Shown: positions 1-50,356 of the stretch, one piece after another
How the letters are laid out: every line of letters starts with the position of its first letter
How positions within the stretch are numbered: the stretch's first letter is position 1
The notes under the pieces: model-generated
Databases searched by the model: none
Told to the model about the DNA's origin: nothing
The model's input: the letters and a program-made list of their open reading frames with translations, nothing else
Virus record (IMG/VR): IMGVR_UViG_3300027861_000043
Coordinates: 1-50,356 of that record
Source of the DNA: a virus
Strand: one strand, 5' to 3'
DNA length: 50,356 nt
Made by a program: the position numbers and the translations under genes

Positions 1-6
1 TGGGGC

Positions 7-100
7 GTAGACTCGCGGTCTACACAAACTCAGCGTAGGGGGTACAAATCGTACCTCCCTTGACTAACGTGTGACTAGGGGGTACGATTCTTACCCCCTA
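7..100. promoter_or_regulatory. Three tandem hairpins at the left end, candidate packaging (cos/pac-type) site
   Basis: Three perfect or near-perfect inverted repeats lie in a row. The first is GTAGAC at 7-12 with GTCTAC at 18-23. The second is GGGGGTAC at 38-45 with its partner at 51-58 (one G-T pair). The third is TAGGGGGTA at 76-84 with TACCCCCTA at 92-100. The GGGGGTA core recurs in all but the first, and again at 50320-50326 near the right end. In lambda-type phages the terminase binds repeated sites just upstream of the terminase genes, and terS follows here at 324. The packaging role is inference. The third hairpin could instead act in the leader of the first operon. Confidence 0.4.
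60..88 (+). promoter_or_regulatory. Sigma70-type promoter for the late/packaging operon
   Basis: TTGACT (60-65) is followed after 17 bp by TACGAT (83-88), a reasonable -35/-10 pair, about 30 bp before the first ATG at 119. The -10 lies inside the 76-100 hairpin, so anything binding that palindrome would compete with RNA polymerase. Confidence 0.45.
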
Positions 101-118
101 CATTAAGAGTTATAGAAA

Positions 119-331
119 ATGCTAATTGCCGGTGGGGAGAATTTAGAAAAAATAAAAATTCTAATCTCCCTTGCACATATCAAAAGTAATGAAATGAATA
201 ATGCCCTCATTGGTTATTACTGCCTTGGTGTGCGAGTGAAAATCGATAAGAGCAATTTCAAAAGATACCGAAAAAAATTAGAATCGGTGAACGACAAGGT
301 TAATCAATTGAAGGAATTAGACAATGAATAA
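119..331 (+). CDS. PapB-family-like small DNA-binding regulator
   Basis: A 70-aa protein. Its middle (ISLAHIKSNEMNNALIGYY, then SNF-x-RYRKKLE) resembles the PapB/adhesin-biosynthesis regulator family, whose members carry an S-I/L-A-H-I-x-S core followed by a helix-turn-helix and act as oligomeric DNA binders. The ATG at 119 has only a weak ribosome-binding site. The gene overlaps terS by 8 nt, so the two are cotranscribed and probably translationally coupled. A role in timing packaging or late genes, or in modifying host adhesin/pilus expression, is inference. Assignment is from recognised residues only. Confidence 0.55.
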   Translation: MLIAGGENLEKIKILISLAHIKSNEMNNALIGYYCLGVRVKIDKSNFKRYRKKLESVNDKVNQLKELDNE

Positions 332-881
332 ACCGCCAATCCCACCAGTGCCATCCATACCGAAAAGAGGTGACGGACGAGGGAATAAACCAAGAGGTAA
401 AGGTAAGAAAGTTTCTCAAACTGAGCTGATGGCCTATCTTGGCGTTGCTGATAATTCAATTAAGAAATGGGTGAAACTCGGACTACCGCGACGAAAGGAA
501 AAGAACAGAGTTTATTACGACATCGGCGAAGTAATGAGATGGCGTATAGAGTGGGAAACCGAAGTCCTGAAAGATGAACTGGTTGAAGCTAGTAGAGGCA
601 ACAACGGTGACGCAATGACACCGCTACAAGCCAAACTAAGGAAAGAAGTAGCACAAGCATTAACGGCTGAATTAGACCTCGCAATCAAACGAGAGCAGGT
701 AGCCAACATTGATGACTTAATGGAAGAATTCAGCGAAGCATTAATTGAGGTCCGAGCAAAGTTGGTCAGCATGAGTTCAAGATTGGGCGGCATACTATCT
801 CATCAAGACGAAGAAGGTGTTGCTAAAATTTTAGATGGTGAAGTTTCCGATATGTTAGAGGCGTTGTCAGATTATGAATGA
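324..881 (+). CDS. terS: Terminase small subunit (Nu1-like)
   Basis: A 185-aa protein with an N-terminal proline/glycine/basic tail (residues 1-30). A winged-helix segment of the MerR/Nu1 type follows (about 31-75: SQTELMAYLGV, then KKWVKLGLPRR and YYDIGEVMRWR). The C-terminal half (about 100-185) is charged and helical, as expected for oligomerisation. In lambda-type phages this subunit recognises the packaging site and loads the large subunit. It overlaps the genes on both sides by 8 nt (ATG inside the upstream ORF; its own end overlaps terL). Position next to a GpA-type large subunit makes the call firm. Confidence 0.82.
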   Translation: MNKPPIPPVPSIPKRGDGRGNKPRGKGKKVSQTELMAYLGVADNSIKKWVKLGLPRRKEKNRVYYDIGEVMRWRIEWETEVLKDELVEASRGNNGDAMTPLQAKLRKEVAQALTAELDLAIKREQVANIDDLMEEFSEALIEVRAKLVSMSSRLGGILSHQDEEGVAKILDGEVSDMLEALSDYE

Positions 882-2850
882 AGTAAGTGTGCTTGACACA
901 TCAAAAGAAGCAAAGAAAAAAATAGGCGCTATGATACGAGACATCATGAAAAAATGTCTATCACCACCACCTAAGTTAAATTTAGTTGAGTGGTCTGACA
1001 CGTTCAGATATCTCCCTGATAACTCTGCTGAAGCCGGTCGATGGAAAACCGACAGAGTAGAAGCTGCTCGTCAACCAATGCTCTCAGTGAGCGACCCTGA
1101 AGCACAGGAAGTAACAGTCATGAGTTGCATCCAATTTATGAAAACTGAGTTGATGCTGAACACAGCTTTATTTTATATGCACCAAGAACCATCACCAATA
1201 ATGTATGTCGCTCCAAAGTTAGAAACTGCTGCTGCTTGGTCAAAAGAACGACTGGTTAAATCTGTTCATGCGACTCCGGTCATCTCAGATATTTTTTCTC
1301 ACAACCGGAGAGGTGAAGGTAATACTATCACTCAAAAACAATTTGCCGGTGGACAGATTTCAATTGTGTCTGCTCGAAACCCGACTGACCTCGCAATGAG
1401 AGCGTGTCGAATAATGTTGTTCGATGAGTGCGACAAGTACCCGATTAATGTTGGTGCAGGAGAAGCAGGAAGCGGTGGTGAAGGAGACCCGATTACAGTT
1501 GCTTGGGGTCGTGCTACCACCTATGGTAAACGCGCTAAAAAAATCACAGCTTGCAGTCCTACGGTGGATGGTAAAAGTCGAATACAGCAGGAATATAATA
1601 ACTCAAATATGAGCGTTTATATTCAGCCTTGCCCTCATTGTAATCATAAGAAAGTTTTAACGTGGGTGGACGTATTAATCCCTCGTGACGAAAAGAAAAA
1701 CTTCATTCATAAAGACGCTGCAATTTGCTGTTCTGAATGCGGTGTATTGTGGACCGAAAGTGACCGACATAAATCAATCAGAAATGGTTATTGGGAAGCA
1801 ACGAAACCGGAGGTAACTTGGCATCATGGATATAAGGTTTCTTCGTTAGCATCTCCGTTCACACCCATTGCTGTTTTAGCGAAAGAATTTTCTGACGCTC
1901 AGAATAATCCTGAGAAATTAAAAGCGTTTTATAATACCCGAATGGCTGAAGTTTGGAGGGAGGTTGGTGAACAACCAGATTGGGAAAGACTATATGAACG
2001 ACGAGAGAATTTTGACCCGAAAGTTATACCGGATGGTGGGCTATTAATTACGTGCGGAATTGATGTTCAGAAAGACTTCATGTATTACGAAATTATGGCA
2101 TGGGGAAGGAAGAAGGAAAATTGGTCATTAGCGATTGGGACCATCGACGGAAATATTGAGGAAGAAGAAACCAAAGAACGATTGGCAGAATTCCTTGATA
2201 AATTATTAGTTAATACCAACGGTGTTAATGTGCCAATTATGAAGACTTGCATTGACTCCGGTTATAACACGAATGAGGTGTACAGTTTTTGTAGACAGTA
2301 TGGTTCTGCGACTGTTGTACCGGTAAAAGGTGAGGATAATTTAATGACACCTATCGGTACACCAACACTGGTTGATGTTACCGTATCAGGTAAGCGATTA
2401 TCGCGTGGAATGCAGCTATGGAAAGTTGGTTCTAGCGTGATTAAAGAGCAGATTTATCGATGGTTAAATGCTAAGAAACCAACCGACGAAGACCTGAAAA
2501 ATGGACGCACTTACCCCACTGGATATTGCCATTATCCACAATGGGATGAGGAATATTTCAAGCAATTAACAGCAGAAGTTTATACAAAAAAGACAGATAA
2601 TCGTGGATTTTTTAAATTTATTTGGGAAAAACTTAGAAAAGATAACCATTTTCTTGATTGTAGGGTGTACAACAGAGCTGCAAGTGCTATGCTTCAGATT
2701 GACCGGATGACTGAGGCAAATTGGGTTGAGTTGGAGGAAACTTATTCAGCTAACACTACCACTCCTGAGAAAGAAACAGTGAGAGAAGTCAGACCTGCCG
2801 GTAGGCAGAATATCCGTAAGAAAAGAACCTCAAATTGGATTAAACGATAA
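874..2850 (+). CDS. terL: Terminase large subunit (GpA family)
   Basis: A 658-aa packaging ATPase/nuclease of the lambda GpA type. The N-terminal AEAGRWKTDR segment (52-61) is the family's conserved stretch before the ATPase core. The P-loop position reads CIQFMKTE (85-92), with Met where the family usually has Gly. Walker B is IMLFDECDKYP. A Cys pair CPHC plus CCSEC gives a Zn knuckle in the middle. The C-terminal nuclease carries GIDVQ, CIDSGYNTNEVY and NHFLDCRVYN, matching its acidic metal ligands. It overlaps terS by 8 nt and its stop shares a base with the next ATG (TAATG). Thirty-nine nt of this gene (1025-1063) are duplicated in the gene at 38339. Confidence 0.95.
   Translation: MNEVSVLDTSKEAKKKIGAMIRDIMKKCLSPPPKLNLVEWSDTFRYLPDNSAEAGRWKTDRVEAARQPMLSVSDPEAQEVTVMSCIQFMKTELMLNTALFYMHQEPSPIMYVAPKLETAAAWSKERLVKSVHATPVISDIFSHNRRGEGNTITQKQFAGGQISIVSARNPTDLAMRACRIMLFDECDKYPINVGAGEAGSGGEGDPITVAWGRATTYGKRAKKITACSPTVDGKSRIQQEYNNSNMSVYIQPCPHCNHKKVLTWVDVLIPRDEKKNFIHKDAAICCSECGVLWTESDRHKSIRNGYWEATKPEVTWHHGYKVSSLASPFTPIAVLAKEFSDAQNNPEKLKAFYNTRMAEVWREVGEQPDWERLYERRENFDPKVIPDGGLLITCGIDVQKDFMYYEIMAWGRKKENWSLAIGTIDGNIEEEETKERLAEFLDKLLVNTNGVNVPIMKTCIDSGYNTNEVYSFCRQYGSATVVPVKGEDNLMTPIGTPTLVDVTVSGKRLSRGMQLWKVGSSVIKEQIYRWLNAKKPTDEDLKNGRTYPTGYCHYPQWDEEYFKQLTAEVYTKKTDNRGFFKFIWEKLRKDNHFLDCRVYNRAASAMLQIDRMTEANWVELEETYSANTTTPEKETVREVRPAGRQNIRKKRTSNWIKR
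1025..1063 (+). repeat. 39-nt exact repeat, copy 1 (inside terL)
   Basis: These 39 nt are identical to 38406-38444 and, allowing one mismatch, the match extends to 44 nt (1025-1068). Both copies are read in the same frame and encode AEAGRWKTDRVE. In terL this is the family-conserved segment before the ATPase core, so this copy is the likely source. Confidence 0.97.
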
Positions 2851-3044
2851 TGGCAACCAGACTAGAACTTGAAGAACTTAAATCAGCCTATGCTCGCGGT
2901 GTTTTGAAAGTACGTGAAGGCGATACATGGGTTGAATACAATTCAATGAAGGATATAAGAACTGCAATTTCCGACATTGAAAAAGAGCTATCTAATTCAG
3001 TGCCGAAAGGTAGTCGATTTGTTACCACCTCTAAAGGATATTAA
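2850..3044 (+). CDS. gpW-like head-tail joining protein
   Basis: A 64-aa protein with the gpW pattern: N-terminal MATRLELEELKSAYARGVLKV helix, a strand containing VREGDTWVEY, then a second helix (MKDIRTAISDIEKEL). In lambda gpW plugs the portal and forms the platform for tail attachment. Its position between large terminase and portal is the lambda/Mu arrangement. It starts in a TAATG overlap with terL and is followed after 2 nt by the portal gene. Confidence 0.8.
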   Translation: MATRLELEELKSAYARGVLKVREGDTWVEYNSMKDIRTAISDIEKELSNSVPKGSRFVTTSKGY

Positions 3045-3046
3045 TC

Positions 3047-4546
3047 ATGAAAAATCCATTAGATGCTGTCATTAATTTCTTCTCCCCGCAAGCCGGTTTG
3101 ATTCGAGCTAAATCAAGAATGCAATTAGAAAATGCAGAGAGAAGCTATGACATCGCAAGTAAGAGCCGAAGAAACTCAGGTTGGTTTAGACCGGAAACTT
3201 CAGGCGCACAGGAGGCTTCCACAGCGTTCCGATTAGCAGCCAACACAGGACACGAATTAGTTAGAAATAATCCACTAGCCAAGCGAGCAAGAAACGTATG
3301 GGCGAGTAATGTTGTGGGTGGCGGTATTCAGTTGGAAGCAACTGGAATTTCTGATGCTAAATCGAAAAAGTTTAATGAAGCATGGGATGAATGGGCTGAA
3401 TCAACGGACATCGATTTTGAAGGTCATCATACGCTTTATGGGCTTCAGGATTTGTGGATGAAGACGGTTGTTGAAACCGGTGGTGTTTTCATTAGAAATC
3501 ACGTTAATAAAAGTAAGAAATTCCCGCTTCAATTACAGACCATTGAGCAGACATTTTTAGACAACTCTAAGAATGGAATAACAGAGAACGGAACACTGAT
3601 TGACGGTATCGAATATGATGCTCAAGGGCAGGTTCGAGGTTACTGGTTAAAATCCGAAGAAACTCACACGAAATTAGGTAAACCACCTAAGTCTAAATTC
3701 CACAAATCTTCTAAGATGATTCACATTTTTAGAAAAGACCGAGCAGGACAGCATTTAGGTATTACTTGGTTTCATGCAGTCGCTACTACGCTAAGAAATT
3801 ATAATACTTATCAAGATGCAAAATTGATGCAACAACAGATTGCGGCGTGTTTCGCATTGATTGTTGAAGAAGCTGAAACAGGGATGGGAGCGAATACCAC
3901 ATCAAGTGATTTACCCGACGAGATTCAACCGGCGATGGTTGAATATGTTAAGGCCGGTCAGAAAGTAACAACGGTAACTCCCCCTAAAGCTGACAACAGT
4001 AATAATTTTGATATCGCTATTAAAAGGGATATCGCTTCAGGATTAGATTTGACTTACGAGCAGTTGACAGGTGATTACTCGCTTGTCAATTTTGCATCAG
4101 GTCGAATGGGTAAATCAGAATTCTTCAACCAGTTAGATAATGTTCAGAAGAATTTAATGAAACCGGCGCTCGATAAGATTTTCCGATGGTTCTTAGATTT
4201 ATATGGAATCGGTAATGGAGTCAATGGCACATTCAAAGCTGACTGGACATTCCCACCAAGAGCTGCGGTAAATCCCCAAGAAGAATTCGATGTACTGATG
4301 AGCAAAGTTCGTCACGGAATGATGTCACCTACTAAGGCGGCTAAGATTCTCGGTGAGCGATTACCTCATATTATTGAGCAATGGAAAAAGGATAAGAAAT
4401 TATTCGGTGAGCTTCCATTCGACATTGACCCTTCTAAATTTGCTTCGACAGGAAATCAATTAGATGATAATGATGCAGCGAGTGGAAATAAAAAAGAAGA
4501 TTCTAAGAAAGAAGAAACCAAACCTAAAAAGAAAGAGGAAGAATAA
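3047..4546 (+). CDS. Portal protein (lambda gpB family)
   Basis: A 499-aa protein. NTGHELVRNNPLAKRARNVWASNVVGGG near residue 65-95 and the later SLVNFASGRMGKSEF and QEEFDVLMSKVRHGMMSPTKAAKILGER segments are typical of lambda-type portal proteins. Portals form the dodecameric ring at the unique capsid vertex through which DNA is packaged. The last 40 residues are a highly charged Lys/Glu tail. It is followed directly (1 nt) by the M23 peptidase gene, not by a protease or scaffold as in most related phages; the protease/capsid gene is 11 kb away at 15418. Confidence 0.92.
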   Translation: MKNPLDAVINFFSPQAGLIRAKSRMQLENAERSYDIASKSRRNSGWFRPETSGAQEASTAFRLAANTGHELVRNNPLAKRARNVWASNVVGGGIQLEATGISDAKSKKFNEAWDEWAESTDIDFEGHHTLYGLQDLWMKTVVETGGVFIRNHVNKSKKFPLQLQTIEQTFLDNSKNGITENGTLIDGIEYDAQGQVRGYWLKSEETHTKLGKPPKSKFHKSSKMIHIFRKDRAGQHLGITWFHAVATTLRNYNTYQDAKLMQQQIAACFALIVEEAETGMGANTTSSDLPDEIQPAMVEYVKAGQKVTTVTPPKADNSNNFDIAIKRDIASGLDLTYEQLTGDYSLVNFASGRMGKSEFFNQLDNVQKNLMKPALDKIFRWFLDLYGIGNGVNGTFKADWTFPPRAAVNPQEEFDVLMSKVRHGMMSPTKAAKILGERLPHIIEQWKKDKKLFGELPFDIDPSKFASTGNQLDDNDAASGNKKEDSKKEETKPKKKEEE

Positions 4547-4547
4547 T

Positions 4548-4976
4548 ATGAGTCGTGCGAAGTATGAGATACGAGGAACAGACAAGCATGGTTCAGGAGC
4601 CTATGGTGCATCAAGAGGTTCGAGAACACATAAAGGTGTAGATTTAATCACACTCAAAGACGAAATGATAGGTTCGTTCTGTTGTGGGGTAGTTACAAAA
4701 ATAGGCTATCCATATAATCCGATTAAACACCCTAATAAGGGTCATTTCCGATATGTTCAGGTGACAGATGTAGATGGGATAGCTGTACGTTCTTTTTATC
4801 TGAATCCACTAGTGGAAGTTGGTGATTTAGTGGAAGTTGGGAGTATAATAGGTCAAAGTCAAGATTTACTTGAAGTTTACGAAGGGATGACGCAACATAT
4901 TCATGTTGAAATAAAAAAGCAGGGTGAGTTTTTAAACCCTGTTGAATATTTGAGAAATAAACAATTTATCAATTAA
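4548..4976 (+). CDS. M23-type metallopeptidase, probable endolysin
   Basis: A 142-aa protein starting at the ATG one base after the portal stop; an in-frame ATG at 4464 inside the portal gene is less likely. It carries the LytM/M23 zinc ligands: HxxxD at H28-D32 (THKGVDL) and HxH at H117-H119 (QHIHVE), with the VVTKIGYPY strand between. M23 enzymes cut peptidoglycan cross-bridges. There is no signal peptide, so export would depend on a holin. It opens a run of small membrane and spanin genes, which supports a lysis role. A virion-bound wall-degrading enzyme is the alternative. Confidence 0.8.
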   Translation: MSRAKYEIRGTDKHGSGAYGASRGSRTHKGVDLITLKDEMIGSFCCGVVTKIGYPYNPIKHPNKGHFRYVQVTDVDGIAVRSFYLNPLVEVGDLVEVGSIIGQSQDLLEVYEGMTQHIHVEIKKQGEFLNPVEYLRNKQFIN

Positions 4977-4992
4977 CCGTTAGGAGAATATA

Positions 4993-5094
4993 ATGTTTCA
5001 TAAAATTGCAGGTGGAAACGGTAAGACTAAACCACCTAAAAAAACCGATTCAGCTAAAAACGTGAAGAAAACTAAAAAAACTTCACGAAAATAA
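4993..5094 (+). CDS. 33-aa Lys/Arg-rich microprotein
   Basis: A short ORF with a strong ribosome-binding site (AGGAG, 4982-4986) about 6 nt before its ATG. After MFHKIAGGNG it is almost entirely Lys, Pro, Thr and Ser. It lies between the M23 peptidase and the first membrane protein of the lysis block. Its basic, disordered composition would allow nucleic-acid or membrane-surface binding, but no function can be named. Confidence 0.55.
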   Translation: MFHKIAGGNGKTKPPKKTDSAKNVKKTKKTSRK

Positions 5095-5103
5095 TCTCAA
5101 GTT

Positions 5104-5562
5104 ATGATTACAGCAATACTTATAACTTTAATTGGGGTATTATGTTTCACTAGAAGTAGTGAGAACAAGTATTCAATCATGGTTTTTGCCTCACTATGTT
5201 GGGTTTTTCAAGTCATTGGAAAATACATACCTGCTGAACATGGGGCATTTTATTATTTAGGTGCTGGAATAACAGATGTTTTAATAATTAAACTCTTGTG
5301 TAAAGTAAGGAAAGTAACACAATTAATTATAGACATACAAACAATATCCTTAATGTTCGTTTTTATCAATCTAATCGGATGGGTAATTTTTGAAGAAGGA
5401 TATAAATCAACACTTTATGATGCGGCCTGTAGTTCGCTATTTATAGTAACGATATTTGTTATATTAGATAAGGGAAGGAAAAATGAATTGGGAATCACTT
5501 CAGATGATTGCGGTGGGAATTTCTTTCGTCGCAGCAATCATTCAGGCAATTTTGGGCTGTAG
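5104..5562 (+). CDS. Multi-spanning membrane protein of the lysis block
   Basis: A 152-aa protein with about five hydrophobic segments (roughly residues 3-16, 23-39, 48-64, 80-96 and 106-122), an Arg/Lys-rich loop in the middle and a polar C-terminus. The ribosome-binding site is weak. Its 3' end overlaps the next gene (5483) in another frame. Position suggests an accessory holin, pinholin-like protein or lysis regulator, but it matches no family I recognise. Confidence 0.6.
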   Translation: MITAILITLIGVLCFTRSSENKYSIMVFASLCWVFQVIGKYIPAEHGAFYYLGAGITDVLIIKLLCKVRKVTQLIIDIQTISLMFVFINLIGWVIFEEGYKSTLYDAACSSLFIVTIFVILDKGRKNELGITSDDCGGNFFRRSNHSGNFGL

Positions 5563-5659
5563 AAAAAACAAAATTAGGAGAGAATACGATGAACTCATTG
5601 AAGCAAGTCGCAACAAACCTATTGCAAGAACCGAAAATAGCAGCAGCGGCGGCGACTAG
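5483..5659 (+). CDS. 58-aa single-TM protein, overlapping frame
   Basis: The ATG at 5483 is preceded by a good ribosome-binding site (AAGGGAAGGAAA). The product has a short polar start, one membrane segment (about residues 7-25, ending ILGC) and a charged tail rich in Arg, Lys, Glu and Ser. It overlaps the end of the 5104 gene and the first 71 nt of the 5589 gene in different frames, an arrangement common in phage lysis cassettes. It may be a holin partner or antiholin; this is inference. Confidence 0.55.
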   Translation: MNWESLQMIAVGISFVAAIIQAILGCRKNKIRREYDELIEASRNKPIARTENSSSGGD

Positions 5660-5852
5660 TGTCGCAACAGCAGGTACAGGAGTTGCAACAGAATTAGCAT
5701 GGATTCCAGCAAATATAGGATGGGTGGCAAGCTTAATTGGAGCTATTGCAACAATAATTATTGTGACTCTATCAATTAAGAAGCACAGGTTAGAATATCG
5801 ATTGCTTAAAAATCGTTTAAAAATGCAAGAAAAACAACTTTTAGATGAGTAA
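5589..5852 (+). CDS. Holin-like two-TM protein
   Basis: An 87-aa protein starting at 5589 behind TTAGGAGAGAA, a strong ribosome-binding site; an upstream in-frame ATG at 5508 lacks one. Residues about 18-40 are Ala/Thr-rich and weakly hydrophobic. Residues 44-63 (IGWVASLIGAIATIIIVTLS) are a clear membrane helix. The last 23 residues are basic and coiled-coil-like. Size, topology and a charged C-terminal tail fit a class II-type holin. It ends within the start of the next small membrane protein. Confidence 0.65.
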   Translation: MNSLKQVATNLLQEPKIAAAAATSVATAGTGVATELAWIPANIGWVASLIGAIATIIIVTLSIKKHRLEYRLLKNRLKMQEKQLLDE

Positions 5853-6090
5853 TATGAAAACTTCAATGCATATTAAATTTAAACAATATAGAGTGATATA
5901 TGTTGTTGTTACAGTGTTTTTCCTTTGGTTAGGGTATGATGCTTGGGAGTGGTTTAAAACTAATTCTGGTGGATTATCTCAGGCAGCCGCCGCAGGATTC
6001 ATATCGATTTACTTAGCAGTAATTGGCGCACTGAAATACATTCTTGAAAACCTACGTCAAGACAGTGAACATGATAAGGAAGACTTGTGA
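5845..6090 (+). CDS. Small two-TM protein, second holin candidate
   Basis: An 81-aa protein (78 aa if the ATG at 5854 is used). Two hydrophobic segments, about residues 17-34 (VIYVVVTVFFLWLGYDAW) and 47-66 (AAGFISIYLAVIGALKYIL), are followed by an acidic tail ending HDKEDL. It overlaps its neighbours at both ends by 4-8 nt, so the lysis genes are translationally coupled. Its topology fits a holin or a holin/antiholin partner to the preceding protein. Confidence 0.6.
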   Translation: MSNMKTSMHIKFKQYRVIYVVVTVFFLWLGYDAWEWFKTNSGGLSQAAAAGFISIYLAVIGALKYILENLRQDSEHDKEDL

Positions 6091-6569
6091 TAAGTACTAT
6101 TTTAGAATTTCTAGGGTTGGTTAAAAAGCTTTTTACCGGAGATTATGCCAAATATGGTGTTTATGCAGTTTTTATAATGTCCCTTTTAATAGGGGTGTGG
6201 TGGGTAACAGATAAATATGGCGATATGAAAGCTTTAGCAGTAGAACAAAAGGCACTTATCAATGTGCTGACAACTTCTAATGTTGAAGCGCAATTAGCAT
6301 TATCGAAAGTCATCGAAGAAAGAGATAGTCAGCGTAAATCGTATGATACCGCTCTGGCTAATCGTTCAGTTTTAGAATCAAGACTTGCATCTACAGTGAA
6401 GGAGAAAGACGATGCCCTTAAAGTATTTGAAAAAGAGTGTGGGCGCATCGAACGGCTCATGCAAAAGAAAGCGAGTCTTATTGTTCGCTATGCTAATCGT
6501 GCTACTAACAGGTTGCATGACGACTTCAGAGAAGCCACGCGAAGTGATTCGGACAGTGACAGTAACTGA
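6087..6569 (+). CDS. Inner-membrane spanin subunit (Rz-like)
   Basis: A 160-aa protein with one N-terminal membrane helix (about 22-41, ending IGVWWV) followed by a long periplasmic coiled coil (about 45-130, rich in Glu, Lys, Leu, Ala). This is the i-spanin plan. The ORF of the outer-membrane partner lies within and beyond its 3' end in another frame (6412-6795), the classical Rz/Rz1 embedded arrangement. Spanins fuse inner and outer membranes in the last step of lysis of Gram-negative cells. Confidence 0.85.
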   Translation: MISTILEFLGLVKKLFTGDYAKYGVYAVFIMSLLIGVWWVTDKYGDMKALAVEQKALINVLTTSNVEAQLALSKVIEERDSQRKSYDTALANRSVLESRLASTVKEKDDALKVFEKECGRIERLMQKKASLIVRYANRATNRLHDDFREATRSDSDSDSN

Positions 6570-6795
6570 GAAGCAAGTCATTGTATGTCCTGATGCTCCT
6601 GAGTTAGTTTCTCCTGTATGGAAAGAAGTCATATTGGTGGTTGCTACTGCTGAAGATGGAATCAAGATATTCGGGCTTACTGAATCTCAATACAGAAATT
6701 TATCCATTAATACGCAGAATTCTTTAAAATCCATCAAAGATAGAAATGCAGTAATTGCATATTACCGTCAATGTATGGCTGACCATAACAAATGA
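6412..6795 (+). CDS. Outer-membrane lipoprotein spanin subunit (Rz1-like)
   Basis: A 127-aa precursor with a basic start (CKRKR), hydrophobic core and lipobox LLTGC; Cys35 is the predicted lipidated residue. A strong ribosome-binding site (AAGGAGAAAGACG) sits inside the i-spanin gene, which it overlaps by 158 nt in another frame. The mature part (about 92 aa) is long for an Rz1-type protein and carries two more Cys. The lipoprotein signal is the main evidence that the host has an outer membrane. Confidence 0.85.
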   Translation: MPLKYLKKSVGASNGSCKRKRVLLFAMLIVLLTGCMTTSEKPREVIRTVTVTEKQVIVCPDAPELVSPVWKEVILVVATAEDGIKIFGLTESQYRNLSINTQNSLKSIKDRNAVIAYYRQCMADHNK

Positions 6796-7700
6796 TAAGT
6801 CACCCTAATACTACTTACCTTGTTTTACCTAATGCGGTAAATGACACCATTGATTCTAGGGACTCTTTAGTGTCTTCTGCTTGGCGTGTCGAAAACATAG
6901 TATTAGGTGTTAAATTTAATCTTGGGACCGGAACTAACACCTCTGATGTCGGTTATAACCCTTTCACTAAACGATTTGGATTCATTCGGAATAATTTTGG
7001 AACTGTTTCTGAAATAGCCGAAGCAGATATTGTCAATAGTGTTACTCAACCACCTATCATTAGAACAATAACACTTAATGGAATGTTCGGTGATGACTCA
7101 GAAGGATTGTCTGATGTTTTTCCTAACCTTCTCGAAGGAGGTTATGAGTTTTGGTCATGTATAGAAAACGGTGGAAGAACTTACGGGTATAATTTTCAAA
7201 TAACAGAATCCGAGATGTTCAGCGTTAGTGATATATCACTAACTGCACGTAGACAATTACAATTCGACCAGAATGCGGCTGATACAAACTTAGCAGGAGA
7301 GGGGATAGATTACAGCATAAAAGGTAACGAACTCCTGATGGTTAGAGAAGGTGGTCAACCAACTACTACTAAGAAAGTATATCTTGCATCAAGACCGACC
7401 GATAGAGATACTGATTATTCATATTCAGATGCTGAATTTAATCCGTCGAATCCCTTTGATGGTGAGAATGTAACCGGAGACTTATCTAGTTGTGCATTCC
7501 ATGAAGCTACTGGGCATTTATTGATTTTATCTGATACTGGAAATGCTGTTTATCAATATGACAGAAGTGGCACATTAATCTCCACATTAAGTCTTGGTGG
7601 ATTATTATTTCAACCTGAAGGTATTTGTATGCATGGTGACAACCTAGTAATAATGGGTGAAACCGATGAGTGCGCTTACTGTATTTACGTGGCTCCATAA
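6792..7700 (+). CDS. Virion/adsorption protein with partial SdiA-regulated-like beta-propeller
   Basis: A 302-aa protein. Residues about 1-215 resemble no family I can name. Residues about 225-302 (LSSCAFHEATGHLLILSDTGNAVYQYD, then QPEGICMHGDNLVI) match two blades of the SdiA-regulated/beta-propeller family, in which the D-L-x-x-x-A-x-D/E and E-G-I motifs are diagnostic. Only part of a propeller is present, so it probably completes the fold by multimerising or is a fragment used as a binding module. It starts the block of putative surface proteins. Confidence 0.5.
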   Translation: MISHPNTTYLVLPNAVNDTIDSRDSLVSSAWRVENIVLGVKFNLGTGTNTSDVGYNPFTKRFGFIRNNFGTVSEIAEADIVNSVTQPPIIRTITLNGMFGDDSEGLSDVFPNLLEGGYEFWSCIENGGRTYGYNFQITESEMFSVSDISLTARRQLQFDQNAADTNLAGEGIDYSIKGNELLMVREGGQPTTTKKVYLASRPTDRDTDYSYSDAEFNPSNPFDGENVTGDLSSCAFHEATGHLLILSDTGNAVYQYDRSGTLISTLSLGGLLFQPEGICMHGDNLVIMGETDECAYCIYVAP

Positions 7701-7702
7701 AA

Positions 7703-10135
7703 ATGACTATTGAATTTGATGCAATATCATCGACATTAAATAATCAGTCTACACCGATTACTGTTTCACACACTGCGATAGGAATACCCGCTGCTGCGTG
7801 TGTTCAAATTATTGAGTCTGGAACAGCGTCAGATGATATTGACACAGTTACTTATGGTGGTATTACATTAAATCATATTGGAAGTTCTCCATTTTTAGGT
7901 ACAAATAATGAAGGTGGAACAATCCATCTCTATTTCTTAGGTAGTGGAGTACCGACTGGACAACAAGACGCAGTAATTACTCCCACATCTAGTGGTGGTC
8001 GCTCATGTAGTGTAATGACTCTGACAGCAGATGGAGATGTGGAAGTAAATACATCTTCAATGTTACTTGATACTAGCTCAATAACTAGTCCTAGTGTTTC
8101 TTTTGACATCGGTGGAGTTTCATCATTTGTCTATCAAGTATTCTATGGTGGTACAAGCGCGGTAACCGGAGTAACACCTTTAAATGATTGGACAGAGAGA
8201 TTAGAAGCTGATTTAAGTTCAAGTGTTGCAGGTGTCTACACCTATAATACTGTTGGCACAGTAAATATGAATTGTGGTTGGACCGGTCCGAATGATAACG
8301 CATTTATAACTTCAGTGGCTTTGACTGATGCAGCACCTCCGGTTGGTGTTAATATAACTAGTGTTAGTGATGGAACAGTTGAAATCGGAGAGTCTGGAAT
8401 CACTATTTCTGGAAATAGTTTTGAGGCAACTACCGGAGTTTTCATTATTAGTCCGACTGATGACATTAATGACTCTAGGGCGGTCATAGTAGTCACTAAT
8501 AGTTGGAACAATACTACTATAACTGCTGATATACCTTCAGATTTTTCAATGCTGTATGGCACTAGATATGCTTTTGTAATAACTGATAGTCTGGAAGAAA
8601 ATGCAGCAGGTAAAGGGTTCAGTTTAATACCTCCTGCGGGTAATGATTATGTAGTCATTAAGGCTCAGAACCAACTCGGAGTATTGAAAGGGGTAACTGA
8701 TGTAGAAATAGGAGAAGACCAGATAGAATACTCCACTACCACTTCAGGCGGTGGTGATGTGTACATGAGTGTTTCAGGATATTATCGTATCGATTTTACC
8801 GGAACTGCTCCTGTTTCTGACACTATGAACATACGGCTTGGAGACTCTAACACTCAGTCGTGGACAAGAGATTCTGCTGAATCATATTATATGGGACCAC
8901 CTGTTGCAGTTGGTGACTATCCTTCTACTATTGCCGCGCTTGGTCCAAATCATAGTTGGGCTTTTGATGGTGATGTTAATGACAGTGTAGGTTCTGCAAA
9001 TGGAACTAATGTTGGGTGCATATTAACCGATGGCCCATTGTGTAGAGATACAACAAACAGTCTAACAACGAACACAACAACAGATAGAGTTTCCATTCCA
9101 ACTACCGCTGATATAAATAATTCTGCACAAACAAGGAAGATTATCGCAGGATGGTTTATGGCGAATAATATTAATGCTCCACCTAAAAGAATTTATGGAG
9201 AAGGGACTAATGTAACTGCATTTCAGTTTGTTTGTGCCTACGGTAATAATTTAATGTTTGAATGTGTTGAAGCAAGTTTCAATGTTCAAGTTTACGGTCT
9301 TGCGGCTATACCTAATCGAATCTATCATCTGTGCGGAGTATTTGAAGGAAGTGGTTTCGGAAACACTGTAGATTTTTATGTTGATGGGGTAATACAATCA
9401 GCAGCTTCGCCAGAAAACAGACAACCAAATAGTGTAGATTTAGATGCTAGAGGGGTTGGTGAATTTGGTGACCCCGCAGGGACAGTTGGTGTTGGTGGAG
9501 ATGTAGTTTTATTGGGCGCTCCTACAAACGGAAGATATAACCGATGGAATAGTTGGAATGGCGTTTCTCTTACTCCAACTCAAATAAGAGAAGAATTATT
9601 TGAGAAAGGTGCAATACCAGATGTCACAGTGACAGACCAATTAAGTCTTGATGCATTAGCAAACACTGTTAGACCAAATGTTCCGCTTTGCATTTTTGTC
9701 GATGATACTGAAGATTTAACACTGACAGCAGATAACATTACTTTCGACCCATTGGCAAGTATCCACGTGCAATATGCAGGATTCGGAGTATTAACGTGGA
9801 TAAATACTAACGGCTCAAATGCAAGCATTGGTAGTACTCAAAATTCAGGAACCATTGTTTTTGAGAATCCTGTTTCCTTGACAATCAATGGGGTAATTGA
9901 TGGAGCAGAGATTAGAATTTATAATGATGAAATACCTGACGATAATCGATATAATACGGAACTTGGCGGGGTTGAATCAAACTCAGGAACGACTTTTGTT
10001 CTTTCCCATTCAGGGGAGTCTAATGATATAGTTATTCAAATGATTGCGAATGGTTATGAAGAATTAATACAGAATTTCGCCTTAGATTCAACTAATCAAA
10101 CAATAACTCTATTTCCTAATGTGGAGACAAATTAG
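7703..10135 (+). CDS. Tail spike/fibre-like protein with IPT-like and LamG domains
   Basis: An 810-aa protein, starting at ATG 7703 just after the previous stop. Order of parts: N-terminal beta domain (about 1-210), IPT/TIG-like Ig fold (about 216-310), LamG/concanavalin-like domain (about 410-620, starting GPNHSWAFDGDVNDSVG), and a C-terminal domain (about 640-810) ending in SLTINGVIDGAEIRIYNDE. The next gene has the same four-part plan, so the two arose by tandem duplication. LamG domains bind sugars, which fits a receptor-binding or virion-surface role. It ends in TAG overlapping the GTG of the next gene. Confidence 0.65.
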   Translation: MTIEFDAISSTLNNQSTPITVSHTAIGIPAAACVQIIESGTASDDIDTVTYGGITLNHIGSSPFLGTNNEGGTIHLYFLGSGVPTGQQDAVITPTSSGGRSCSVMTLTADGDVEVNTSSMLLDTSSITSPSVSFDIGGVSSFVYQVFYGGTSAVTGVTPLNDWTERLEADLSSSVAGVYTYNTVGTVNMNCGWTGPNDNAFITSVALTDAAPPVGVNITSVSDGTVEIGESGITISGNSFEATTGVFIISPTDDINDSRAVIVVTNSWNNTTITADIPSDFSMLYGTRYAFVITDSLEENAAGKGFSLIPPAGNDYVVIKAQNQLGVLKGVTDVEIGEDQIEYSTTTSGGGDVYMSVSGYYRIDFTGTAPVSDTMNIRLGDSNTQSWTRDSAESYYMGPPVAVGDYPSTIAALGPNHSWAFDGDVNDSVGSANGTNVGCILTDGPLCRDTTNSLTTNTTTDRVSIPTTADINNSAQTRKIIAGWFMANNINAPPKRIYGEGTNVTAFQFVCAYGNNLMFECVEASFNVQVYGLAAIPNRIYHLCGVFEGSGFGNTVDFYVDGVIQSAASPENRQPNSVDLDARGVGEFGDPAGTVGVGGDVVLLGAPTNGRYNRWNSWNGVSLTPTQIREELFEKGAIPDVTVTDQLSLDALANTVRPNVPLCIFVDDTEDLTLTADNITFDPLASIHVQYAGFGVLTWINTNGSNASIGSTQNSGTIVFENPVSLTINGVIDGAEIRIYNDEIPDDNRYNTELGGVESNSGTTFVLSHSGESNDIVIQMIANGYEELIQNFALDSTNQTITLFPNVETN

Positions 10136-12399
10136 TGGCTATTACATTTATTGATAGTGATGTTGTTGATTCTGCTGCTGCATTAAATATATCTTTTGCT
10201 ATTCCAGCGGGAGCTATAGCTGGTGATTTCATGATTGCGTTTGTTAAGCAATCAGAAAATACCAGTCAGCAAACTTGGGATGACGATGGTGGAGGCGGCA
10301 ACGGATGGATTCAGTTATATTATAATAGAACAACAGGTGGTCGTGACCAAGAAACCTCAATTTATTATAAAATTCATTCAGGTTCAGAATCAAATCCAAC
10401 ATTTACTTGGTGGGGTGGAGGTACAACTTCTGAGCCGATTTCAGGTTCATTGTTAGTCTATCGAGGTGTAGACACTGTAACTCCTATTGCAGATAGTAAT
10501 TTCATGGAGGCGCAGAATGATGCTAATCCACCTAATCCAAGTGTAACCATTGCGAAATCATCTAATGCTGTAGTTGTTTTTCATGCAGCCACGCATGATG
10601 ATATATCTGCTGTATCTCAACCTACCGGATATACCTTAAGGACTCAAGTTTGGAATGGGGTAAACGATGACCATCGAAATCATTTTACTGCGGATTTAAT
10701 TGGTGGGTTTTCTGTCGGTACTTATTCCCCCCCAGATTGGCAACATAGTGTGCTAAACACCACGCCGGAATATCACACTTATTCTATTGCAATACAAGAG
10801 CCATCACTGATTGGAATTTCATCTCCTGCAAGTTCATCGAAAATTAATTGGGGAGACAATGCGGTAGGGATAACAGGCTTTGGATTTGGAGCTGTTCAAA
10901 ATTCAGGAAAGGTAGAATTTTGGTCAGACACTATCGGAACTATTAAGCAGGTTCAAACTGTAAATTCTTGGGCAGATGGGTCAATTGAAATTGATACGGT
11001 TCAAGGCTCTCTCAGTAATGACACTTCTAACTATCTCGTTGTGACTAATGATAATGGCGATGTAACTACTACAGTAAGGATAATTTTCGGATTAATACCT
11101 TATCAAGACTTAGTTATCTCGCTGAGTCCTGACCATTTTTGGTCATTTAATGGTGATTATAATGATACGGGTGTAGGTGGAGCAATAAGGGATGCAACAA
11201 CCGGAGTGGTTGGAACTCACCCTTGGATTTCTAATATTGCAGAGGATGCCACTCAGTCGATGCAGTTTGATGACATTTTAGACCGCAGAGAAATTGTAGA
11301 TAGTCCATATATGAACGTGACCATTAGTGCTAAAGAAAGAACTATGGCAGGGTGGATTATGCTAGGGGGAGTTCAGAAATCAATGGCTGCAATATGGAAA
11401 GAAGGCGGGGGAGTTCAGAATTTAGCGTTTTTAACTGGATTAGGAAATGTTCTCCTTGCTCAACTTGCAGATGTTGCAGGTTCAAGGGATAATGTTCAGG
11501 CAATAGCTGAAATTAGATTAACTCCTTTTCGACCATATCATATTTGCCTTAGATATAGTCATCTTGAAACAACAAAAGAGATGAGACTGTATGTTGACGG
11601 TGAGGAACAGCCTTTATCCTTGACAGACGGAAATCCAATGGTTTTAGGAATCTTTGATTCTCATGGTGGAGATGTGACTTGGGGTAATAGTGATAATAAC
11701 TTAGAAATGGGTACGGTTGATGTTGCGTTTTCAGGGCAGGAAGATTGTGCATATCAACACTGGTGTTCTTGGTCTGACAATTCTCCCAATAGTGGAGCAT
11801 TAGAAAAAGTAACAGAAATAAGAGATGTGTTATTCAGAAGGGGAGCATTACCTAAGTACACGATAACTTCAGACACCGAAGTAAATATGCAAGCAGCCTT
11901 AGATGTGTTAGGGACTATTGAAGTTGAAGATTACCCTCTTGGAATAAGAGTTGAAGCACCATCTGGCGGTGCTAATTTAACACTTACTGCTACAGGTATT
12001 ACATTTAACCCCAGAACCACCATGCAATTAGAATGGAGAGGTGTAGGGCAATTAACCTACGTGGTTTCGTCAAATAGTGAACTAGATGAGAGTAAGCTTT
12101 ATTCTTCCGGTGGAGGGACTATAATCATTGAACGACCTGCTAGTTTAACCATAAATGGATTAATAGTTAATTCTGAAGTAAGGATATATGACGATGATGG
12201 AGTTTCTAACTCTTTTGGAACAGAACTAGATGGTGTAGAATCTAATCCAAGTAATGAGTATATCTATTCTCATGCTGGTATAATTAATGGTATCATAGTT
12301 CAAATTATGGTAGACGGGTATGTAGAAATTAAAATTCCTTTGGTTTTAGGAAGTACCGACCAGACACTAACAATAACTCCTGTAGTGGAAGAAAACTAA
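10135..12399 (+). CDS. Paralogous tail spike/fibre-like protein with LamG domain
   Basis: A 754-aa protein with a GTG start overlapping the previous stop. It repeats the domain order of its neighbour: N-terminal beta domain (about 1-215), Ig-like segment (about 228-310), LamG (about 325-560, starting SPDHFWSFNGDYNDTG), and a C-terminal domain containing SLTINGLIVNSEVRIYDDD and an ending very like its neighbour's. The N-terminal domains are the most diverged, so the pair may differ in attachment or receptor. Adsorption is inferred from architecture and neighbours. Confidence 0.65.
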   Translation: MAITFIDSDVVDSAAALNISFAIPAGAIAGDFMIAFVKQSENTSQQTWDDDGGGGNGWIQLYYNRTTGGRDQETSIYYKIHSGSESNPTFTWWGGGTTSEPISGSLLVYRGVDTVTPIADSNFMEAQNDANPPNPSVTIAKSSNAVVVFHAATHDDISAVSQPTGYTLRTQVWNGVNDDHRNHFTADLIGGFSVGTYSPPDWQHSVLNTTPEYHTYSIAIQEPSLIGISSPASSSKINWGDNAVGITGFGFGAVQNSGKVEFWSDTIGTIKQVQTVNSWADGSIEIDTVQGSLSNDTSNYLVVTNDNGDVTTTVRIIFGLIPYQDLVISLSPDHFWSFNGDYNDTGVGGAIRDATTGVVGTHPWISNIAEDATQSMQFDDILDRREIVDSPYMNVTISAKERTMAGWIMLGGVQKSMAAIWKEGGGVQNLAFLTGLGNVLLAQLADVAGSRDNVQAIAEIRLTPFRPYHICLRYSHLETTKEMRLYVDGEEQPLSLTDGNPMVLGIFDSHGGDVTWGNSDNNLEMGTVDVAFSGQEDCAYQHWCSWSDNSPNSGALEKVTEIRDVLFRRGALPKYTITSDTEVNMQAALDVLGTIEVEDYPLGIRVEAPSGGANLTLTATGITFNPRTTMQLEWRGVGQLTYVVSSNSELDESKLYSSGGGTIIIERPASLTINGLIVNSEVRIYDDDGVSNSFGTELDGVESNPSNEYIYSHAGIINGIIVQIMVDGYVEIKIPLVLGSTDQTLTITPVVEEN

Positions 12400-12400
12400 T

Positions 12401-12736
12401 ATGAAAGATTTAATAGAATTACAAAATTGTAATATGCACCAACTTACTTCTAATGCAGGTAAATCAGATTGGCAAATTCGGGAAAACATTACAGATAATA
12501 TATTAGATGTTTTACCTAACACCATATCTGATAGAGATATTTTTGCAATCGTTAAGTTTGCAAGGAAATTTGAACTGAAAGCATTTAATGTAGGTATTGA
12601 TTTCGGTAAGAAGAAAGGAACTGCACCATTGCATGATGAAATACGTTATTTAAAAGAACAGCTTGCAGCATCTATTGAACATAGCGATAAACTTGCAAAT
12701 AAACTTGAAGAATTATTAATTAATGATGAGGTATAA
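12401..12736 (+). CDS. Conserved-looking small protein with C-terminal coiled coil, unknown
   Basis: A 111-aa protein starting 2 nt after the spike gene. Residues 1-65 are mixed alpha/beta. Residues 75-110 (LHDEIRYLKEQLAASIEHSDKLANKLEELL) form a strong heptad-type coiled coil. It sits between surface proteins, so it may be a trimerising adaptor or chaperone for a spike. I do not recognise the family. Confidence 0.55.
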   Translation: MKDLIELQNCNMHQLTSNAGKSDWQIRENITDNILDVLPNTISDRDIFAIVKFARKFELKAFNVGIDFGKKKGTAPLHDEIRYLKEQLAASIEHSDKLANKLEELLINDEV

Positions 12737-12739
12737 AAA

Positions 12740-14218
12740 ATGTCTATTATAGATTTATCGAATTACGCTACAAGCTTAGTTCAAAGCAGTCAAGGTCGCT
12801 CGGGTACTCCTGACGGTAATATTTTCTTCAATACTGCTAGTGGTCTTTGGGAGGCAATCACAGTCGAAGAATTAGCAACTATCGATTTAACTAGTGTAGG
12901 CGGTGGAGCATCTGACCCTAATCCACTGTCTCAACAGGACGGAATTAAACTTGAAGCAGCTTATGCTTTTGAAAATCAAGAACGTGCCTCAGATGAAGTA
13001 CTTCGTGGATTTGATAGATTTATTAAGGGTTCGTTTAAGTTCGCGGGAGCATATAATTTTGTAAACTCTCGTAAGCCTTCTACTCAAGCAGATAGAGACA
13101 TCTTACGTGGTTCTGGATGGTCAGAGCTTGCAAGTGATGGTGGTACTGATAGAATTTATTTTGGTGCAAAAGGACTGTCAAATATCGAACCTGCTTCTCA
13201 GCCATATAACCAATTATCTGCTGGTGGCGCTCCTACTGATTTCGCTAAAGCGGGTCAATTTGATGAAGCCGTTCAAGTGTTCGGTTCAACTGCAAATACC
13301 CCTACTGATTCAGGAGCTGGTGATTTCGATACAAGAGACTATATGGCTGTATCGGTGAGAACTTTTGGTCAAAATTATGACCGGAAAGAAACTACTACTG
13401 ATTTAGGTATCGCAGAACTAGGCGGGTATTCAACAGGTTTCGCAGTAAATGAGTCACCGCATAATACTTCGGGTAATTATATCCTTGCTGATGTTTATGG
13501 GGGTTCGCAGATTTCTCCTTGGACTTCGATGGGACTTGAAGAATTAGATAGTCCTCAGTCTGAATCAGGGTTCAATGAAGTTGATGGAAACTTTACTTGG
13601 GTTTTAAATAACAGCAGTAGCGGAACACTTGATGAATGTGTTGCTTTCTTAGATGCTTTATCACAAACAGATGATGATATTAATGACCATGCTAGTAATA
13701 CAACTAATGGTAAGCGTGTTGGTACGTTCTATAGTTATAATGGTGCAGGTCAAGTTGTATTCGATAGTCCATTTTCAGGTCAAGGACTGTTTGTTGAACA
13801 AGTTCCAGTAGCAGATGAACAACGATGTGTATTCACTGATGATGCGTCAGGAGTTAAAACTAGACCGTTCTCCGTTGCCTTAGAAGCGACCCTTGGTTCA
13901 GTGGCTAAAGCAGATGTTAATGCTTGGTATCATTGCTTCTTCGCTGCTGCATACAATACTGGTGGTGCAGTAACTGTTCGGAATTCTTCGGCAGGAGATA
14001 TTAAAGGTCTTGCTAGTACTTCTGATGGAAACAATAAAATCATTGAATCGTTTGATTATGATGGTGATACTGTTGGTGGAAGCGCAGGAACAGATAAAGA
14101 TTGTGTTTTTCTGTGTGAAGGTGATGGTGGTGCTACTCAAGCTAAGACTTTGTTTACTATATCCAGAACGACCACAGTTGCTTTCTCTTGCTCCCCTGCT
14201 GCTGAAACCAATGTTTAA
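12740..14218 (+). CDS. Large virion structural protein, unknown fold
   Basis: A 492-aa Gly/Ser/Asp-rich protein with few Lys and no membrane segment, preceded by GATGAGGTATAAAAA. Residues about 85-160 contain FKFAGAYNFVNSRKPSTQ and GGTDRIYFGAKG; the C-terminal part is beta-rich with paired Cys. Its codons favour GGT, CGT and GCT more than the neighbouring spike genes do, a pattern shared with the capsid gene and consistent with high expression. It is followed directly by a conserved phage protein. A surface or fibre component is the best guess. Confidence 0.5.
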   Translation: MSIIDLSNYATSLVQSSQGRSGTPDGNIFFNTASGLWEAITVEELATIDLTSVGGGASDPNPLSQQDGIKLEAAYAFENQERASDEVLRGFDRFIKGSFKFAGAYNFVNSRKPSTQADRDILRGSGWSELASDGGTDRIYFGAKGLSNIEPASQPYNQLSAGGAPTDFAKAGQFDEAVQVFGSTANTPTDSGAGDFDTRDYMAVSVRTFGQNYDRKETTTDLGIAELGGYSTGFAVNESPHNTSGNYILADVYGGSQISPWTSMGLEELDSPQSESGFNEVDGNFTWVLNNSSSGTLDECVAFLDALSQTDDDINDHASNTTNGKRVGTFYSYNGAGQVVFDSPFSGQGLFVEQVPVADEQRCVFTDDASGVKTRPFSVALEATLGSVAKADVNAWYHCFFAAAYNTGGAVTVRNSSAGDIKGLASTSDGNNKIIESFDYDGDTVGGSAGTDKDCVFLCEGDGGATQAKTLFTISRTTTVAFSCSPAAETNV

Positions 14219-14220
14219 TC

Positions 14221-14784
14221 GTGACAATAATAGCTAACATAGACGGTGCTACCCGTAGAGTGTTCCTACATCAAGATACTGTAGGAACATCTTTGCACCC
14301 AATTGACATCTATCATGAGATGCGTTCATTACGTGCCTCGGATGAAACTTTGCGATATTGGGATTTATATATGAAAGCAGACGGTAATGTATCGAAAGGT
14401 GGAGGAAAATTCACTGAAAGATATGTTACCTTGCTTGATGGAACTAGAATTGTTCCATACGATTCTAGTCAAAACTTGACTATTACAGGTACAATAATAA
14501 CCGACGATGGGCAAGAAGGTCCGGCAGCTTTTGATAAGTCATTACTTTCTCCAACAACCTCAGTGGATATAACTTATGTTCCACCTCAAGTTGAAGTAAT
14601 TGAAGTGTTAATTGCGGGAGGATTATCACCGGAGCAAGCAACAATGTTATCTGAGCTATGGAAGATAGCAGGATTAGATGTTGATAATCCTTTGACAATA
14701 AGTCAAGTTAGCAAGGTTGTAGACACAGTTAATTTATTATTCTCAGGAGATGGTGAAAACAATTTGACTGTGACGAGGCAATAA
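14221..14784 (+). CDS. Conserved phage virion-associated protein
   Basis: A 187-aa protein with a GTG start 2 nt after the previous stop. The N-terminal stretch (IANIDGATRRVFLH, then PIDIYHEMRSLRASDETLR and GNVSKGGGKFTERYV) and GTRIVPYDSSQNLTITGTI resemble a protein found in several tailed phages close to structural genes; I know no assigned function. The C-terminal part (about 125-187) adds a short helical region. It overlaps the next ATG (TAATG). Confidence 0.5.
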   Translation: MTIIANIDGATRRVFLHQDTVGTSLHPIDIYHEMRSLRASDETLRYWDLYMKADGNVSKGGGKFTERYVTLLDGTRIVPYDSSQNLTITGTIITDDGQEGPAAFDKSLLSPTTSVDITYVPPQVEVIEVLIAGGLSPEQATMLSELWKIAGLDVDNPLTISQVSKVVDTVNLLFSGDGENNLTVTRQ

Positions 14785-14990
14785 TGGACCTTTTAGCGAT
14801 TGCAACAGAAGGATATTTAACTAAGCCTAGTGGTGGAGTTGGAGAAGACCGGACATTCTATAGTCCGTTTGAAAGCGCGATAACTGAAAATATGTCAAGT
14901 AAAATTGTTGAAACATTATCAAGTAATGTTTCCGGTAATCAATTAAGTTCAGGCATTAAAACTTACGCAAAATCACAGGTGACAAAATGA
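14784..14990 (+). CDS. Small unknown protein
   Basis: A 68-aa protein coupled to both neighbours (TAATG upstream, 4-nt overlap downstream). It is polar, with Ser-rich and Gly-containing segments and no Cys or membrane helix. Its place between two virion-type genes suggests a minor structural or assembly protein. Nothing in the sequence identifies a family. Confidence 0.5.
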   Translation: MDLLAIATEGYLTKPSGGVGEDRTFYSPFESAITENMSSKIVETLSSNVSGNQLSSGIKTYAKSQVTK

Positions 14991-15361
14991 GCAAACCAGA
15001 AATAACAACAGGTGACGATGCGGTACTAATGCACGAACTGACTAAATATGACAAAGACCTGAAGCAACAGGTGACTTTTAATATTCCTGATACGGCTACT
15101 GTGAAGACTAGAATTATAGCAGCCGACCACAGCGAAGCTTATAGCGAATCAGTGGTTCAGTCTGACCTAACTGCGGGTGCGGATTGGCCTAATTCACTAG
15201 TTGCAGTAGTACTTGATTCAACCATCACATCTGAGATTTTAAGCAAGTCAGTGTTGTGGAAGAATGGCAGAGTAAATGCTAAAATTGAAACTCAAGTTGA
15301 CGATGGAGGCAAAACCACATGGTTTGCAAGCGTTGTCATGATTAAAGGCTTGGTTGAATGA
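14987..15361 (+). CDS. Small beta-rich structural protein, unknown
   Basis: A 124-aa protein (MSKPEITTGDDAVLMHELTKYD...) with alternating hydrophobic strands and a DLTAGADWPNSLVAVVLDSTITSEI segment of a kind I associate with proteins next to phage capsid or surface genes. It ends in an ATGA overlap with an 11-codon ORF that I do not call. The 56 bp to the protease/capsid gene are otherwise empty. Confidence 0.45.
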   Translation: MSKPEITTGDDAVLMHELTKYDKDLKQQVTFNIPDTATVKTRIIAADHSEAYSESVVQSDLTAGADWPNSLVAVVLDSTITSEILSKSVLWKNGRVNAKIETQVDDGGKTTWFASVVMIKGLVE

Positions 15362-15417
15362 TGGCTTGCATTAAATGTATTTGTGTACGATAATCAGCAG
15401 AAATAAAGGGTTAAACG

Positions 15418-17481
15418 ATGTTCATACGAAAAGCGGCAATACCAAATACGAGAGTTCAAGGCAGCTTTCGACCTGAGACTGTTAATCTGGAAGAAAGAAC
15501 TATGGAGATAGTTTTTACTACTGGACAAAGCGGTAGACGTTATGATTTTTATAATGACGTAGAATACCTTGAAGAATTAGAAGTTACCCCTGACGCGGTT
15601 CGTACAGACCGATTAGACAAAGGATTATCAGTTATTGATAATCATGATACCTTTAGAGGTGTCGATGGAGTTTTCGGAATTACTGAAGATTATCGATTTG
15701 AAAACGGTACATTAATCGGTACTGCTCGTTTCGGTGCTGATGAAGATTCAGATAAAAAATTCACTAAAGCAGCCGATGGTATTTTACGACACGTATCACT
15801 CGGTTACAAAGTCCACAAATTTCAAAAATTTAGAGGAATGAATGGAGACTTAGATACCTATCGAGCAGTCGATTGGGAACCTACTGAATTGTCATTCACA
15901 CCTGTATCTTTTGAAACAACTAACGGTGTTCGTGCTGAACAACGTAAATTAAACGATGTCGAAATAGAGGAATTTATCATGACACCAGAACAATTAGCTC
16001 GATTACGAGCATTACAGGGTTCAGCAACTAGAACGGCTGACGAAGATAAGGAGTTGATTAAACTTCTTGAAATGCAAACTAGGGCTGCTGCTCCTGTTAT
16101 TGACCCTACACCGGCTCCTGCTGCTCCTGTAGCTCGCGCTATCGAACCTGTTCCTGCTCCTGTAGTTCCGAGCATTAATGTTGCTGACGTTCGTAGTTCC
16201 GAACGTGGTCAGCTCAGTCCTATGATTGAAGCTGCTCAAAAAGCAGGTATTCAACAGGATTTTGCAATTCGAGCTTTCAATGAAGGTAAATCAATTGATG
16301 AGTTCCGAACTATGGTTATTGATGAGTTAGGAAACAAAGACAGCACTCAGATTGTATCTGTTGCGGGTACGGCTTTGAATTCCGACGAACGTGCTGACCA
16401 AAAAGAAACTCTCATCAATGATGCAGTTTCTTCGTTGTTACATCGAACTGGTAGCAATATCGAACTGACTAACGGTATTCGTCAGTTTAGCGGGATGACA
16501 CTACTCGATATGGGTCGTGATTTCGTTGAAGCATCTGGTATTAATACTCGTGGTATGTCGAGACAAGCGATTGCTCAACGTGCTTTCCATACGACTTCTG
16601 ATTTCCCTGTTATTCTTGAGAATGTAATGAACAAGAATTTACAATCAGCGTATCAAGAAACACCGCAAACTTTTAAAGACTTAGGTCGTAGAAGTACTGT
16701 GAATGATTTCAGAGAGAAACACGTTATATCAATGGGTGATGCTCCAAATCTACTTCCTTTAGGTGAACATGGCGAATACAAAGCCGGTACGTTCGGTGAA
16801 GGTAAAGAAAAGTACAGCATTGCTACTTACGCTCGTAAGATTGGAGTGACACGTGAGTCATTAATTAACGATGATATGTCTGCTCTTGACCGTCTACCTG
16901 CAATGTTTGGTGCAGCCGGTTCACGCCTTGAGTCGAATATTGTTTGGGGATTATTGCTTGGGTTTGATTTCTTTAAAAACATTCCTGCTGTTCATTTAAT
17001 GAATGATGGTAAAACATTATATCATGCTGACCACGGTAATCTTTTAACCGGCGGCGGTTCGGTGTTTGGTGAAACTGCACTTTCTGATTTGAGAATGTTA
17101 GGCCGACAAGCTAAAACTCTTGATGGCAACTACATGAACATTAATTTCAACAATCTAGTTCTTCCTTACGAGTTAGAAACTGCTGCTGAAAAACTTCTTG
17201 TTCAGAACTTCAATCCTGTTACTTCTGCAACCACTAACCCATTCCAAGGCAAATTCCAGTCTCGCGTTGAACCACGTTTGAGTGCTGTAAGTACAACTGC
17301 TTGGTATGCGTTCTCTAATGAAGCTGATACTTTCGAGTATAGCTACTTAGCGGGCGAAGAAGAAATGATGACTGAGGTCAACACACATACTGATGTCGAT
17401 GGAATGGAAGTTAAAGTCCGTAAAGACTTCGGTGCAGGTTTAATTGATTATCGCGCAATGGCTAAGTCTGACGGTGCATAA
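15418..17481 (+). CDS. Fused prohead protease and major capsid protein
   Basis: A 687-aa protein made of two normally separate parts. Residues about 1-165 are a U35/HK97-type prohead protease: His76 in SVIDNHD and Ser127 in LRHVSLGY are the likely catalytic residues. Residues about 185-330 are helical and Pro/Ala-rich (a run of APAAPV-type linkers near 213-248), fitting a scaffold/delta domain. Residues about 380-687 are a Mu-type/HK97-fold capsid protein (TTSDFPVILENVMNK, RVEPRLS and YLAGEEEMMTEV near the end). The protease should cut itself and the scaffold away during maturation. A hairpin terminator-like element follows. Confidence 0.88.
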   Translation: MFIRKAAIPNTRVQGSFRPETVNLEERTMEIVFTTGQSGRRYDFYNDVEYLEELEVTPDAVRTDRLDKGLSVIDNHDTFRGVDGVFGITEDYRFENGTLIGTARFGADEDSDKKFTKAADGILRHVSLGYKVHKFQKFRGMNGDLDTYRAVDWEPTELSFTPVSFETTNGVRAEQRKLNDVEIEEFIMTPEQLARLRALQGSATRTADEDKELIKLLEMQTRAAAPVIDPTPAPAAPVARAIEPVPAPVVPSINVADVRSSERGQLSPMIEAAQKAGIQQDFAIRAFNEGKSIDEFRTMVIDELGNKDSTQIVSVAGTALNSDERADQKETLINDAVSSLLHRTGSNIELTNGIRQFSGMTLLDMGRDFVEASGINTRGMSRQAIAQRAFHTTSDFPVILENVMNKNLQSAYQETPQTFKDLGRRSTVNDFREKHVISMGDAPNLLPLGEHGEYKAGTFGEGKEKYSIATYARKIGVTRESLINDDMSALDRLPAMFGAAGSRLESNIVWGLLLGFDFFKNIPAVHLMNDGKTLYHADHGNLLTGGGSVFGETALSDLRMLGRQAKTLDGNYMNINFNNLVLPYELETAAEKLLVQNFNPVTSATTNPFQGKFQSRVEPRLSAVSTTAWYAFSNEADTFEYSYLAGEEEMMTEVNTHTDVDGMEVKVRKDFGAGLIDYRAMAKSDGA

Positions 17482-17489
17482 TTAATGGC

Positions 17490-17521
17490 TCCCCTGCTAG
17501 TCAGGGGAATCACTCATTTTT
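17490..17521 (+). terminator. Weak hairpin terminator after the capsid gene
   Basis: TCCCCTG (17490-17496) pairs with CAGGGGA (17502-17508) around a 5-nt loop. A T-run (17517-17521) begins 8 nt later. The gap makes it a weak or partial terminator, or an mRNA 3'-end stabiliser for the abundant capsid message. Confidence 0.45.
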
Positions 17522-17545
17522 AAATTTATTCAGAGGAATAAACCA

Positions 17546-17872
17546 ATGAAAAACTATATTCAAGAAGGAAAGACGGTCACACTGACTGCGGCAGCAGATG
17601 TTGCTTCAGGTGACATTGCAATAGTCGGTTCACTCTACTCAGTTGCAACCGGTACTGTCGCATCTGGGGATGAGTTTGAAGGAATCACAGAAGGCGTTTA
17701 TGAGTTTACTAAAACGACTGCTGATGCTCCCGCTCAAGGTGCTGCTGCTTATTGGGATGATACAGAGAAAGAAGTGACTGTAGCAACCAGTGGTAACACG
17801 CTCATAGGTAAGTTCATGAAGGCTTACATTAATGGCGATACCCTTGCTCAAGTTCGATTGAACGCACAGTAA
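17546..17872 (+). CDS. DUF2190 capsid-associated (decoration-type) protein
   Basis: A 108-aa protein matching the DUF2190 pattern: NYIQEGKTVTLTAAADVASGD at the start, AAYWDDTEKEVT in the middle and GNTLIGK near the end. Members sit next to major capsid genes and are thought to be capsid stabilising or decorating proteins. It has its own ribosome-binding site (CAGAGGAATAAACC) downstream of the hairpin at 17490. Confidence 0.8.
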   Translation: MKNYIQEGKTVTLTAAADVASGDIAIVGSLYSVATGTVASGDEFEGITEGVYEFTKTTADAPAQGAAAYWDDTEKEVTVATSGNTLIGKFMKAYINGDTLAQVRLNAQ

Positions 17873-17874
17873 GC

Positions 17875-18189
17875 ATGAGTTACAAAGATGTAATTACAGC
17901 GGCATCTAGGGTGGTTAATTCCGTCCTAGGTGTCCGTTGTGACTATGAACATAGAGATGGTACATTCACCAGTGATATCCTTATTTCGATTAATAGAAAT
18001 CGAGAAGTAAAAGGTGATTTTGGAATAATAGCCGGTTCGTATATTGAGGTTTCTATTCTAAAGTCAGACATTGACAAAGTAAGACCGGATGACCGGTTTA
18101 TCGATGAAGATGGTCAGACCTATGAAATAACTGAGATGGTTAAAGATACTACTGCAAAATGGTATGCAAGCGTTATTGAGATTTTCTAA
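17875..18189 (+). CDS. Head-tail connector (gpFII-like)
   Basis: A 104-aa protein starting 2 nt after the DUF2190 gene. Its beta-rich plan with IAGSYIEVSILKSDIDKVRPDDRFIDEDGQTYEI fits the lambda gpFII / phage head-tail attachment family, which forms the ring at the portal exit to which the tail docks. Its place immediately before a gpZ-like protein supports this. Confidence 0.65.
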   Translation: MSYKDVITAASRVVNSVLGVRCDYEHRDGTFTSDILISINRNREVKGDFGIIAGSYIEVSILKSDIDKVRPDDRFIDEDGQTYEITEMVKDTTAKWYASVIEIF

Positions 18190-18806
18190 TGGGAACCTTT
18201 ACGACTAAGAACATCGATGTTCTTGTTGCGAAGATAAAGAACAAGCCGAAGACAGTAACGAAGGCTGCTCAGAATACGGTTAATAGAGCTGCTACTTTTG
18301 CAATGCGTGAATCGATTAAATTGATTACCCGCGAAAATAATTTAAGCGTTGCATACCTAGCAGGAAAGATGGAAGTTTCAGCAAGAGCTTCCAGAACGAA
18401 TTTAAGAGCAAAAGTTAAGGCGCAAGACAGAAGGACATTGTTGAGTAGATATCCTTTTAGTGAAACCTCAGATGGTGTTAGAGTTTCAGTGAAAAGAGGT
18501 TCTAGCAAGTTCATCAAGAACGCCAAAGCAATAAAATTAAGAAGTGGTAATGGTGTCGGTATTGCTCTGAGAAATAAAGATTTTTATAGGTACTTGAAAT
18601 CAACAGTACCTATAAAATCAACTAAGCGAGCAGCCAAGACAGCGGAAGCATTAATTAAGTCAGTAGGCAAACCTCGCGGTTGGCACGTTTTACATGGAGC
18701 AAGTGTGAATCAGATGTTCACAGAGAAGCGACAAGAAATCGCGCCACAACTGAATCGGTTCATGACTAAGAATTTTTTAGAAGAATTTAAGAGATTAGAT
18801 AAGTGA
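18189..18806 (+). CDS. Minor tail protein Z-like (tail completion)
   Basis: A very basic 205-aa protein. The N-terminal TVTKAAQNTVNRAATFAMRESIKLI and the LRAKVKAQDRRTLLSRYPF segment fit the prophage minor tail protein Z family, which completes the tail end that joins the head. It overlaps the upstream gene by 1 nt and the next by 4 nt. Confidence 0.7.
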   Translation: MGTFTTKNIDVLVAKIKNKPKTVTKAAQNTVNRAATFAMRESIKLITRENNLSVAYLAGKMEVSARASRTNLRAKVKAQDRRTLLSRYPFSETSDGVRVSVKRGSSKFIKNAKAIKLRSGNGVGIALRNKDFYRYLKSTVPIKSTKRAAKTAEALIKSVGKPRGWHVLHGASVNQMFTEKRQEIAPQLNRFMTKNFLEEFKRLDK

Positions 18807-19267
18807 CAATAATTGATACCATAATGCAAGATGATATTATCTCTAACTTAGAGACATTAACTATTGCTGAAGGATTCACTAAAGACGTTTCAGTTTTAGA
18901 CGGATACATGGTTCATTATGCTAAAGATTTACTTGAAAGAAATGACGGTATAGGCTTTCCTTGTGTTGCGGTGCAACCACAGTCTGATAATGTTCAACCA
19001 AACCAAAGTCAAGACAAAGGGAAAGTTACAAGAATTGTAAAAGTGATTGGAGCTGTCGATGCTACTGACAAATCAAAAGTCAATGCGGATATCAACCAAT
19101 TAGTTTATGATGTGAGAAAGGTGTTATCGATTGATAAGTACGATAACAATTCAAAGGCAGAATCAATTACATTAGGTGGGGTCGAATACGCACTACCTGA
19201 TAAGCAAGAACAATATGCTTACTTTGAGATGTCAGTAAATATAAATTATGTGGAGCAATGGAAATAA
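18803..19267 (+). CDS. Tail terminator-like protein
   Basis: A 154-aa protein with a GTG start overlapping the gpZ-like gene. A central GIGFPCVAVQPQ strand, VTRIVKVIGAVDA and a C-terminal QEQYAYFEMSVNINYVEQW strand give the alpha/beta plan of lambda gpU-type tail terminators, which cap the tail tube. The position after gpZ and before the tube gene fits. Its stop overlaps the next ATG (TAATG). Confidence 0.6.
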   Translation: MTIIDTIMQDDIISNLETLTIAEGFTKDVSVLDGYMVHYAKDLLERNDGIGFPCVAVQPQSDNVQPNQSQDKGKVTRIVKVIGAVDATDKSKVNADINQLVYDVRKVLSIDKYDNNSKAESITLGGVEYALPDKQEQYAYFEMSVNINYVEQWK

Positions 19268-19587
19268 TGTTAAAAAAAATTACCCCCAACAGAAATAATT
19301 GTATTGTCAGAATTATTGACAATGAAGAAAAGATGGGACGGTTTGTTGTAGCCGACTCTGCAAAAGAGAAATCGACACTGGCCGAAGTGATGATACCGCC
19401 TGAATTTAGTTATCATCAAAATGGCGATTTAAAAGATTCTATACTTAAGGTTGGAATGACGGTAAGATTACCGAAAGGAAAGTGCGGTACGGGAATGCCT
19501 GAAGCACCGGAAGGTGAAGAATGGCTTTGTGTCGCGGAAGATGTTATTGAATATATAATCACTGAGGTACAAAACGATGGCGAATAA
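19267..19587 (+). CDS. GroES-like co-chaperonin
   Basis: A 106-aa protein, started at ATG 19267 because it overlaps the previous stop (TAATG) and aligns with the GroES N-terminus; the ATG at 19258 is possible. The line-up with GroES covers the whole length: KITPNRNNCIVRI at the start, a mobile-loop-like stretch GRFVVADSAKEKSTLAEV (FVV at 26-28 in the place of the GroEL-binding IVL), LKVGMTVRLPKG, then EEWLCVAEDVIEYIIT. Phage GroES analogues (T4 gp31 type) replace host GroES so that GroEL can fold capsid proteins. Its place among head and tail genes, not far from the capsid gene, fits. Confidence 0.68.
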   Translation: MLKKITPNRNNCIVRIIDNEEKMGRFVVADSAKEKSTLAEVMIPPEFSYHQNGDLKDSILKVGMTVRLPKGKCGTGMPEAPEGEEWLCVAEDVIEYIITEVQNDGE

Positions 19588-19807
19588 TAAACCCGAAACT
19601 CCTGAAGTTGAAACTCCTGAAGTCGAAACTCCTGAAGTCGAAGAAAAAATTTCAAACCCTAAAGAAAAAATTTCAAACCCTAAAGAAAAAGTAGTGAAGT
19701 TTTGTGAGCGATGTATGTTCGCAGGGAAAGAAATGAACAAAGGCGATGTACTCACCGTAACTAACGACCAAGCCAAAGGTTTAAAAGCCCGAAAGCTGAT
19801 TAAGTAA
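19577..19807 (+). CDS. Small protein with N-terminal tandem repeats and Cys pair
   Basis: A 76-aa protein. Residues about 4-22 are three copies of a PEVET-type pentapeptide (15-nt DNA repeats at 19595-19639). Next come two copies of KISNPKE (21-nt DNA repeats at 19643-19684). Residues 38-76 form a compact domain with CERC and NKGDVLTVTNDQAKGLKARKLIK, resembling small beta proteins found beside phage tail-tube genes. The acidic, repetitive leader should be flexible. It overlaps the GroES-like gene by 11 nt. Confidence 0.6.
   Translation: MANNKPETPEVETPEVETPEVEEKISNPKEKISNPKEKVVKFCERCMFAGKEMNKGDVLTVTNDQAKGLKARKLIK
19595..19684 (+). repeat. Two adjacent coding tandem repeats (3 x 15 nt, 2 x 21 nt)
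   Basis: GAAACTCCTGAAGTT/C occurs three times at 19595-19639. A 21-nt unit starting GAAAAAATTTC occurs twice at 19643-19684. All units keep the reading frame. Such near-perfect repeats expand and contract by slippage, so linker length is likely to vary between relatives. Confidence 0.9.
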
Positions 19808-19841
19808 TTTTAATTTTTTTAACCATTAAGAGGATAGACCG

Positions 19842-20576
19842 ATGCCAAGCTATTTAGGTAAAGGAACAATTTACGTTGAAGAAGTAGGAGCCAACAAAGG
19901 TCTTCTTTCTCTGGGTAATTGTTCAGAATTAAACCTTGCCTTCAATGAAGACAAGAAAGAACAGAAAGATTTTGAAGATGCCGGTGGAGCAGTAATTGAT
20001 ACCGTATCTCGAATCGATTCAGTAGTTGCCTCTGTAACTGCATTAAATCTATCTGCTGACAATGTTGCTCTTGCCCTTCGAGGTATTGTGAATGCTGTTG
20101 CCGGTGGAGCCGTTTCTGCGGAACCTCAAACTGCGTATGACTTAGCATTCATTCCGTTTGATACGTTGCCCGATATGGACCAATCCGTTACAGTCAATGG
20201 TTCAGGTGGTACACCAACTTATGTTGCCGGTACTGATTATGAACTGAAGAACGGCGGTATTAAGATTGTTGCCGGTTCAGGTATTGCAGATGCAACCGCT
20301 CTTGAAATTGACTATACTACCGCAGCATCTTATGATGTTGAAGGTCTAGCTGCTTCAGGAAAAGAATACAGAGTTGTATTTGATGGATTGAACGAAGCAG
20401 ATAGCGGTAAGCCTGTACTGGTTACTTGTCATCGAGTGAAGTTTAACCCAACTCAAGCATTAGCTTTGATTTCAGATGAGTTTGCTGATTTACCTTTATC
20501 TTTCGATATTCTGAAAGATACAAGTATTGTTGGCGCTACCAAGTCGAAGTTTGTTAAAATTCAGGTTAATCAATAA
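19842..20576 (+). CDS. Major tail tube protein
   Basis: A 244-aa protein. The start (MPSYLGKGTIYVEEVGANKGLLSLGN, then ELNLAFNEDKKEQKDFEDAGGA) and the later KEYRVVFDGLNEADSGKPVLVTCHRVKF and LPLSFDIL segments follow the beta-sandwich tube-protein plan. An inserted PTYVAGTDYEL segment (about 125-160) resembles the loop seen in tubes with extra surface domains. It has its own ribosome-binding site (TTAAGAGGATAGACC) and is followed by a strong terminator. Confidence 0.8.
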   Translation: MPSYLGKGTIYVEEVGANKGLLSLGNCSELNLAFNEDKKEQKDFEDAGGAVIDTVSRIDSVVASVTALNLSADNVALALRGIVNAVAGGAVSAEPQTAYDLAFIPFDTLPDMDQSVTVNGSGGTPTYVAGTDYELKNGGIKIVAGSGIADATALEIDYTTAASYDVEGLAASGKEYRVVFDGLNEADSGKPVLVTCHRVKFNPTQALALISDEFADLPLSFDILKDTSIVGATKSKFVKIQVNQ

Positions 20577-20606
20577 TTATTAATTTACCTCAATTTTTAT
20601 ACTGAG

Positions 20607-20634
20607 AAAGGGGTATTAATTTACCCCTTTTTTT
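20607..20634 (+). terminator. Rho-independent terminator after tail tube
   Basis: AAAGGGGTA (20607-20615) pairs with TACCCCTTT (20622-20630) around a 6-nt loop, directly followed by T residues. It should lower transcription into the tape measure relative to the tube, matching the copy numbers of the two proteins. Confidence 0.85.
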
Positions 20635-20647
20635 ATGGAGAAATGTA

Positions 20648-23600
20648 ATGCCTATCAGTGAAGAAATCGTAGAACTCATAATTGACGCTAAGAACCTTTC
20701 AGATAAAGAATTGAGAGAAGCGGCAGTAAGTCTTGAAAAGCTAGGCAAGACAGCGGACAAAACCGAAAAAGAATTAGACCAACTAACCATTAGTCAGAAG
20801 AACCTTGAACGGTTCATAGAACTCGAAAACACTATTAGAGCTTTAAGTGTTGAGACTGCGAAGTCTGAAGTGAGAAATAAAGAATACGCTAAAAGCGTTA
20901 ATGCTACCGGTGAAGCAACTGAGTCACAACGAATTCAAATAATCAATAATCGAAAAGCATTATCTGAACAAAACAAAGCCCTTAGAAGTCAACAAAAAGA
21001 ATATAAGACATTAGAGGAAACATTAAAATCAGCCGGTGTTAATACTCGGACGTTCAATGCTAGTCTGAAAAAAACTAGAGAAGAATTGACTAAGAATGAA
21101 TTAAAACTTAAAAACATCAACAAGCAATATTCTCAATCTGTTTCGTCGTTGAAGAAATTAACTGCTGCTGAAAAAGAAGCACAAGCAATCCAGAAACAAA
21201 TCAATCAAGAAAAGAAAGAATCTGCTGAAGCAGACTTGCGAGCCAGAAATGAAATTCGCAGAGTCAATAAAGCAATTAAAGATTATGAGATTGAATTACG
21301 AAAATTAAACAAACAATTACGACAAGGTAAAATTAGTAAGGCTGATTTCATTGCAGGGGAAAAACGACTAAGGACTCAGTTGAAATTAACTGAGCTTCAA
21401 GTTAAAAGAACTAATGCCGCATTGACCTCTGAAGGCTCTCCTTTCAAAAAACGAATCAAGAGTACGGATGCACTAACTAAAGTCACCAGAAGACTAGCGC
21501 AAGCCTACACAGTGGTTATTGCTGCTCAGAAGGCGGCAGCAGCAGTTGGTGCTTCAGTAAAAGGGTATGGCGAATTAGAAGCAGCAGTTACTAAGGTTGA
21601 GAAAACTACTAGTCTCACTAAAGACCAATTGCAAGGAATGACTGAACAGCTTCAAATAATGGCAAAAGATGTTACGCCAACTGCTGCTAATGAGTTGTTA
21701 AGATATGCTGAAATTGCAGGACAGTTAGGCGCTGAAGGTTCGGAAGATATTCTGAGAATCGCAGCAGCCGCAGATGCCCTTCAATTATCTACAGATTTAG
21801 CCGGTGATGAAGCAGTAACTTTATTATCTAGAATGCTTAAAATGACTCAGGAAGGATTACCTGCAATTGATAATCTTTCATCGAGCATTGTTGAATTAGG
21901 TAACACATTCGCAGCCAGTGAAAGCGAAATAACCCAGATGACTAAAGAAGTCATAACAGGTACTACCTCCATTAATTTAGGTTCAGCAGCAGCAGCCGGT
22001 TTCGCGGCAACATTAAAAGAGATGGGTCAGACAGGAGAGCGTTCGCGTTCTTCACTATTCAAAATGTCTCAAGCAATAAAATCTGCTGCTGTGAATGGTG
22101 GTGAAGATTTAAAAAATCTTGCAGCCATCACTAAATTAACTGGTGAAGAAATAGATGAAGCATTAGGTGAAAAACCAGAACAGGTTTTAATTGCGTTCGT
22201 AGAAGGTCTGAAGAAAGTAAAAGATGAAGGTGGTTTAGTATCTCAAGAGCTTCAGAAATTTGGAATTACTGGTGTTGAAGCAACTAGCGTTATCGAAGTA
22301 TTAGCTGACCAGACAGACAGACTTAAAGAAGCAGTTAGCGCGTCAAGTCAAGCTTATGCTGACGGTGATAAACACATCAAGGAAGCAATCAAAGCTTACG
22401 CGAATCAAGATGCTAAAATTGGAAGATTGGCAAATAAGTTTACTGAACTTAAAACCAAAGTAGGTGAAGCTTTTGCTGACGAAACCAATCAAGCGGTAGA
22501 TGCCCTTAGTGGAGCTTTAGATGGTCAGTCAGAGAATGTGATTGTCCTTGCTGAAAATATGGCTGACTTAGGTGAAGGGATATTTGAAGTGTTACAGCAG
22601 ATGGAAGAATGGGCTGAATCAATAGGAATATTCGATGCTGTAGGATTTGTATTATTAAACATCAAAAAAGCATTCAACGATATTCAAATCTTGATTGACC
22701 AGAACACAATTAGAATTTTGGAATTCAGAAAAGTTTGGAATGCACTATGGAGAGATTCGGAAGAATTTATAGAACTAACACAAAGACAGGAAGAACTTGA
22801 AGAACGAATTGCAGGCAATAGAAAAGACAGAGCAAATGCTGTTGCTCGGTTGAACGGGCAAAGTTCAGCAAGCTACGAAGATTTATTAGAAGTCGTTGAG
22901 AAGAATGCCGATGCAGTATCTCGATTAAGCGATGAAGAAAAAGAACAGATAGAAAACGCGACGAAACTTTTAGGGTTCAAAGAAAACACCGATGCTGCGT
23001 ATAGAAAATTAACTGCTTCCATTATTGAGCAGGTTAGAAATCTAGAAGCCGAAGAAGCACTGAAGAAAAAAATATCCAATGAAGAAAAAGCCATTACTGA
23101 GGCTCAAGAAAAACGAGTTTCACAGCAGAGAAAATTAAACGCTCTGACTATTGAGGCTGTGAGAAACAACGGAGACCTTGAAGGTAAGCTGAATGCTTTG
23201 AAACTTTCTGTTGAAGAAGGTTACATTACTTGGGATGAGTATTTAGAAAAACAAAAACAAGTAATGGACGCTAAGAAAGCTGCTATTCCAATCATAAAGG
23301 AAATTGCAGAAAAAACTAAAGATACAGCAGTAGCCAATGAAGAAGCCAGTAAGTCAGCACAAGGACTGGTTGATTCTATTCGGGAACAGAAAAAAGAAAT
23401 AAGCGACCTTCGAGGTGAACTTAAAGCAACATCTCGAAACGCAAAAGAATATGCTGATGTTCAAAGGGAGCTTGCGAGGGCAACTAAGCAATTAGTTGAA
23501 GATGAAAAAGAGTTAGCTACAACTCGCAAGCTAGAAAAGAAAACTTTGAATGAGTTATTCATCATTCAATCTGCACATCTTTTAGAAGTTCAAAAATTAG

Positions 23601-24658
23601 ACGCTGCGTATAAGGCGGGAAGAATTTCAGTTGAAGAATACAAAATAAAATCTGAAGAACTTTCATTTAAAACTAAATTTCTGAACGATGCGATTGGTGA
23701 AAATACTTCTATAATTGAGAGGAATGCAGAAACTTTAGATGAAGGAAATGACGTACTTCAAGAACGAATAAAATTAATGAGAGAGTGGTTAGGATTGGAC
23801 TCTCCCGAAGAAGATGATGATATTGATGATACTGAGGAAATGGCACAGGCAGTTTCATTATGGGCTATCGCTCAGAATCGATTGAATAAAGAATTAGATT
23901 TCACTGATTTAACCATTGATGAATTGAAAGAGGCATCTAAGGAGCTTAACAAAGAATGGAAGCACGTTAGAACAACAGCCGGTGGATGGTGGGATGATTT
24001 AAAGCGACTCAATAATGAAGCTGTTCGACGAGAGCAGAGCATCATTAAAGAAACGATTCAACTAAAGAAGCTAGAAGAACAAGTTGCCAGTGGTTCATTA
24101 ACCATGAGGGAGCTTGACAGGGCTGCTAAAAGTGCTGTATTCAGTTTCAAAGCATTAGGTGATGAACAGCTTGCTCCATTAAGGGCTGCTATACGCGCTG
24201 CTAAGGCTGAGTTTCAAGACCTATCAGATACTATCAATGATTCGTTTGCTGACGTTGAAGACCGGTTAGACGCGATTCTCGGTAACGAACAGGACATTGT
24301 TAAGCGAAAATTCAAACGTGAAATGGATGAGCTGTTAGAATTGCTTGATAGAGCTAAAGAATCAGGCGATAATAAATTAATCCAGAAAATCAATGAAGCC
24401 ATTAGAAGTCTAAAGAAAGCACAAGATTTAGAGTTTAAAGATCAGTTTGGAACGAACAACACTCGTTCAGCAACACAGCAACAAGAAACCCCATCTACCG
24501 GCATAGGTGGTGGACCTTCATCTGCTCAAATTGTCACTGTAAATCTTAATTTTGCAGGAACGACAAGTTCATTTAATTTTGCCGACCAAGCAAGTGCAGA
24601 TTCATTTATTGCTGCAATGGAATCATTACAAGAAATTAATTCACAAGGTATAGGCTAA
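20648..24658 (+). CDS. Tape measure protein
   Basis: A 1336-aa protein with long coiled coils (about 15-260 and 690-1290). A TP901-type core (about 290-620) begins KGYGELEAAVTKVEKTTSLTKDQLQGM and includes the Ala-rich TSINLGSAAAAGFAATLKEMG. At roughly 0.15 nm per residue this would give a tail near 200 nm, by the usual rule. GGAG lies 7 nt before the ATG. Only 71 bp separate it from the tail tube, so the usual tail-assembly chaperone pair is missing from its normal place. It ends in TAATG with the next gene. Confidence 0.92.
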   Translation: MPISEEIVELIIDAKNLSDKELREAAVSLEKLGKTADKTEKELDQLTISQKNLERFIELENTIRALSVETAKSEVRNKEYAKSVNATGEATESQRIQIINNRKALSEQNKALRSQQKEYKTLEETLKSAGVNTRTFNASLKKTREELTKNELKLKNINKQYSQSVSSLKKLTAAEKEAQAIQKQINQEKKESAEADLRARNEIRRVNKAIKDYEIELRKLNKQLRQGKISKADFIAGEKRLRTQLKLTELQVKRTNAALTSEGSPFKKRIKSTDALTKVTRRLAQAYTVVIAAQKAAAAVGASVKGYGELEAAVTKVEKTTSLTKDQLQGMTEQLQIMAKDVTPTAANELLRYAEIAGQLGAEGSEDILRIAAAADALQLSTDLAGDEAVTLLSRMLKMTQEGLPAIDNLSSSIVELGNTFAASESEITQMTKEVITGTTSINLGSAAAAGFAATLKEMGQTGERSRSSLFKMSQAIKSAAVNGGEDLKNLAAITKLTGEEIDEALGEKPEQVLIAFVEGLKKVKDEGGLVSQELQKFGITGVEATSVIEVLADQTDRLKEAVSASSQAYADGDKHIKEAIKAYANQDAKIGRLANKFTELKTKVGEAFADETNQAVDALSGALDGQSENVIVLAENMADLGEGIFEVLQQMEEWAESIGIFDAVGFVLLNIKKAFNDIQILIDQNTIRILEFRKVWNALWRDSEEFIELTQRQEELEERIAGNRKDRANAVARLNGQSSASYEDLLEVVEKNADAVSRLSDEEKEQIENATKLLGFKENTDAAYRKLTASIIEQVRNLEAEEALKKKISNEEKAITEAQEKRVSQQRKLNALTIEAVRNNGDLEGKLNALKLSVEEGYITWDEYLEKQKQVMDAKKAAIPIIKEIAEKTKDTAVANEEASKSAQGLVDSIREQKKEISDLRGELKATSRNAKEYADVQRELARATKQLVEDEKELATTRKLEKKTLNELFIIQSAHLLEVQKLDAAYKAGRISVEEYKIKSEELSFKTKFLNDAIGENTSIIERNAETLDEGNDVLQERIKLMREWLGLDSPEEDDDIDDTEEMAQAVSLWAIAQNRLNKELDFTDLTIDELKEASKELNKEWKHVRTTAGGWWDDLKRLNNEAVRREQSIIKETIQLKKLEEQVASGSLTMRELDRAAKSAVFSFKALGDEQLAPLRAAIRAAKAEFQDLSDTINDSFADVEDRLDAILGNEQDIVKRKFKREMDELLELLDRAKESGDNKLIQKINEAIRSLKKAQDLEFKDQFGTNNTRSATQQQETPSTGIGGGPSSAQIVTVNLNFAGTTSSFNFADQASADSFIAAMESLQEINSQGIG

Positions 24659-25047
24659 TGACATTAGATGACGGTTCAACGACGATAACCCTGCCTGACT
24701 CAATGGAATGGTCAGATGAATTTGAATGGTCAGATGTCAAGCAGGAGATAACTAAGACGATTGGCGGGGGAATGGTGGTTGAAGAAGCCACAGTTGCCGC
24801 AGGAAGGCCGATTACATTAGTTTCAGGCGAACAGGTGTGGGTACTCAAATCAGTCTTAGATTCGCTTCTAACGCTGATTAACACCGTCGATAAGACATAC
24901 ACTCTGACCATGCCTGATTTAAGCACCCACACAGTTATATTTGACAGAACTTCAGGTTCGCCCTATAGTGCAAAACCAGTTTGGCGAAAATTCACTCATG
25001 AAGCTACTGATTATTTTACGCTAACCCTCAGACTGACAAAGGTTTAA
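24658..25047 (+). CDS. Small tail protein after the tape measure
   Basis: A 129-aa beta-rich protein (SMEWSDEFEWSDVKQEITKTIGGGMVVEEATVAAGRPITL...). Position, size and the final YFTLTLRLTKV strand fit a distal-tail or minor tail protein, but I cannot match a named family. It overlaps the tape-measure stop (TAATG) and is 1 nt from the next gene. Confidence 0.55.
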   Translation: MTLDDGSTTITLPDSMEWSDEFEWSDVKQEITKTIGGGMVVEEATVAAGRPITLVSGEQVWVLKSVLDSLLTLINTVDKTYTLTMPDLSTHTVIFDRTSGSPYSAKPVWRKFTHEATDYFTLTLRLTKV

Positions 25048-25048
25048 C

Positions 25049-28000
25049 ATGACAATTTTAAATAATGATATCAAGATTTATCAAGCCCAAGACAATACCG
25101 ATAATGATTCTGGGGGCGGTAGTCGAACCTCAGTTGAGATTGTCGATGGCGATGTTAATAACCTATTTCCAGACATTTCCCGTATCGACACCGTATCAGG
25201 TGATGTGTCTCTTAGAAAAGTATTCCCAACAGTAGTCACAACCAATCGAGATTTATACTACGGCGCTCACGCTATGATTCGTAAGAATCCTACTGATGCG
25301 AATGTCAGTGCGTTATTATTTCATACTGATAGTCCTCACGATAAACGAATTGAGGCTCAAGACAAAATCGAGTCGTATGTGATTGCTAGTTATGAGGAAG
25401 AATTTTATCTTTACGGTAATCATGTAGCAGGAGCGAAATCGGTAACGTGGTTGCAGCTAATTACATCTACACCTCCTTCAGTTGGTGAAATTTATATGCT
25501 TCGTGATGCAGACAATGTGACCGAACAATTCGTTCGTGTTTCAAGTGTTGATTCGCAAAACATTAATTTAGTTCACACAACCGGAAGCAATAATCCAATT
25601 ACTTACACTCGACGAAGAATTATTTGCGAAATTGAACAACCGTTAGATGTTGCTTTTGTCGGTTCTGATTTCGCACCTTCAGGTCAGCAAGCAAATACTG
25701 CAACAACTTTTGCTACTCAGATTGCCGATGCTGCAAAATTCTACGGAACAAAAACTTTAGATGTTAATGCAACCAATGGGGACCAAGTAATTACGGTTGA
25801 TAGCATTTATGAACAAGTTGTTCCTGCCTCTGTCACTCAAACACCAATCGTAAACGCTGATGCAGTTGTCGATGGTTTAGCAATATTGCCGACCGGAAAA
25901 ACAGTCAGTATCACATTGACTGGTGCGACATTGAATGCTGGTGATACAGTCAGCCTTCCTCATGCTGTTGTTCCTAATTCCATGACTCAAGTTTTGAATT
26001 CAAACTATGGTGATGACGGAATAGGAAACATTATTCAAATTTCTTCCGGTAATATCTACGGTACGATTGATTATAAAACCGGCATAATGGTGTTCACCGA
26101 TAATCTTGGCACAGGTGGTACAGCAGAATATGAAATCGCTAATGCGATGGAGGCTGCTACAGAATTCACTAATGGCACTTTAATTACTCAAGGTAATCAG
26201 AATTTAGTTTATGTTCAAAATTTAAGTCCTCGCCCTTCTCAAACTGATTTATATATTGACTATCGAAGTAACGGTAAGTGGTATCGAATCACATCAAACG
26301 CTGACGGAACTTTAGGTCAAGATGCAAACATTGGAGCAGGAACAGTTTCAGACAATGGAGATGGCACAGGAACAGTTTCATTAACTTTAGGTGCAATTCC
26401 CGACATTGATTCAACTATTATTTATTCTTGGGGTTCTGCTGATAGATTTACTCATCACGTAGAAGAACGAACAATCAATAGTCAGACAACTACCATTCCT
26501 GAAATTTCTACTCGATACATTAAAATAGATTTAGCTGACGGAGACATTGACCCTCTGACTTTTGTAATGCAGCTATATGATGTTACGGATAGCGCACTAG
26601 TAAATATTACAGCAGACATTGAAGGTAATTTGATTGATGCTTCAGCTACTAGAGCGATATCAGGGGAATTGGATTTTGTTAATGGAACTGTCTACATTGA
26701 AGATGTCAGTAGTAGTTCGAGATTTCCAAATCTTCAGGCTGTCGGTCAGAACATTATTATTGATTACGATACTCTCACTACGGCTGTTTCTGACCCCCAT
26801 GAAATAAAAGCAAATATTGCTAGTAAAACTCCTACCGGTGGAGAAGTGACTGCTTCAGAAGACACTGGAACAGGAACAATTACATTTAATCTTGGTGAAG
26901 CAATCACTGACAGAGCTTCAGTGATTATTAGTATGCCGATTGTAACTTCAGAATTTAATGATTGGGGTGGTGTAACACCATCATATCGAGGCATTGAATA
27001 TGAGTTACTTTTACGCTCTGATGCAGCAGGTAATTTACACCATGTAGGTGCAACTATCTACGGTGTGATTACTGGAACAGTTGCGTTAAATGGTGACGTA
27101 TCAATCACATTAATTAAAAACACTCATCGAGAAAATAATCCTGCTTACGCTGGTTCTTTCGGAAGTGAGCCAAAGTATTTAACCATTACTGATTCTTACT
27201 ACACTATTGCTGATATGGATTTTAGTTTTCAATATCGCGTTGATGCGCCTCTTGGTGGAGTAACGCGAACAGCGGCAACTCAGGTTGACGATACTGCTGA
27301 AAATTTATTGAAGTACGTCATTAATGCAGTTGGTGGAATCACCGGAGAAGTCGCTTTCAATTTCTTAGTTCAAACTACAACCAGTGAAACTTATTTATTC
27401 TACAGTGAAGGTAGTAATATTTATCATGATTATGATGCGGCAACAGGTGTTGGAATTCAGGTAGGGAGCATTGTCAAGAATACAGGTGTCATCACTTTAG
27501 ATTATATGTTTAAGCCAAGTACAATGTATTTAGATTTCCAAGCGTTATTCACTGATGAAGTTGAAATAGTTGAGTACGATACGGGAACTTATACTGCTCC
27601 GTTTAGAAATGTTGTTTTCAAGACAGCAGCAACCAAGTTATCAACCGGTAGTTTTCAACTGAGATATGAGTCAGAAAATGGTTCTCAATCGGCAACGACT
27701 GATGCCAACGGTGTAATTACCGGAACTGACATTGACTCAGGGACTTCTTATGTTGATTCAATAACCGGCATGGCTTCAATTGATTTCACAGCAGATGTAT
27801 TAGCTCAAAGTTTAAGATACGATGCGGTTGCTGAATCGTCACTACCTCTTGACCCTGACCTACTCGGATTGGACCCTGTTAGATTACCGATAGATGGTCG
27901 TGTACCGGTTTTCACAGCAGGAGGGCATATTGTTATATTCAATGAGGTAACTACTGCTACGACAAACGCCACACCTCTTGCTGACGATGTAGAGACATTA

Positions 28001-28750
28001 GCTCGGTCAGGACAGGCGTACATTGAAGTAATCGATGTTAATGGTAAACGATTAGACCCTACTCAATATGTTGCAGATAAAGTCGCAGGAACAGTTACTT
28101 TCAATAATCCTTTAACTCTTGAAGATAAATATGCGGTTGCTCTTACCGGACCATTTTCAGTAGTTGATAGAATCGAAGATATGTTGCTTGCAACTGAAGT
28201 ACAAATCAACGGTTTGATTTCCCTTTCTGCGCCTCTTGCTCACGATTATACTGCGGGCATAACTAAGGTTGCCAGTAGTCTCGTTTGGGGTGATACCGGC
28301 GCAAGAGTTTATAATTATTTCTCTCAGGAAATTTGGGATAGTGGTAATCCTGCATGGTCAGATGTCCTTATAGGTGACCCAACGACTTCACAATATGATG
28401 AAATCAATTATCCAATTCAAACTGACAACCAGTCAAGCACCTCCGGTCGATGGGCTATAATTTTCAAAAGCACAACCACAGTTGATGTCGTAGAAGAAAA
28501 GCTTGGAGTGGTTGAAGCAGGGGTGAGTATTTCAGTTGATGATGTTGCCCCAATTAATCCTGCTACCGGCAATCCTTATTTCACAATGGATAAAGATGGA
28601 TTCGGCGCAGGTTGGGTGACTAATAATGTTATCAGAATTAATACAGATTCAGGCGATAACAATATGTGGGTTATCCGAACAGTTAAGTCGGGCGCACTCA
28701 CTGAGTCAATCGACGATATTGTTCTTGAAATCAGGGGAGATGCTAACTAA
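25049..28750 (+). CDS. Large tail-tip/host-specificity protein
   Basis: A 1233-aa protein with almost no Cys and many alternating beta segments, rich in Asp, Thr, Gly and Val. Repeated units of the form VSDNGDGTGTVSLTLGAIPDIDSTIIYSW and GTGTITFNLGEAITDRASVIISMP suggest several related beta-sandwich modules between about residues 270 and 640. The C-terminal third has another module (ADDVETLARSGQAYIEVIDVNG). It lies after the tape measure among tail-tip genes. A fibre or adhesin role is inference. Confidence 0.6.
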   Translation: MTILNNDIKIYQAQDNTDNDSGGGSRTSVEIVDGDVNNLFPDISRIDTVSGDVSLRKVFPTVVTTNRDLYYGAHAMIRKNPTDANVSALLFHTDSPHDKRIEAQDKIESYVIASYEEEFYLYGNHVAGAKSVTWLQLITSTPPSVGEIYMLRDADNVTEQFVRVSSVDSQNINLVHTTGSNNPITYTRRRIICEIEQPLDVAFVGSDFAPSGQQANTATTFATQIADAAKFYGTKTLDVNATNGDQVITVDSIYEQVVPASVTQTPIVNADAVVDGLAILPTGKTVSITLTGATLNAGDTVSLPHAVVPNSMTQVLNSNYGDDGIGNIIQISSGNIYGTIDYKTGIMVFTDNLGTGGTAEYEIANAMEAATEFTNGTLITQGNQNLVYVQNLSPRPSQTDLYIDYRSNGKWYRITSNADGTLGQDANIGAGTVSDNGDGTGTVSLTLGAIPDIDSTIIYSWGSADRFTHHVEERTINSQTTTIPEISTRYIKIDLADGDIDPLTFVMQLYDVTDSALVNITADIEGNLIDASATRAISGELDFVNGTVYIEDVSSSSRFPNLQAVGQNIIIDYDTLTTAVSDPHEIKANIASKTPTGGEVTASEDTGTGTITFNLGEAITDRASVIISMPIVTSEFNDWGGVTPSYRGIEYELLLRSDAAGNLHHVGATIYGVITGTVALNGDVSITLIKNTHRENNPAYAGSFGSEPKYLTITDSYYTIADMDFSFQYRVDAPLGGVTRTAATQVDDTAENLLKYVINAVGGITGEVAFNFLVQTTTSETYLFYSEGSNIYHDYDAATGVGIQVGSIVKNTGVITLDYMFKPSTMYLDFQALFTDEVEIVEYDTGTYTAPFRNVVFKTAATKLSTGSFQLRYESENGSQSATTDANGVITGTDIDSGTSYVDSITGMASIDFTADVLAQSLRYDAVAESSLPLDPDLLGLDPVRLPIDGRVPVFTAGGHIVIFNEVTTATTNATPLADDVETLARSGQAYIEVIDVNGKRLDPTQYVADKVAGTVTFNNPLTLEDKYAVALTGPFSVVDRIEDMLLATEVQINGLISLSAPLAHDYTAGITKVASSLVWGDTGARVYNYFSQEIWDSGNPAWSDVLIGDPTTSQYDEINYPIQTDNQSSTSGRWAIIFKSTTTVDVVEEKLGVVEAGVSISVDDVAPINPATGNPYFTMDKDGFGAGWVTNNVIRINTDSGDNNMWVIRTVKSGALTESIDDIVLEIRGDAN

Positions 28751-29628
28751 TGACTATTCGCTTATTTAGTTCAGAAGATGTCGGCGCTCCTGCTCTCGGA
28801 CAAACAGCAGGGGATTTCATAACCATACTTCGGGCTTGTCTCGTCGATGGTTATGGAACACGAACGGCTCAAGGTTGGTCAATGCCTTACAGTAATTTAC
28901 CGGAACAGGCGGCGTTTCAAACGGTCGGCGGTAACGATGTATTACGAGTTAATAATGAGAACTATCAGTACGCTCATTTAACCGCATACGCCAGTATGTC
29001 AGATATTGATACTGGCGTTGAACCTTATCCCGATAATGCTGCTGACTTAGCAGTTAATCAATTTTGGAGAACAGGGATTAGAGGTTCGTCAAATACGTTT
29101 TATGGTAAGTGGTGGGTAATCAGCGATGATGAGTGGTTTTATTTTTACGCGCCACATGACACAGCTACACCTTCTGACCCTATGGGTTTTTTCTTCGGAC
29201 AGTATGATTGTATTGAGCCGACCTTTACGGCGAACTATGTACTCACTGGATATTCTGCTACTGAAACAACAGTTTCAACCTCGTCAGTGGAAAATGGATT
29301 ATTCGCTGAAGCAGATTTATGGTGTCGCAGAGATTATAGAAATATCGCAGGTTTCAGACTTGATGCAAGGAGAGATTTTGAAGCTGTAAACTATCAGTAT
29401 CCAAGTAGGCTAACTGGTTCGATTGCTTGGGAACGTGTAAAGATTCGTTCTGATTTCGCTCCGTATGATTATTACGGTACATTTCCTGAGTATTATCGAG
29501 CAATGACAACTTCTGATTATGATTTATCCCCTATGGGTGCATTAATTACTATCAACGGTGATAACTATTTACAGATGACACAGAGTACAAATGTTATTGC
29601 CGTTAAATATGATGTTGCGGTAGGTTAG
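28750..29628 (+). CDS. Tail-tip protein, unknown family
   Basis: A 292-aa protein rich in Tyr, Trp and Phe (for example FYGKWWVISDDEWFYFYAPHD), typical of carbohydrate- or surface-contacting beta proteins. FFFGQYDCIEP, ANYVLTGYSATE and RLTGSIAWERVKIRS are the best candidates for a profile search. It overlaps the previous stop by one base (TAATG) and sits 2 nt before a LamG protein. Confidence 0.55.
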   Translation: MTIRLFSSEDVGAPALGQTAGDFITILRACLVDGYGTRTAQGWSMPYSNLPEQAAFQTVGGNDVLRVNNENYQYAHLTAYASMSDIDTGVEPYPDNAADLAVNQFWRTGIRGSSNTFYGKWWVISDDEWFYFYAPHDTATPSDPMGFFFGQYDCIEPTFTANYVLTGYSATETTVSTSSVENGLFAEADLWCRRDYRNIAGFRLDARRDFEAVNYQYPSRLTGSIAWERVKIRSDFAPYDYYGTFPEYYRAMTTSDYDLSPMGALITINGDNYLQMTQSTNVIAVKYDVAVG

Positions 29629-29630
29629 TA

Positions 29631-30857
29631 ATGAGTGTTGATAATCTGCTGAATTTTAATGGAGTAAACGGAACTCAGGTTTTTACTGATGATGGGGATT
29701 CTCCGCTTACATTTACTGCTACTGATGCGACTCCCGTATTAGACACCAGTGAGAAACAATTCGGTTCAGCAAGCGTATCGTTTGACGGTAATGGTTATTT
29801 AACCAGTGGTGCCATTTCAATTCCTGATACGTGGACATTAGAAGGGTGGATAAAACTAGCTGATTACTCAGGCAATGGAACTCGCCAGTATTCATTTTTT
29901 GGATTTAGAGATTTAAATAATGGAGCAGTTTCTAACTTTTTCGGAATAGGATTATCGTCGGCAAGATATTTTGAATATTATGATTCATTCAGTAGAATCA
30001 CCGAAGGAAAAGCAGCATCTTTAGATTGGACTCATATTGCGATAACTTGCGATGATAAAAAAATAAGATTGTTTGTCAATGGAACACAACAATCGACTCA
30101 AGCAGCTAGTCATGTTAGTACTGCTGATTTTTCCAATGTTTCTTTTGAAATCATGGCAGCAAGTAATTCATCGGTTTCTGAACATTTATCGGGTCACATT
30201 GATGCTGTCAGATTTACTCCAAATGAAATATTATTCAGTGCTGTTTCTCACAGAGACTTTCCATTCTCAGAGCCGACAACTACAACCTCACCACCACCTG
30301 ACCCAAACGATAATTTCATTGCTGGTGAACCTATTGTTTTAGACTCAGTAGATAATTTACCTATTAAATTCAAGTTCGATGGTGATTTTGTTGTGGGTAC
30401 AGGAAGTAGCGAAGGTGGTGGACCGGAAACTGACCCAACAAGTACTAATATTATTTCAGGTAATGTAAAGAAATTAGGGTTGCCGTTTGGTGCAAGAGTC
30501 GTTGTTGTTTCCGTGGGGGTAACTCCTGAAGTCGTTGGTTCAGGAACCTCAGATGATATTACTGGTGATTACTCAATTGATGTCTACCCTTACGTAAGTG
30601 AATGTTTAATTTATGTCGCACCGGACTATGGCAATGAATTTACAGCAGATGCATTCGTCGGAGCAGGACAGGTTATTCATCCGACTATTCCTAATCGATA
30701 TATCTATGTGGCTCAAGCCGGTGGAACAGTCGGTGGTGTGGAACCTACGTGGCCTACTGAGGGTCAGATTGCATCTGGTGGTGTTACGTTCGATACAGTA
30801 GGTCTTCACCGACCTCTAATGAATGGATTTGTTAAGCCGGTAGTCACGCCGATATGA
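29631..30857 (+). CDS. LamG-domain tail protein
   Basis: A 408-aa protein. Residues about 1-210 are a LamG/concanavalin-like domain (SVSFDGNGYLTSGAISIPDTWTLEGWIK, KIRLFVNGTQQ, then HIDAVRFTPNEILF). A Pro/Thr-rich linker (about 215-230) follows. Residues about 270-330 resemble a carboxypeptidase-regulatory-like beta fold (NIISGNVKKLGLPFGARVVVVSVG). The end has WPTEGQIASGGVTFDTVG, a motif seen in other phage tail proteins. It is the third LamG protein in the window and overlaps the next gene by 4 nt. Confidence 0.65.
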   Translation: MSVDNLLNFNGVNGTQVFTDDGDSPLTFTATDATPVLDTSEKQFGSASVSFDGNGYLTSGAISIPDTWTLEGWIKLADYSGNGTRQYSFFGFRDLNNGAVSNFFGIGLSSARYFEYYDSFSRITEGKAASLDWTHIAITCDDKKIRLFVNGTQQSTQAASHVSTADFSNVSFEIMAASNSSVSEHLSGHIDAVRFTPNEILFSAVSHRDFPFSEPTTTTSPPPDPNDNFIAGEPIVLDSVDNLPIKFKFDGDFVVGTGSSEGGGPETDPTSTNIISGNVKKLGLPFGARVVVVSVGVTPEVVGSGTSDDITGDYSIDVYPYVSECLIYVAPDYGNEFTADAFVGAGQVIHPTIPNRYIYVAQAGGTVGGVEPTWPTEGQIASGGVTFDTVGLHRPLMNGFVKPVVTPI

Positions 30858-32584
30858 CCGAGTTAATTGCAATTTCATTAGGTGGAAGCTACGGCAAAGG
30901 CTCACCGATAGATAATGATTTTAAAATCTCATGGGCGCTTCATGAGACAATAGATGTTTCTAGTTCATTGCCGATAACTACGGGAACACCGGTTGATACT
31001 GGAATCAAATATCAATATGAGCATGGTAGCTTTAAAAGTTTTTTTATCAATGGCGGGTTGGTTTGGGATAGACTGGATGAATTGAACAGTAGCGTCAAAG
31101 GAATCAAGGCCGGTATTAAAATTAATCCCTCAGTGAATAGCGGATATTCTTGGGATAGATTGGATGAATTACATTCTTCAGTATTAGGTGTTAAGTCCGG
31201 TACTACTCCGGTAGAAACAGATGGTAAATTTGAATTTAATTTGGTAGACGTTCAATATGATAAACCAAATCCGAATCTTCAGTATCGCTATCTACCAACG
31301 AGTGATTTCGTCATTGGTAGCGAGCTAGTTACGTTTACGACTGATTTTATTCAACCAGTGGATTTAACGGCAATTAGAACTCGCTTATCGCCGGTTGGTT
31401 CAGGAACACAATTTCCGTGGAGCCGAACGAGAATTGTTGATATCTATCAGGCTTTGAATTATGGTTATTCCATTAATAATTTTTTAGTTGGGGGTTCTGT
31501 CAGAACTGATTATCCAGTTGATGATGATGCAATAAACCCACCCGTTGACCCACCAACAGTAGCAGAGGTAGTGAGAATCGTGAACATCGTTAATGTGGTT
31601 AAATTACCTGAGCGAACGCCGATTGATTTCGTAGACTTTACGTTAGCGACTGACTTAGATTCAATCGCATGGGTAGTCAATTTTACTATTGGCTCTCAGG
31701 CATCTTTAGACATTCTGAAACCGACCGGCTTAACAACCGTTGAAGTTGAAATAAATGTCAATGGTGAATTGTTTGTCTGCTTCATCGGTCGAACTAAGAC
31801 AGTCATATCGGCTGACCCTAGTGGGATGCCTAAAAAATCGTGGAAGTGTACCGGATGGTCAGCAATTAAAACACTAGCTCACCCTTACACTAAGAAACGC
31901 TCTCATACTGAAACGTCGAGCAGTACACCATCTGGGTTACTGAACGATGAATTGACCGGTACAGGCGTCACAGGAGCTTGGAACAGCGTTTCATGGACTA
32001 TCCCTGCCAACGTATTCACCTACCTTGAGAAATCGCCACTAGCGGCTATCGCGGAGCTTGCTGAGTCGGTAGGTGCAGTAGTCATCCCTCATGCTTCAGA
32101 TAAATCTCTGACCATTGAGCCGTACTACCCTGTCTCACCTTGGGATTGGGATATTACGACTGCTGATTATAATATGAATGAAACAGAGTTCTATTCGATG
32201 GACACCGAATGGATTCCCAAGCAGGCTCCTGATTCAATTTATGTTTACGGCGAAGAAACCGGTGGGGTAGCAGTTAAATGTGTCAAGAACGGTACAGCAG
32301 GGATTCTAACGCTACCTACTGTCGTGAACAAATACATTACCGATACTGTTGCAGGGACCGAACGAGGAAGAATAGAAGTAGCTAAGGCTGCTTTCAAAGA
32401 AATCATTCCGGTAACTACCTACGTTGATGCGACTGATGGAATTATTAAACCTCAATCATTACTGTCAATTACCCCGCTATCTGGGAGTACATGGAAAGGC
32501 ATGGTTATTGGTACTTCAATCAGCATTAAACGCGTAGGAACTGCGGTTGTTCAGGCACTTCAAATAGAGAGGCATTACGACTAA
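30854..32584 (+). CDS. Tail-tip/baseplate hub-like protein
   Basis: A 576-aa protein. Residues 71-115 contain two copies of WDRLDELxSSVxGxKxG, 29 residues apart (Trp71 and Trp100). The C-terminal two thirds hold the features of hub-type proteins: VKLPERTPIDFVDFTLATDLDSIAWVVNFTIGSQAS, a WKCTGWSAIKTLAHPY segment, SPLAAIAELAESVGAVVIPHASDKSLTIEPYYP, and a final beta domain. Hubs link the tube to receptor-binding proteins. It overlaps genes on both sides by 1-4 nt. Confidence 0.6.
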   Translation: MTELIAISLGGSYGKGSPIDNDFKISWALHETIDVSSSLPITTGTPVDTGIKYQYEHGSFKSFFINGGLVWDRLDELNSSVKGIKAGIKINPSVNSGYSWDRLDELHSSVLGVKSGTTPVETDGKFEFNLVDVQYDKPNPNLQYRYLPTSDFVIGSELVTFTTDFIQPVDLTAIRTRLSPVGSGTQFPWSRTRIVDIYQALNYGYSINNFLVGGSVRTDYPVDDDAINPPVDPPTVAEVVRIVNIVNVVKLPERTPIDFVDFTLATDLDSIAWVVNFTIGSQASLDILKPTGLTTVEVEINVNGELFVCFIGRTKTVISADPSGMPKKSWKCTGWSAIKTLAHPYTKKRSHTETSSSTPSGLLNDELTGTGVTGAWNSVSWTIPANVFTYLEKSPLAAIAELAESVGAVVIPHASDKSLTIEPYYPVSPWDWDITTADYNMNETEFYSMDTEWIPKQAPDSIYVYGEETGGVAVKCVKNGTAGILTLPTVVNKYITDTVAGTERGRIEVAKAAFKEIIPVTTYVDATDGIIKPQSLLSITPLSGSTWKGMVIGTSISIKRVGTAVVQALQIERHYD

Positions 32585-32811
32585 TGGCTAACGCATTTAA
32601 TAGATTTCAATCACTAGTTGGAACAAATTCAATCGACGTAGTAACGATTACCGGTAACAACGGTGATGGAACCAGTAATGCTACTACGCTTGCAGGAGAC
32701 CCGATTACTGTCAAAGGTGAATCGGTTTCTTCGGGGAATAACGCATTTATCAGGGGTGGTGAGATAATTCGGTCTGCTCCTAACTTGACACCTACACAAG
32801 TTAGTATATAA
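32584..32811 (+). CDS. Small last tail gene, unknown
   Basis: A 75-aa Gly/Thr/Asn/Ser-rich protein that starts in a one-base overlap with the hub-like gene (TAATG) and ends 25 nt before a terminator, so it is the last gene of the late operon. The composition fits a minor tail-tip component. Confidence 0.5.
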   Translation: MANAFNRFQSLVGTNSIDVVTITGNNGDGTSNATTLAGDPITVKGESVSSGNNAFIRGGEIIRSAPNLTPTQVSI

Positions 32812-32835
32812 TTTGAGTCCTCCTTATGTTGTATT

Positions 32836-32861
32836 AACCCTCTTAATTGAGGGTTTTTTTT
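32836..32861 (+). terminator. Rho-independent terminator ending the late operon
   Basis: AACCCTC (32836-32842) pairs with GAGGGTT (32849-32855) around TTAATT, followed by a continuous T-run to 32861. It stops rightward late transcription at the convergent junction with the leftward replication arm. Confidence 0.9.
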
Positions 32862-32922
32862 GTCCGGTGATTAAATCAGTGTTTCAGGGGTGGTTCACTG
32901 ATGGCTCACTAATCACCGGACA
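32861..32922. repeat. Nested inverted repeat at the convergent junction
   Basis: An outer perfect 12-bp arm (TGTCCGGTGATT at 32861-32872 with 32911-32922) encloses an inner 7-bp arm (ATCAGTG at 32875-32881 with CACTGAT at 32896-32902). It overlaps the end of the 54-aa gene at 32909. There is no T-run on the leftward side, so a standard rho-independent terminator for leftward transcripts is not supported. It may shield an mRNA 3' end. Confidence 0.7.
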
Positions 32923-33073
32923 ACTGCTTTCTTATTTCGTTCAATTTCTTTGTGTTAATTTCACTTCTAGTCAGACATCGAGGTGGGTCATTATCTTTAA
33001 CGTCCCACGACTTACCGCAACAATGACATTGCCATTCGTCTTGATATTTGATTGCGTTCCGATGAATATTCAT
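32909..33073 (-). CDS. 54-aa Zn-finger microprotein
   Basis: A leftward ORF whose ATG (CAT at 33071-33073) overlaps the stop of the upstream gene in a TAATG junction. It encodes MNIHRNAIKYQDEWQCHCCG, then KSW and a second Cys after DPPR. The CxxC with a later Cys plus His residues suggests a small zinc-binding fold. It is the last gene of the leftward replication arm. Function unknown. Confidence 0.6.
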   Translation of the reverse strand: MNIHRNAIKYQDEWQCHCCGKSWDVKDNDPPRCLTRSEINTKKLNEIRKQLSGD

Positions 33074-33264
33074 TAGTGACCCCTCTTGCGTTTATCGATG
33101 GCCGCAAATGGGTCAATGACTTTATTCATTTCCCGCGACTTGATAATGAATAGTTTTTCTCGAACGCTGCATTCTAATTTATTCAGCTTGACAGCTATGT
33201 CACGCACTGAGAAACCTTGCTCATCTAATTCCATTACTGCTTCTTTAAATTCATCTGATGTCAT
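33073..33264 (-). CDS. Small HTH protein
   Basis: A 63-aa protein with a clear helix-turn-helix pattern (about 16-38: QGFSVRDIAVKLNKLECSVREKL) and a basic tail (DKRKRGH). GAGGT lies 4 nt before the ATG. It is downstream of the DNA polymerase in the same leftward unit, so it could regulate that operon or assist replication. Family not identified. Confidence 0.6.
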   Translation of the reverse strand: MTSDEFKEAVMELDEQGFSVRDIAVKLNKLECSVREKLFIIKSREMNKVIDPFAAIDKRKRGH

Positions 33265-33273
33265 AATTACCTC

Positions 33274-35292
33274 TTAGTTTAGTAAAAGTGGGTCAACGAG
33301 TTTCTTAGTCTCCCCAATATAATAATCATAGTCAATTGTTGTCACATCAAAATCTTTCATATCAGTGCAGTCAGTAACAAACACATCTTTGTCGATTCCG
33401 ATTTCTCGCGGAGGCATTTCGCTTAACTCTGGAAAAGCAACCGGTTTAAATTTACCTGACTTCGGCTGCTTACCGTGAGTAACGACTTGATATTCTCCGG
33501 TATCTTCGTGCTGATAGTGGTCTCCGGTGTCCCACTTGTCGATTTGAGTTTGAGTATGTGGCATTGTTTTAATTAACTTACCACCATCGACACTCGCATA
33601 GTAGCGGCTAATATTCTGAAGCGGTTGTCTGTTTTCACCTTTCACTAATTCTAGTTTTGATGAGCGCGGTACTTTCGTTCGTAACATGAAATCTAAATAA
33701 TTAACATGGTTCTGGATAAATTTACGAATGCTCTTACCTTCAACTAAAGCAGCCGAAGCAGCCTTGGCTACCACAACAGCACTTTGATTTTTATGCCATG
33801 CTAATTCTCTGGTTTGCGGATTGTCAATCGACAACTCATAAGCATACGCGCCGATACGTTTGACATATCCATCGGTTGTAACTGCCAGATAAGAATTAAC
33901 ATCTCGAATAGCCATCATTGAATATTCAGCTTCCTCAAGTTCGAGACTGGTTATTTCTTCCCACCACTTCCACAGAGAGTTAGCGTGTTCTCGATATTCC
34001 TTTGGACACAGGAAAGTTAAACCATCTGTGTTAATCTGAACCATCTTCAGGTCTGGTATTTTCATTAAGTGTTCAGCGAGCATACAAAGTAAAAGCTGAC
34101 CGTTGATAGTTATGCTCATCGTGAATTTCTGGTCTAAGAAACAGCTAAATAAATTTGATGAGTTACCGAAAACAGAATTCAATGCTAGCTTGAGCATTGA
34201 ATTTTCAGCAGTCTTTTTCGCATAACTCTTACGTTGATTGTAAACGTCTTGATAGATGTCGCAGAAACGCTCTGTTAGGTGTTCTGGATAGAATCGGCTA
34301 CCAATAGCAAGGTTAGGGTAGTAGCTCGCTACGTCCCAATCTAGGAGGTCGTGAGTATCAGAATTTCGTACTACTTTCTTTTTCAGGCTACCGTGAATTC
34401 CTCCCGCTCCGAAGTCAAATTGAAACCCATCGAGGGTAGCGTGTAAGTCATTAAAGAATCCTTTCAGGGAAAGTAAACCTGTTTTATCGAATTCATTAAT
34501 TACTGATGATTTTAGAAAATTAAGAACCTCTTGAAATTCAGGACGCTCAAATTCAACGTATGGCAGAATGACTTCGGCTATTTTGATTTCTTCTCTGAAG
34601 GTCTGATTTAACTCACCGTTTATTTTCTTAGGGATTCCATGTTTTTCTAATTCCATAATAAAATATTCTGAACCAATCTTAGAATCACTGAAGTTCGTGA
34701 AATTCCTACGATGTTTTGCTGATAGCTTATCTCTGAAATCAATCATTGGTTGCGTATAACCTCTGAATTTTTCAGTCTCCCTTGTGTCATGACCGTTGTA
34801 CGCTAATATCTCTCTTGATTGCTCATAAGTTAATGGCTTTAACGGGTCATAGGGTAAGTCTTTGATTGTCGGTGAGCGCATATTAAATTCAATCATTTTC
34901 AATGAGGTCATTTTTGCTCGATTATCGAAATGGTGAATTTTAAATAAATCAACCTGCGGAATATGATGTTTGTTCTCATAGATTACATGAGGATTAAACT
35001 GGTGAATTTTCCCGTCAGCAAAATAAGCCTGTGATTTTTTATAAAGTGATTGATAAGATGCTACGCCTAATGAATCAATAAAATGATGTAATAACATATA
35101 ATCGTAAGCAGCATTATTAAACCCCACCATACGATGTTTGAATGTTTTCAAACCCATTAAGAAATCCATGAATTTCTTTCGGTCATCGTGCCATTCTGAT
35201 ATTTCAAATATGAAAGACCTCCTGTTATCCAGAACGGCATAACAGGAAAAGAAATTCGGGTAGCACTCTAAATCGTATGAGAAGTCAGCCAT
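33274..35292 (-). CDS. Family B DNA polymerase with proofreading exonuclease
   Basis: A 672-aa protein. Exonuclease motifs: Exo I DLE (D7, E9), Exo II GFNNAAYD (N59-D64), Exo III YNGHD (Y165-D169). A FGAGG motif near 294-298 stands in the YxGG position. Polymerase motifs: A DVASYYPNLAI (320-330), B KLALNSVFGNSSN (368-380), C INTDGLTF (420-427), with TDG instead of the usual DTD. It is compact for family B. It probably copies the phage genome with the primase/helicase at 41839. The Motif C variant makes active-site checking worthwhile, but all other residues look intact. Confidence 0.9.
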   Translation of the reverse strand: MADFSYDLECYPNFFSCYAVLDNRRSFIFEISEWHDDRKKFMDFLMGLKTFKHRMVGFNNAAYDYMLLHHFIDSLGVASYQSLYKKSQAYFADGKIHQFNPHVIYENKHHIPQVDLFKIHHFDNRAKMTSLKMIEFNMRSPTIKDLPYDPLKPLTYEQSREILAYNGHDTRETEKFRGYTQPMIDFRDKLSAKHRRNFTNFSDSKIGSEYFIMELEKHGIPKKINGELNQTFREEIKIAEVILPYVEFERPEFQEVLNFLKSSVINEFDKTGLLSLKGFFNDLHATLDGFQFDFGAGGIHGSLKKKVVRNSDTHDLLDWDVASYYPNLAIGSRFYPEHLTERFCDIYQDVYNQRKSYAKKTAENSMLKLALNSVFGNSSNLFSCFLDQKFTMSITINGQLLLCMLAEHLMKIPDLKMVQINTDGLTFLCPKEYREHANSLWKWWEEITSLELEEAEYSMMAIRDVNSYLAVTTDGYVKRIGAYAYELSIDNPQTRELAWHKNQSAVVVAKAASAALVEGKSIRKFIQNHVNYLDFMLRTKVPRSSKLELVKGENRQPLQNISRYYASVDGGKLIKTMPHTQTQIDKWDTGDHYQHEDTGEYQVVTHGKQPKSGKFKPVAFPELSEMPPREIGIDKDVFVTDCTDMKDFDVTTIDYDYYIGETKKLVDPLLLN

Positions 35293-35296
35293 TAAA

Positions 35297-35737
35297 TTAA
35301 AACTCCTGTAATTTAATGGCTGCTTGAATACTCATGATTGCTTCTTCCCAATCTTGCTTTTGAGATTTAACGCCTCGGTTTCCACCATCAAGTAATTTTT
35401 TTATTGCATGACCGATGGCTTGGTCCTTCACATCGAATGCTTTTAAAGCAGCATATACGTCGATGCAATGTACGGTTTCACCGGATGGTGTATTAACCTC
35501 AATAGTCTTAACCATTCGGTGATAGCGAGATAGTCGTTCTTCAACTTTTGCCGGTTTAATTTCAGGCATAGGTGTATCAGAAGAAGACTTAGGTAATTGA
35601 GATTCATACGGTGGAAAACTCGCTACTGGTTTAGGAGTATGAGGTACTACTTTCGATGGTTCAGCACAAAAAGGACATTCATGATATGTTGACGAATTAT
35701 ATGCTTTCATACAAGTATTACAAATTTTAGTTTTCAT
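35297..35737 (-). CDS. Zinc-ribbon protein of the replication arm
   Basis: A 146-aa protein with an N-terminal rubredoxin-like knuckle (CNTCMKAYN, then CPFC; Cys6, 9, 21 and 24). A Pro/Ser-rich linker (about 30-60) follows. The C-terminal domain of about 80 aa contains SRYHRMVKTIEVNTPSGETVHCIDVYAALKAFDVKDQAIGHAIKKLLDGG. That second half resembles small domains found in other phage replication proteins. It overlaps the helicase gene by 11 nt and is 4 nt from the polymerase, so the three are one unit. Confidence 0.6.
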   Translation of the reverse strand: MKTKICNTCMKAYNSSTYHECPFCAEPSKVVPHTPKPVASFPPYESQLPKSSSDTPMPEIKPAKVEERLSRYHRMVKTIEVNTPSGETVHCIDVYAALKAFDVKDQAIGHAIKKLLDGGNRGVKSQKQDWEEAIMSIQAAIKLQEF

Positions 35738-37394
35738 TTTTTATTTTCTCCAATAAGTTGAGTGATTCTCTTTCTGAGAGTGTTTGAGCCTTTAAAATAT
35801 TAACTTTAAAAGTTCGTTCAAAAAATAGCTGAGTAGTTTTAACGTCCCAATTATTCTTAGTACCTGTGTCATGACACCATTGCTGCATCTGAGTTCTTAA
35901 TTGTGTCTGTGCAAATTGTCTTTTAACGTGGTTATTAACCGCAGAATTCACAACCATGCTTTTCATGTTCGCCTTCATCATATTACTTCGTAAGCGAGCA
36001 GGGTTTAAATCAACCTTATCTCTCTGCTTTAAAATCGTGTCAATAAATTCTACGTTCATTTCAACCAAGTCAGTCTTATCGACAATCAACTGCTTCATCG
36101 CTTCGTTGGTTTCTTCTTTCGTTTCTTCATGAGTACATTCAGGACATACAAATCGTGAGCGAACAGTCGGTGTATAAAATGCAAAACATTCAGGGCATAT
36201 TCTACCGCTCGGTAATTCATTATCGCCTGTTTTCTTTTTGCCTCGCTCCAATGTCCATTCTGGGTCATCATGTGGCGCACCATAAATACAATGACGAGAA
36301 ACATTACCGACTTGATCAATTAAAATGCCGAAATCTTTACCTTCAAACGGACGGAGTAAACGACCGAATTGCTGCTTGAATAAAGAATAGCTTTCAGTTT
36401 TTCGTAACATGATGACGCAACTGACAGCAGGGCAATCATACCCCTCCCCAAAAAGGTCGCAATTTACGAGATTTTTTATTGACCCTAATTTAAATTCAGT
36501 GAGTGCTTTGATTCTTTCCGGTAATGGCGTTTTAGAACTCAAGGCTACTGATGGTATTCCTGCTCGATTAAATTCGTCAGCAACGTGTTCAGCATGAGCA
36601 ATGTTTACAGTGAACGTGATTGTTTGTAGACCGGAAGCTAATCGTAAATATTGTTGAACTGTATCGCCGGTGATATCTGCTCGGTCTGTTCGTTCGGCTA
36701 ATTGCTTCTGATTGAATTCGCCATTCTTTGTGATTCGCAATCCAGACACATCGAGTAATTGTGGAGGTACGAAAATTTTATATGCTGATAAATTTCCGGT
36801 TGTAATTAATTCACCCATCGTCGAGCCGACTATCATCTCATCGAATACGCCATCATAGTCACGACCTAAGCCTTGCTTGTCTGAACGTATCGGGGTGGCG
36901 GTTACTCCTAATCCTATTGCATTCGGAAACGCTGAAACACACTTACCCCATTTATTTTCTTTCAAACAGTGATGTGCTTCATCGAGCATCCAGACTTTTA
37001 TTAGTGGTAATATTTCATCGAGTACACCAGATTCTAGTCGTCGTGTGAACGTATCGACTGACGCGATAGTAACGTGAGAACCTTCATTATGATATGAGTC
37101 ACCATGCTTAATGTGATTCGCATTAGCGGTATCTCTAACGGTATGTTTTGCGGCAATGAATCCGTGATGAACACCCATTAAACATAAGGCATCGGATATC
37201 TGAGAAATTAAAACGTCACGGTGAGCAAAAATAATAACTCGTTCTTTGTTAGCAAGAGCATTTTTTGCAAACTCAGATTTAATAATTGTCTTACCTGCGC
37301 CAGTTGGTTCAACCAATAGAAGATTTGTGTGCTTCTTCCACCCTTGGTAAACTTTGTCAACTGAGGATTGCTGATAATCGCGGAGAGTTATCAC
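35727..37394 (-). CDS. SF2 (DEAH-type) DNA helicase with C-terminal Zn knuckle
   Basis: A 555-aa protein with the full SF2 set: LRDYQQ near the start, Walker A PTGAGKT (30-36), FAHRD (motif Ia), MLDEAHH (136-142, DEAH), GLGVTATP (161-168), a FNRAGIPSVALSSKTP segment and the motif VI QQFGRLLRPFEGKD. A CPECF plus CPECT zinc knuckle lies at about 397-425, and the rest is helical. This resembles UvrB/ResIII-like phage helicases that act in replication initiation or recombination. It starts in a 1-nt overlap with the upstream gene. Confidence 0.9.
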   Translation of the reverse strand: MITLRDYQQSSVDKVYQGWKKHTNLLLVEPTGAGKTIIKSEFAKNALANKERVIIFAHRDVLISQISDALCLMGVHHGFIAAKHTVRDTANANHIKHGDSYHNEGSHVTIASVDTFTRRLESGVLDEILPLIKVWMLDEAHHCLKENKWGKCVSAFPNAIGLGVTATPIRSDKQGLGRDYDGVFDEMIVGSTMGELITTGNLSAYKIFVPPQLLDVSGLRITKNGEFNQKQLAERTDRADITGDTVQQYLRLASGLQTITFTVNIAHAEHVADEFNRAGIPSVALSSKTPLPERIKALTEFKLGSIKNLVNCDLFGEGYDCPAVSCVIMLRKTESYSLFKQQFGRLLRPFEGKDFGILIDQVGNVSRHCIYGAPHDDPEWTLERGKKKTGDNELPSGRICPECFAFYTPTVRSRFVCPECTHEETKEETNEAMKQLIVDKTDLVEMNVEFIDTILKQRDKVDLNPARLRSNMMKANMKSMVVNSAVNNHVKRQFAQTQLRTQMQQWCHDTGTKNNWDVKTTQLFFERTFKVNILKAQTLSERESLNLLEKIKNEN

Positions 37395-37594
37395 TATTTA
37401 CGAACCTCATAATCACCGTCAAGGTTCATTTCGATAATGGTGTCATCAATGCGATATTTAGTGTGAGTGAAAGAACACTCGGTTGCGTGAAATTCTTCAA
37501 TGAGATTCTTACGTTTTTGAATAAGTTTATTCATGCCGTAACGAGATAGTTTATTGATTCGTTTGCAAAATAATTCTGCTTTATTGTTATTCAT
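37394..37594 (-). CDS. Small basic protein before the helicase
   Basis: A 66-aa protein. I choose ATG 37594, with AGGAG 5 nt upstream; an in-frame GTG two codons earlier overlaps that ribosome-binding site. The sequence is helical and basic (KRINKLSRYGMNKLIQKRKNLIEEF), followed by two short strands. It shares one base with the helicase start. No family recognised. Confidence 0.6.
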   Translation of the reverse strand: MNNNKAELFCKRINKLSRYGMNKLIQKRKNLIEEFHATECSFTHTKYRIDDTIIEMNLDGDYEVRK

Positions 37595-37605
37595 TTTCAC
37601 TCCTG

Positions 37606-37809
37606 TTATTTTGTGTTGGTGTATTTTTCACAATTACTCTCGCGCTCTTGCGACGACTCGAAAAAACCGTAAGACCAGTAGTCTTCAAATCCACAGGTCA
37701 AACATTTCGTTTTAGCCTCGCAAGCATGACCGTTAACAGTATCAACCAATTCAACATCGTTAGTCTCACCGCATCGGTTGCAAGACTCTAAAACGTGATA
37801 CTCAATCAT
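37606..37809 (-). CDS. 67-aa Zn-ribbon protein, first gene of the leftward replication arm
   Basis: CNRCG (Cys10, Cys13) and CLTCGFEDYW (Cys36, Cys39) form a typical two-knuckle zinc ribbon. A further Cys lies near the end. The ribosome-binding site is AGGGGTG. It is the first gene after the long structured leader, so any control by that leader acts on this gene and the helicase, polymerase and HTH genes behind it. Confidence 0.6.
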   Translation of the reverse strand: MIEYHVLESCNRCGETNDVELVDTVNGHACEAKTKCLTCGFEDYWSYGFFESSQERESNCEKYTNTK

Positions 37810-37835
37810 TATTCACCCCTGTTATTTTAAGAAGG

Positions 37836-37930
37836 TGTTCAGAGACAGGAGTTGAACCTGTAATCAAAGCCTTAATAGTCACCACAACCTAGATGGAGTC
37901 GAACCATATTTCTCTACCGCAGACTGAACA
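37836..37930 (-). tRNA. Degenerate or atypical tRNA-like fold
   Basis: Read on the minus strand: 7-bp acceptor-like stem (TGTTCAG/CTGAACA). A short D-like arm (TCT-GCGGTAG-AGA, 37911-37923) follows. Next is a 4-bp arm with 7-nt loop TTCGACT (37893-37907) whose anticodon position would read CGA. A variable region of about 30 nt leads to a perfect T-arm (ACAGG-TTCAACT-CCTGT, 37845-37861) with consensus TTCRANY loop. Two extra bases lie between T-stem and acceptor, the D-arm is short, and no CCA is encoded. The long variable region would suit a serine-type tRNA. It may be a decayed tRNA or a tRNA mimic. Confidence 0.3.
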
Positions 37931-37939
37931 TTAATTAGT

Positions 37940-38038
37940 GAGGTGGAGTTAGTAAAAGGCTCAATCATTAGCCGGATTTAAACCGATTCACTAACCTACC
38001 CACAGCAATTTTATATGCTGCGGTTATAACTCCACCTC
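37940..38038 (-). ncRNA. Second cloverleaf-like RNA domain
   Basis: Closed by 12 uninterrupted base pairs, it contains in order: an 8-bp hairpin (CCGCAGCA with TGCTGTGG, one G-T pair), a T-arm-like hairpin with loop TTTAAAT between CGG and CCG, and a 4-bp hairpin GGCT/AGCC. The plan (closing stem plus three arms) parallels the neighbouring tRNA-like domain, but the T-like arm is not next to the closing stem, so it is not a normal tRNA. Confidence 0.4.
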
Positions 38039-38226
38039 TAAGGGAATCACACCCTCTATATTGGTTAATCTTTAAATGCGCCAACTGGCATTATCATCTC
38101 ATCGTCTTGGGAGTGACACCACATCATTATACTGTCCAATATAATGACAGTGTAAACACTGACTCGCTTATCGTTGGAGGGCAGCTAACCCCACCTCGGA
38201 ACTAAGTTCAACCGCCAACGAAATTA

Positions 38227-38254
38227 ATCATACACTAAATAAAAATAATTTCAA
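38227..38254 (-). promoter_or_regulatory. Leftward sigma70-type promoter of the replication arm
   Basis: On the minus strand TTGAAA (38249-38254) and TATGAT (38227-38232) are 16 bp apart. Transcription would start near 38220, exactly where the structured leader begins. It is back to back with the rightward promoter at 38262. Confidence 0.55.
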
Positions 38255-38261
38255 ATATTAT

Positions 38262-38289
38262 TTTACATTCTTTGAAAATCATGTATGAT
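38262..38289 (+). promoter_or_regulatory. Rightward sigma70-type promoter of the replication/recombination operon
   Basis: TTTACA (38262-38267) and TATGAT (38284-38289) with a 16-bp spacer, 49 bp before the ATG at 38339. The same -10 hexamer is used by the leftward promoter, and the two -35 elements are only 7 bp apart, so one regulator could control both arms. Confidence 0.55.
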
Positions 38290-38338
38290 GCACACTCTCA
38301 CAACGAGAAACTAAACAATCCAATATGAGGAAAACATT

Positions 38339-39142
38339 ATGGAATTAGGAATACTAGAACGGATAGAAGCCAAGTTAGATAAATTGCTTGGTGCTGAATC
38401 TGCCCCTGCTGAAGCCGGTCGATGGAAAACCGACAGAGTAGAAGTTGCTGCCCCAGAATTAACACCCACTGTTGAAGTACAACCAGAATTACCAGTAGAG
38501 GAATCGAAAGGCTCTGGAATGCTCGATGACGGTGGTTATGAGTGGGATGAGCGCATTCATTCATCTAACAAGAAGAAGACTGCTAAGGGTATCTGGACAA
38601 GACGGAGAGGTATAGATGACTCATTGTATAACCAAGTGATTGCGGAGCAGACAATTAACCCACCAGAAGGTTCGGAAGAAGCAGACATTAATGCTCTGGA
38701 TGTTCCAGAAGCACCATCGGTTCCAACACCTCCTGCTCCACCTTCACCATCGGTTCCAACACCTCCTGCGGTAAAACCTGAAGACGAACTTAAGAAAAAA
38801 GTTATGGCTTCAATTGCAAACTTAACAACGCGCTTTGGTGTAGATTTTGACAAGGTGATTGCTCAACTTCCTGACAACGTAAAAAGCTTTGATGCACTTG
38901 ACTCAAGTAAGTATCAAGAAGTGAGTGTTGCAATGGAAGCTTGGGAAGGATGGTTAGATTTGTGTCAAGATGAAAATGTGACTATTCAAACAATCGGTGG
39001 TCAAGCAGGTATTGACGGAATGATTAGTATTTATAATCACTACAATAACTCAACGAACTTCAACCAGATTGACCCTTCTGAATTAAACAATGTTCATGAT
39101 TGTTTAATGGATTATCGTAAGAAGTGGGAAGCGGTTAAGTAA
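38339..39142 (+). CDS. WDERIH-motif early protein carrying a terminase-derived peptide
   Basis: A 267-aa protein in four parts. Residues 1-20 form a helix (LGILERIEAKLDKLLG). Residues 24-35 are AEAGRWKTDRVE, identical in protein and DNA to part of the large terminase. Residues about 55-95 contain GGYEWDERIHSSNKKKTAKG and a Trp-Thr-Arg-Arg-Arg stretch, a motif known from many phage proteins near recombination genes. A Pro-rich VPTPPAP linker (about 125-150) leads to a C-terminal helical domain (about 155-267). GAGG lies 8 nt before the ATG. It is first in an operon with nuclease, SSB and primase. Function not known. Confidence 0.65.
   Translation: MELGILERIEAKLDKLLGAESAPAEAGRWKTDRVEVAAPELTPTVEVQPELPVEESKGSGMLDDGGYEWDERIHSSNKKKTAKGIWTRRRGIDDSLYNQVIAEQTINPPEGSEEADINALDVPEAPSVPTPPAPPSPSVPTPPAVKPEDELKKKVMASIANLTTRFGVDFDKVIAQLPDNVKSFDALDSSKYQEVSVAMEAWEGWLDLCQDENVTIQTIGGQAGIDGMISIYNHYNNSTNFNQIDPSELNNVHDCLMDYRKKWEAVK
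38406..38444 (+). repeat. 39-nt exact repeat, copy 2 (in early gene)
   Basis: Identical to 1025-1063 in terL, in the same frame; the next base differs and four more then match. The flanks of the two copies are unrelated. In this gene the peptide lies between an N-terminal helix and the WDERIH motif, where it has no family reason to be, so it looks like the acquired copy. Confidence 0.97.
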
Positions 39143-39143
39143 G

Positions 39144-40277
39144 ATGGCTGAAATAGTTCACAGTCGATTCGGCGCATCTGGTTTCAGCAGAATTATTGCC
39201 TGTAATGGTGTGATTCGACAAACCAGACATTGCGTCAATGAATCAAACCCTGCTGCTGAACTTGGTACTGCTGCTCATGAAGCCGGTGAATTTGCATTGC
39301 GAATGGGTGTGAATGCTTTTGACTTATTAGATATTGAATTTAACGGTCATACCGTGGATGCTGCGATGGCTGAAGCGGTTCAACTCTATGTTGCTTTTAT
39401 TAGAAATATAGCGTTGGTAAATAATGTTAAACCAATGCTTGAAGTTAAAGTAATCATGCTATCAGTGCGTGAAGATGTTTTCGGTACTGCTGATTGCATT
39501 TTCATCATCGGTGACACCCTTCACGTGTATGATTACAAACATGGTTATGGAATTGTCGAAGTTAAAAATAATTCTCAAGCAACTTTTTATGGTGTTGCTG
39601 CTCTTGATACTTTTCAATTGTGGGACACTATTAAAACTGTTCGTACAGGAATTATTCAACCTCGCGCTGACCATGTTGACGGGTCCATTCGTCTTCATGA
39701 TTATACAATCGAAGAAATGAAGCAGCACCAGATTGTATTTAAAAATACAGTTGAAGCAGCATCAAATCCTAATGCACCACTTAACGCAGGAGAGCATTGT
39801 TTGTATTGTATGGCTTCCGGTTTTTGTAGACCTCGCATTGAAAGAACTATGAGTTTAGCGTATGGTGAAAAACCAGTTGAAACGCTGAATGAAAATGAAA
39901 TCATTGCAATGTTTAAAGAAGTACCGGCATTAAAAAGAAACATCGCTAGAATTGAAGAACGAGCATTAAGTCTTGCTCGTGACGGAAAGGAAATCGAGGA
40001 TTTCAAATTAGTGAGAGCTATCAAGCGAGCAAGTTGTTCTGATGAAAAACTATTTATTGAAGCGGCGAAAAAAAGCGGCATTGATAAATCCAAACTTTAT
40101 AATCTGAAATTAAAATCGATGACGGATTGTAAAAAAATTGTTGATAAGAAAGTCGTTGATGAATATTTCGTCAAACCGCCCGCGTCAACTACTTTAGTAA
40201 AAATGACTGACAAACGTGCTGCGGTATCTACCCGTCCATCGGCTGTCGGTAAATTCAAAAATGTAACGGAGAAATAA
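39144..40277 (+). CDS. DUF2800-type PD-(D/E)XK nuclease with Fe-S cysteines
   Basis: A 377-aa protein. GTAAHEAGE (His45), DVFGTAD (Asp117), HVYDYKHG (Asp130, Lys132) and Gln145 make the Cas4/AddB/lambda-exonuclease nuclease signature. Cys20 together with Cys219, Cys222 and Cys228 (HCLYCMASGFC) fits the iron-sulphur cluster of that group. DUF2800 genes usually precede a DUF2815 SSB gene in phage replication modules, as here (3 nt between them). A role in end processing for recombination is family-based inference. Confidence 0.82.
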   Translation: MAEIVHSRFGASGFSRIIACNGVIRQTRHCVNESNPAAELGTAAHEAGEFALRMGVNAFDLLDIEFNGHTVDAAMAEAVQLYVAFIRNIALVNNVKPMLEVKVIMLSVREDVFGTADCIFIIGDTLHVYDYKHGYGIVEVKNNSQATFYGVAALDTFQLWDTIKTVRTGIIQPRADHVDGSIRLHDYTIEEMKQHQIVFKNTVEAASNPNAPLNAGEHCLYCMASGFCRPRIERTMSLAYGEKPVETLNENEIIAMFKEVPALKRNIARIEERALSLARDGKEIEDFKLVRAIKRASCSDEKLFIEAAKKSGIDKSKLYNLKLKSMTDCKKIVDKKVVDEYFVKPPASTTLVKMTDKRAAVSTRPSAVGKFKNVTEK

Positions 40278-40280
40278 AAA

Positions 40281-41153
40281 ATGGCTAATGAAATTGTATT
40301 TACAGATGTGTTCAGATTGTCATACCCTCATTTAGAAAAACCTCAAGAGCCGCAAAATGCAGGTGAGGCCGCTAAATATGGTATTGCAATGATGTTCCCG
40401 CAGTCAGGTGTTTTACCTGTCAACAATCAACCAAGTACTACTGATTCAATATTCGCTGCTCTCGACAAATGCTGCATGGAGCAATGGAATATTAATTTTG
40501 CTCAGGCATCGGCTGAAGGTATGGGCGTTCAATTCCCACCGAAACGAAAAGACGGTAATACTGTTTTTGAAAAAGACGCGCAAGGTAATCCTATCGCCGG
40601 TCAGGTTAGTCCTAACTCTGCGAATATGTGGATTCTAACAGCGAAGAATATTGACCCAGTTGGTTGCTGTGACCCAACTGGTACAATTGATATCGCACCG
40701 AAAGATGTACTCGCCGGTTATTGGTGTTCAGCAGAATTAGAATGTGCTGCTTATGACAGTAAGAACGGTCGAGTTATTTCTATTAAAGTGTTGAATGTTC
40801 AACTGTGTTATAAAGATGAGGTGTTCGGCAACAAACGTGTAGCGACTCCTGCTTCGGCTTCATTCGCTAATCGTGCAATTGCTGATTCAAATATTGCACA
40901 AGGTTCTATTCAGCGAGTGGTTCCGAATCAAGTAACACCATCGGCTCCGTCAGTGCCGACACCTCCTGCTCCTACAGTGCCGACACCTCCTGCTCCTACA
41001 GTGCCGACACCTCCTGCTCCTACACCAACCACTCCGGTAATCATGAATGAAGGTCAGCCGACCTATGAAGCAATGATTGCTAATGGATGGACAGATGAGC
41101 AAATCATTACAGCAGGTTACGGTAAAGCTAACTACATGGACCCTGCGGGATGA
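40281..41153 (+). CDS. DUF2815-type single-stranded-DNA-binding protein with repeat linker
   Basis: A 290-aa protein. Residues about 1-205 match the DUF2815 SSB-like fold (FTDVFRLSYPHLEKPQE at the start, then WILTAKNIDPVGCCDPTG and VLAGYWCSAELECAAYDSKNGRVISIKV). A linker of three VPTPPAPT octads (24-nt DNA repeats, 40951-41022) follows. A short C-terminal module (PTYEAMIANGWTDEQIITAGY) resembles segments seen at the ends of other phage replication proteins. It should coat single strands made by the nuclease and helicase. It overlaps the next gene by 4 nt. Confidence 0.78.
   Translation: MANEIVFTDVFRLSYPHLEKPQEPQNAGEAAKYGIAMMFPQSGVLPVNNQPSTTDSIFAALDKCCMEQWNINFAQASAEGMGVQFPPKRKDGNTVFEKDAQGNPIAGQVSPNSANMWILTAKNIDPVGCCDPTGTIDIAPKDVLAGYWCSAELECAAYDSKNGRVISIKVLNVQLCYKDEVFGNKRVATPASASFANRAIADSNIAQGSIQRVVPNQVTPSAPSVPTPPAPTVPTPPAPTVPTPPAPTPTTPVIMNEGQPTYEAMIANGWTDEQIITAGYGKANYMDPAG
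40951..41022 (+). repeat. 3 x 24-nt tandem repeat in the SSB linker
   Basis: Three identical 24-nt units starting CAGTGCCGACACC encode the Pro-rich linker. Identity at the DNA level points to recent slippage or recombination. A similar Pro-rich stretch occurs in the gene at 38339 (about 38714-38770). Confidence 0.9.
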
Positions 41154-41569
41154 CACCGGAGCAACGGGCCTCTCAAGACGTTCGCCTTCGGGCGAGCCAA
41201 TGGGGAATGAAGTTGTTCAGGAACAATAGTGGGGTTCTCATGAATCCTGCTAATATTCCTGTCAGATTCGGATTAGGTAACGAGTCGAAAAGAATAAATA
41301 AAATAATTAAATCAAGCGATTTTATTGGTGTTTTTGCTGTCACTATTACACCAGAAATGGTCGGTAAGACAGTCGGTGTTTTTGCAGCCATTGAAGCTAA
41401 GGCTGATGGATTTGTTGAGCGGGAAGAATACCCTGAAGGCTCAAGAGAGAAAGCACAGAAAACATTTATTGATTTAGTAAAAACTCAAGGTGGACTAGCA
41501 GGTTTCGCAACCAATGCCAGTGACGTTGATAAACTCACAGAAACATATTTTAGCGGATTAATAAAATGA
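41150..41569 (+). CDS. VRR-NUC-type nuclease (Holliday-junction-resolvase-like)
   Basis: A 139-aa protein with the order LFRNNSGVL, PVRFGLGNES, KSSDFIG (Asp57), GVFAAIEAK (Glu82, Lys84) and FIDLVKTQGGLAGFATNASD. This is the small virus-type VRR-NUC plan with E-x-K catalytic residues. Phage members are thought to resolve branched DNA before packaging. It overlaps both neighbours by 4 nt. Confidence 0.8.
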   Translation: MTPEQRASQDVRLRASQWGMKLFRNNSGVLMNPANIPVRFGLGNESKRINKIIKSSDFIGVFAVTITPEMVGKTVGVFAAIEAKADGFVEREEYPEGSREKAQKTFIDLVKTQGGLAGFATNASDVDKLTETYFSGLIK

Positions 41570-41808
41570 CTAAAAAATCAGAAATAAAAAAGCGTTTGTT
41601 TGCTTACGAAGATAGGAATGCTGTTCACGTAGCAATGGTTAAACGTCAAAAGAAATTACAAGCACTGGTTGATATTCACGGAATCGAAAACGTGTGTCTT
41701 GCCGGTGGCTATGCTGAATCGACTTTGAGTCAGTACTTAAGAATGTCATCACCTAATATCGGAAAAGAAAATCTGGATAAAGCTATTCATATTTTGAAAG
41801 GATTATAA
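41566..41808 (+). CDS. Small HTH DNA-binding protein
   Basis: An 80-aa basic protein. HGIENVCLAGGYAESTLSQYLRM (about 38-60) looks like a helix-turn-helix whose second helix is the recognition helix. It is in the replication operon between a nuclease and the primase. It is one of few candidates in the window for a regulator of the AAGTGGA operators, but nothing ties the two directly. Confidence 0.5.
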   Translation: MTKKSEIKKRLFAYEDRNAVHVAMVKRQKKLQALVDIHGIENVCLAGGYAESTLSQYLRMSSPNIGKENLDKAIHILKGL

Positions 41809-41838
41809 TAATAATTTCCAACATTAGGGGATGCAATT

Positions 41839-44292
41839 ATGCAGTATGATTTAGAGCAAGTCAGGACTCACCTCGCGTTGTTATCAGGTGAAGAAAACTC
41901 ATTAGAAACCTTTCAACATTATTTTGACCCTGACGATTTACCCAAGCGAAAAGGTTTAGCAACTCATTTTACGAATCGGCTGAATGAAAGCCTTGATTAC
42001 CTTCTTGAGATGCAAAAACATCTTTGCGGTATTTATGTGACTGTCAATAAAACAGACGGTAAAGGCAGGAAAGAAAAAAACGTCATCGGCTATCGTAACT
42101 TTTTTGTTGATTATGATGATAGTACTGAGCCATCGTGGACAATACCCCCTACCTGTACGACTAAACGTGGACCGAGAAATGGTCATGGGTTCTTTCACGT
42201 TAAAGGGGAGTGCAGCAAGGAGGACTGGATTAGAGTACAGAAACATTTAATTATGTTCTACAAAACGGACCCTGTAATGACTGACCCACCTCGCGTGATT
42301 CGTGTAGCAGGGTTCTTACATTTAAAAGATTCTAAAAACCCCCAAATGTACCGGCTTGATATCATCAATAAAGATGTCTCCTATACTGTCGATGAAATGA
42401 TTGCTTCTATGCCTCTCAATGAGGCGCAACAGGAAGCCCTTGACGATTGGGTTAATCAGGAGTCGAGAGTGGACACAGGGACCGGATATGAAGCTAATGC
42501 TGCCCATAGTGTTAGGCTACTCAATTGGGCTAAGATTCAAGCGCCCGTAGCTGTCCGTGGAACCGGCTCTAAAACAGTCCTTGGTGTTGCAGGGTGGGCG
42601 CATGATTTAGGTATTCCCTTTGACGAAACTCAACAAGTCCTATGGGAACACTATAACCCTCGCTGTGAGCCTCCGTGGTCTGATGAACCCCATGAGAAGA
42701 CAGATTTCTTTGAGACTGTTAAACGGGCCTATACAGGCGCTCATAGTGCGGCAGGTTGTCGAACATTCAAACACGCTGTTCAACAGCGCAAGCTACCCCC
42801 TCGGACTGATGGGTGGACTGCACAACCTGAGATTCTTAGTTCTGATTCTCCTGACATCGATACGAGCGAACGCGACTATGGTCGAATGAGTAAAGATGAA
42901 GCTGTTAATGCTAAGAAAATGTTAGACGCTAAGACACCGGAGATGGAAGTTGCTATCATGTTCGATGGTTACGAATACAATGGTCGAGAAATCTATCGTG
43001 AGGATAAAATGTATTACCGGTATAACGGTAAAACTTATGAGTATGTTTCCGATGATATTATCAAAGCGGAAATTCAAAAGTTCTGGTATAAGGATAAACC
43101 GTCGAGTGGGAAAATTAACGGCGTTATTGAGTCTCATAAAAACCTAGTAACTCGTAGTGGATTGGCTAACGGTACATGGCTCAATCGAAAAGATTCTGAT
43201 GGTTCAAACTATTCAGTTTTTAATAATGGCATCGTTGACCTGTCACTTGAAAAACCAATTGTCATTCCTCATTCGTGGGCTTACTTTTCGTTTGCTAGTA
43301 AATCGTATGACTATGACCCCGAAGCTAAATGTCCTGTGTTCACACGTACAATAAATGATATGTTTGAGCATGACCCCGATAATACAGTTCTACTTTTAGA
43401 ATTCATCGGCTTGTTACTCACTCATGTTTTAAAATGGCAAAAATTCTTATTCTTAAAAGGTGTTCCTCGCGGCGGTAAGGGAGTCATAACCAATCTCATT
43501 CGTAAGTTAGTCGGTGAAGAAAACTGTGCTAACCCATCGCTTCAGGATATTGTTAAAGCGCCTATTCTTCATTCATTATCGACTAAATCAGTAGCATTCT
43601 GTGATGACGTTCGCTCACTACCAATGGGTATTCGAGATACCGTATTATCCAAACTGCTTCAGCTTACCGGTTGTGATGCTCAGACATTCGATGTTAAATT
43701 CAAGGGCGCTCAAACGTGCGTTATACCGGCGCGATATGTGATGAGTTCTAATGAGATTCCAGACTTCATTGATGCCTCTGGTGCTTTGCTTGCTAGAATG
43801 CTGCTAATCACGTTCGAGAAGTCCTACAGAGGTCGAGAAAACCTTACATTGGGCGATGACCTTGCTGCTGAACTATCTGGTATCTGTAACCTCGCTACGG
43901 CTGCTTATCGTGCTGCTGATAAACGTGGTCGATTTACTGAACCTGAGTCTAGTAAGATTGAAAAAGAAATTATGCGTACTGAGTTCTTCCCCCTTTCTAG
44001 TTTCGTTACTGACAATTGTGACCTCGAAGATGATAGCTTGGTGTCAGTAACGGACCTCTATAAATCTTATCTGGTTTATGCGTCAACGAATTCCGTTCGT
44101 ATGCCATACACTAAAACGAAATTATGCAAACAGCTTCGTAGTTCTGATTTAGCTTTGCGTATGGTTAGAAAAACGATTGACGGTAAGAAAGAAAACTACT
44201 TAATCGGTATTGAATTAAATCAAGAAGCAAGGGATATTATCAGTCTCGATAATGTTACGAACTTCCCAAACAGGAGAGAAAACAATGGTTAG
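41839..44292 (+). CDS. Primase/helicase (RepB-type AEP primase fused to SF3 helicase)
   Basis: An 817-aa protein. The primase part (about 10-200) has FFVDYDD (Asp91, Asp93), GHGFFHV (His120) and DPPRVIRVAGFLHLKDSKNP (Asp149, Arg152, Arg155). A linker domain (about 210-500) follows. The SF3 helicase (about 500-720) has Walker A GVPRGGKG, Walker B VAFCDDV and motif C YVMSSNEIPDF. A C-terminal winged-helix-like part (VSVTDLYKSYLVYASTNSVRMPYTKTKLCKQLRSS) ends the protein. One enzyme can thus unwind DNA at the origin and make primers for the family B polymerase on the opposite arm. Confidence 0.9.
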   Translation: MQYDLEQVRTHLALLSGEENSLETFQHYFDPDDLPKRKGLATHFTNRLNESLDYLLEMQKHLCGIYVTVNKTDGKGRKEKNVIGYRNFFVDYDDSTEPSWTIPPTCTTKRGPRNGHGFFHVKGECSKEDWIRVQKHLIMFYKTDPVMTDPPRVIRVAGFLHLKDSKNPQMYRLDIINKDVSYTVDEMIASMPLNEAQQEALDDWVNQESRVDTGTGYEANAAHSVRLLNWAKIQAPVAVRGTGSKTVLGVAGWAHDLGIPFDETQQVLWEHYNPRCEPPWSDEPHEKTDFFETVKRAYTGAHSAAGCRTFKHAVQQRKLPPRTDGWTAQPEILSSDSPDIDTSERDYGRMSKDEAVNAKKMLDAKTPEMEVAIMFDGYEYNGREIYREDKMYYRYNGKTYEYVSDDIIKAEIQKFWYKDKPSSGKINGVIESHKNLVTRSGLANGTWLNRKDSDGSNYSVFNNGIVDLSLEKPIVIPHSWAYFSFASKSYDYDPEAKCPVFTRTINDMFEHDPDNTVLLLEFIGLLLTHVLKWQKFLFLKGVPRGGKGVITNLIRKLVGEENCANPSLQDIVKAPILHSLSTKSVAFCDDVRSLPMGIRDTVLSKLLQLTGCDAQTFDVKFKGAQTCVIPARYVMSSNEIPDFIDASGALLARMLLITFEKSYRGRENLTLGDDLAAELSGICNLATAAYRAADKRGRFTEPESSKIEKEIMRTEFFPLSSFVTDNCDLEDDSLVSVTDLYKSYLVYASTNSVRMPYTKTKLCKQLRSSDLALRMVRKTIDGKKENYLIGIELNQEARDIISLDNVTNFPNRRENNG

Positions 44293-44512
44293 ATTTATAA
44301 GTAAAATAAACTCAGGAGAGAATGTTAGCGGCATTCAATCTGTGAACATGGACCTCGTTAGACTCGTTGCGCTTGATGAACCAAGTAATACAATAAATAT
44401 TTACTTCAGTGGTGGCGGTCCTGATATGAGTTGGAACTTTGAGACTAGAGATGAAATGTATGAGATGTTTGTGTTGATGACGAAATATGTACCCCCTATA
44501 AAAGCGGGGTAG
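44285..44512 (+). CDS. Small protein ending the rightward replication operon
   Basis: A 75-aa protein. ATG 44285 has CAGGAGAGAAAACA before it; an upstream in-frame ATG at 44252 lies inside the primase gene. It is beta-rich with GGGPDMSWNFETRDEMYEMF. It overlaps the primase by 8 nt, and its stop lies in the hairpin of the terminator. Function unknown. Confidence 0.6.
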   Translation: MVRFISKINSGENVSGIQSVNMDLVRLVALDEPSNTINIYFSGGGPDMSWNFETRDEMYEMFVLMTKYVPPIKAG

Positions 44513-44516
44513 TTTT
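44490..44516 (+). terminator. Terminator of the rightward replication operon
   Basis: TACCCC (44490-44495) pairs with GGGGTA (44506-44511) around a 10-nt loop, then a TTTT run. It covers the stop codon of the 75-aa gene and lies at the convergent junction with the leftward early operon, whose last gene ends at 44517. Confidence 0.65.
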
Positions 44517-44693
44517 CTACTTAATTATCTTCTTGCAATTGGTCCCATCTTTTGTACATGAAAAACAATTTCCTGAAGGGTAACAAATAACATTCTTGTG
44601 ACCCTTTGTGGAAGCAAATGTAACCGGTGTGTACCAAGTCGCAACAGCTAATGCTATTACAGATATTACAGTAAATGGTTTACTTTTCTTCAT
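44517..44693 (-). CDS. Predicted secreted Cys-rich peptide
   Basis: A 58-aa precursor. Lys-rich start (MKKSK), hydrophobic core (FTVISVIALAVATW) and TFA-S give a classical Sec signal peptide, with cleavage near residue 27. The mature part of about 31 aa has four Cys (37, 43, 46, 53), enough for two disulphides in the periplasm. GGAGAAATAAA precedes the ATG. It is the last gene of the leftward early operon. A periplasmic role such as superinfection exclusion or inhibition of an envelope enzyme is inference. Confidence 0.6.
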   Translation of the reverse strand: MKKSKPFTVISVIALAVATWYTPVTFASTKGHKNVICYPSGNCFSCTKDGTNCKKIIK

Positions 44694-44741
44694 TTTATTT
44701 CTCCAATTTTGCCATCAAAGTCCGGTGATGGCTTCCGGTTG

Positions 44742-44942
44742 TTATTCTTTCTTTTTGATAAAACATACATAGCAACGCTCCTTATACCCGCCATAATCCC
44801 ATTCCCCATTAACTGCTTCGCACCAGTCGTCAAAATAGTCTGGGTGATTATCATCTTCTTTGTTGAACTGATAGAATGTAACAAGATACCACCCATCATT
44901 TTTAGCTCTAACCTCTAAGGCTCTTAGTTTTTCTGAGTTCAT
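44742..44942 (-). CDS. 66-aa early protein, acidic/aromatic
   Basis: I start at ATG 44942 because the previous gene stops at 44950 and an earlier in-frame ATG would overlap it fully. The product has one helix (SEKLRALEVRAKNDGW) then a strand and an acidic, aromatic stretch (HPDYFDDWCEAVNGEWDYGG) with two Cys near the end. No family recognised. Confidence 0.5.
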   Translation of the reverse strand: MNSEKLRALEVRAKNDGWYLVTFYQFNKEDDNHPDYFDDWCEAVNGEWDYGGYKERCYVCFIKKKE

Positions 44943-44949
44943 CAACTCT

Positions 44950-45066
44950 CTATTCCTTATTGTTGGTTGCTTCTTTAACAGCCCATTCCCACAACTCAGA
45001 TTGATTCTGGCCCATATATTCGCTTTCAAATAACTTAATGGCTTTTTTAGCTTGTTGGTATGTCAT
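44950..45066 (-). CDS. 38-aa early microprotein
   Basis: ATG at 45064-45066 (minus strand) overlaps the stop of the preceding gene (ATGA) and has AAGGAATAG before it. The sequence MTYQQAKKAIKLFESEYMG, then a Trp-Glu-Trp helix, is amphipathic. Position inside a chain of coupled early genes makes it real; function unknown. Confidence 0.5.
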   Translation of the reverse strand: MTYQQAKKAIKLFESEYMGQNQSELWEWAVKEATNNKE

Positions 45067-45323
45067 AATCTATTCCTTATTACAATCTCATAACAACTAT
45101 CACAAACATGAACCACATTTTCATCACCAACAGGTTCACCATACAAACTTTCGTATTCAGTCTCCAACTCTTTCTGAGTCACAGTCGATTGAAGTATCTG
45201 GTCGCAACCTTCGCAAGTAAATTCGTGCGATTTCTTTAACCTGTTGATTTCAGCCTTTTCCCATTCTTCAAAATCTCTGTTCGATTCAGCTAACATTCTT
45301 CTGTTACCGTTAAAATAATTCAT
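45063..45323 (-). CDS. 86-aa early protein with two CxxC pairs
   Basis: I start at ATG 45323, which overlaps the stop of the gene at 45320 (ATGA); an upstream in-frame ATG at 45392 lies inside that gene. The N-terminal half is a charged helix. CEGCDQI and CDSCYEI form a zinc-ribbon-like pair. Probably a small Zn protein acting on host or phage DNA/RNA machinery, by inference. Confidence 0.55.
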   Translation of the reverse strand: MNYFNGNRRMLAESNRDFEEWEKAEINRLKKSHEFTCEGCDQILQSTVTQKELETEYESLYGEPVGDENVVHVCDSCYEIVIRNRL

Positions 45324-45463
45324 GACACTAATACCCCTATGGCTTTCTTCTTTCTGGTTAAGTAAAAATCTAGCATTCGTTGACCTTCGCAAATCGATAC
45401 AGTGTCAATATGAACCATTCGCTTTACGACTTTATTCCATCGCAGGATTCGTAGTTTGTTCAT
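45320..45463 (-). CDS. 47-aa basic early microprotein
   Basis: ATG at 45461-45463 (minus strand) overlaps the upstream stop (ATGA), with GAGGA 7 nt before. The sequence is basic and short (MNKLRILRWNKVVKRMVHID, then a TRKKKA stretch). It is coupled at both ends by 4-nt overlaps, which supports translation. Function unknown. Confidence 0.5.
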   Translation of the reverse strand: MNKLRILRWNKVVKRMVHIDTVSICEGQRMLDFYLTRKKKAIGVLVS

Positions 45464-45708
45464 ACTGTTATCCTCGTTAATGTTGCATTGTGTTCACTGT
45501 ATATCGGTCCATAATAAACACCTTCAAACCACGGTGAATCCCAATATCTTGCTTGAAGTATTCTGAGTCGAGTAAGTATGTCGATACGTTCAACCATTCG
45601 CTCTAATTCTAGCTTATAATCAAACTGAGCGTGTAAGGTTAATTCGGTGCAAGTTCCTATTTTTATACCACAAACAGAAATCGTTCCTTCTCCTAAGTGC
45701 TTATTCAT
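45460..45708 (-). CDS. 82-aa early protein, unknown
   Basis: Coupled to both neighbours by ATGA overlaps. It has a helical middle (ELERMVERIDILTRLRILQARYWD) and an aromatic segment (SPWFEGVYYGPIYSEH). No motif that I recognise. Confidence 0.55.
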   Translation of the reverse strand: MNKHLGEGTISVCGIKIGTCTELTLHAQFDYKLELERMVERIDILTRLRILQARYWDSPWFEGVYYGPIYSEHNATLTRITV

Positions 45709-45926
45709 CGTCCTGCTCCCATTCCAATATCGGAGAGTGTTACCCCGTAGGGCATCATCTGCAATTCTAATGACTTAAAATGCTTGCTGAATGTTAGGCT
45801 GCGAAGGTATTCAACCGGCTTACGTTTAGTCACAACCACTTCGGCTATACGCTTGTCATCCAAATACACTCGAACGTAACTCTCGTTGCCTGTTACTGCG
45901 TGTGTGCCTGTTACTTTTATACTCAT
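45705..45926 (-). CDS. 73-aa early protein, unknown
   Basis: A beta-rich start (MSIKVTGTHAVTGNESYVRVYLDD) is followed by a basic helix. Its ATG and ribosome-binding site lie in the 34-nt direct repeat 45920-45953. Coupled by TAATG upstream and ATGA downstream. Function unknown. Confidence 0.55.
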   Translation of the reverse strand: MSIKVTGTHAVTGNESYVRVYLDDKRIAEVVVTKRKPVEYLRSLTFSKHFKSLELQMMPYGVTLSDIGMGAGR

Positions 45927-45953
45927 TACTGCTTACTCCTACTCTCGTTAATT
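45920..45953 (-). repeat. 34-nt direct repeat, copy 1
   Basis: Identical to 46366-46399. It contains the last codons of the upstream gene (NESRSKQ-stop), its ribosome-binding site (AGGAG) and the ATG of the gene starting at 45926. Confidence 0.97.
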
Positions 45954-46372
45954 TCTTCATTGAGTTTGTGATACATTTCATTAAAATTAATGAAATCTCT
46001 ACCTTCAGGGTTGGAAAATCGAATTCCGTATTTAGAATGGTCCACAAGTTCTTTCGCCTTATTTAAAGAGCAACCTAAAATTTCAGGCATATCTTTAGTC
46101 TTCACCCCCCTATCGACTAGCTCTTTAAATAATCTGTAAGTTAGGTGTTTAGCTTTCAAACGATAGAAATTCTTCCATTTAACTGCCTTGCTCCATTTCA
46201 ACTTATAAGTTTTACCATCATTGTTTAAAGATTCAGTACCGCTTTTGATTTGCCTTTTAGTTGTAGTGATATCAGTCTTAATTTTATAAAGTTCAAATTC
46301 AATTTCTTCTTTCTTCGACATCAAACCTTTCAGTTCTTTTTCCTTCGTTTCTTTAAAATCGTCAGTACTCAT
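45926..46372 (-). CDS. Early coiled-coil/HTH protein bracketed by direct repeats
   Basis: A 148-aa protein. Residues 1-50 form a charged coiled coil. Residues about 80-115 (LFKELVDRGVKTKDMPEILGCSLNKAKELVDHS) look like a helix-turn-helix. The end, INESRSKQ, is the same as that of the next upstream gene because both lie in 34-nt direct repeats. Recombination between the repeats would remove exactly this gene and leave the operon in frame. Probably a DNA-binding accessory protein; function unknown. Confidence 0.6.
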   Translation of the reverse strand: MSTDDFKETKEKELKGLMSKKEEIEFELYKIKTDITTTKRQIKSGTESLNNDGKTYKLKWSKAVKWKNFYRLKAKHLTYRLFKELVDRGVKTKDMPEILGCSLNKAKELVDHSKYGIRFSNPEGRDFINFNEMYHKLNEEINESRSKQ

Positions 46373-46399
46373 TACTGCTTACTCCTACTCTCGTTAATT
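46366..46399 (-). repeat. 34-nt direct repeat, copy 2
   Basis: Identical to 45920-45953, 446 bp apart. It contains the C-terminal codons of the gene at 46372-46851, the ribosome-binding site and the ATG of the gene at 45926-46372. Confidence 0.97.
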
Positions 46400-46851
46400 A
46401 ATGTATCGATACACTCAATCATTCCGTCGATGAGGGCTATTTCTCCCTGCTCGACGCTCGCTATCCAGTACCGAACTGAATCGTGCTTACGGCTCAAATC
46501 TCGAAGCTTGAGAGGTATCGAAACACCCCCCGCTTCAGGTGTAGTGAATTGTTCATCAAGAATACCCCTCCTATCTAAGCTGTCGAATATACCCTTTTTA
46601 TTCATGAATTTATCTCCATTATTAAAATCGTGCGATAACCCTGTCCTTAATGCTTTTAATATAACACTTTCAACATCCACTTGTGTTCTTAAATTAAAAT
46701 CTAAACATAGTTTTTTTAAATAATCTTGAGATATCTTGCGTAGCTCGGTGGCTGTGACGTTCGTGCGGCGGGACTTGCCTACCTGATAGCCACGATTGGT
46801 TAAGCATTCAATTAAGCTTTCATCTGATATTAAATTTAATGAGCCGTTCAT
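46372..46851 (-). CDS. First gene of the leftward early operon
   Basis: A 159-aa helical protein. The N-terminal part (SLIECLTNRGYQVGKSRRTNVTATELRKISQDYLKKL) could bind DNA, and the C-terminal part has DSVRYWIASVEQGEIALIDGMIECIDTLI. AAGGAAATAAATAACC precedes the ATG. It lies about 30 nt from the predicted start of the operator-controlled leftward promoter, so it should be among the first proteins made; by position it is a candidate autoregulator of that promoter. No family recognised. Confidence 0.6.
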   Translation of the reverse strand: MNGSLNLISDESLIECLTNRGYQVGKSRRTNVTATELRKISQDYLKKLCLDFNLRTQVDVESVILKALRTGLSHDFNNGDKFMNKKGIFDSLDRRGILDEQFTTPEAGGVSIPLKLRDLSRKHDSVRYWIASVEQGEIALIDGMIECIDTLINESRSKQ

Positions 46852-46885
46852 GGTTATTTATTTCCTTATTTGTTGGTGTAAGTGG

Positions 46886-46915
46886 ATTATATACAGGTCC
46901 ACTTATTAATGTCAA
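46886..46915 (-). promoter_or_regulatory. Strong leftward early promoter embedded in operators
   Basis: On the minus strand TTGACA (46910-46915) and TATAAT (46886-46891) are both consensus, 18 bp apart. AAGTGGA-type heptamers lie upstream of the -35 (46923-46929), in the spacer (46898-46904, opposite orientation) and across the -10 (46880-46886). This is the layout of a repressible early promoter. Confidence 0.7.
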
Positions 46916-46963
46916 CTACTTTAAGTGGACCGTTAGTAATTTTTTGTACAATTTAGGGGGAGA

Positions 46964-47474
46964 GGACAAAAGTTTGGGAAAACGGACAAAAACTTTTGTC
47001 CTCCTTAAGTCTATGATTTATAACAGTTTTTCGGGTTTTTTGAGGTTGAGAGGACAAAAGTTAAAATAAAATATTTAAAATTTGGGGTAATGAAATCAAT
47101 AGCTTAGAGGTGAAAAGGACAAAAGGACACAAAATAAGGCTGTTTTGGGGTGCAGCTCTGTAGCTCCACAGCCACAGCCAGTACTAAGCTACAGTTACTA
47201 TATAAATACTAGTATATCTTTATAATAAGTAGTATATTTTGTGTCCTTTTGTCCTTTTGCCTTGTAAGTCATTGATTTATAAAGCCCAAATTTTAAATAT
47301 TATTTTTGGTTTTTGTCCAAACTTTTGTCCTCTTGCTCTGTAAGTTATTGATTTTACAGGGTAATTCGGGCTTTTTGCCTTAAAGTGCAACTTTTGTCCT
47401 CTTAGAGCAACTTTTGTCCTTTCGACCTCTAAGTCATTGATTTATAAGGCCCAAATAAAATATTTTAAATTTGG
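46964..47474. repeat. Composite repeat array between the divergent early operons, candidate origin
   Basis: Three boxes recur. Box A, CTTTTGTCC or its complement: about nine copies at 46964, 46984, 46993, 47052, 47117, 47246, 47322, 47391 and 47411. Box B, TAAGTCATTGATTTATAA: exact at 47265-47282 and 47430-47447, variants at 47006-47023 and 47341-47356, inverted at 47091-47106. Box C, an AT-rich CCCAAATTTTAAATATT or complement: 47070-47086, 47285-47301, with a palindromic variant at 47449-47474. Order A-B-C is kept in several units. The region has no convincing ORF. Iteron-like layout next to early promoters suggests origin function; this is inference. Confidence 0.6.
47070..47301. repeat. 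Imperfect 67-bp inverted repeat around an AT-rich core
   Basis: The arms 47070-47136 and 47235-47301 pair at 57 of 67 positions by my count, without gaps. The inner 24 bp (47113-47136 with 47235-47258) and the outer 17 bp (47070-47086 with 47285-47301) are perfect. The 98-bp centre holds a CAGCTCTGTAGCTCCACAGC stretch and then nearly pure A/T (about 47197-47240), suitable for unwinding. Confidence 0.85.
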
Positions 47475-47677
47475 GTATTTTAAGTGGATTTCAGGGTAAA
47501 TGAGAATTGCTCCATTAAAGGACACATATTTCCACTGGTTGAAGATAAAATGAGATTTGAAAGTAAAAATAAGTGGACTTTGACCTAAAAATAAATTTGA
47601 CAAGTGGATTTTGTTTGTGTTACCGCGTGTGCGCGTTCTATTTATAGAAAGTTTTTAAAAATAAGTGGATTATTTAA

Positions 47678-47705
47678 TTGCTAAGTGGATTATTTATGCT
47701 ATAGT
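47678..47705 (+). promoter_or_regulatory. Rightward early promoter with internal operator
   Basis: TTGCTA (47678-47683) and TATAGT (47700-47705), 16-bp spacer, with an AAGTGGA heptamer (47683-47689) filling the spacer and another 20 bp upstream. The start of transcription would be about 28 bp before the ATG at 47741. The -35 is weak, so an activator role for the operator protein is as possible as repression. Confidence 0.5.
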
Positions 47706-47740
47706 TACCATATCGCTTAGGAAAACAACGGGAACGAAAA

Positions 47741-47923
47741 ATGAGCAAACTACAAGATATAATTACTAAACTGAATAAGCTTGAAAATGAATTGTGGAAT
47801 GTAACAAACTCTAAATCATTATCAAGGGGACAGAAAGTAATTCAAAGCGAGCGTATTAAATTGAAGATAAGAAAGGTTAAGCGAGTCAGAGACATTGCAC
47901 TAGCTGACTGGTCAGAGGAATAA
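47741..47923 (+). CDS. 60-aa basic coiled-coil protein, first rightward early gene
   Basis: A short helical protein (LQDIITKLNKLENELWNV, then IQSERIKLKIRKVKRVRDIAL) with a basic second half, preceded by AACGGGAACGAAAA. First gene after the control region. It may bind nucleic acid or a host protein; function unknown. Confidence 0.55.
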   Translation: MSKLQDIITKLNKLENELWNVTNSKSLSRGQKVIQSERIKLKIRKVKRVRDIALADWSEE

Positions 47924-47927
47924 GAAA

Positions 47928-48356
47928 ATGATAGTAACTGAGAGAGCTATAGCCATATTTGATAACATGTACAGCGGTACTTGGCGATCTGAGTCTGTAC
48001 CTCTTGGTCAGATGGAAGATTGGCAAGATGAGGTAACTACGCTATATATTGAGAGAGCGCTCAGTGTGTACTTGCAAGAGACAGGTAACAGCTTGCCTGT
48101 TTACCCTGATAGCGATTGTGAGCATGAGCTTGATTGCTATTACTACCACTTGGAAGCTATAGAGAATACAGCTGAAGATTATTTTAAAGATAGATACCCT
48201 GATTTTGTTATCGATAGTAACACGCAGGTTGTCACATTGTGTAACTACAAAGGCGAAGGTGAGTGTATATCTTTACTTGAGCTATCAGAGAGTTTACCTA
48301 TCTACGTGTCAAAACGAGAGAGCTATGACTATAAACTTAGAGGAATAAGAGAATGA
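47928..48356 (+). CDS. 142-aa acidic early protein, unknown
   Basis: An acidic protein (many Asp/Glu and Tyr, five Cys) with CEHELDCYYYHLEAIENTAEDYF and EGECISLLELSESLP. Preceded by AGAGGAATAAGAAA, 4 nt after the previous stop, and coupled to the next gene by ATGA. The acidity would suit a DNA-mimic or host-protein inhibitor, but that is a guess from composition. Confidence 0.55.
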   Translation: MIVTERAIAIFDNMYSGTWRSESVPLGQMEDWQDEVTTLYIERALSVYLQETGNSLPVYPDSDCEHELDCYYYHLEAIENTAEDYFKDRYPDFVIDSNTQVVTLCNYKGEGECISLLELSESLPIYVSKRESYDYKLRGIRE

Positions 48357-48604
48357 CTAAATCACAATTTAAAAAGGCTTACCGTCAAGCGCGAAAATTA
48401 ATATATGTAAACGGTATGAGTTCTTTGCAGCCTTTACTTGATATTGGATTTACTAAAATTCAAGCGTTGGATTTAATTTTTCCAACTTTAAAAGCTGCAA
48501 ATGTCGGTTATTCGATTTTGATTGAACAACCAACTTTAAAATCAAATCTTAAAAACGGCAAACTATATGTTTATGGCGCGCCTGTAAATTTATTCAACTA
48601 TTAG
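48353..48604 (+). CDS. 83-aa early protein, unknown
   Basis: A protein with a basic N-terminal helix (KSQFKKAYRQARKLIYV) followed by MSSLQPLLDIGFTKIQALDLIFPTLKAAN and a short beta end. Its start overlaps the previous stop (ATGA). From here rightward the DNA becomes clearly more AT-rich, with AAA, TTA and ATT codons dominating. Confidence 0.55.
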   Translation: MTKSQFKKAYRQARKLIYVNGMSSLQPLLDIGFTKIQALDLIFPTLKAANVGYSILIEQPTLKSNLKNGKLYVYGAPVNLFNY

Positions 48605-48616
48605 GAATTAAATAAA

Positions 48617-48751
48617 ATGAGCAAATTAATTATGAACAAATTAATCATGAAAAGAAACGCGGCAAATTATAACCCAAAAATGAGCTGGAAAGTGCGCTTA
48701 AATCTCGCTGTTTATTCAGCGCCTAAAAAATCAAACTTAAATTTTAAATAA
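48617..48751 (+). CDS. 44-aa basic early microprotein
   Basis: ATG 48617 has TAGGAATTAAATAAA before it. The product (MSKLIMNKLIMKRNAANYNP, then KMSWKVRLNLAVYSAPKKS) is basic with a short repeated KLIM element at the start. Spacing to both neighbours is normal for this operon, each with an AGGAAT-type ribosome-binding site. Function unknown. Confidence 0.45.
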   Translation: MSKLIMNKLIMKRNAANYNPKMSWKVRLNLAVYSAPKKSNLNFK

Positions 48752-48765
48752 GGAATAAAATTATC

Positions 48766-49245
48766 ATGAATAGATACACCCAGAAAGATTATCAAAACGA
48801 GCTAACCGGAATCAATAAGCGTTTAGCGTGGGATTTATCACTTGAATTTGTTGGTTATGGTGGTCGTTATAATATGACCTATTCAGACCGTTATGTATTG
48901 CTAGATGATGGTGAGTTATCAGATTATGGTTGTATTGAATGCGGTACGCCTCGTGAGGCTTTATTAGGTGCTTATCGTTTGACAAGCGATGCAAAAAGGA
49001 ATAACAAAATAACACGCGAACAGGCTAAACAACTAGCTTATATTTTTGGGGTTGATTTTGATTTAGATTTTTATCAGCATAGATTAGAGGTTTCTGAATT
49101 ACTTTTAAATTTGGCTAAAGCTTCTAAGTATAGAAAGCCTCGAAATGCTAACGGCTCAACCGCTCGTTACTTTTACGAACATTTAAACAAGCGAGTAAAA
49201 GTAAAAATGCACTACAACGTTAAATCATTGAATGACGAGGTTTAA
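48766..49245 (+). CDS. 159-aa early protein, unknown
   Basis: A mixed alpha/beta protein. The middle (DDGELSDYGCIECGTPREALLGAYRL) has a CxxC, and the end is basic (ARYFYEHLNKRVKVKMHY). AAGGAATAAAATTATC precedes the ATG. No family recognised; probably a host-takeover or accessory gene given its neighbours. Confidence 0.55.
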   Translation: MNRYTQKDYQNELTGINKRLAWDLSLEFVGYGGRYNMTYSDRYVLLDDGELSDYGCIECGTPREALLGAYRLTSDAKRNNKITREQAKQLAYIFGVDFDLDFYQHRLEVSELLLNLAKASKYRKPRNANGSTARYFYEHLNKRVKVKMHYNVKSLNDEV

Positions 49246-49249
49246 AATT

Positions 49250-49756
49250 ATGAAAAAAATCACAAGAGAAGGTAAGACTCAATTTATTTTTAAATTAGTT
49301 GATGAGAACGAGCCACTAAAAAAAGATAAAAGCTTTAAATTTTTTATTAATCATCCAAAGTTGAAAACTAATAAAAGCTATTGTTTAATTGCTGAATATT
49401 TAGATTCTATTGGTATGAATAATGAATCTGAATTCATAAAATCACATCAATATGATACGTTAAAAATCATATTAGATGTGGCTTATAGATGTTGGTTGCC
49501 ATCAGCAAAAACTTATAAATTTAATGAATTATTTAATGATACCAAACACAGTATGAAAGTTAAATTAAAAGAATTTATAACCGAGCAAGGATATATATAT
49601 GGTGATGATTATGAAAAACTCTATTTTGAAATTATCACGCCAAACGGTTCTAAATCTTCATTTTTACATTATAAATATCAACAAATTATCGGCGGTCGTA
49701 AATTATGTAAAATTGATTTAGAATCTTTTAAAAATTCTGGTATTTATCAAAGATAA
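49250..49756 (+). CDS. 168-aa AT-rich early protein, unknown
   Basis: I choose ATG 49250, with GACGAGG 8 nt upstream, over the in-frame ATG at 49232, which has no ribosome-binding site. The protein is Lys-, Phe- and Tyr-rich (KKDKSFKFFINHPKLKTNK), with KVKLKEFITEQGYIYGDDYEKLYFEI in the C-terminal half. Codon use is more AT-biased than in the replication genes, which hints at separate acquisition. Confidence 0.55.
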   Translation: MKKITREGKTQFIFKLVDENEPLKKDKSFKFFINHPKLKTNKSYCLIAEYLDSIGMNNESEFIKSHQYDTLKIILDVAYRCWLPSAKTYKFNELFNDTKHSMKVKLKEFITEQGYIYGDDYEKLYFEIITPNGSKSSFLHYKYQQIIGGRKLCKIDLESFKNSGIYQR

Positions 49757-49801
49757 ATAACCCCCGCCACCATTGGCAGAAAATAAAAGGATAAAATTAT
49801 T

Positions 49802-50170
49802 ATGAGCATAGAAAAAGATATTATTATTGAAGATTTTAAAACCGCTTTAATTTGGCAAGATGAAAATCTAGACGAATATCAAGATTGTGAATTGTCATAT
49901 AGTGCAATAGAAAAAATTGAACAAACATGCTGTATATTTTTGGCGTGTGTGTCGATGGATAAGCAAGCAACAATCGAAGCAACAAACCACGATATTGTCG
50001 GACATGATTTAGCATTGCAAATGTTGGGTCATGGGGTTGGATTTTGGGAACAAAAAGAAACTAAAACACTAGATACAATTTTAAATATGTTATTAGATAT
50101 GAAGGCAATCAAACCTTTTCATTTATACTATGATGATGACGATAAGAAATTAGATTGGGATATTGTTTAA
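49802..50170 (+). CDS. 122-aa acidic early protein, unknown
   Basis: An acidic protein with a helical first half (IIIEDFKTALIWQDENLDEYQDCELSYSAIEKIEQ), a TNHDIVGHDLALQMLGHGVGFWE segment with three His, and an acidic end (YYDDDDKKLDWDIV). The H-D-x-x-x-H-D spacing could bind a metal but I see no known enzyme family. AAAGGATAAAATTATT precedes the ATG. Confidence 0.55.
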   Translation: MSIEKDIIIEDFKTALIWQDENLDEYQDCELSYSAIEKIEQTCCIFLACVSMDKQATIEATNHDIVGHDLALQMLGHGVGFWEQKETKTLDTILNMLLDMKAIKPFHLYYDDDDKKLDWDIV

Positions 50171-50171
50171 A

Positions 50172-50273
50172 ATGGAATGGTTAATAGTATTGAGCTTTTT
50201 CTTTTTTCCTAATTTATCGATTTACCTTTTAATTTGGTATATTTGGAAAGTCTATTTACAATCGGATGATTGA
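50172..50273 (+). CDS. 33-aa single-TM microprotein
   Basis: ATG one base after the previous stop. The product is almost entirely hydrophobic and aromatic (MEWLIVLSFFFFPNLSIYLL...) with a short charged end (QSDD). It would be an inner-membrane microprotein. It is followed by a terminator, so it is the last gene of the rightward early unit. Very short, so moderate confidence only. Confidence 0.4.
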   Translation: MEWLIVLSFFFFPNLSIYLLIWYIWKVYLQSDD

Positions 50274-50278
50274 ATATT

Positions 50279-50303
50279 AAAACCGCTTATATAGCGGTTT
50301 TTT
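50279..50303 (+). terminator. Rho-independent terminator at the right end
   Basis: AAAACCGC (50279-50286) pairs with GCGGTTTT (50294-50301) around TTATATA, followed by T residues. It closes the rightward early operon. Confidence 0.88.
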
Positions 50304-50319
50304 ATTGCCTTCTATATAA

Positions 50320-50356
50320 GGGGGTATCACACACACATACGTATCACACACACACA
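50320..50356. repeat. Right-end repeat: GGGGGTA and CA-rich direct repeats
   Basis: GGGGGTA at 50320-50326 repeats the motif of the left-end hairpins. GTATCACACACACA occurs at 50324-50337 and 50341-50354 (17-nt period), separated by a TACGTA palindrome (50338-50343). The window stops inside the second copy, so the repeat may continue beyond it. It could belong to the same packaging or end region as 1-100. Confidence 0.6.

Follow-up and report, generated by a model that had tools for sequence, protein, structure and literature searches.

Why should an early gene of a phage carry, base for base, a piece of the gene for its large terminase subunit? The window analysed here, a 50,356-base virus record (an IMG/VR contig), was compared with itself, and positions 1025–1063 and 38406–38444 were found to form a direct repeat of 39 nt that is exact throughout. 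After one mismatch at 38445 four more bases match, giving 44 nt in total. Both copies are translated as AEAGRWKTDRVE, while the flanking sequences are unrelated between the two genes. This direct comparison confirmed the 39-nt identity, the common frame and peptide, and the 44-nt extension past the mismatch, all of which had been noted in a preliminary description of this DNA. About 3e-14 exact 39-mer pairs would be expected in random sequence of the window's composition. Since the longest repeat in Markov shuffles of the window was only 15–18 nt (n=20), and the longest dispersed exact repeat in nine related phage genomes was only 27 nt (two inverted copies separated by 3.5 kb), a chance origin is excluded. 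Within the window the pair is the sole exact repeat longer than 18 nt with loci more than 2 kb apart, and there is no third copy of the 39-nt segment.

The first copy lies in terL (874..2850, plus strand), a large terminase subunit gene of the GpA family. Its product matches Pfam GpA_ATPase (1.4e-59) and GpA_nuclease (1.8e-79) as well as PHROG 15 (terminase large subunit); with both the ATPase and the nuclease domains present, it is a full member of the GpA-family large terminases (PF05876, PF20454). The segment (1025..1063, plus strand, matching to 1068 with the one mismatch) encodes residues 52–63. The GpA_ATPase domain spans residues 51–307, so the segment falls inside it, at its start, and not just before the ATPase core, where it had been placed at first. 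The accompanying claim that the segment is conserved in the family held up: two terL relatives, L004 and L005 (84–86% amino acid identity), encode SAEAGRWKTDRV with their own, different synonymous codons, and more distant relatives keep the same motif or near variants. The copied peptide is a conserved GpA motif, but the early protein, holding only 12 GpA residues, is not a member of the family.

The second copy (38406..38444, plus strand, in the same frame, matching to 38449 with the mismatch at 38445) lies in the gene for a 267-residue early-operon protein (38339..39142, plus strand). This protein has no Pfam match and only weak matches to PHROGs of unknown function. It is laid out as an N-terminal helix, a linker, a WDERIH motif, Pro-rich repeats and a helical C-terminus. 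The copied segment sits in the linker between the helix and WDERIH with unrelated flanks, as had been described, and comparison with homologues bore this out. The linker differs in both length and sequence in every homologue examined; in the closest one, from phage L003, which aligns over its full length (132/267 identical, 49% amino acid identity), it is shorter at the position of the segment. An AlphaFold prediction for the early protein gives a helix at residues 2–17 followed by coil, and with a mean pLDDT of 43 from a two-sequence input it is too poor for more. The linker carrying the copy is probably a floppy spacer. Local duplication is ordinary growth in this protein family: the Pro-rich repeats are expanded elsewhere in the window's early gene, and local tandem duplications are found in the early genes of MG592431, MG592666, MG592435, KJ018213 and OX241561. 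What stands out is the copy from a distant locus. The early protein (38702–38776) and the annealing protein encoded in its operon (40935–41024) both contain Pro-rich tandem repeats of similar sequence (PSVPTPPAP-like).

The early gene is the first of an operon that continues with a DUF2800 / PD-(D/E)XK exonuclease (39144..40277, plus strand, assigned by Pfam and PHROG), a Gp2.5-like ssDNA-binding/annealing protein (40281..41153, plus strand; Pfam Enc34_ssDNA-bd 3.5e-11, PHROG 112), a nuclease and a primase. L003 and phages of Vibrio, Shewanella, Aeromonas and Pseudoalteromonas have a similar gene order, with a divergent helicase upstream. Searches based on the early protein, the exonuclease and the upstream element returned L003 as the only close early-gene relative, and none was found in the genome contig collection. 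Upstream of the early gene, a block of ~40 nt (about 38231–38270) is identical in L003, whereas identity in the adjacent coding DNA is only about 67%. The block contains a palindrome, AAATAAT-N7-ATTATTT, directly before a promoter-like TTTACA-16-TATGAT, and is a candidate operator with an early promoter. The neighbouring region 37910–38230 separates the early gene from the divergent genes on the helicase side. Its predicted folding is much more stable than that of shuffled sequences (z −4.2) and includes a long imperfect hairpin; the region has no Rfam match, and the L003 sequence differs there. Rfam and tRNA scans of the whole window returned no matches.

Which gene was the source? The segment is present in 0/11 early-protein homologues examined (L003 and ten others with unrelated linkers). 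Because relatives of terL hold the motif with their own codons, and homologues of the early gene lack it, terL is the source, and copying ran from terL into the early gene. Among the terL genes compared, the early copy is completely identical at synonymous sites only to that of its own genome; the next-best foreign terL reaches about 81–88% identity over 32–43 nt. The two copies differ by 0/39 substitutions, which bounds their divergence since copying at less than ~7% (95% bound, assuming a freely evolving segment). Over the early-gene stretch the window and L003 have diverged by about 33% in DNA. With no substitution in 39 positions, the copying into the early gene is recent. No other phage with the early-gene copy was found, either in viral contigs by exact 29-mer or in the phage genome set. 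The idea of recent copying, or a recombination scar, which had been raised earlier as one of several, is thus supported by the absence from 11 homologues, the conserved terL motif and the synonymous identity to its own terL only. The check proposed with it, whether the copy is present in only some related phages, likewise came out for copying, with one phage carrying the segment and 11 homologues lacking it. Taken together, these comparisons show which gene gave the segment and which received it, that the relatives examined lack it, and that the copying is recent.

The reading frame shared by the two copies adds little. Read in either of the remaining forward frames, the 44-mer contains a stop codon, whereas it is open in all three reverse frames. 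Inserted in the forward direction, the segment could leave the protein intact only in the terL frame, and since the forward alternatives contain stops, the common frame is weak evidence. We rejected it as a sign of selection on the peptide.

We consider it highly probable that a single recent intragenomic event copied up to 44 nt of the phage's own terL into the first gene of the recombination/replication operon, within its variable linker, where the insert was tolerated. We infer that the event was illegitimate, through annealing or a template switch. During replication, a short single strand of terL could have annealed to DNA of the early locus; alternatively, a nascent strand could have switched template briefly to terL and then returned. 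The phage's own Gp2.5-like annealing protein, encoded two genes downstream of the early gene, may have helped. The copy would have persisted because the reading frame stayed open, this being the sole stop-free forward frame, and because the linker tolerates nearly any sequence. Most likely this was a one-off copying accident rather than a working device, and the copied peptide most likely acts only as a spacer. By eye, the linker PAEA...VAAPE resembles PTEA...LALVPE of L003, but the longest word that the segment shares with the linker of L003, 6 nt, is not above chance (random terL 44-mers give a mean of 5.7), and the L003 linker is too diverged to represent the ancestor. With one phage carrying the copy, the ancestral linker and the exact borders of the patch are not visible from this single sequence.

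Could the second copy be an artefact of assembly or library preparation, a false piece of terL in the early gene of a metagenomic contig? The record is an IMG/VR contig from a single assembly, and the exact 29-mer, found in no other viral contig, has no independent confirmation. However, both flanks of both copies run on in homologous genes (the early gene against L003, terL against L004), and both reading frames remain open. One false join at a repeat would swap a flank and make no second copy; two joins 39 nt apart would be required. Together with the mismatch at 38445, this makes a chimera unlikely.

A functional role for the peptide is also improbable. In such a role the terL-derived peptide would engage a partner of the terminase, or divert a host sensor of it, and so delay or mask packaging. 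In favour of this, the peptide is a conserved GpA motif, located where the ATPase domain starts, and the copy preserves it unaltered. The copy is, however, too young for its conservation to imply selection, with 0/39 changes and a bound of ~7%; it is absent from 11/11 other homologues, it lies in a hypervariable linker, and its frame was forced by stops in the alternatives. The earlier suggestion that the peptide lets the early protein compete for a terminase partner has no support beyond the identity of the two peptides, as the segment is lineage-specific and placed in that linker. In its more specific form, that the phage has newly gained a terminase-mimicking peptide that holds back packaging while replication proceeds or misleads a terminase-recognising host sensor, the proposal is very doubtful. 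A decoy of this kind should be kept in homologues or be under selection, and the peptide occurs in 0/11 homologues and in one sequence of its own lineage.

The full DNA identity of the two loci might instead mark a site recognised at both, such as a protein-binding or recombination site. Conservation above the codon background, and presence at both loci in relatives, would then be anticipated, and neither was found. Among positions encoding the same amino acid, identical codons make up 5/10 in the terL segment against 282/520 in the rest of the gene for L004, and 4/10 against 66/141 for L005; this amounts to no excess synonymous conservation, although in so short a segment a weak effect could escape. 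The early genes of L003 and the other homologues lack the copy, and the window holds none beyond the pair. With synonymous conservation of the segment equal to that of the rest of terL, we rejected a DNA-level site, and with it the earlier alternative of selection on the DNA itself, as very improbable. Horizontal transfer from another phage's terL would draw on a widespread family, as GpA terminases are common in phages, but is very unlikely, because the phage's own terL is identical and the best other one reaches only the 81–88% given above.

The window contains other repeated sequences. A 34-nt exact direct repeat (45920–45953 and 46366–46399) lies at two consecutive minus-strand gene junctions, flanking the gene at 45926–46372 (minus strand). 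Each unit runs from the end of one gene across a ribosome-binding-like sequence into the start of the following gene, and as a result two otherwise different proteins end alike, with the last residues INESRSKQ. This repeat may reflect the same copying tendency, or it may be a boundary of gene-cassette exchange. The AT-rich region 46952–47480 contains, inside 460 bases, all 8 copies of AGGACAAAAG found in the whole window (0.12 expected). They are largely arranged as mirror images, plus-strand copies on the left and minus-strand copies on the right, with a 73-nt inverted repeat alongside; the array resembles a replication origin of the iteron type or an operator array for a regulator. At 19641–19682 a 21-nt unit, AAGAAAAAATTTCAAACCCTA, is present in two exact tandem copies.

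The copying of a terL piece into the early gene offers a clean natural case of short-patch copying between unrelated genes within one phage genome, and it shows how variable linkers of phage proteins can accommodate, in frame, part of another gene. There is no sign of a new system. The nearest described process is short-patch double illegitimate recombination (SPDIR; Harms et al., 2016, doi 10.1073/pnas.1615819114, as cited in PMC8116780 and PMC7192050), reported from Acinetobacter baylyi in a transformation setting. As in SPDIR, a short segment (39 nt) is identical to another place in the same genome and has unrelated flanks, and the recipient locus of relatives, here L003 and ten homologues, lacks it. 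The present case differs in concerning a phage genome, known from a single sequence, with border microhomology at chance level against L003. Phage recombinases are known to carry out relaxed (homeologous) recombination, as documented for lambda Red (PMC2327257). The likeness lies in phage-coded annealing recombination with a low demand for identity, as the phage of the window encodes a Gp2.5-like annealing protein; the difference is that lambda Red acts there on long pairs of diverged genes, whereas here tens of bases entered an unrelated gene.

What the first reader, a model, noticed from the sequence alone, without database searches (positions are those of the whole stretch)
47070..47301. 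Large imperfect palindrome with an AT-rich core: candidate replication origin
Arms of 67 bp pair at 57 positions with no gaps, the innermost 24 bp being perfect, and enclose 98 bp ending in a very AT-rich stretch. It lies in a noncoding region between two divergent early operons of a phage with its own primase/SF3 helicase and family B polymerase. The pairing was found by eye; origin function is inference.
Basis: partly seen in the sequence, partly recalled or inferred. Interest (0 to 1): 0.7.

Follow-up and report, generated by a model that had tools for sequence, protein, structure and literature searches.

The report
Phage replication origin with paired iterons
A large inverted repeat in a bacterial virus genome is built from many copies of one short DNA word plus likely host IHF-binding sites, arranged around the most easily melted spot of the whole sequence, which is the layout expected of the place where the virus starts copying its DNA; the same layout with a different word recurs in related and unrelated phages.

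Summary
The palindrome is real: 73-nt arms (47064-47136 / 47235-47307, 82% paired) around 98 bp, score 40.5 against at most 15.5 in 200 shuffles; no other inverted repeat in the window comes close. GGACAAAA(G) occurs 10 times, on both strands, within 46964-47419 and twice in the other 50 kb. Five composite units pair it with an IHF-type site (WATCAANNNNTTR); in four the gap is exactly 10 bp. The 40 bp at 47199-47238 are the least stable of the window.

Relatives with the same primase (34-38% identity) keep the layout (both-strand iterons, IHF-like sites, inverted repeat, AT-rich centre) with other iterons. Similar arrays abut the 3' end of primase/helicase genes in unrelated phages. The 817-aa primase ends in a predicted RFX-like winged helix.

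Best reading: an iteron-type replication origin like those of PICI/SaPI/P4 satellites, opened by the phage primase-helicase with IHF help. Inferred, not measured. Apparently new: a near-invariant 18-bp IHF-like element shared by many phages of Proteobacteria, with interchangeable iterons. Three relatives lack the array; GC skew is uninformative.

The parts
46955..47480 (.). whole proposed origin: iteron array plus inverted repeat and AT-rich centre
47064..47136 (+). left arm of the inverted repeat (73 nt)
47235..47307 (-). right arm of the inverted repeat (73 nt, 82% complementary to the left arm)
47411..47479 (-). third, partial copy of the arm (80% identical to 47246-47314)
   Evidence: families D2 and I2
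47137..47234 (.). 98-bp centre between the arms; the left part has a GC-rich hairpin (GGCTGT...ACAGCC), the right part is AT-rich
47199..47238 (.). proposed unwinding element: the least stable 40 bp of the 50-kb window
   Evidence: nearest-neighbour stability
46964..46972 (+). iteron GGACAAAAG
46984..46991 (+). iteron GGACAAAA
46993..47001 (-). iteron GGACAAAAG of composite unit 1 (4-bp gap to its IHF-like site)
47052..47060 (+). iteron GGACAAAAG
47117..47132 (+). iteron GGACAAAAG followed by GGACACAA, of the left-arm composite unit
47239..47254 (-). iterons GGACAAAAG and GGACACAA of the right-arm composite unit
47311..47330 (-). iterons GGACAAAAG (47322-47330) and GGACAAAA (47311-47318)
47391..47399 (-). 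iteron GGACAAAAG
47411..47419 (-). iteron GGACAAAAG of the composite unit with the IHF-like site at 47430-47442
47094..47106 (+). IHF-consensus site AATCAATAGCTTA, 10 bp before its iteron
47265..47277 (-). IHF-consensus site AATCAATGACTTA, 10 bp before its iteron; part of an exact TAAGTCATTGATTTATAA (47265-47282 on the + strand)
47341..47353 (-). IHF-consensus site AATCAATAACTTA, 10 bp before its iteron
47430..47442 (-). IHF-consensus site AATCAATGACTTA, 10 bp before its iteron; part of an exact TAAGTCATTGATTTATAA (47430-47447 on the + strand)
47006..47018 (-). IHF-like site with one mismatch, AATCATAGACTTA
41839..44292 (+). 817-aa primase/SF3 (D5-type) helicase, proposed initiator; C-terminal winged helix about residues 734-789
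46886..46915 (-). sigma-70-like promoter of the leftward operon (12/12 match), overlapping AAGTGGA repeats; outside the array
46880..47689 (.). AAGTGGA repeats (nine in 46682-47689, eight of them here, seven of these eight in 46880-46929 and 47571-47689, one at 47482); probable operators of the divergent promoters, a separate element
   Evidence: shared with L170

Best explanation
This is the phage's replication origin (or its main one), of the iteron type. The phage primase-helicase (41839-44292) would bind the GGACAAAAG repeats on both sides of the AT-rich centre through its C-terminal winged helix. Host IHF would bind the AATCAANNNNTTA sites, placed one helical turn from the iterons, and bend the arms so that the bound proteins converge. 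The AT-rich centre (47199-47238) would then melt, two helicase rings could load in opposite directions, and the phage polymerase would extend primers made by the same protein. Shown here: the array, its spacing, its symmetry, the low stability of the centre, the recurrence of the layout beside primase/helicase genes, and a predicted winged helix on the primase. Inferred: binding by the primase, IHF occupancy, melting and origin activity.
For: (1) 10 of 12 GGACAAAA copies of the window lie in 456 bp, on both strands. (2) Four strict IHF-consensus sites cluster at 47094-47442 (shuffles: at most 2), each exactly 10 bp from an iteron. (3) All five matches (up to 4 mismatches) to TAAGTCATTGATTTATAA in the window fall at 47006-47447. 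(4) The least stable 40 bp of the whole 50 kb is inside the array; the same holds for 12 of 16 array-bearing loci examined. (5) Relatives with the same primase at 34-38% identity keep the layout with other iterons: L170 TGCCACGGTTGGG, L323/L311/L132 TGGCACA, L167 TACGGGCA, L345 AAAGTGTC. (6) Arrays or the element lie next to primase/helicase genes of other families: DUF3987/PriCT (L006, L008, L020, L109, L314), AAA_25 with Prim-Pol or Toprim or DnaB (L228, L262, L148, L318), VapE (Xanthomonas phage XcP1), D5 (L184). (7) The primase C-terminus is a predicted winged helix; best PDB match is the RFX DNA-binding domain bound to DNA (E 1.4e-4, TM 0.80 by target). [quoted passage not shown] PMC7581432).
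Against: No replication, binding or read-depth data. Three relatives with a related primase (LMAVpVPP, 159E43-1b, KLEA5) show no both-strand iteron array in the 34-39 kb of each genome that was read. The centre of L170 is not the least stable stretch of its locus. The array sits between divergent promoters, so a regulatory role cannot be excluded. GC skew is uninformative: the switch near 47 kb follows gene direction, and third-position skew shows no break there. The link between a long C-terminal wing and presence of an array rests on one clade split. IHF binding is a consensus match only.
Confidence: 0.72

Rival explanations
1. Control region of the two divergent early operons: the repeats are operators for a phage repressor or activator, and the symmetry reflects cooperative binding or looping.
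For: It lies between divergent operons with a perfect sigma-70-like promoter at 46915-46886. L170 and the Vibrio/Shewanella relatives have the array in a comparable divergent junction.
Against: A separate repeat, AAGTGGA, overlaps both promoters and fits operators better. In unrelated phages the arrays sit just after primase/helicase genes rather than between divergent promoters (L006, L008, L020, L148, L184, L313). The centre is the least stable DNA of the window, which operators do not need.
Confidence: 0.15
2. Partition (centromere-like) or packaging/terminase recognition site.
For: Clustered repeats with IHF sites also occur at plasmid centromeres and at cos sites (general knowledge).
Against: No partition gene was found near the array; the terminase gene is at 874-2850, on the other side of the record's ends. 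The recurrent neighbours of such arrays are primase/helicase genes.
Confidence: 0.05
3. Integrase attachment region (attP) with arm-type and IHF sites.
For: IHF sites plus short repeats on both sides of a centre resemble lambda attP; one bacterial hit (L161) has an AATCANNGACTTA-GGACAAAAG stretch just after a tRNA-like 3' end.
Against: No integrase among the window proteins tested; arrays occur in lytic-type phages and beside replication genes.
Confidence: 0.03
4. Transcribed structure: terminator, ncRNA or other RNA element.
For: The arms would fold into a long hairpin.
Against: No terminator-like site and no Rfam match. Relatives keep DNA-level repeats in direct as well as inverted orientation outside the hairpin, which RNA folding does not explain.
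Confidence: 0.05

Closest known systems
Replication origins of Gram-negative PICIs (e.g. EcCICFT073 pri-rep-ori; PMC6092414)
   Same: Two sets of short iterons flank an AT-rich region; the initiator is a primase-helicase encoded by the element.
   Different: This is in a 50-kb phage with its own polymerase, 2.7 kb from the primase gene in a divergent junction. The iterons are in inverted orientation and are paired with IHF-type sites, making a large palindrome. Whether PICI origins carry the 18-bp element was not tested.
SaPI Rep / SCCmec Cch2 origins (PMC7581432)
   Same: Iterons recognised by the C-terminal domain of a self-loading helicase; origin often directly downstream of the helicase gene, as in several loci here (L184, L313, L008).
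   Different: Gram-positive hosts, other iterons; in the window the array is not directly downstream of the gene; binding is untested.
Satellite phage P4 ori/crr with the alpha protein
   Same: Phage-type primase-helicase; tblastn finds P4 alpha as a distant relative of the window primase (E 9e-7). Iterons on both strands (from memory).
   Different: P4 iterons and layout differ (from memory, not tested here).
Lambda ori and iteron plasmids (R6K, pSC101)
   Same: Initiator-specific iterons next to an AT-rich melting region; IHF helps opening in pSC101 and R6K (PMC5043065).
   Different: No O-type or RepA/Pi initiator found here; the helicase itself is the proposed initiator.

Membership tests
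Iteron-type replication origin (PICI/SaPI/P4-like) | Multiple copies of a short initiator-specific repeat clustered in under about 0.6 kb | tested here: met
   10 GGACAAAA in 46964-47419, 2 elsewhere in 50 kb
[quoted passage not shown]
   Iterons on both sides of 47137-47234; least stable 40 bp of the window at 47199-47238
Iteron-type replication origin (PICI/SaPI/P4-like) | Encoded primase/helicase initiator with a C-terminal DNA-binding domain | tested here: met
   D5-type primase/helicase; profile matches the PDB chain 7ola 'DNA primase'; predicted RFX-like winged helix
Iteron-type replication origin (PICI/SaPI/P4-like) | Origin next to the initiator gene | tested here: inconclusive
   2.7 kb downstream in the window, 1.3 kb in L170; directly downstream in L184, L313 and L008
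Iteron-type replication origin (PICI/SaPI/P4-like) | Initiator binds the iterons | not testable with these tools
   needs DNA-binding assays
Iteron-type replication origin (PICI/SaPI/P4-like) | The fragment supports replication when the initiator is supplied | not testable with these tools
   needs a replicon assay
IHF binding sites | WATCAANNNNTTR consensus, more clustered than chance | tested here: met
   4 strict sites in 47094-47442; at most 2 in shuffles; occupancy not tested
Phage attachment site (attP) | Integrase encoded by the phage | tested here: not met
   none among the proteins scanned; not every small ORF was scanned
Structured RNA / terminator | Match to a known RNA family or terminator pattern | tested here: not met

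The most novel reading that the evidence does not exclude
TTATAAATCAATGACTTA is a standard part of a modular origin cassette used by many phages of Proteobacteria: a nearly invariant IHF site is kept, while the iteron next to it is exchanged together with, or independently of, several unrelated primase/helicase initiators. If so, origins and iteron-initiator pairs of very many phages can be read from sequence alone.
Probability: 0.4. Interest if true: 0.7.

Novelty: new variant of a known kind. Interest (0 to 1): 0.55.

Why it matters
Origins of most phages that encode their own primase-helicase are unknown. The combination found here (both-strand iterons, an IHF-type element one helical turn away, and the least stable DNA in the middle) gives a simple sequence signature that can be scanned for, gives candidate iteron-initiator pairs, and predicts which protein domain reads the iterons. 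It makes origin position and IHF dependence directly testable in cultured phages such as Vibrio phage 1.055.O and Shewanella phage 1/44.

Tried and rejected
Genome-wide scan of bacterial genomes for the composite: almost all 13 hits are chance, in coding DNA. Single-protein search for close relatives in viral contigs found none; an alignment-based search worked. BLASTN of the region against phages and plasmids gave only short chance-level hits. GC-skew and third-codon skew: uninformative. Compensatory change: the three close Vibrio/Shewanella relatives have identical arms, and distant ones cannot be aligned, so this test has no power. A wing/array association in the primase C-terminus (arrays in all long-wing lineages, none in three short-wing genomes read) was checked on a tree and comes down to one clade, so it is only suggestive. 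A GRPK-type winged helix shared by the DUF3987/PriCT initiators was not found in the window. One-strand GGACAAAA clusters in long ORFs (L084, L034 and others) were left out as probable coding repeats; L007 (tandem TTTTGTCC beside an integrase-like ORF and a tRNA-like stretch) was left out, and L127 is doubtful, as both may be other kinds of repeat. The rival site at 37.8-38.3 kb has no iterons. The literature search for the element sequence found no paper in the held library.

Full report
Observation. The inverted repeat exists as described, with small corrections. The score is 40.5, against at most 15.5 in 200 dinucleotide shuffles, and the next best repeat in the window scores 16.5. Single-stranded folding gives z = -10.6.

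What it is made of. The palindrome is the middle of a larger repeat array. GGACAAAA occurs 12 times in the window, 10 of them at 46964-47419, on both strands. Read in one orientation, five composite units have the form AATCA[A/T]NNNNCTTA..GGACAAAAG or close to it: one on the top strand in the left arm, four on the bottom strand. In four of them the gap between the first element and the iteron is exactly 10 bp, in the fifth 4 bp. The first element fits the IHF consensus WATCAANNNNTTR; four strict matches cluster at 47094-47442, where shuffles give at most two. All five matches in the window to TAAGTCATTGATTTATAA with up to four mismatches are here, two of them exact. The spacer ends in AT-rich DNA that includes the least stable 40 bp and, overlapping it, the least stable 60 bp of the 50 kb. 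Outside the array, AAGTGGA repeats overlap a perfect sigma-70-like promoter of the leftward operon and a weaker one of the rightward operon; they look like a separate operator set.

The phage. The window is a virus record of a siphovirus-like phage with terminase, portal and head genes, a polymerase with family-B-like motifs, a ResIII helicase, a DUF2800 exonuclease, an Enc34-type SSB and an 817-aa primase/helicase. Relatives of the primase and polymerase are in Vibrio, Shewanella, Aeromonas and Pseudoalteromonas phages. No integrase was found among the proteins scanned.

Relatives by primase. An alignment-based search gave 24 loci. L170 (primase 34% identical) has, 1.3 kb after the primase gene, the same AAGTGGA repeats and arms of 72 and 51 nt that contain the identical TAAGTCATTGATTTATAA, but with the iteron TGCCACGGTTGGG instead of GGACAAAAG. 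Vibrio phages 1.049.O, 1.050.O and 1.055.O have 78-nt arms (score 55.5) with TGGCACA iterons and a 154-nt AT-rich centre in a divergent early junction. Shewanella phage 1/44 has the same iteron. L167 has TACGGGCA and L345 (from the L181 genome) AAAGTGTC with 47-nt arms. The layout is kept while its sequence changes, which points to selection on the layout. Against this, Vibrio phages LMAVpVPP and 159E43-1b and Aeromonas phage KLEA5 show no such array in the parts read. These belong to one clade of the primase tree, whose C-terminal wing is shorter; this agrees with the wing reading the iterons but is a single event.

Unrelated phages. GGACAAAAG clusters on both strands abut the 3' end of DUF3987/PriCT primase-helicases in L006, L008-L010, L020 and L109, and the composite abuts a Toprim/AAA_25 helicase in L148. 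L151, a phage contig with a PhoH-like and a reverse-transcriptase-like ORF, has about 150-nt arms with the composite around an AT-rich centre. The 18-mer TAAGTCATTGATTTATAA is in at least 120 viral contigs (the scan stopped at its limit), its reversed sequence in 2. 19% of 700-bp windows around it hold an 8-mer repeated at least five times, against 0.9% of random windows in the same contigs. The least stable 40 bp of the contig lies within 400 bp of the element in 42 of 114 contigs, 12.8 expected; part of this excess may come from intergenic DNA being AT-rich in general. In annotated phages, near matches are mostly in phages of Proteobacteria and intergenic, for example just after two primase genes in Xanthomonas phage XcP1, beside DUF3987 in Vibrio phage 1.243.O and beside a DnaB-like helicase in 1.076.O. 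In 12 of 16 array-bearing loci the least stable 40 bp of the whole locus is inside the array; these 16 were chosen by me, and some are close relatives of each other (L311 and L323).

The proposed initiator. The primase C-terminus matches RFX_DNA_binding and Pox_D5 below the Pfam thresholds. An AlphaFold2 model of the last 163 residues (mean pLDDT 81.6; above 85 over most of the domain) has the winged-helix order of elements, and its best PDB match is the RFX domain bound to DNA, E 1.4e-4, TM-score 0.80 by the target. From general knowledge, RFX reads DNA largely with its wing. The profile of the family matches one full-length PDB primase, 7ola (E 3.9e-20).

Mechanism. Most likely the primase-helicase binds iterons on both sides, IHF bends the arms, the centre melts and two helicases load. 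IHF is known to help opening at iteron origins of pSC101 and R6K (PMC5043065), PICI origins are described as two iteron sets around an AT-rich region (PMC6092414), and SaPI and SCCmec helicases bind iterons through their C-terminal domains (PMC7581432). Binding, melting and origin activity in this phage are inferences.

Comparison and novelty. It works like a PICI/SaPI/P4-type iteron origin. The sequence features that define that kind are met; the functional ones could not be tested. The large symmetric arms, the fixed 10-bp IHF-iteron spacing and the near-invariant IHF-like element shared by phages with unrelated initiators make it a variant that I did not find described; the held literature contains no paper with the element's sequence, but most subscription papers are not in that library.

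Open points. Why the same iteron GGACAAAAG occurs with unrelated initiators is unexplained: exchange of DNA-binding domains, convergence, or a shared binding protein are possible. Whether the palindrome matters as a cruciform or only reflects the inverted order of composite units cannot be told from sequence.

Noticed in passing
window 37810-38230: T-arm-like stretches on the minus strand (GGTTCGACTCC, GGTTCAACTCC) look like degenerate tRNA genes, but ARAGORN and Rfam find none.
   Followed up: partly
window 35-101: Second-best inverted repeat of the window, with GGGGGTACGATT-like arms near the start of the record; could be a packaging or end-related site.
   Followed up: no
window 46880-47689: AAGTGGA repeats overlapping both divergent promoters, one of them a perfect TTGACA-18-TATAAT; probable operators of an unknown early regulator, shared with L170.
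   Followed up: partly
L151:4474-5030: About 150-nt inverted repeat with the same composite unit and AT-rich centre in a contig with a PhoH-like ORF, close to a reverse-transcriptase-like ORF at 5783-6865.
   Followed up: partly
L321:6020-6080: Vibrio phage 159E43-1b, which lacks the iteron array, has a nearly perfect 28-nt hairpin at its divergent early junction.
   Followed up: no
L006, L008, L020, L109, L148, L318 and the window: The same or nearly the same iteron (GGACAAAAG) occurs beside initiators of unrelated families; unexplained.
   Followed up: partly
L007:3674-3914: Tandem TTTTGTCC array beside an integrase-like ORF and a tRNA-like stretch; may be an attachment region or another repeat class.
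   Followed up: no

Follow-up and report, generated by a model that had tools for sequence, protein, structure and literature searches.

The window analyzed here is an entire virus record of 50,356 bases, and it represents a tailed phage with a lambda-type (gpA-type) terminase, head genes, and tail genes. Its replication genes encode PolA, a helicase, a DUF2800 exonuclease, an Enc34-type ssDNA-binding protein, a VRR-NUC-type nuclease, and a prim-pol/SF3 protein. The last of these combines an AEP-type prim-pol, an SF3/D5 ATPase, and a C-terminal winged helix. Matches to Pfam D5_N and DUF5906 above the cut-off place an SF3/D5 helicase domain in this protein, and in a Foldseek comparison its helicase region matches 7ola, the primase-helicase of SaPI5 (TMt of 0.62 to 0.72). 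The modelled C terminus (pLDDT of about 80) runs in the order helix, helix, recognition helix, and two-strand wing. Phage records contain 309 relatives of the primase, of which the best is about 37% identical. The primase gene ends about 2.7 kb from the start of an intergenic repeat array, whose A boxes this protein likely reads as the initiator. The protein features used below are as follows.

41839 to 44292, plus strand: prim-pol/SF3 (D5-type) primase-helicase of 817 amino acids, candidate initiator
43996 to 44217, plus strand: C-terminal winged helix of the initiator, residues 720 to 793 (modelled)
44113 to 44139, plus strand: recognition helix of the initiator, residues 759 to 767 (modelled)

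An intergenic array of three recurring boxes

An earlier note described a three-box repeat array (A-B-C) at 46964 to 47474. The array is real: its boxes lie where they had been placed and recur far beyond chance. Its components and immediate neighbors are listed here in order.

46886 to 46915, minus strand: perfect sigma-70 consensus promoter (TTGACA-18-TATAAT) for the leftward genes, overlapped by AAGTGGA boxes
46962 to 47475, no strand: whole array, putative replication origin, intergenic between divergent gene blocks
46964 to 46972, minus strand: A box (CTTTTGTCC), putative initiator iteron
46984 to 46991, minus strand: A box (TTTTGTCC core)
46993 to 47001, plus strand: A box, the sole left-side copy pointing toward the core
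47006 to 47023, plus strand: degenerate B box with two mismatches, IHF consensus not intact
47052 to 47060, minus strand: A box
47064 to 47136, plus strand: left arm of the long inverted repeat (82% complementary to 47235 to 47307), its first 23 nt a C tract
47094 to 47106, plus strand: IHF consensus AATCAATAGCTTA, an inverted B box, followed after 10 bp by an A box
47117 to 47125, minus strand: A box, left innermost
47126 to 47245, no strand: core between the innermost A boxes, candidate DNA unwinding element
47235 to 47307, minus strand: right arm of the long inverted repeat
47246 to 47254, plus strand: A box, right innermost
47265 to 47277, minus strand: IHF consensus AATCAATGACTTA (exact B box at 47265 to 47282)
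47285 to 47301, plus strand: C tract, AT-rich flank at the A-tract side of the IHF site
47311 to 47318, plus strand: A box (TTTTGTCC core)
47322 to 47330, plus strand: A box
47341 to 47353, minus strand: IHF consensus AATCAATAACTTA, a variant B box
47391 to 47399, plus strand: A box
47411 to 47419, plus strand: A box
47430 to 47442, minus strand: IHF consensus AATCAATGACTTA (exact B box at 47430 to 47447)
47450 to 47475, plus strand: C tract, near-palindromic CCCAAATAAAATATTTTAAATTTGGG
47491 to 47520, plus strand: element that ends in TCCATTAAAG, about 29 bp long, kept beside the array in relatives

The 9-mer CTTTTGTCC occurs in eight exact copies, all within 46964 to 47419, against 0.61 expected in the window, and none of the shuffled sequences contained eight. 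Its 8-mer core TTTTGTCC is found ten times in the array and twice elsewhere in the window, so that the nine or so A boxes first counted come to ten, eight with the full 9-mer and two with the core. The exact 20-bp spacing reported for the copies at 47391 and 47411 is confirmed and recurs at 46964/46984. Five B boxes were likewise found, as claimed: two are exact (47265 and 47430), one has two mismatches (47006), one is a variant (47341 to 47353), and one is inverted (47094 to 47106). The recurrence of box C holds for three good copies (47064 to 47086, 47285 to 47301, and 47450 to 47475), while the remaining two units have only a CGGG/T-rich tract. The A-B-C order of the units and the inversion of one of them had been read correctly. 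The mirrored units account for the long inverted repeat I1, whose 73-nt arms are 82% complementary and stand 98 nt apart.

Box B as an IHF consensus site in fixed register with box A

The reverse complement of box B (TAAGTCATTGATTTATAA) contains AATCAATGACTTA, a perfect match to the IHF consensus WATCAANNNNTTR; by that consensus, box B is an IHF site. Four perfect sites fall within the roughly 520 bp of the array, where 0.06 would be expected, and none of 5,000 Markov sequences modelled on the same region reaches four. These copies differ solely in the unconstrained N4 (TGAC twice, TAAC, and TAGC), and the fifth B copy, at 47006, has lost the consensus. An AT-rich flank is present at the WATCAA side and is supplied by the C tracts, which form the kind of flank that IHF favors on that side.

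The arrangement of the boxes is equally regular. At all four IHF sites, an A box lies exactly 10 bp from the TTA end (47246/47265, 47322/47341, 47411/47430, and the inverted pair 47106/47117). All four IHF sites and nine of the ten A boxes point outward from the core at 47126 to 47245, the exception being the unit at 46993 to 47023, and the array is thus two-fold symmetric about an AT-rich core. The earlier statement that the array matches no known element has to be given up, since box B conforms to the textbook IHF site and the overall plan of iterons, AT-rich region, and self-loading helicase is that of the SaPI and P4 origins. The IHF identity of box B, the constant 10-bp gap between A and B, the two-fold symmetry, and the AAGTGGA boxes on the flanks had gone unnoticed.

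The core and its surroundings

Of all 50-bp stretches in the 50,356-base window, that at 47190 to 47239 is the least stable by nearest-neighbor energies; it lies inside the core, with the ten A boxes on both sides. The left half of the core (47139 to 47185) is richer in G+C and could form a hairpin (GGCTGT...ACAGCC), perhaps a site of priming or strand initiation. We found no DnaA box in the array, unlike the second phage group described below.

The array is predicted to fold strongly, with a z score of about -11.5, but it does so with DNA and RNA parameters alike, a by-product of the inverted repeat. An Rfam search of the array gave no match and no terminator-like site was found in it, and the suggestion of an RNA module, which gained no specific support, was rejected. 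A decayed gene duplication was rejected as well: no open reading frame of at least 50 amino acids spans the repeat units, and in relatives the architecture persists even though the sequences of the boxes differ.

AAGTGGA boxes occur at 46880, 46898 (minus strand), 46923, 47482, 47571, 47602, 47663, and 47683. All of them are outside the array, on or close to the divergent promoters, and they resemble a set of operators. One metagenomic relative (L180) has TTAAGTGGAT in common with the window, and Vibrio and Shewanella relatives carry ACTGTTGTAACTGT boxes at the place of AAGTGGA.

Conservation of the layout in related phages

The array found no match in a DNA similarity search of phage and plasmid collections, and a search of genome contigs for A and B together found none. 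Single-sequence searches of viral contigs with 46372 to 46851 and with the primase also returned nothing, and relatives in viral contigs were reached only with alignment queries. The 44 matches to the A+B pattern include about 13 with several boxes, and many are single chance pairs.

The same layout, with a lineage-specific A box, is present in Shewanella, Vibrio, Pseudoalteromonas-type, and metagenomic phages. A syntenic region is found in two Vibrio phages, 1.055.O and 1.049.O, and in Shewanella phage 1/44. It carries GTGGCACA boxes, and its IHF sites (four consensus sites in 1.055.O, four in 1.049.O, and two in the region of 1/44 shown) are mirrored around an AT-rich core that measures about 100 bp. 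In 1.055.O, the gaps between IHF sites and A boxes read 8, 3, core, 3, 8, so that the halves are mirror images. Vibrio phage 1.083.O has GTGTCACA boxes and three IHF sites mirrored around an AT-rich core, and the box of 2.096.O is also GTGTCACA. Three metagenomic relatives share the mirrored layout: L180 (CCACGGTTGGGG), L281 (TACGGGCA), and L190, which has CGGTCC-type boxes, five IHF sites, and a primase with 27% identity. These relatives encode much the same set of replication proteins (PolA, helicase, exonuclease, ssDNA-binding protein, VRR-NUC, and prim-pol/SF3).

The plan is thus kept while the A box is replaced, as would follow if box A were read by a protein specific to the phage and box B by a protein of the host. 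The recognition helices are in keeping with this expectation, as the GTGGCACA-box phages have the helix LSQTKIIRELNS in common and the two GTGTCACA-box phages have LSQQKVIREINS. This agreement fits an initiator that would read the A box, although the independent cases are few: each A box in the family of the window is known from few independent phages, which limits the covariation test there. The array is not a constant companion of the primase. L182 to L188 and L279 (393E50-1) have a related primase and no array in the stretch examined, which for L279 was the inspected intergenic region, and LMAVpVPP (L132) and KLEA5 (L133) have related primases and no clear IHF array.

IHF-iteron arrays in two further phage groups

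Viral contigs contain at least 120 stretches with an exact B box, and changing one base of the IHF core reduces the matches to 4. This drop shows that the sequence of box B is constrained, as distinct from showing that it is bound. In flanks that extend about 250 bp to either side, a 7-mer is present at least four times at 43 of 112 distinct B-box loci and at 5 of 108 controls. Another IHF consensus lies within 350 bp at 59 of the 112 loci and at 6 of the 108 controls, for which the window searched was somewhat smaller.

In a second group of phages (L009, L021, L126, and L193 to L271), a gene for a prim-pol/AAA_25 helicase lies upstream of the array, most members have a pair of IHF sites separated by about 82 bp, and they usually also contain a DnaA box. 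The iterons are exchanged in concert and read GGGTCA, GGGGCA, GGTGCA, GGTACA, or GGTATG. Across 45 distinct proteins of this group, a single position of the modelled recognition helix determines the iteron without exception: Q goes with GGGTCA (23 proteins), R with GGGGCA (8), M with GGTGCA (13), and K with GGTACA (1). This position carries 1.577 of 1.577 bits, the full label entropy. The position one turn earlier carries 1.13 bits (N/D, E, E, and V for the same iteron order), and the third best of the 392 alignment columns carries 0.60 bits. A tree built without the winged-helix domain requires about 16 iteron changes, indicating that shared ancestry does not explain the match between helix and iteron. 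Helix and iterons were possibly swapped jointly by recombination, which would still show that they belong together. More distant members deviate at this determining position (L046 has N and K with GGGTCA; L060 has V and Q with GGTATG), and the simple code is therefore valid within the second group. The joint change of the iteron hexamer and two residues that open the recognition helix looks like a DNA recognition code in the prim-pol/AAA_25 helicase. By analogy, it supports the mechanism proposed for the window, whose initiator would belong to a different family.

A third group (L151 to L175) has GGACA boxes with IHF sites 3' of a Toprim/AAA_25 protein. The A box of the window itself is also found in this group, where the initiator belongs to this different, Toprim/AAA_25 family. 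Separately, an 18-bp IHF box identical to box B lies beside tRNA-like 3' ends in L012, L015, L036, L083, and L097, which are probably attachment sites of other viruses.

A probable replication origin and its rivals

Taken together, the layout of boxes, IHF sites, and core argues that the array is very probably a replication origin of the phage, with the primase-helicase at the A boxes, IHF at the B boxes, and melting in the core. This supports the suggestion in the earlier note of a repeated protein-DNA module, perhaps an origin. Under the proposed mechanism, the primase-helicase would use its winged helix to bind the A boxes, and hexamers would assemble in each half of the array. The four B boxes would be occupied by host IHF, which would bend the DNA between the A box and the C tract of each unit and so pack each half into a compact structure. 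From these two halves, which face outward, a pair of helicase hexamers would be loaded around the AT-rich core, and the core would then melt as the two helicases move apart. Priming by the prim-pol domain would allow bidirectional synthesis to start at the array. Counting against this reading are the 2.7 kb between the array and the initiator gene, the lack of a DnaA box, the relatives with this primase that showed no array in the stretch examined, the small number of independent cases linking helix and box within the window's own family, the fact that the strongest covariation comes from another initiator family, and the presence of the window's A box in the third group with its Toprim/AAA_25 initiator.

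It is improbable that the array is instead a transcriptional switch, with a phage regulator on the A boxes and an IHF-shaped loop effecting repression or activation between divergent promoters while replication starts elsewhere. Such a switch would suit the location between divergent gene blocks, the perfect sigma-70 promoter at 46915 to 46886, and the AAGTGGA boxes near the promoters. However, those boxes form a separate set outside the array and closer to the promoters, whereas the core enclosed by the A boxes melts easily and contains no gene. A switch also sits poorly with an A box that varies by lineage within a constant layout and with a second-group iteron that is predicted by the replication helicase.

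We consider it very unlikely that the array is a packaging site (cos or pac), in which the A boxes would be sites for the terminase small subunit with IHF bends between them, as in lambda cosB. The phage does encode a lambda gpA-type terminase, and two other groups have comparable arrays immediately upstream of the gene for the terminase small subunit. In the window, however, that gene (324 to 881) is about 3.2 kb from the array with the record ends joined, and the adjacency of cosB is absent. Moreover, the iteron of the terminase-adjacent group covaries with the primase-helicase, and a DnaA box is usually present. Lambda cosB is not known to be organized as an array with two-fold symmetry about an AT-rich core.

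Least credible of all is a partition or recombination site of the P1 parS or attP kind, both of which use IHF, since the B-identical boxes beside tRNA-type att sequences in the five viruses named above and a gene of Shewanella phage 1/44 annotated as ParB-like are set against the absence of ParA, ParB, and integrase among the window proteins scanned (part of the open reading frames), the lack of any tRNA gene seen in the window, and the several relatives that are isolated phages with their own replication genes. The cosB reading was rejected in favor of a probable replication origin, and so were those of parS and attP as far as the proteins scanned allow.

Comparison with known origins

SaPI origins contain an AT-rich region flanked by iterons. 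The Rep origins of SaPI5 and SaPIbov1 and the putative origin of SCCmec Cch2 combine a self-loading initiator helicase with short iterons, as proposed here, and the fold of the candidate initiator resembles that of the SaPI5 primase-helicase. The SaPI origin lies directly downstream of the initiator gene, whereas the array of the window is 2.7 kb away. The window further differs from SaPIs in its perfect IHF sites in a fixed iteron register and in that the hosts of its relatives are gammaproteobacteria. SaPI Rep helicases recognize iterons via their C-terminal domain (PMC7581432).

The satellite phage P4 (alpha/ori) offers a similar case of a primase-helicase fusion acting at iterons, like the initiator proposed for the window, and we know of no fixed IHF-iteron register in it. 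P4 alpha has a Toprim primase (PMC4234260), whereas the window protein has a prim-pol. We conclude that the candidate origin of the window is a variant that would work like the iteron origins of the SaPI/P4 type, although it does not lie directly downstream of the initiator gene.

The pRN1-type replicons and the phages with a prim-pol/SF3/winged-helix protein have the same domain order in their replication protein as the window. For pRN1-type replicons, a large inverted repeat is the proposed origin (PMC4234260). In pRN1, a 100-nt stem-loop that has no iterons immediately follows the gene, whereas the window has about ten iterons and four IHF sites 2.7 kb away. The window thus lacks a stem-loop origin of this type; its imperfect inverted repeat is present together with iterons. 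In the parts of the published account that we consulted, the NrS-1 primase-polymerase is described as an AEP prim-pol with an E1/D5-like hexameric helicase, its 8-nt recognition sequence occurs twice in the genome and marks the proposed origin, and those parts describe no iteron-IHF array such as that in the window (PMC7102993).

Among plasmids, the window has iterons, an AT-rich region, and one or more IHF sites in common with the iteron origins of pSC101 and R6K. The initiators of these plasmids are Rep/pi proteins that recruit the host helicase, whereas the proposed initiator of the window is itself a helicase and its IHF site is repeated once per unit. Neither the repeated IHF site in fixed register nor its use by three initiator families was described in the open-access literature searched.

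A possible class of modular phage origins

For most lytic phages, the origin is not known and is hard to spot. The IHF-iteron layout provides a sequence signature, and it has located candidate origins in several phage groups. We see an even chance that these arrays represent a widespread modular class of phage origins that serves at least three families of self-loading initiators and combines a near-invariant IHF cassette with a variable short iteron and a two-residue/two-base identity code. If so, the families would be prim-pol/SF3, prim-pol/AAA_25, and Toprim/AAA_25, the code would reside where the recognition helix begins in the initiator's winged helix, and close relatives would move from one replicon identity to another through joint changes in helix and iterons. 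The exact match between helix residues and iteron bases in the second group makes it possible to test directly how phage replicons acquire and alter their identity, and whether switching permits related phages to co-replicate or to escape interference from a competitor's initiator.

Other repeated elements

In L180, positions 17750 to 18100 hold a long array of ATAGTCAT/AGCATA short repeats, with 38 copies of ATAGTCA in 600 bp, that is unrelated to the origin-like array. The element of roughly 29 bp, whose end reads TCCATTAAAG or CCTATTAAAGTGAG, lies beside the array in the window and in L129, L130, L131, L180, L281, L282, and L287. The window has one copy of it, and relatives often have two to three direct copies.
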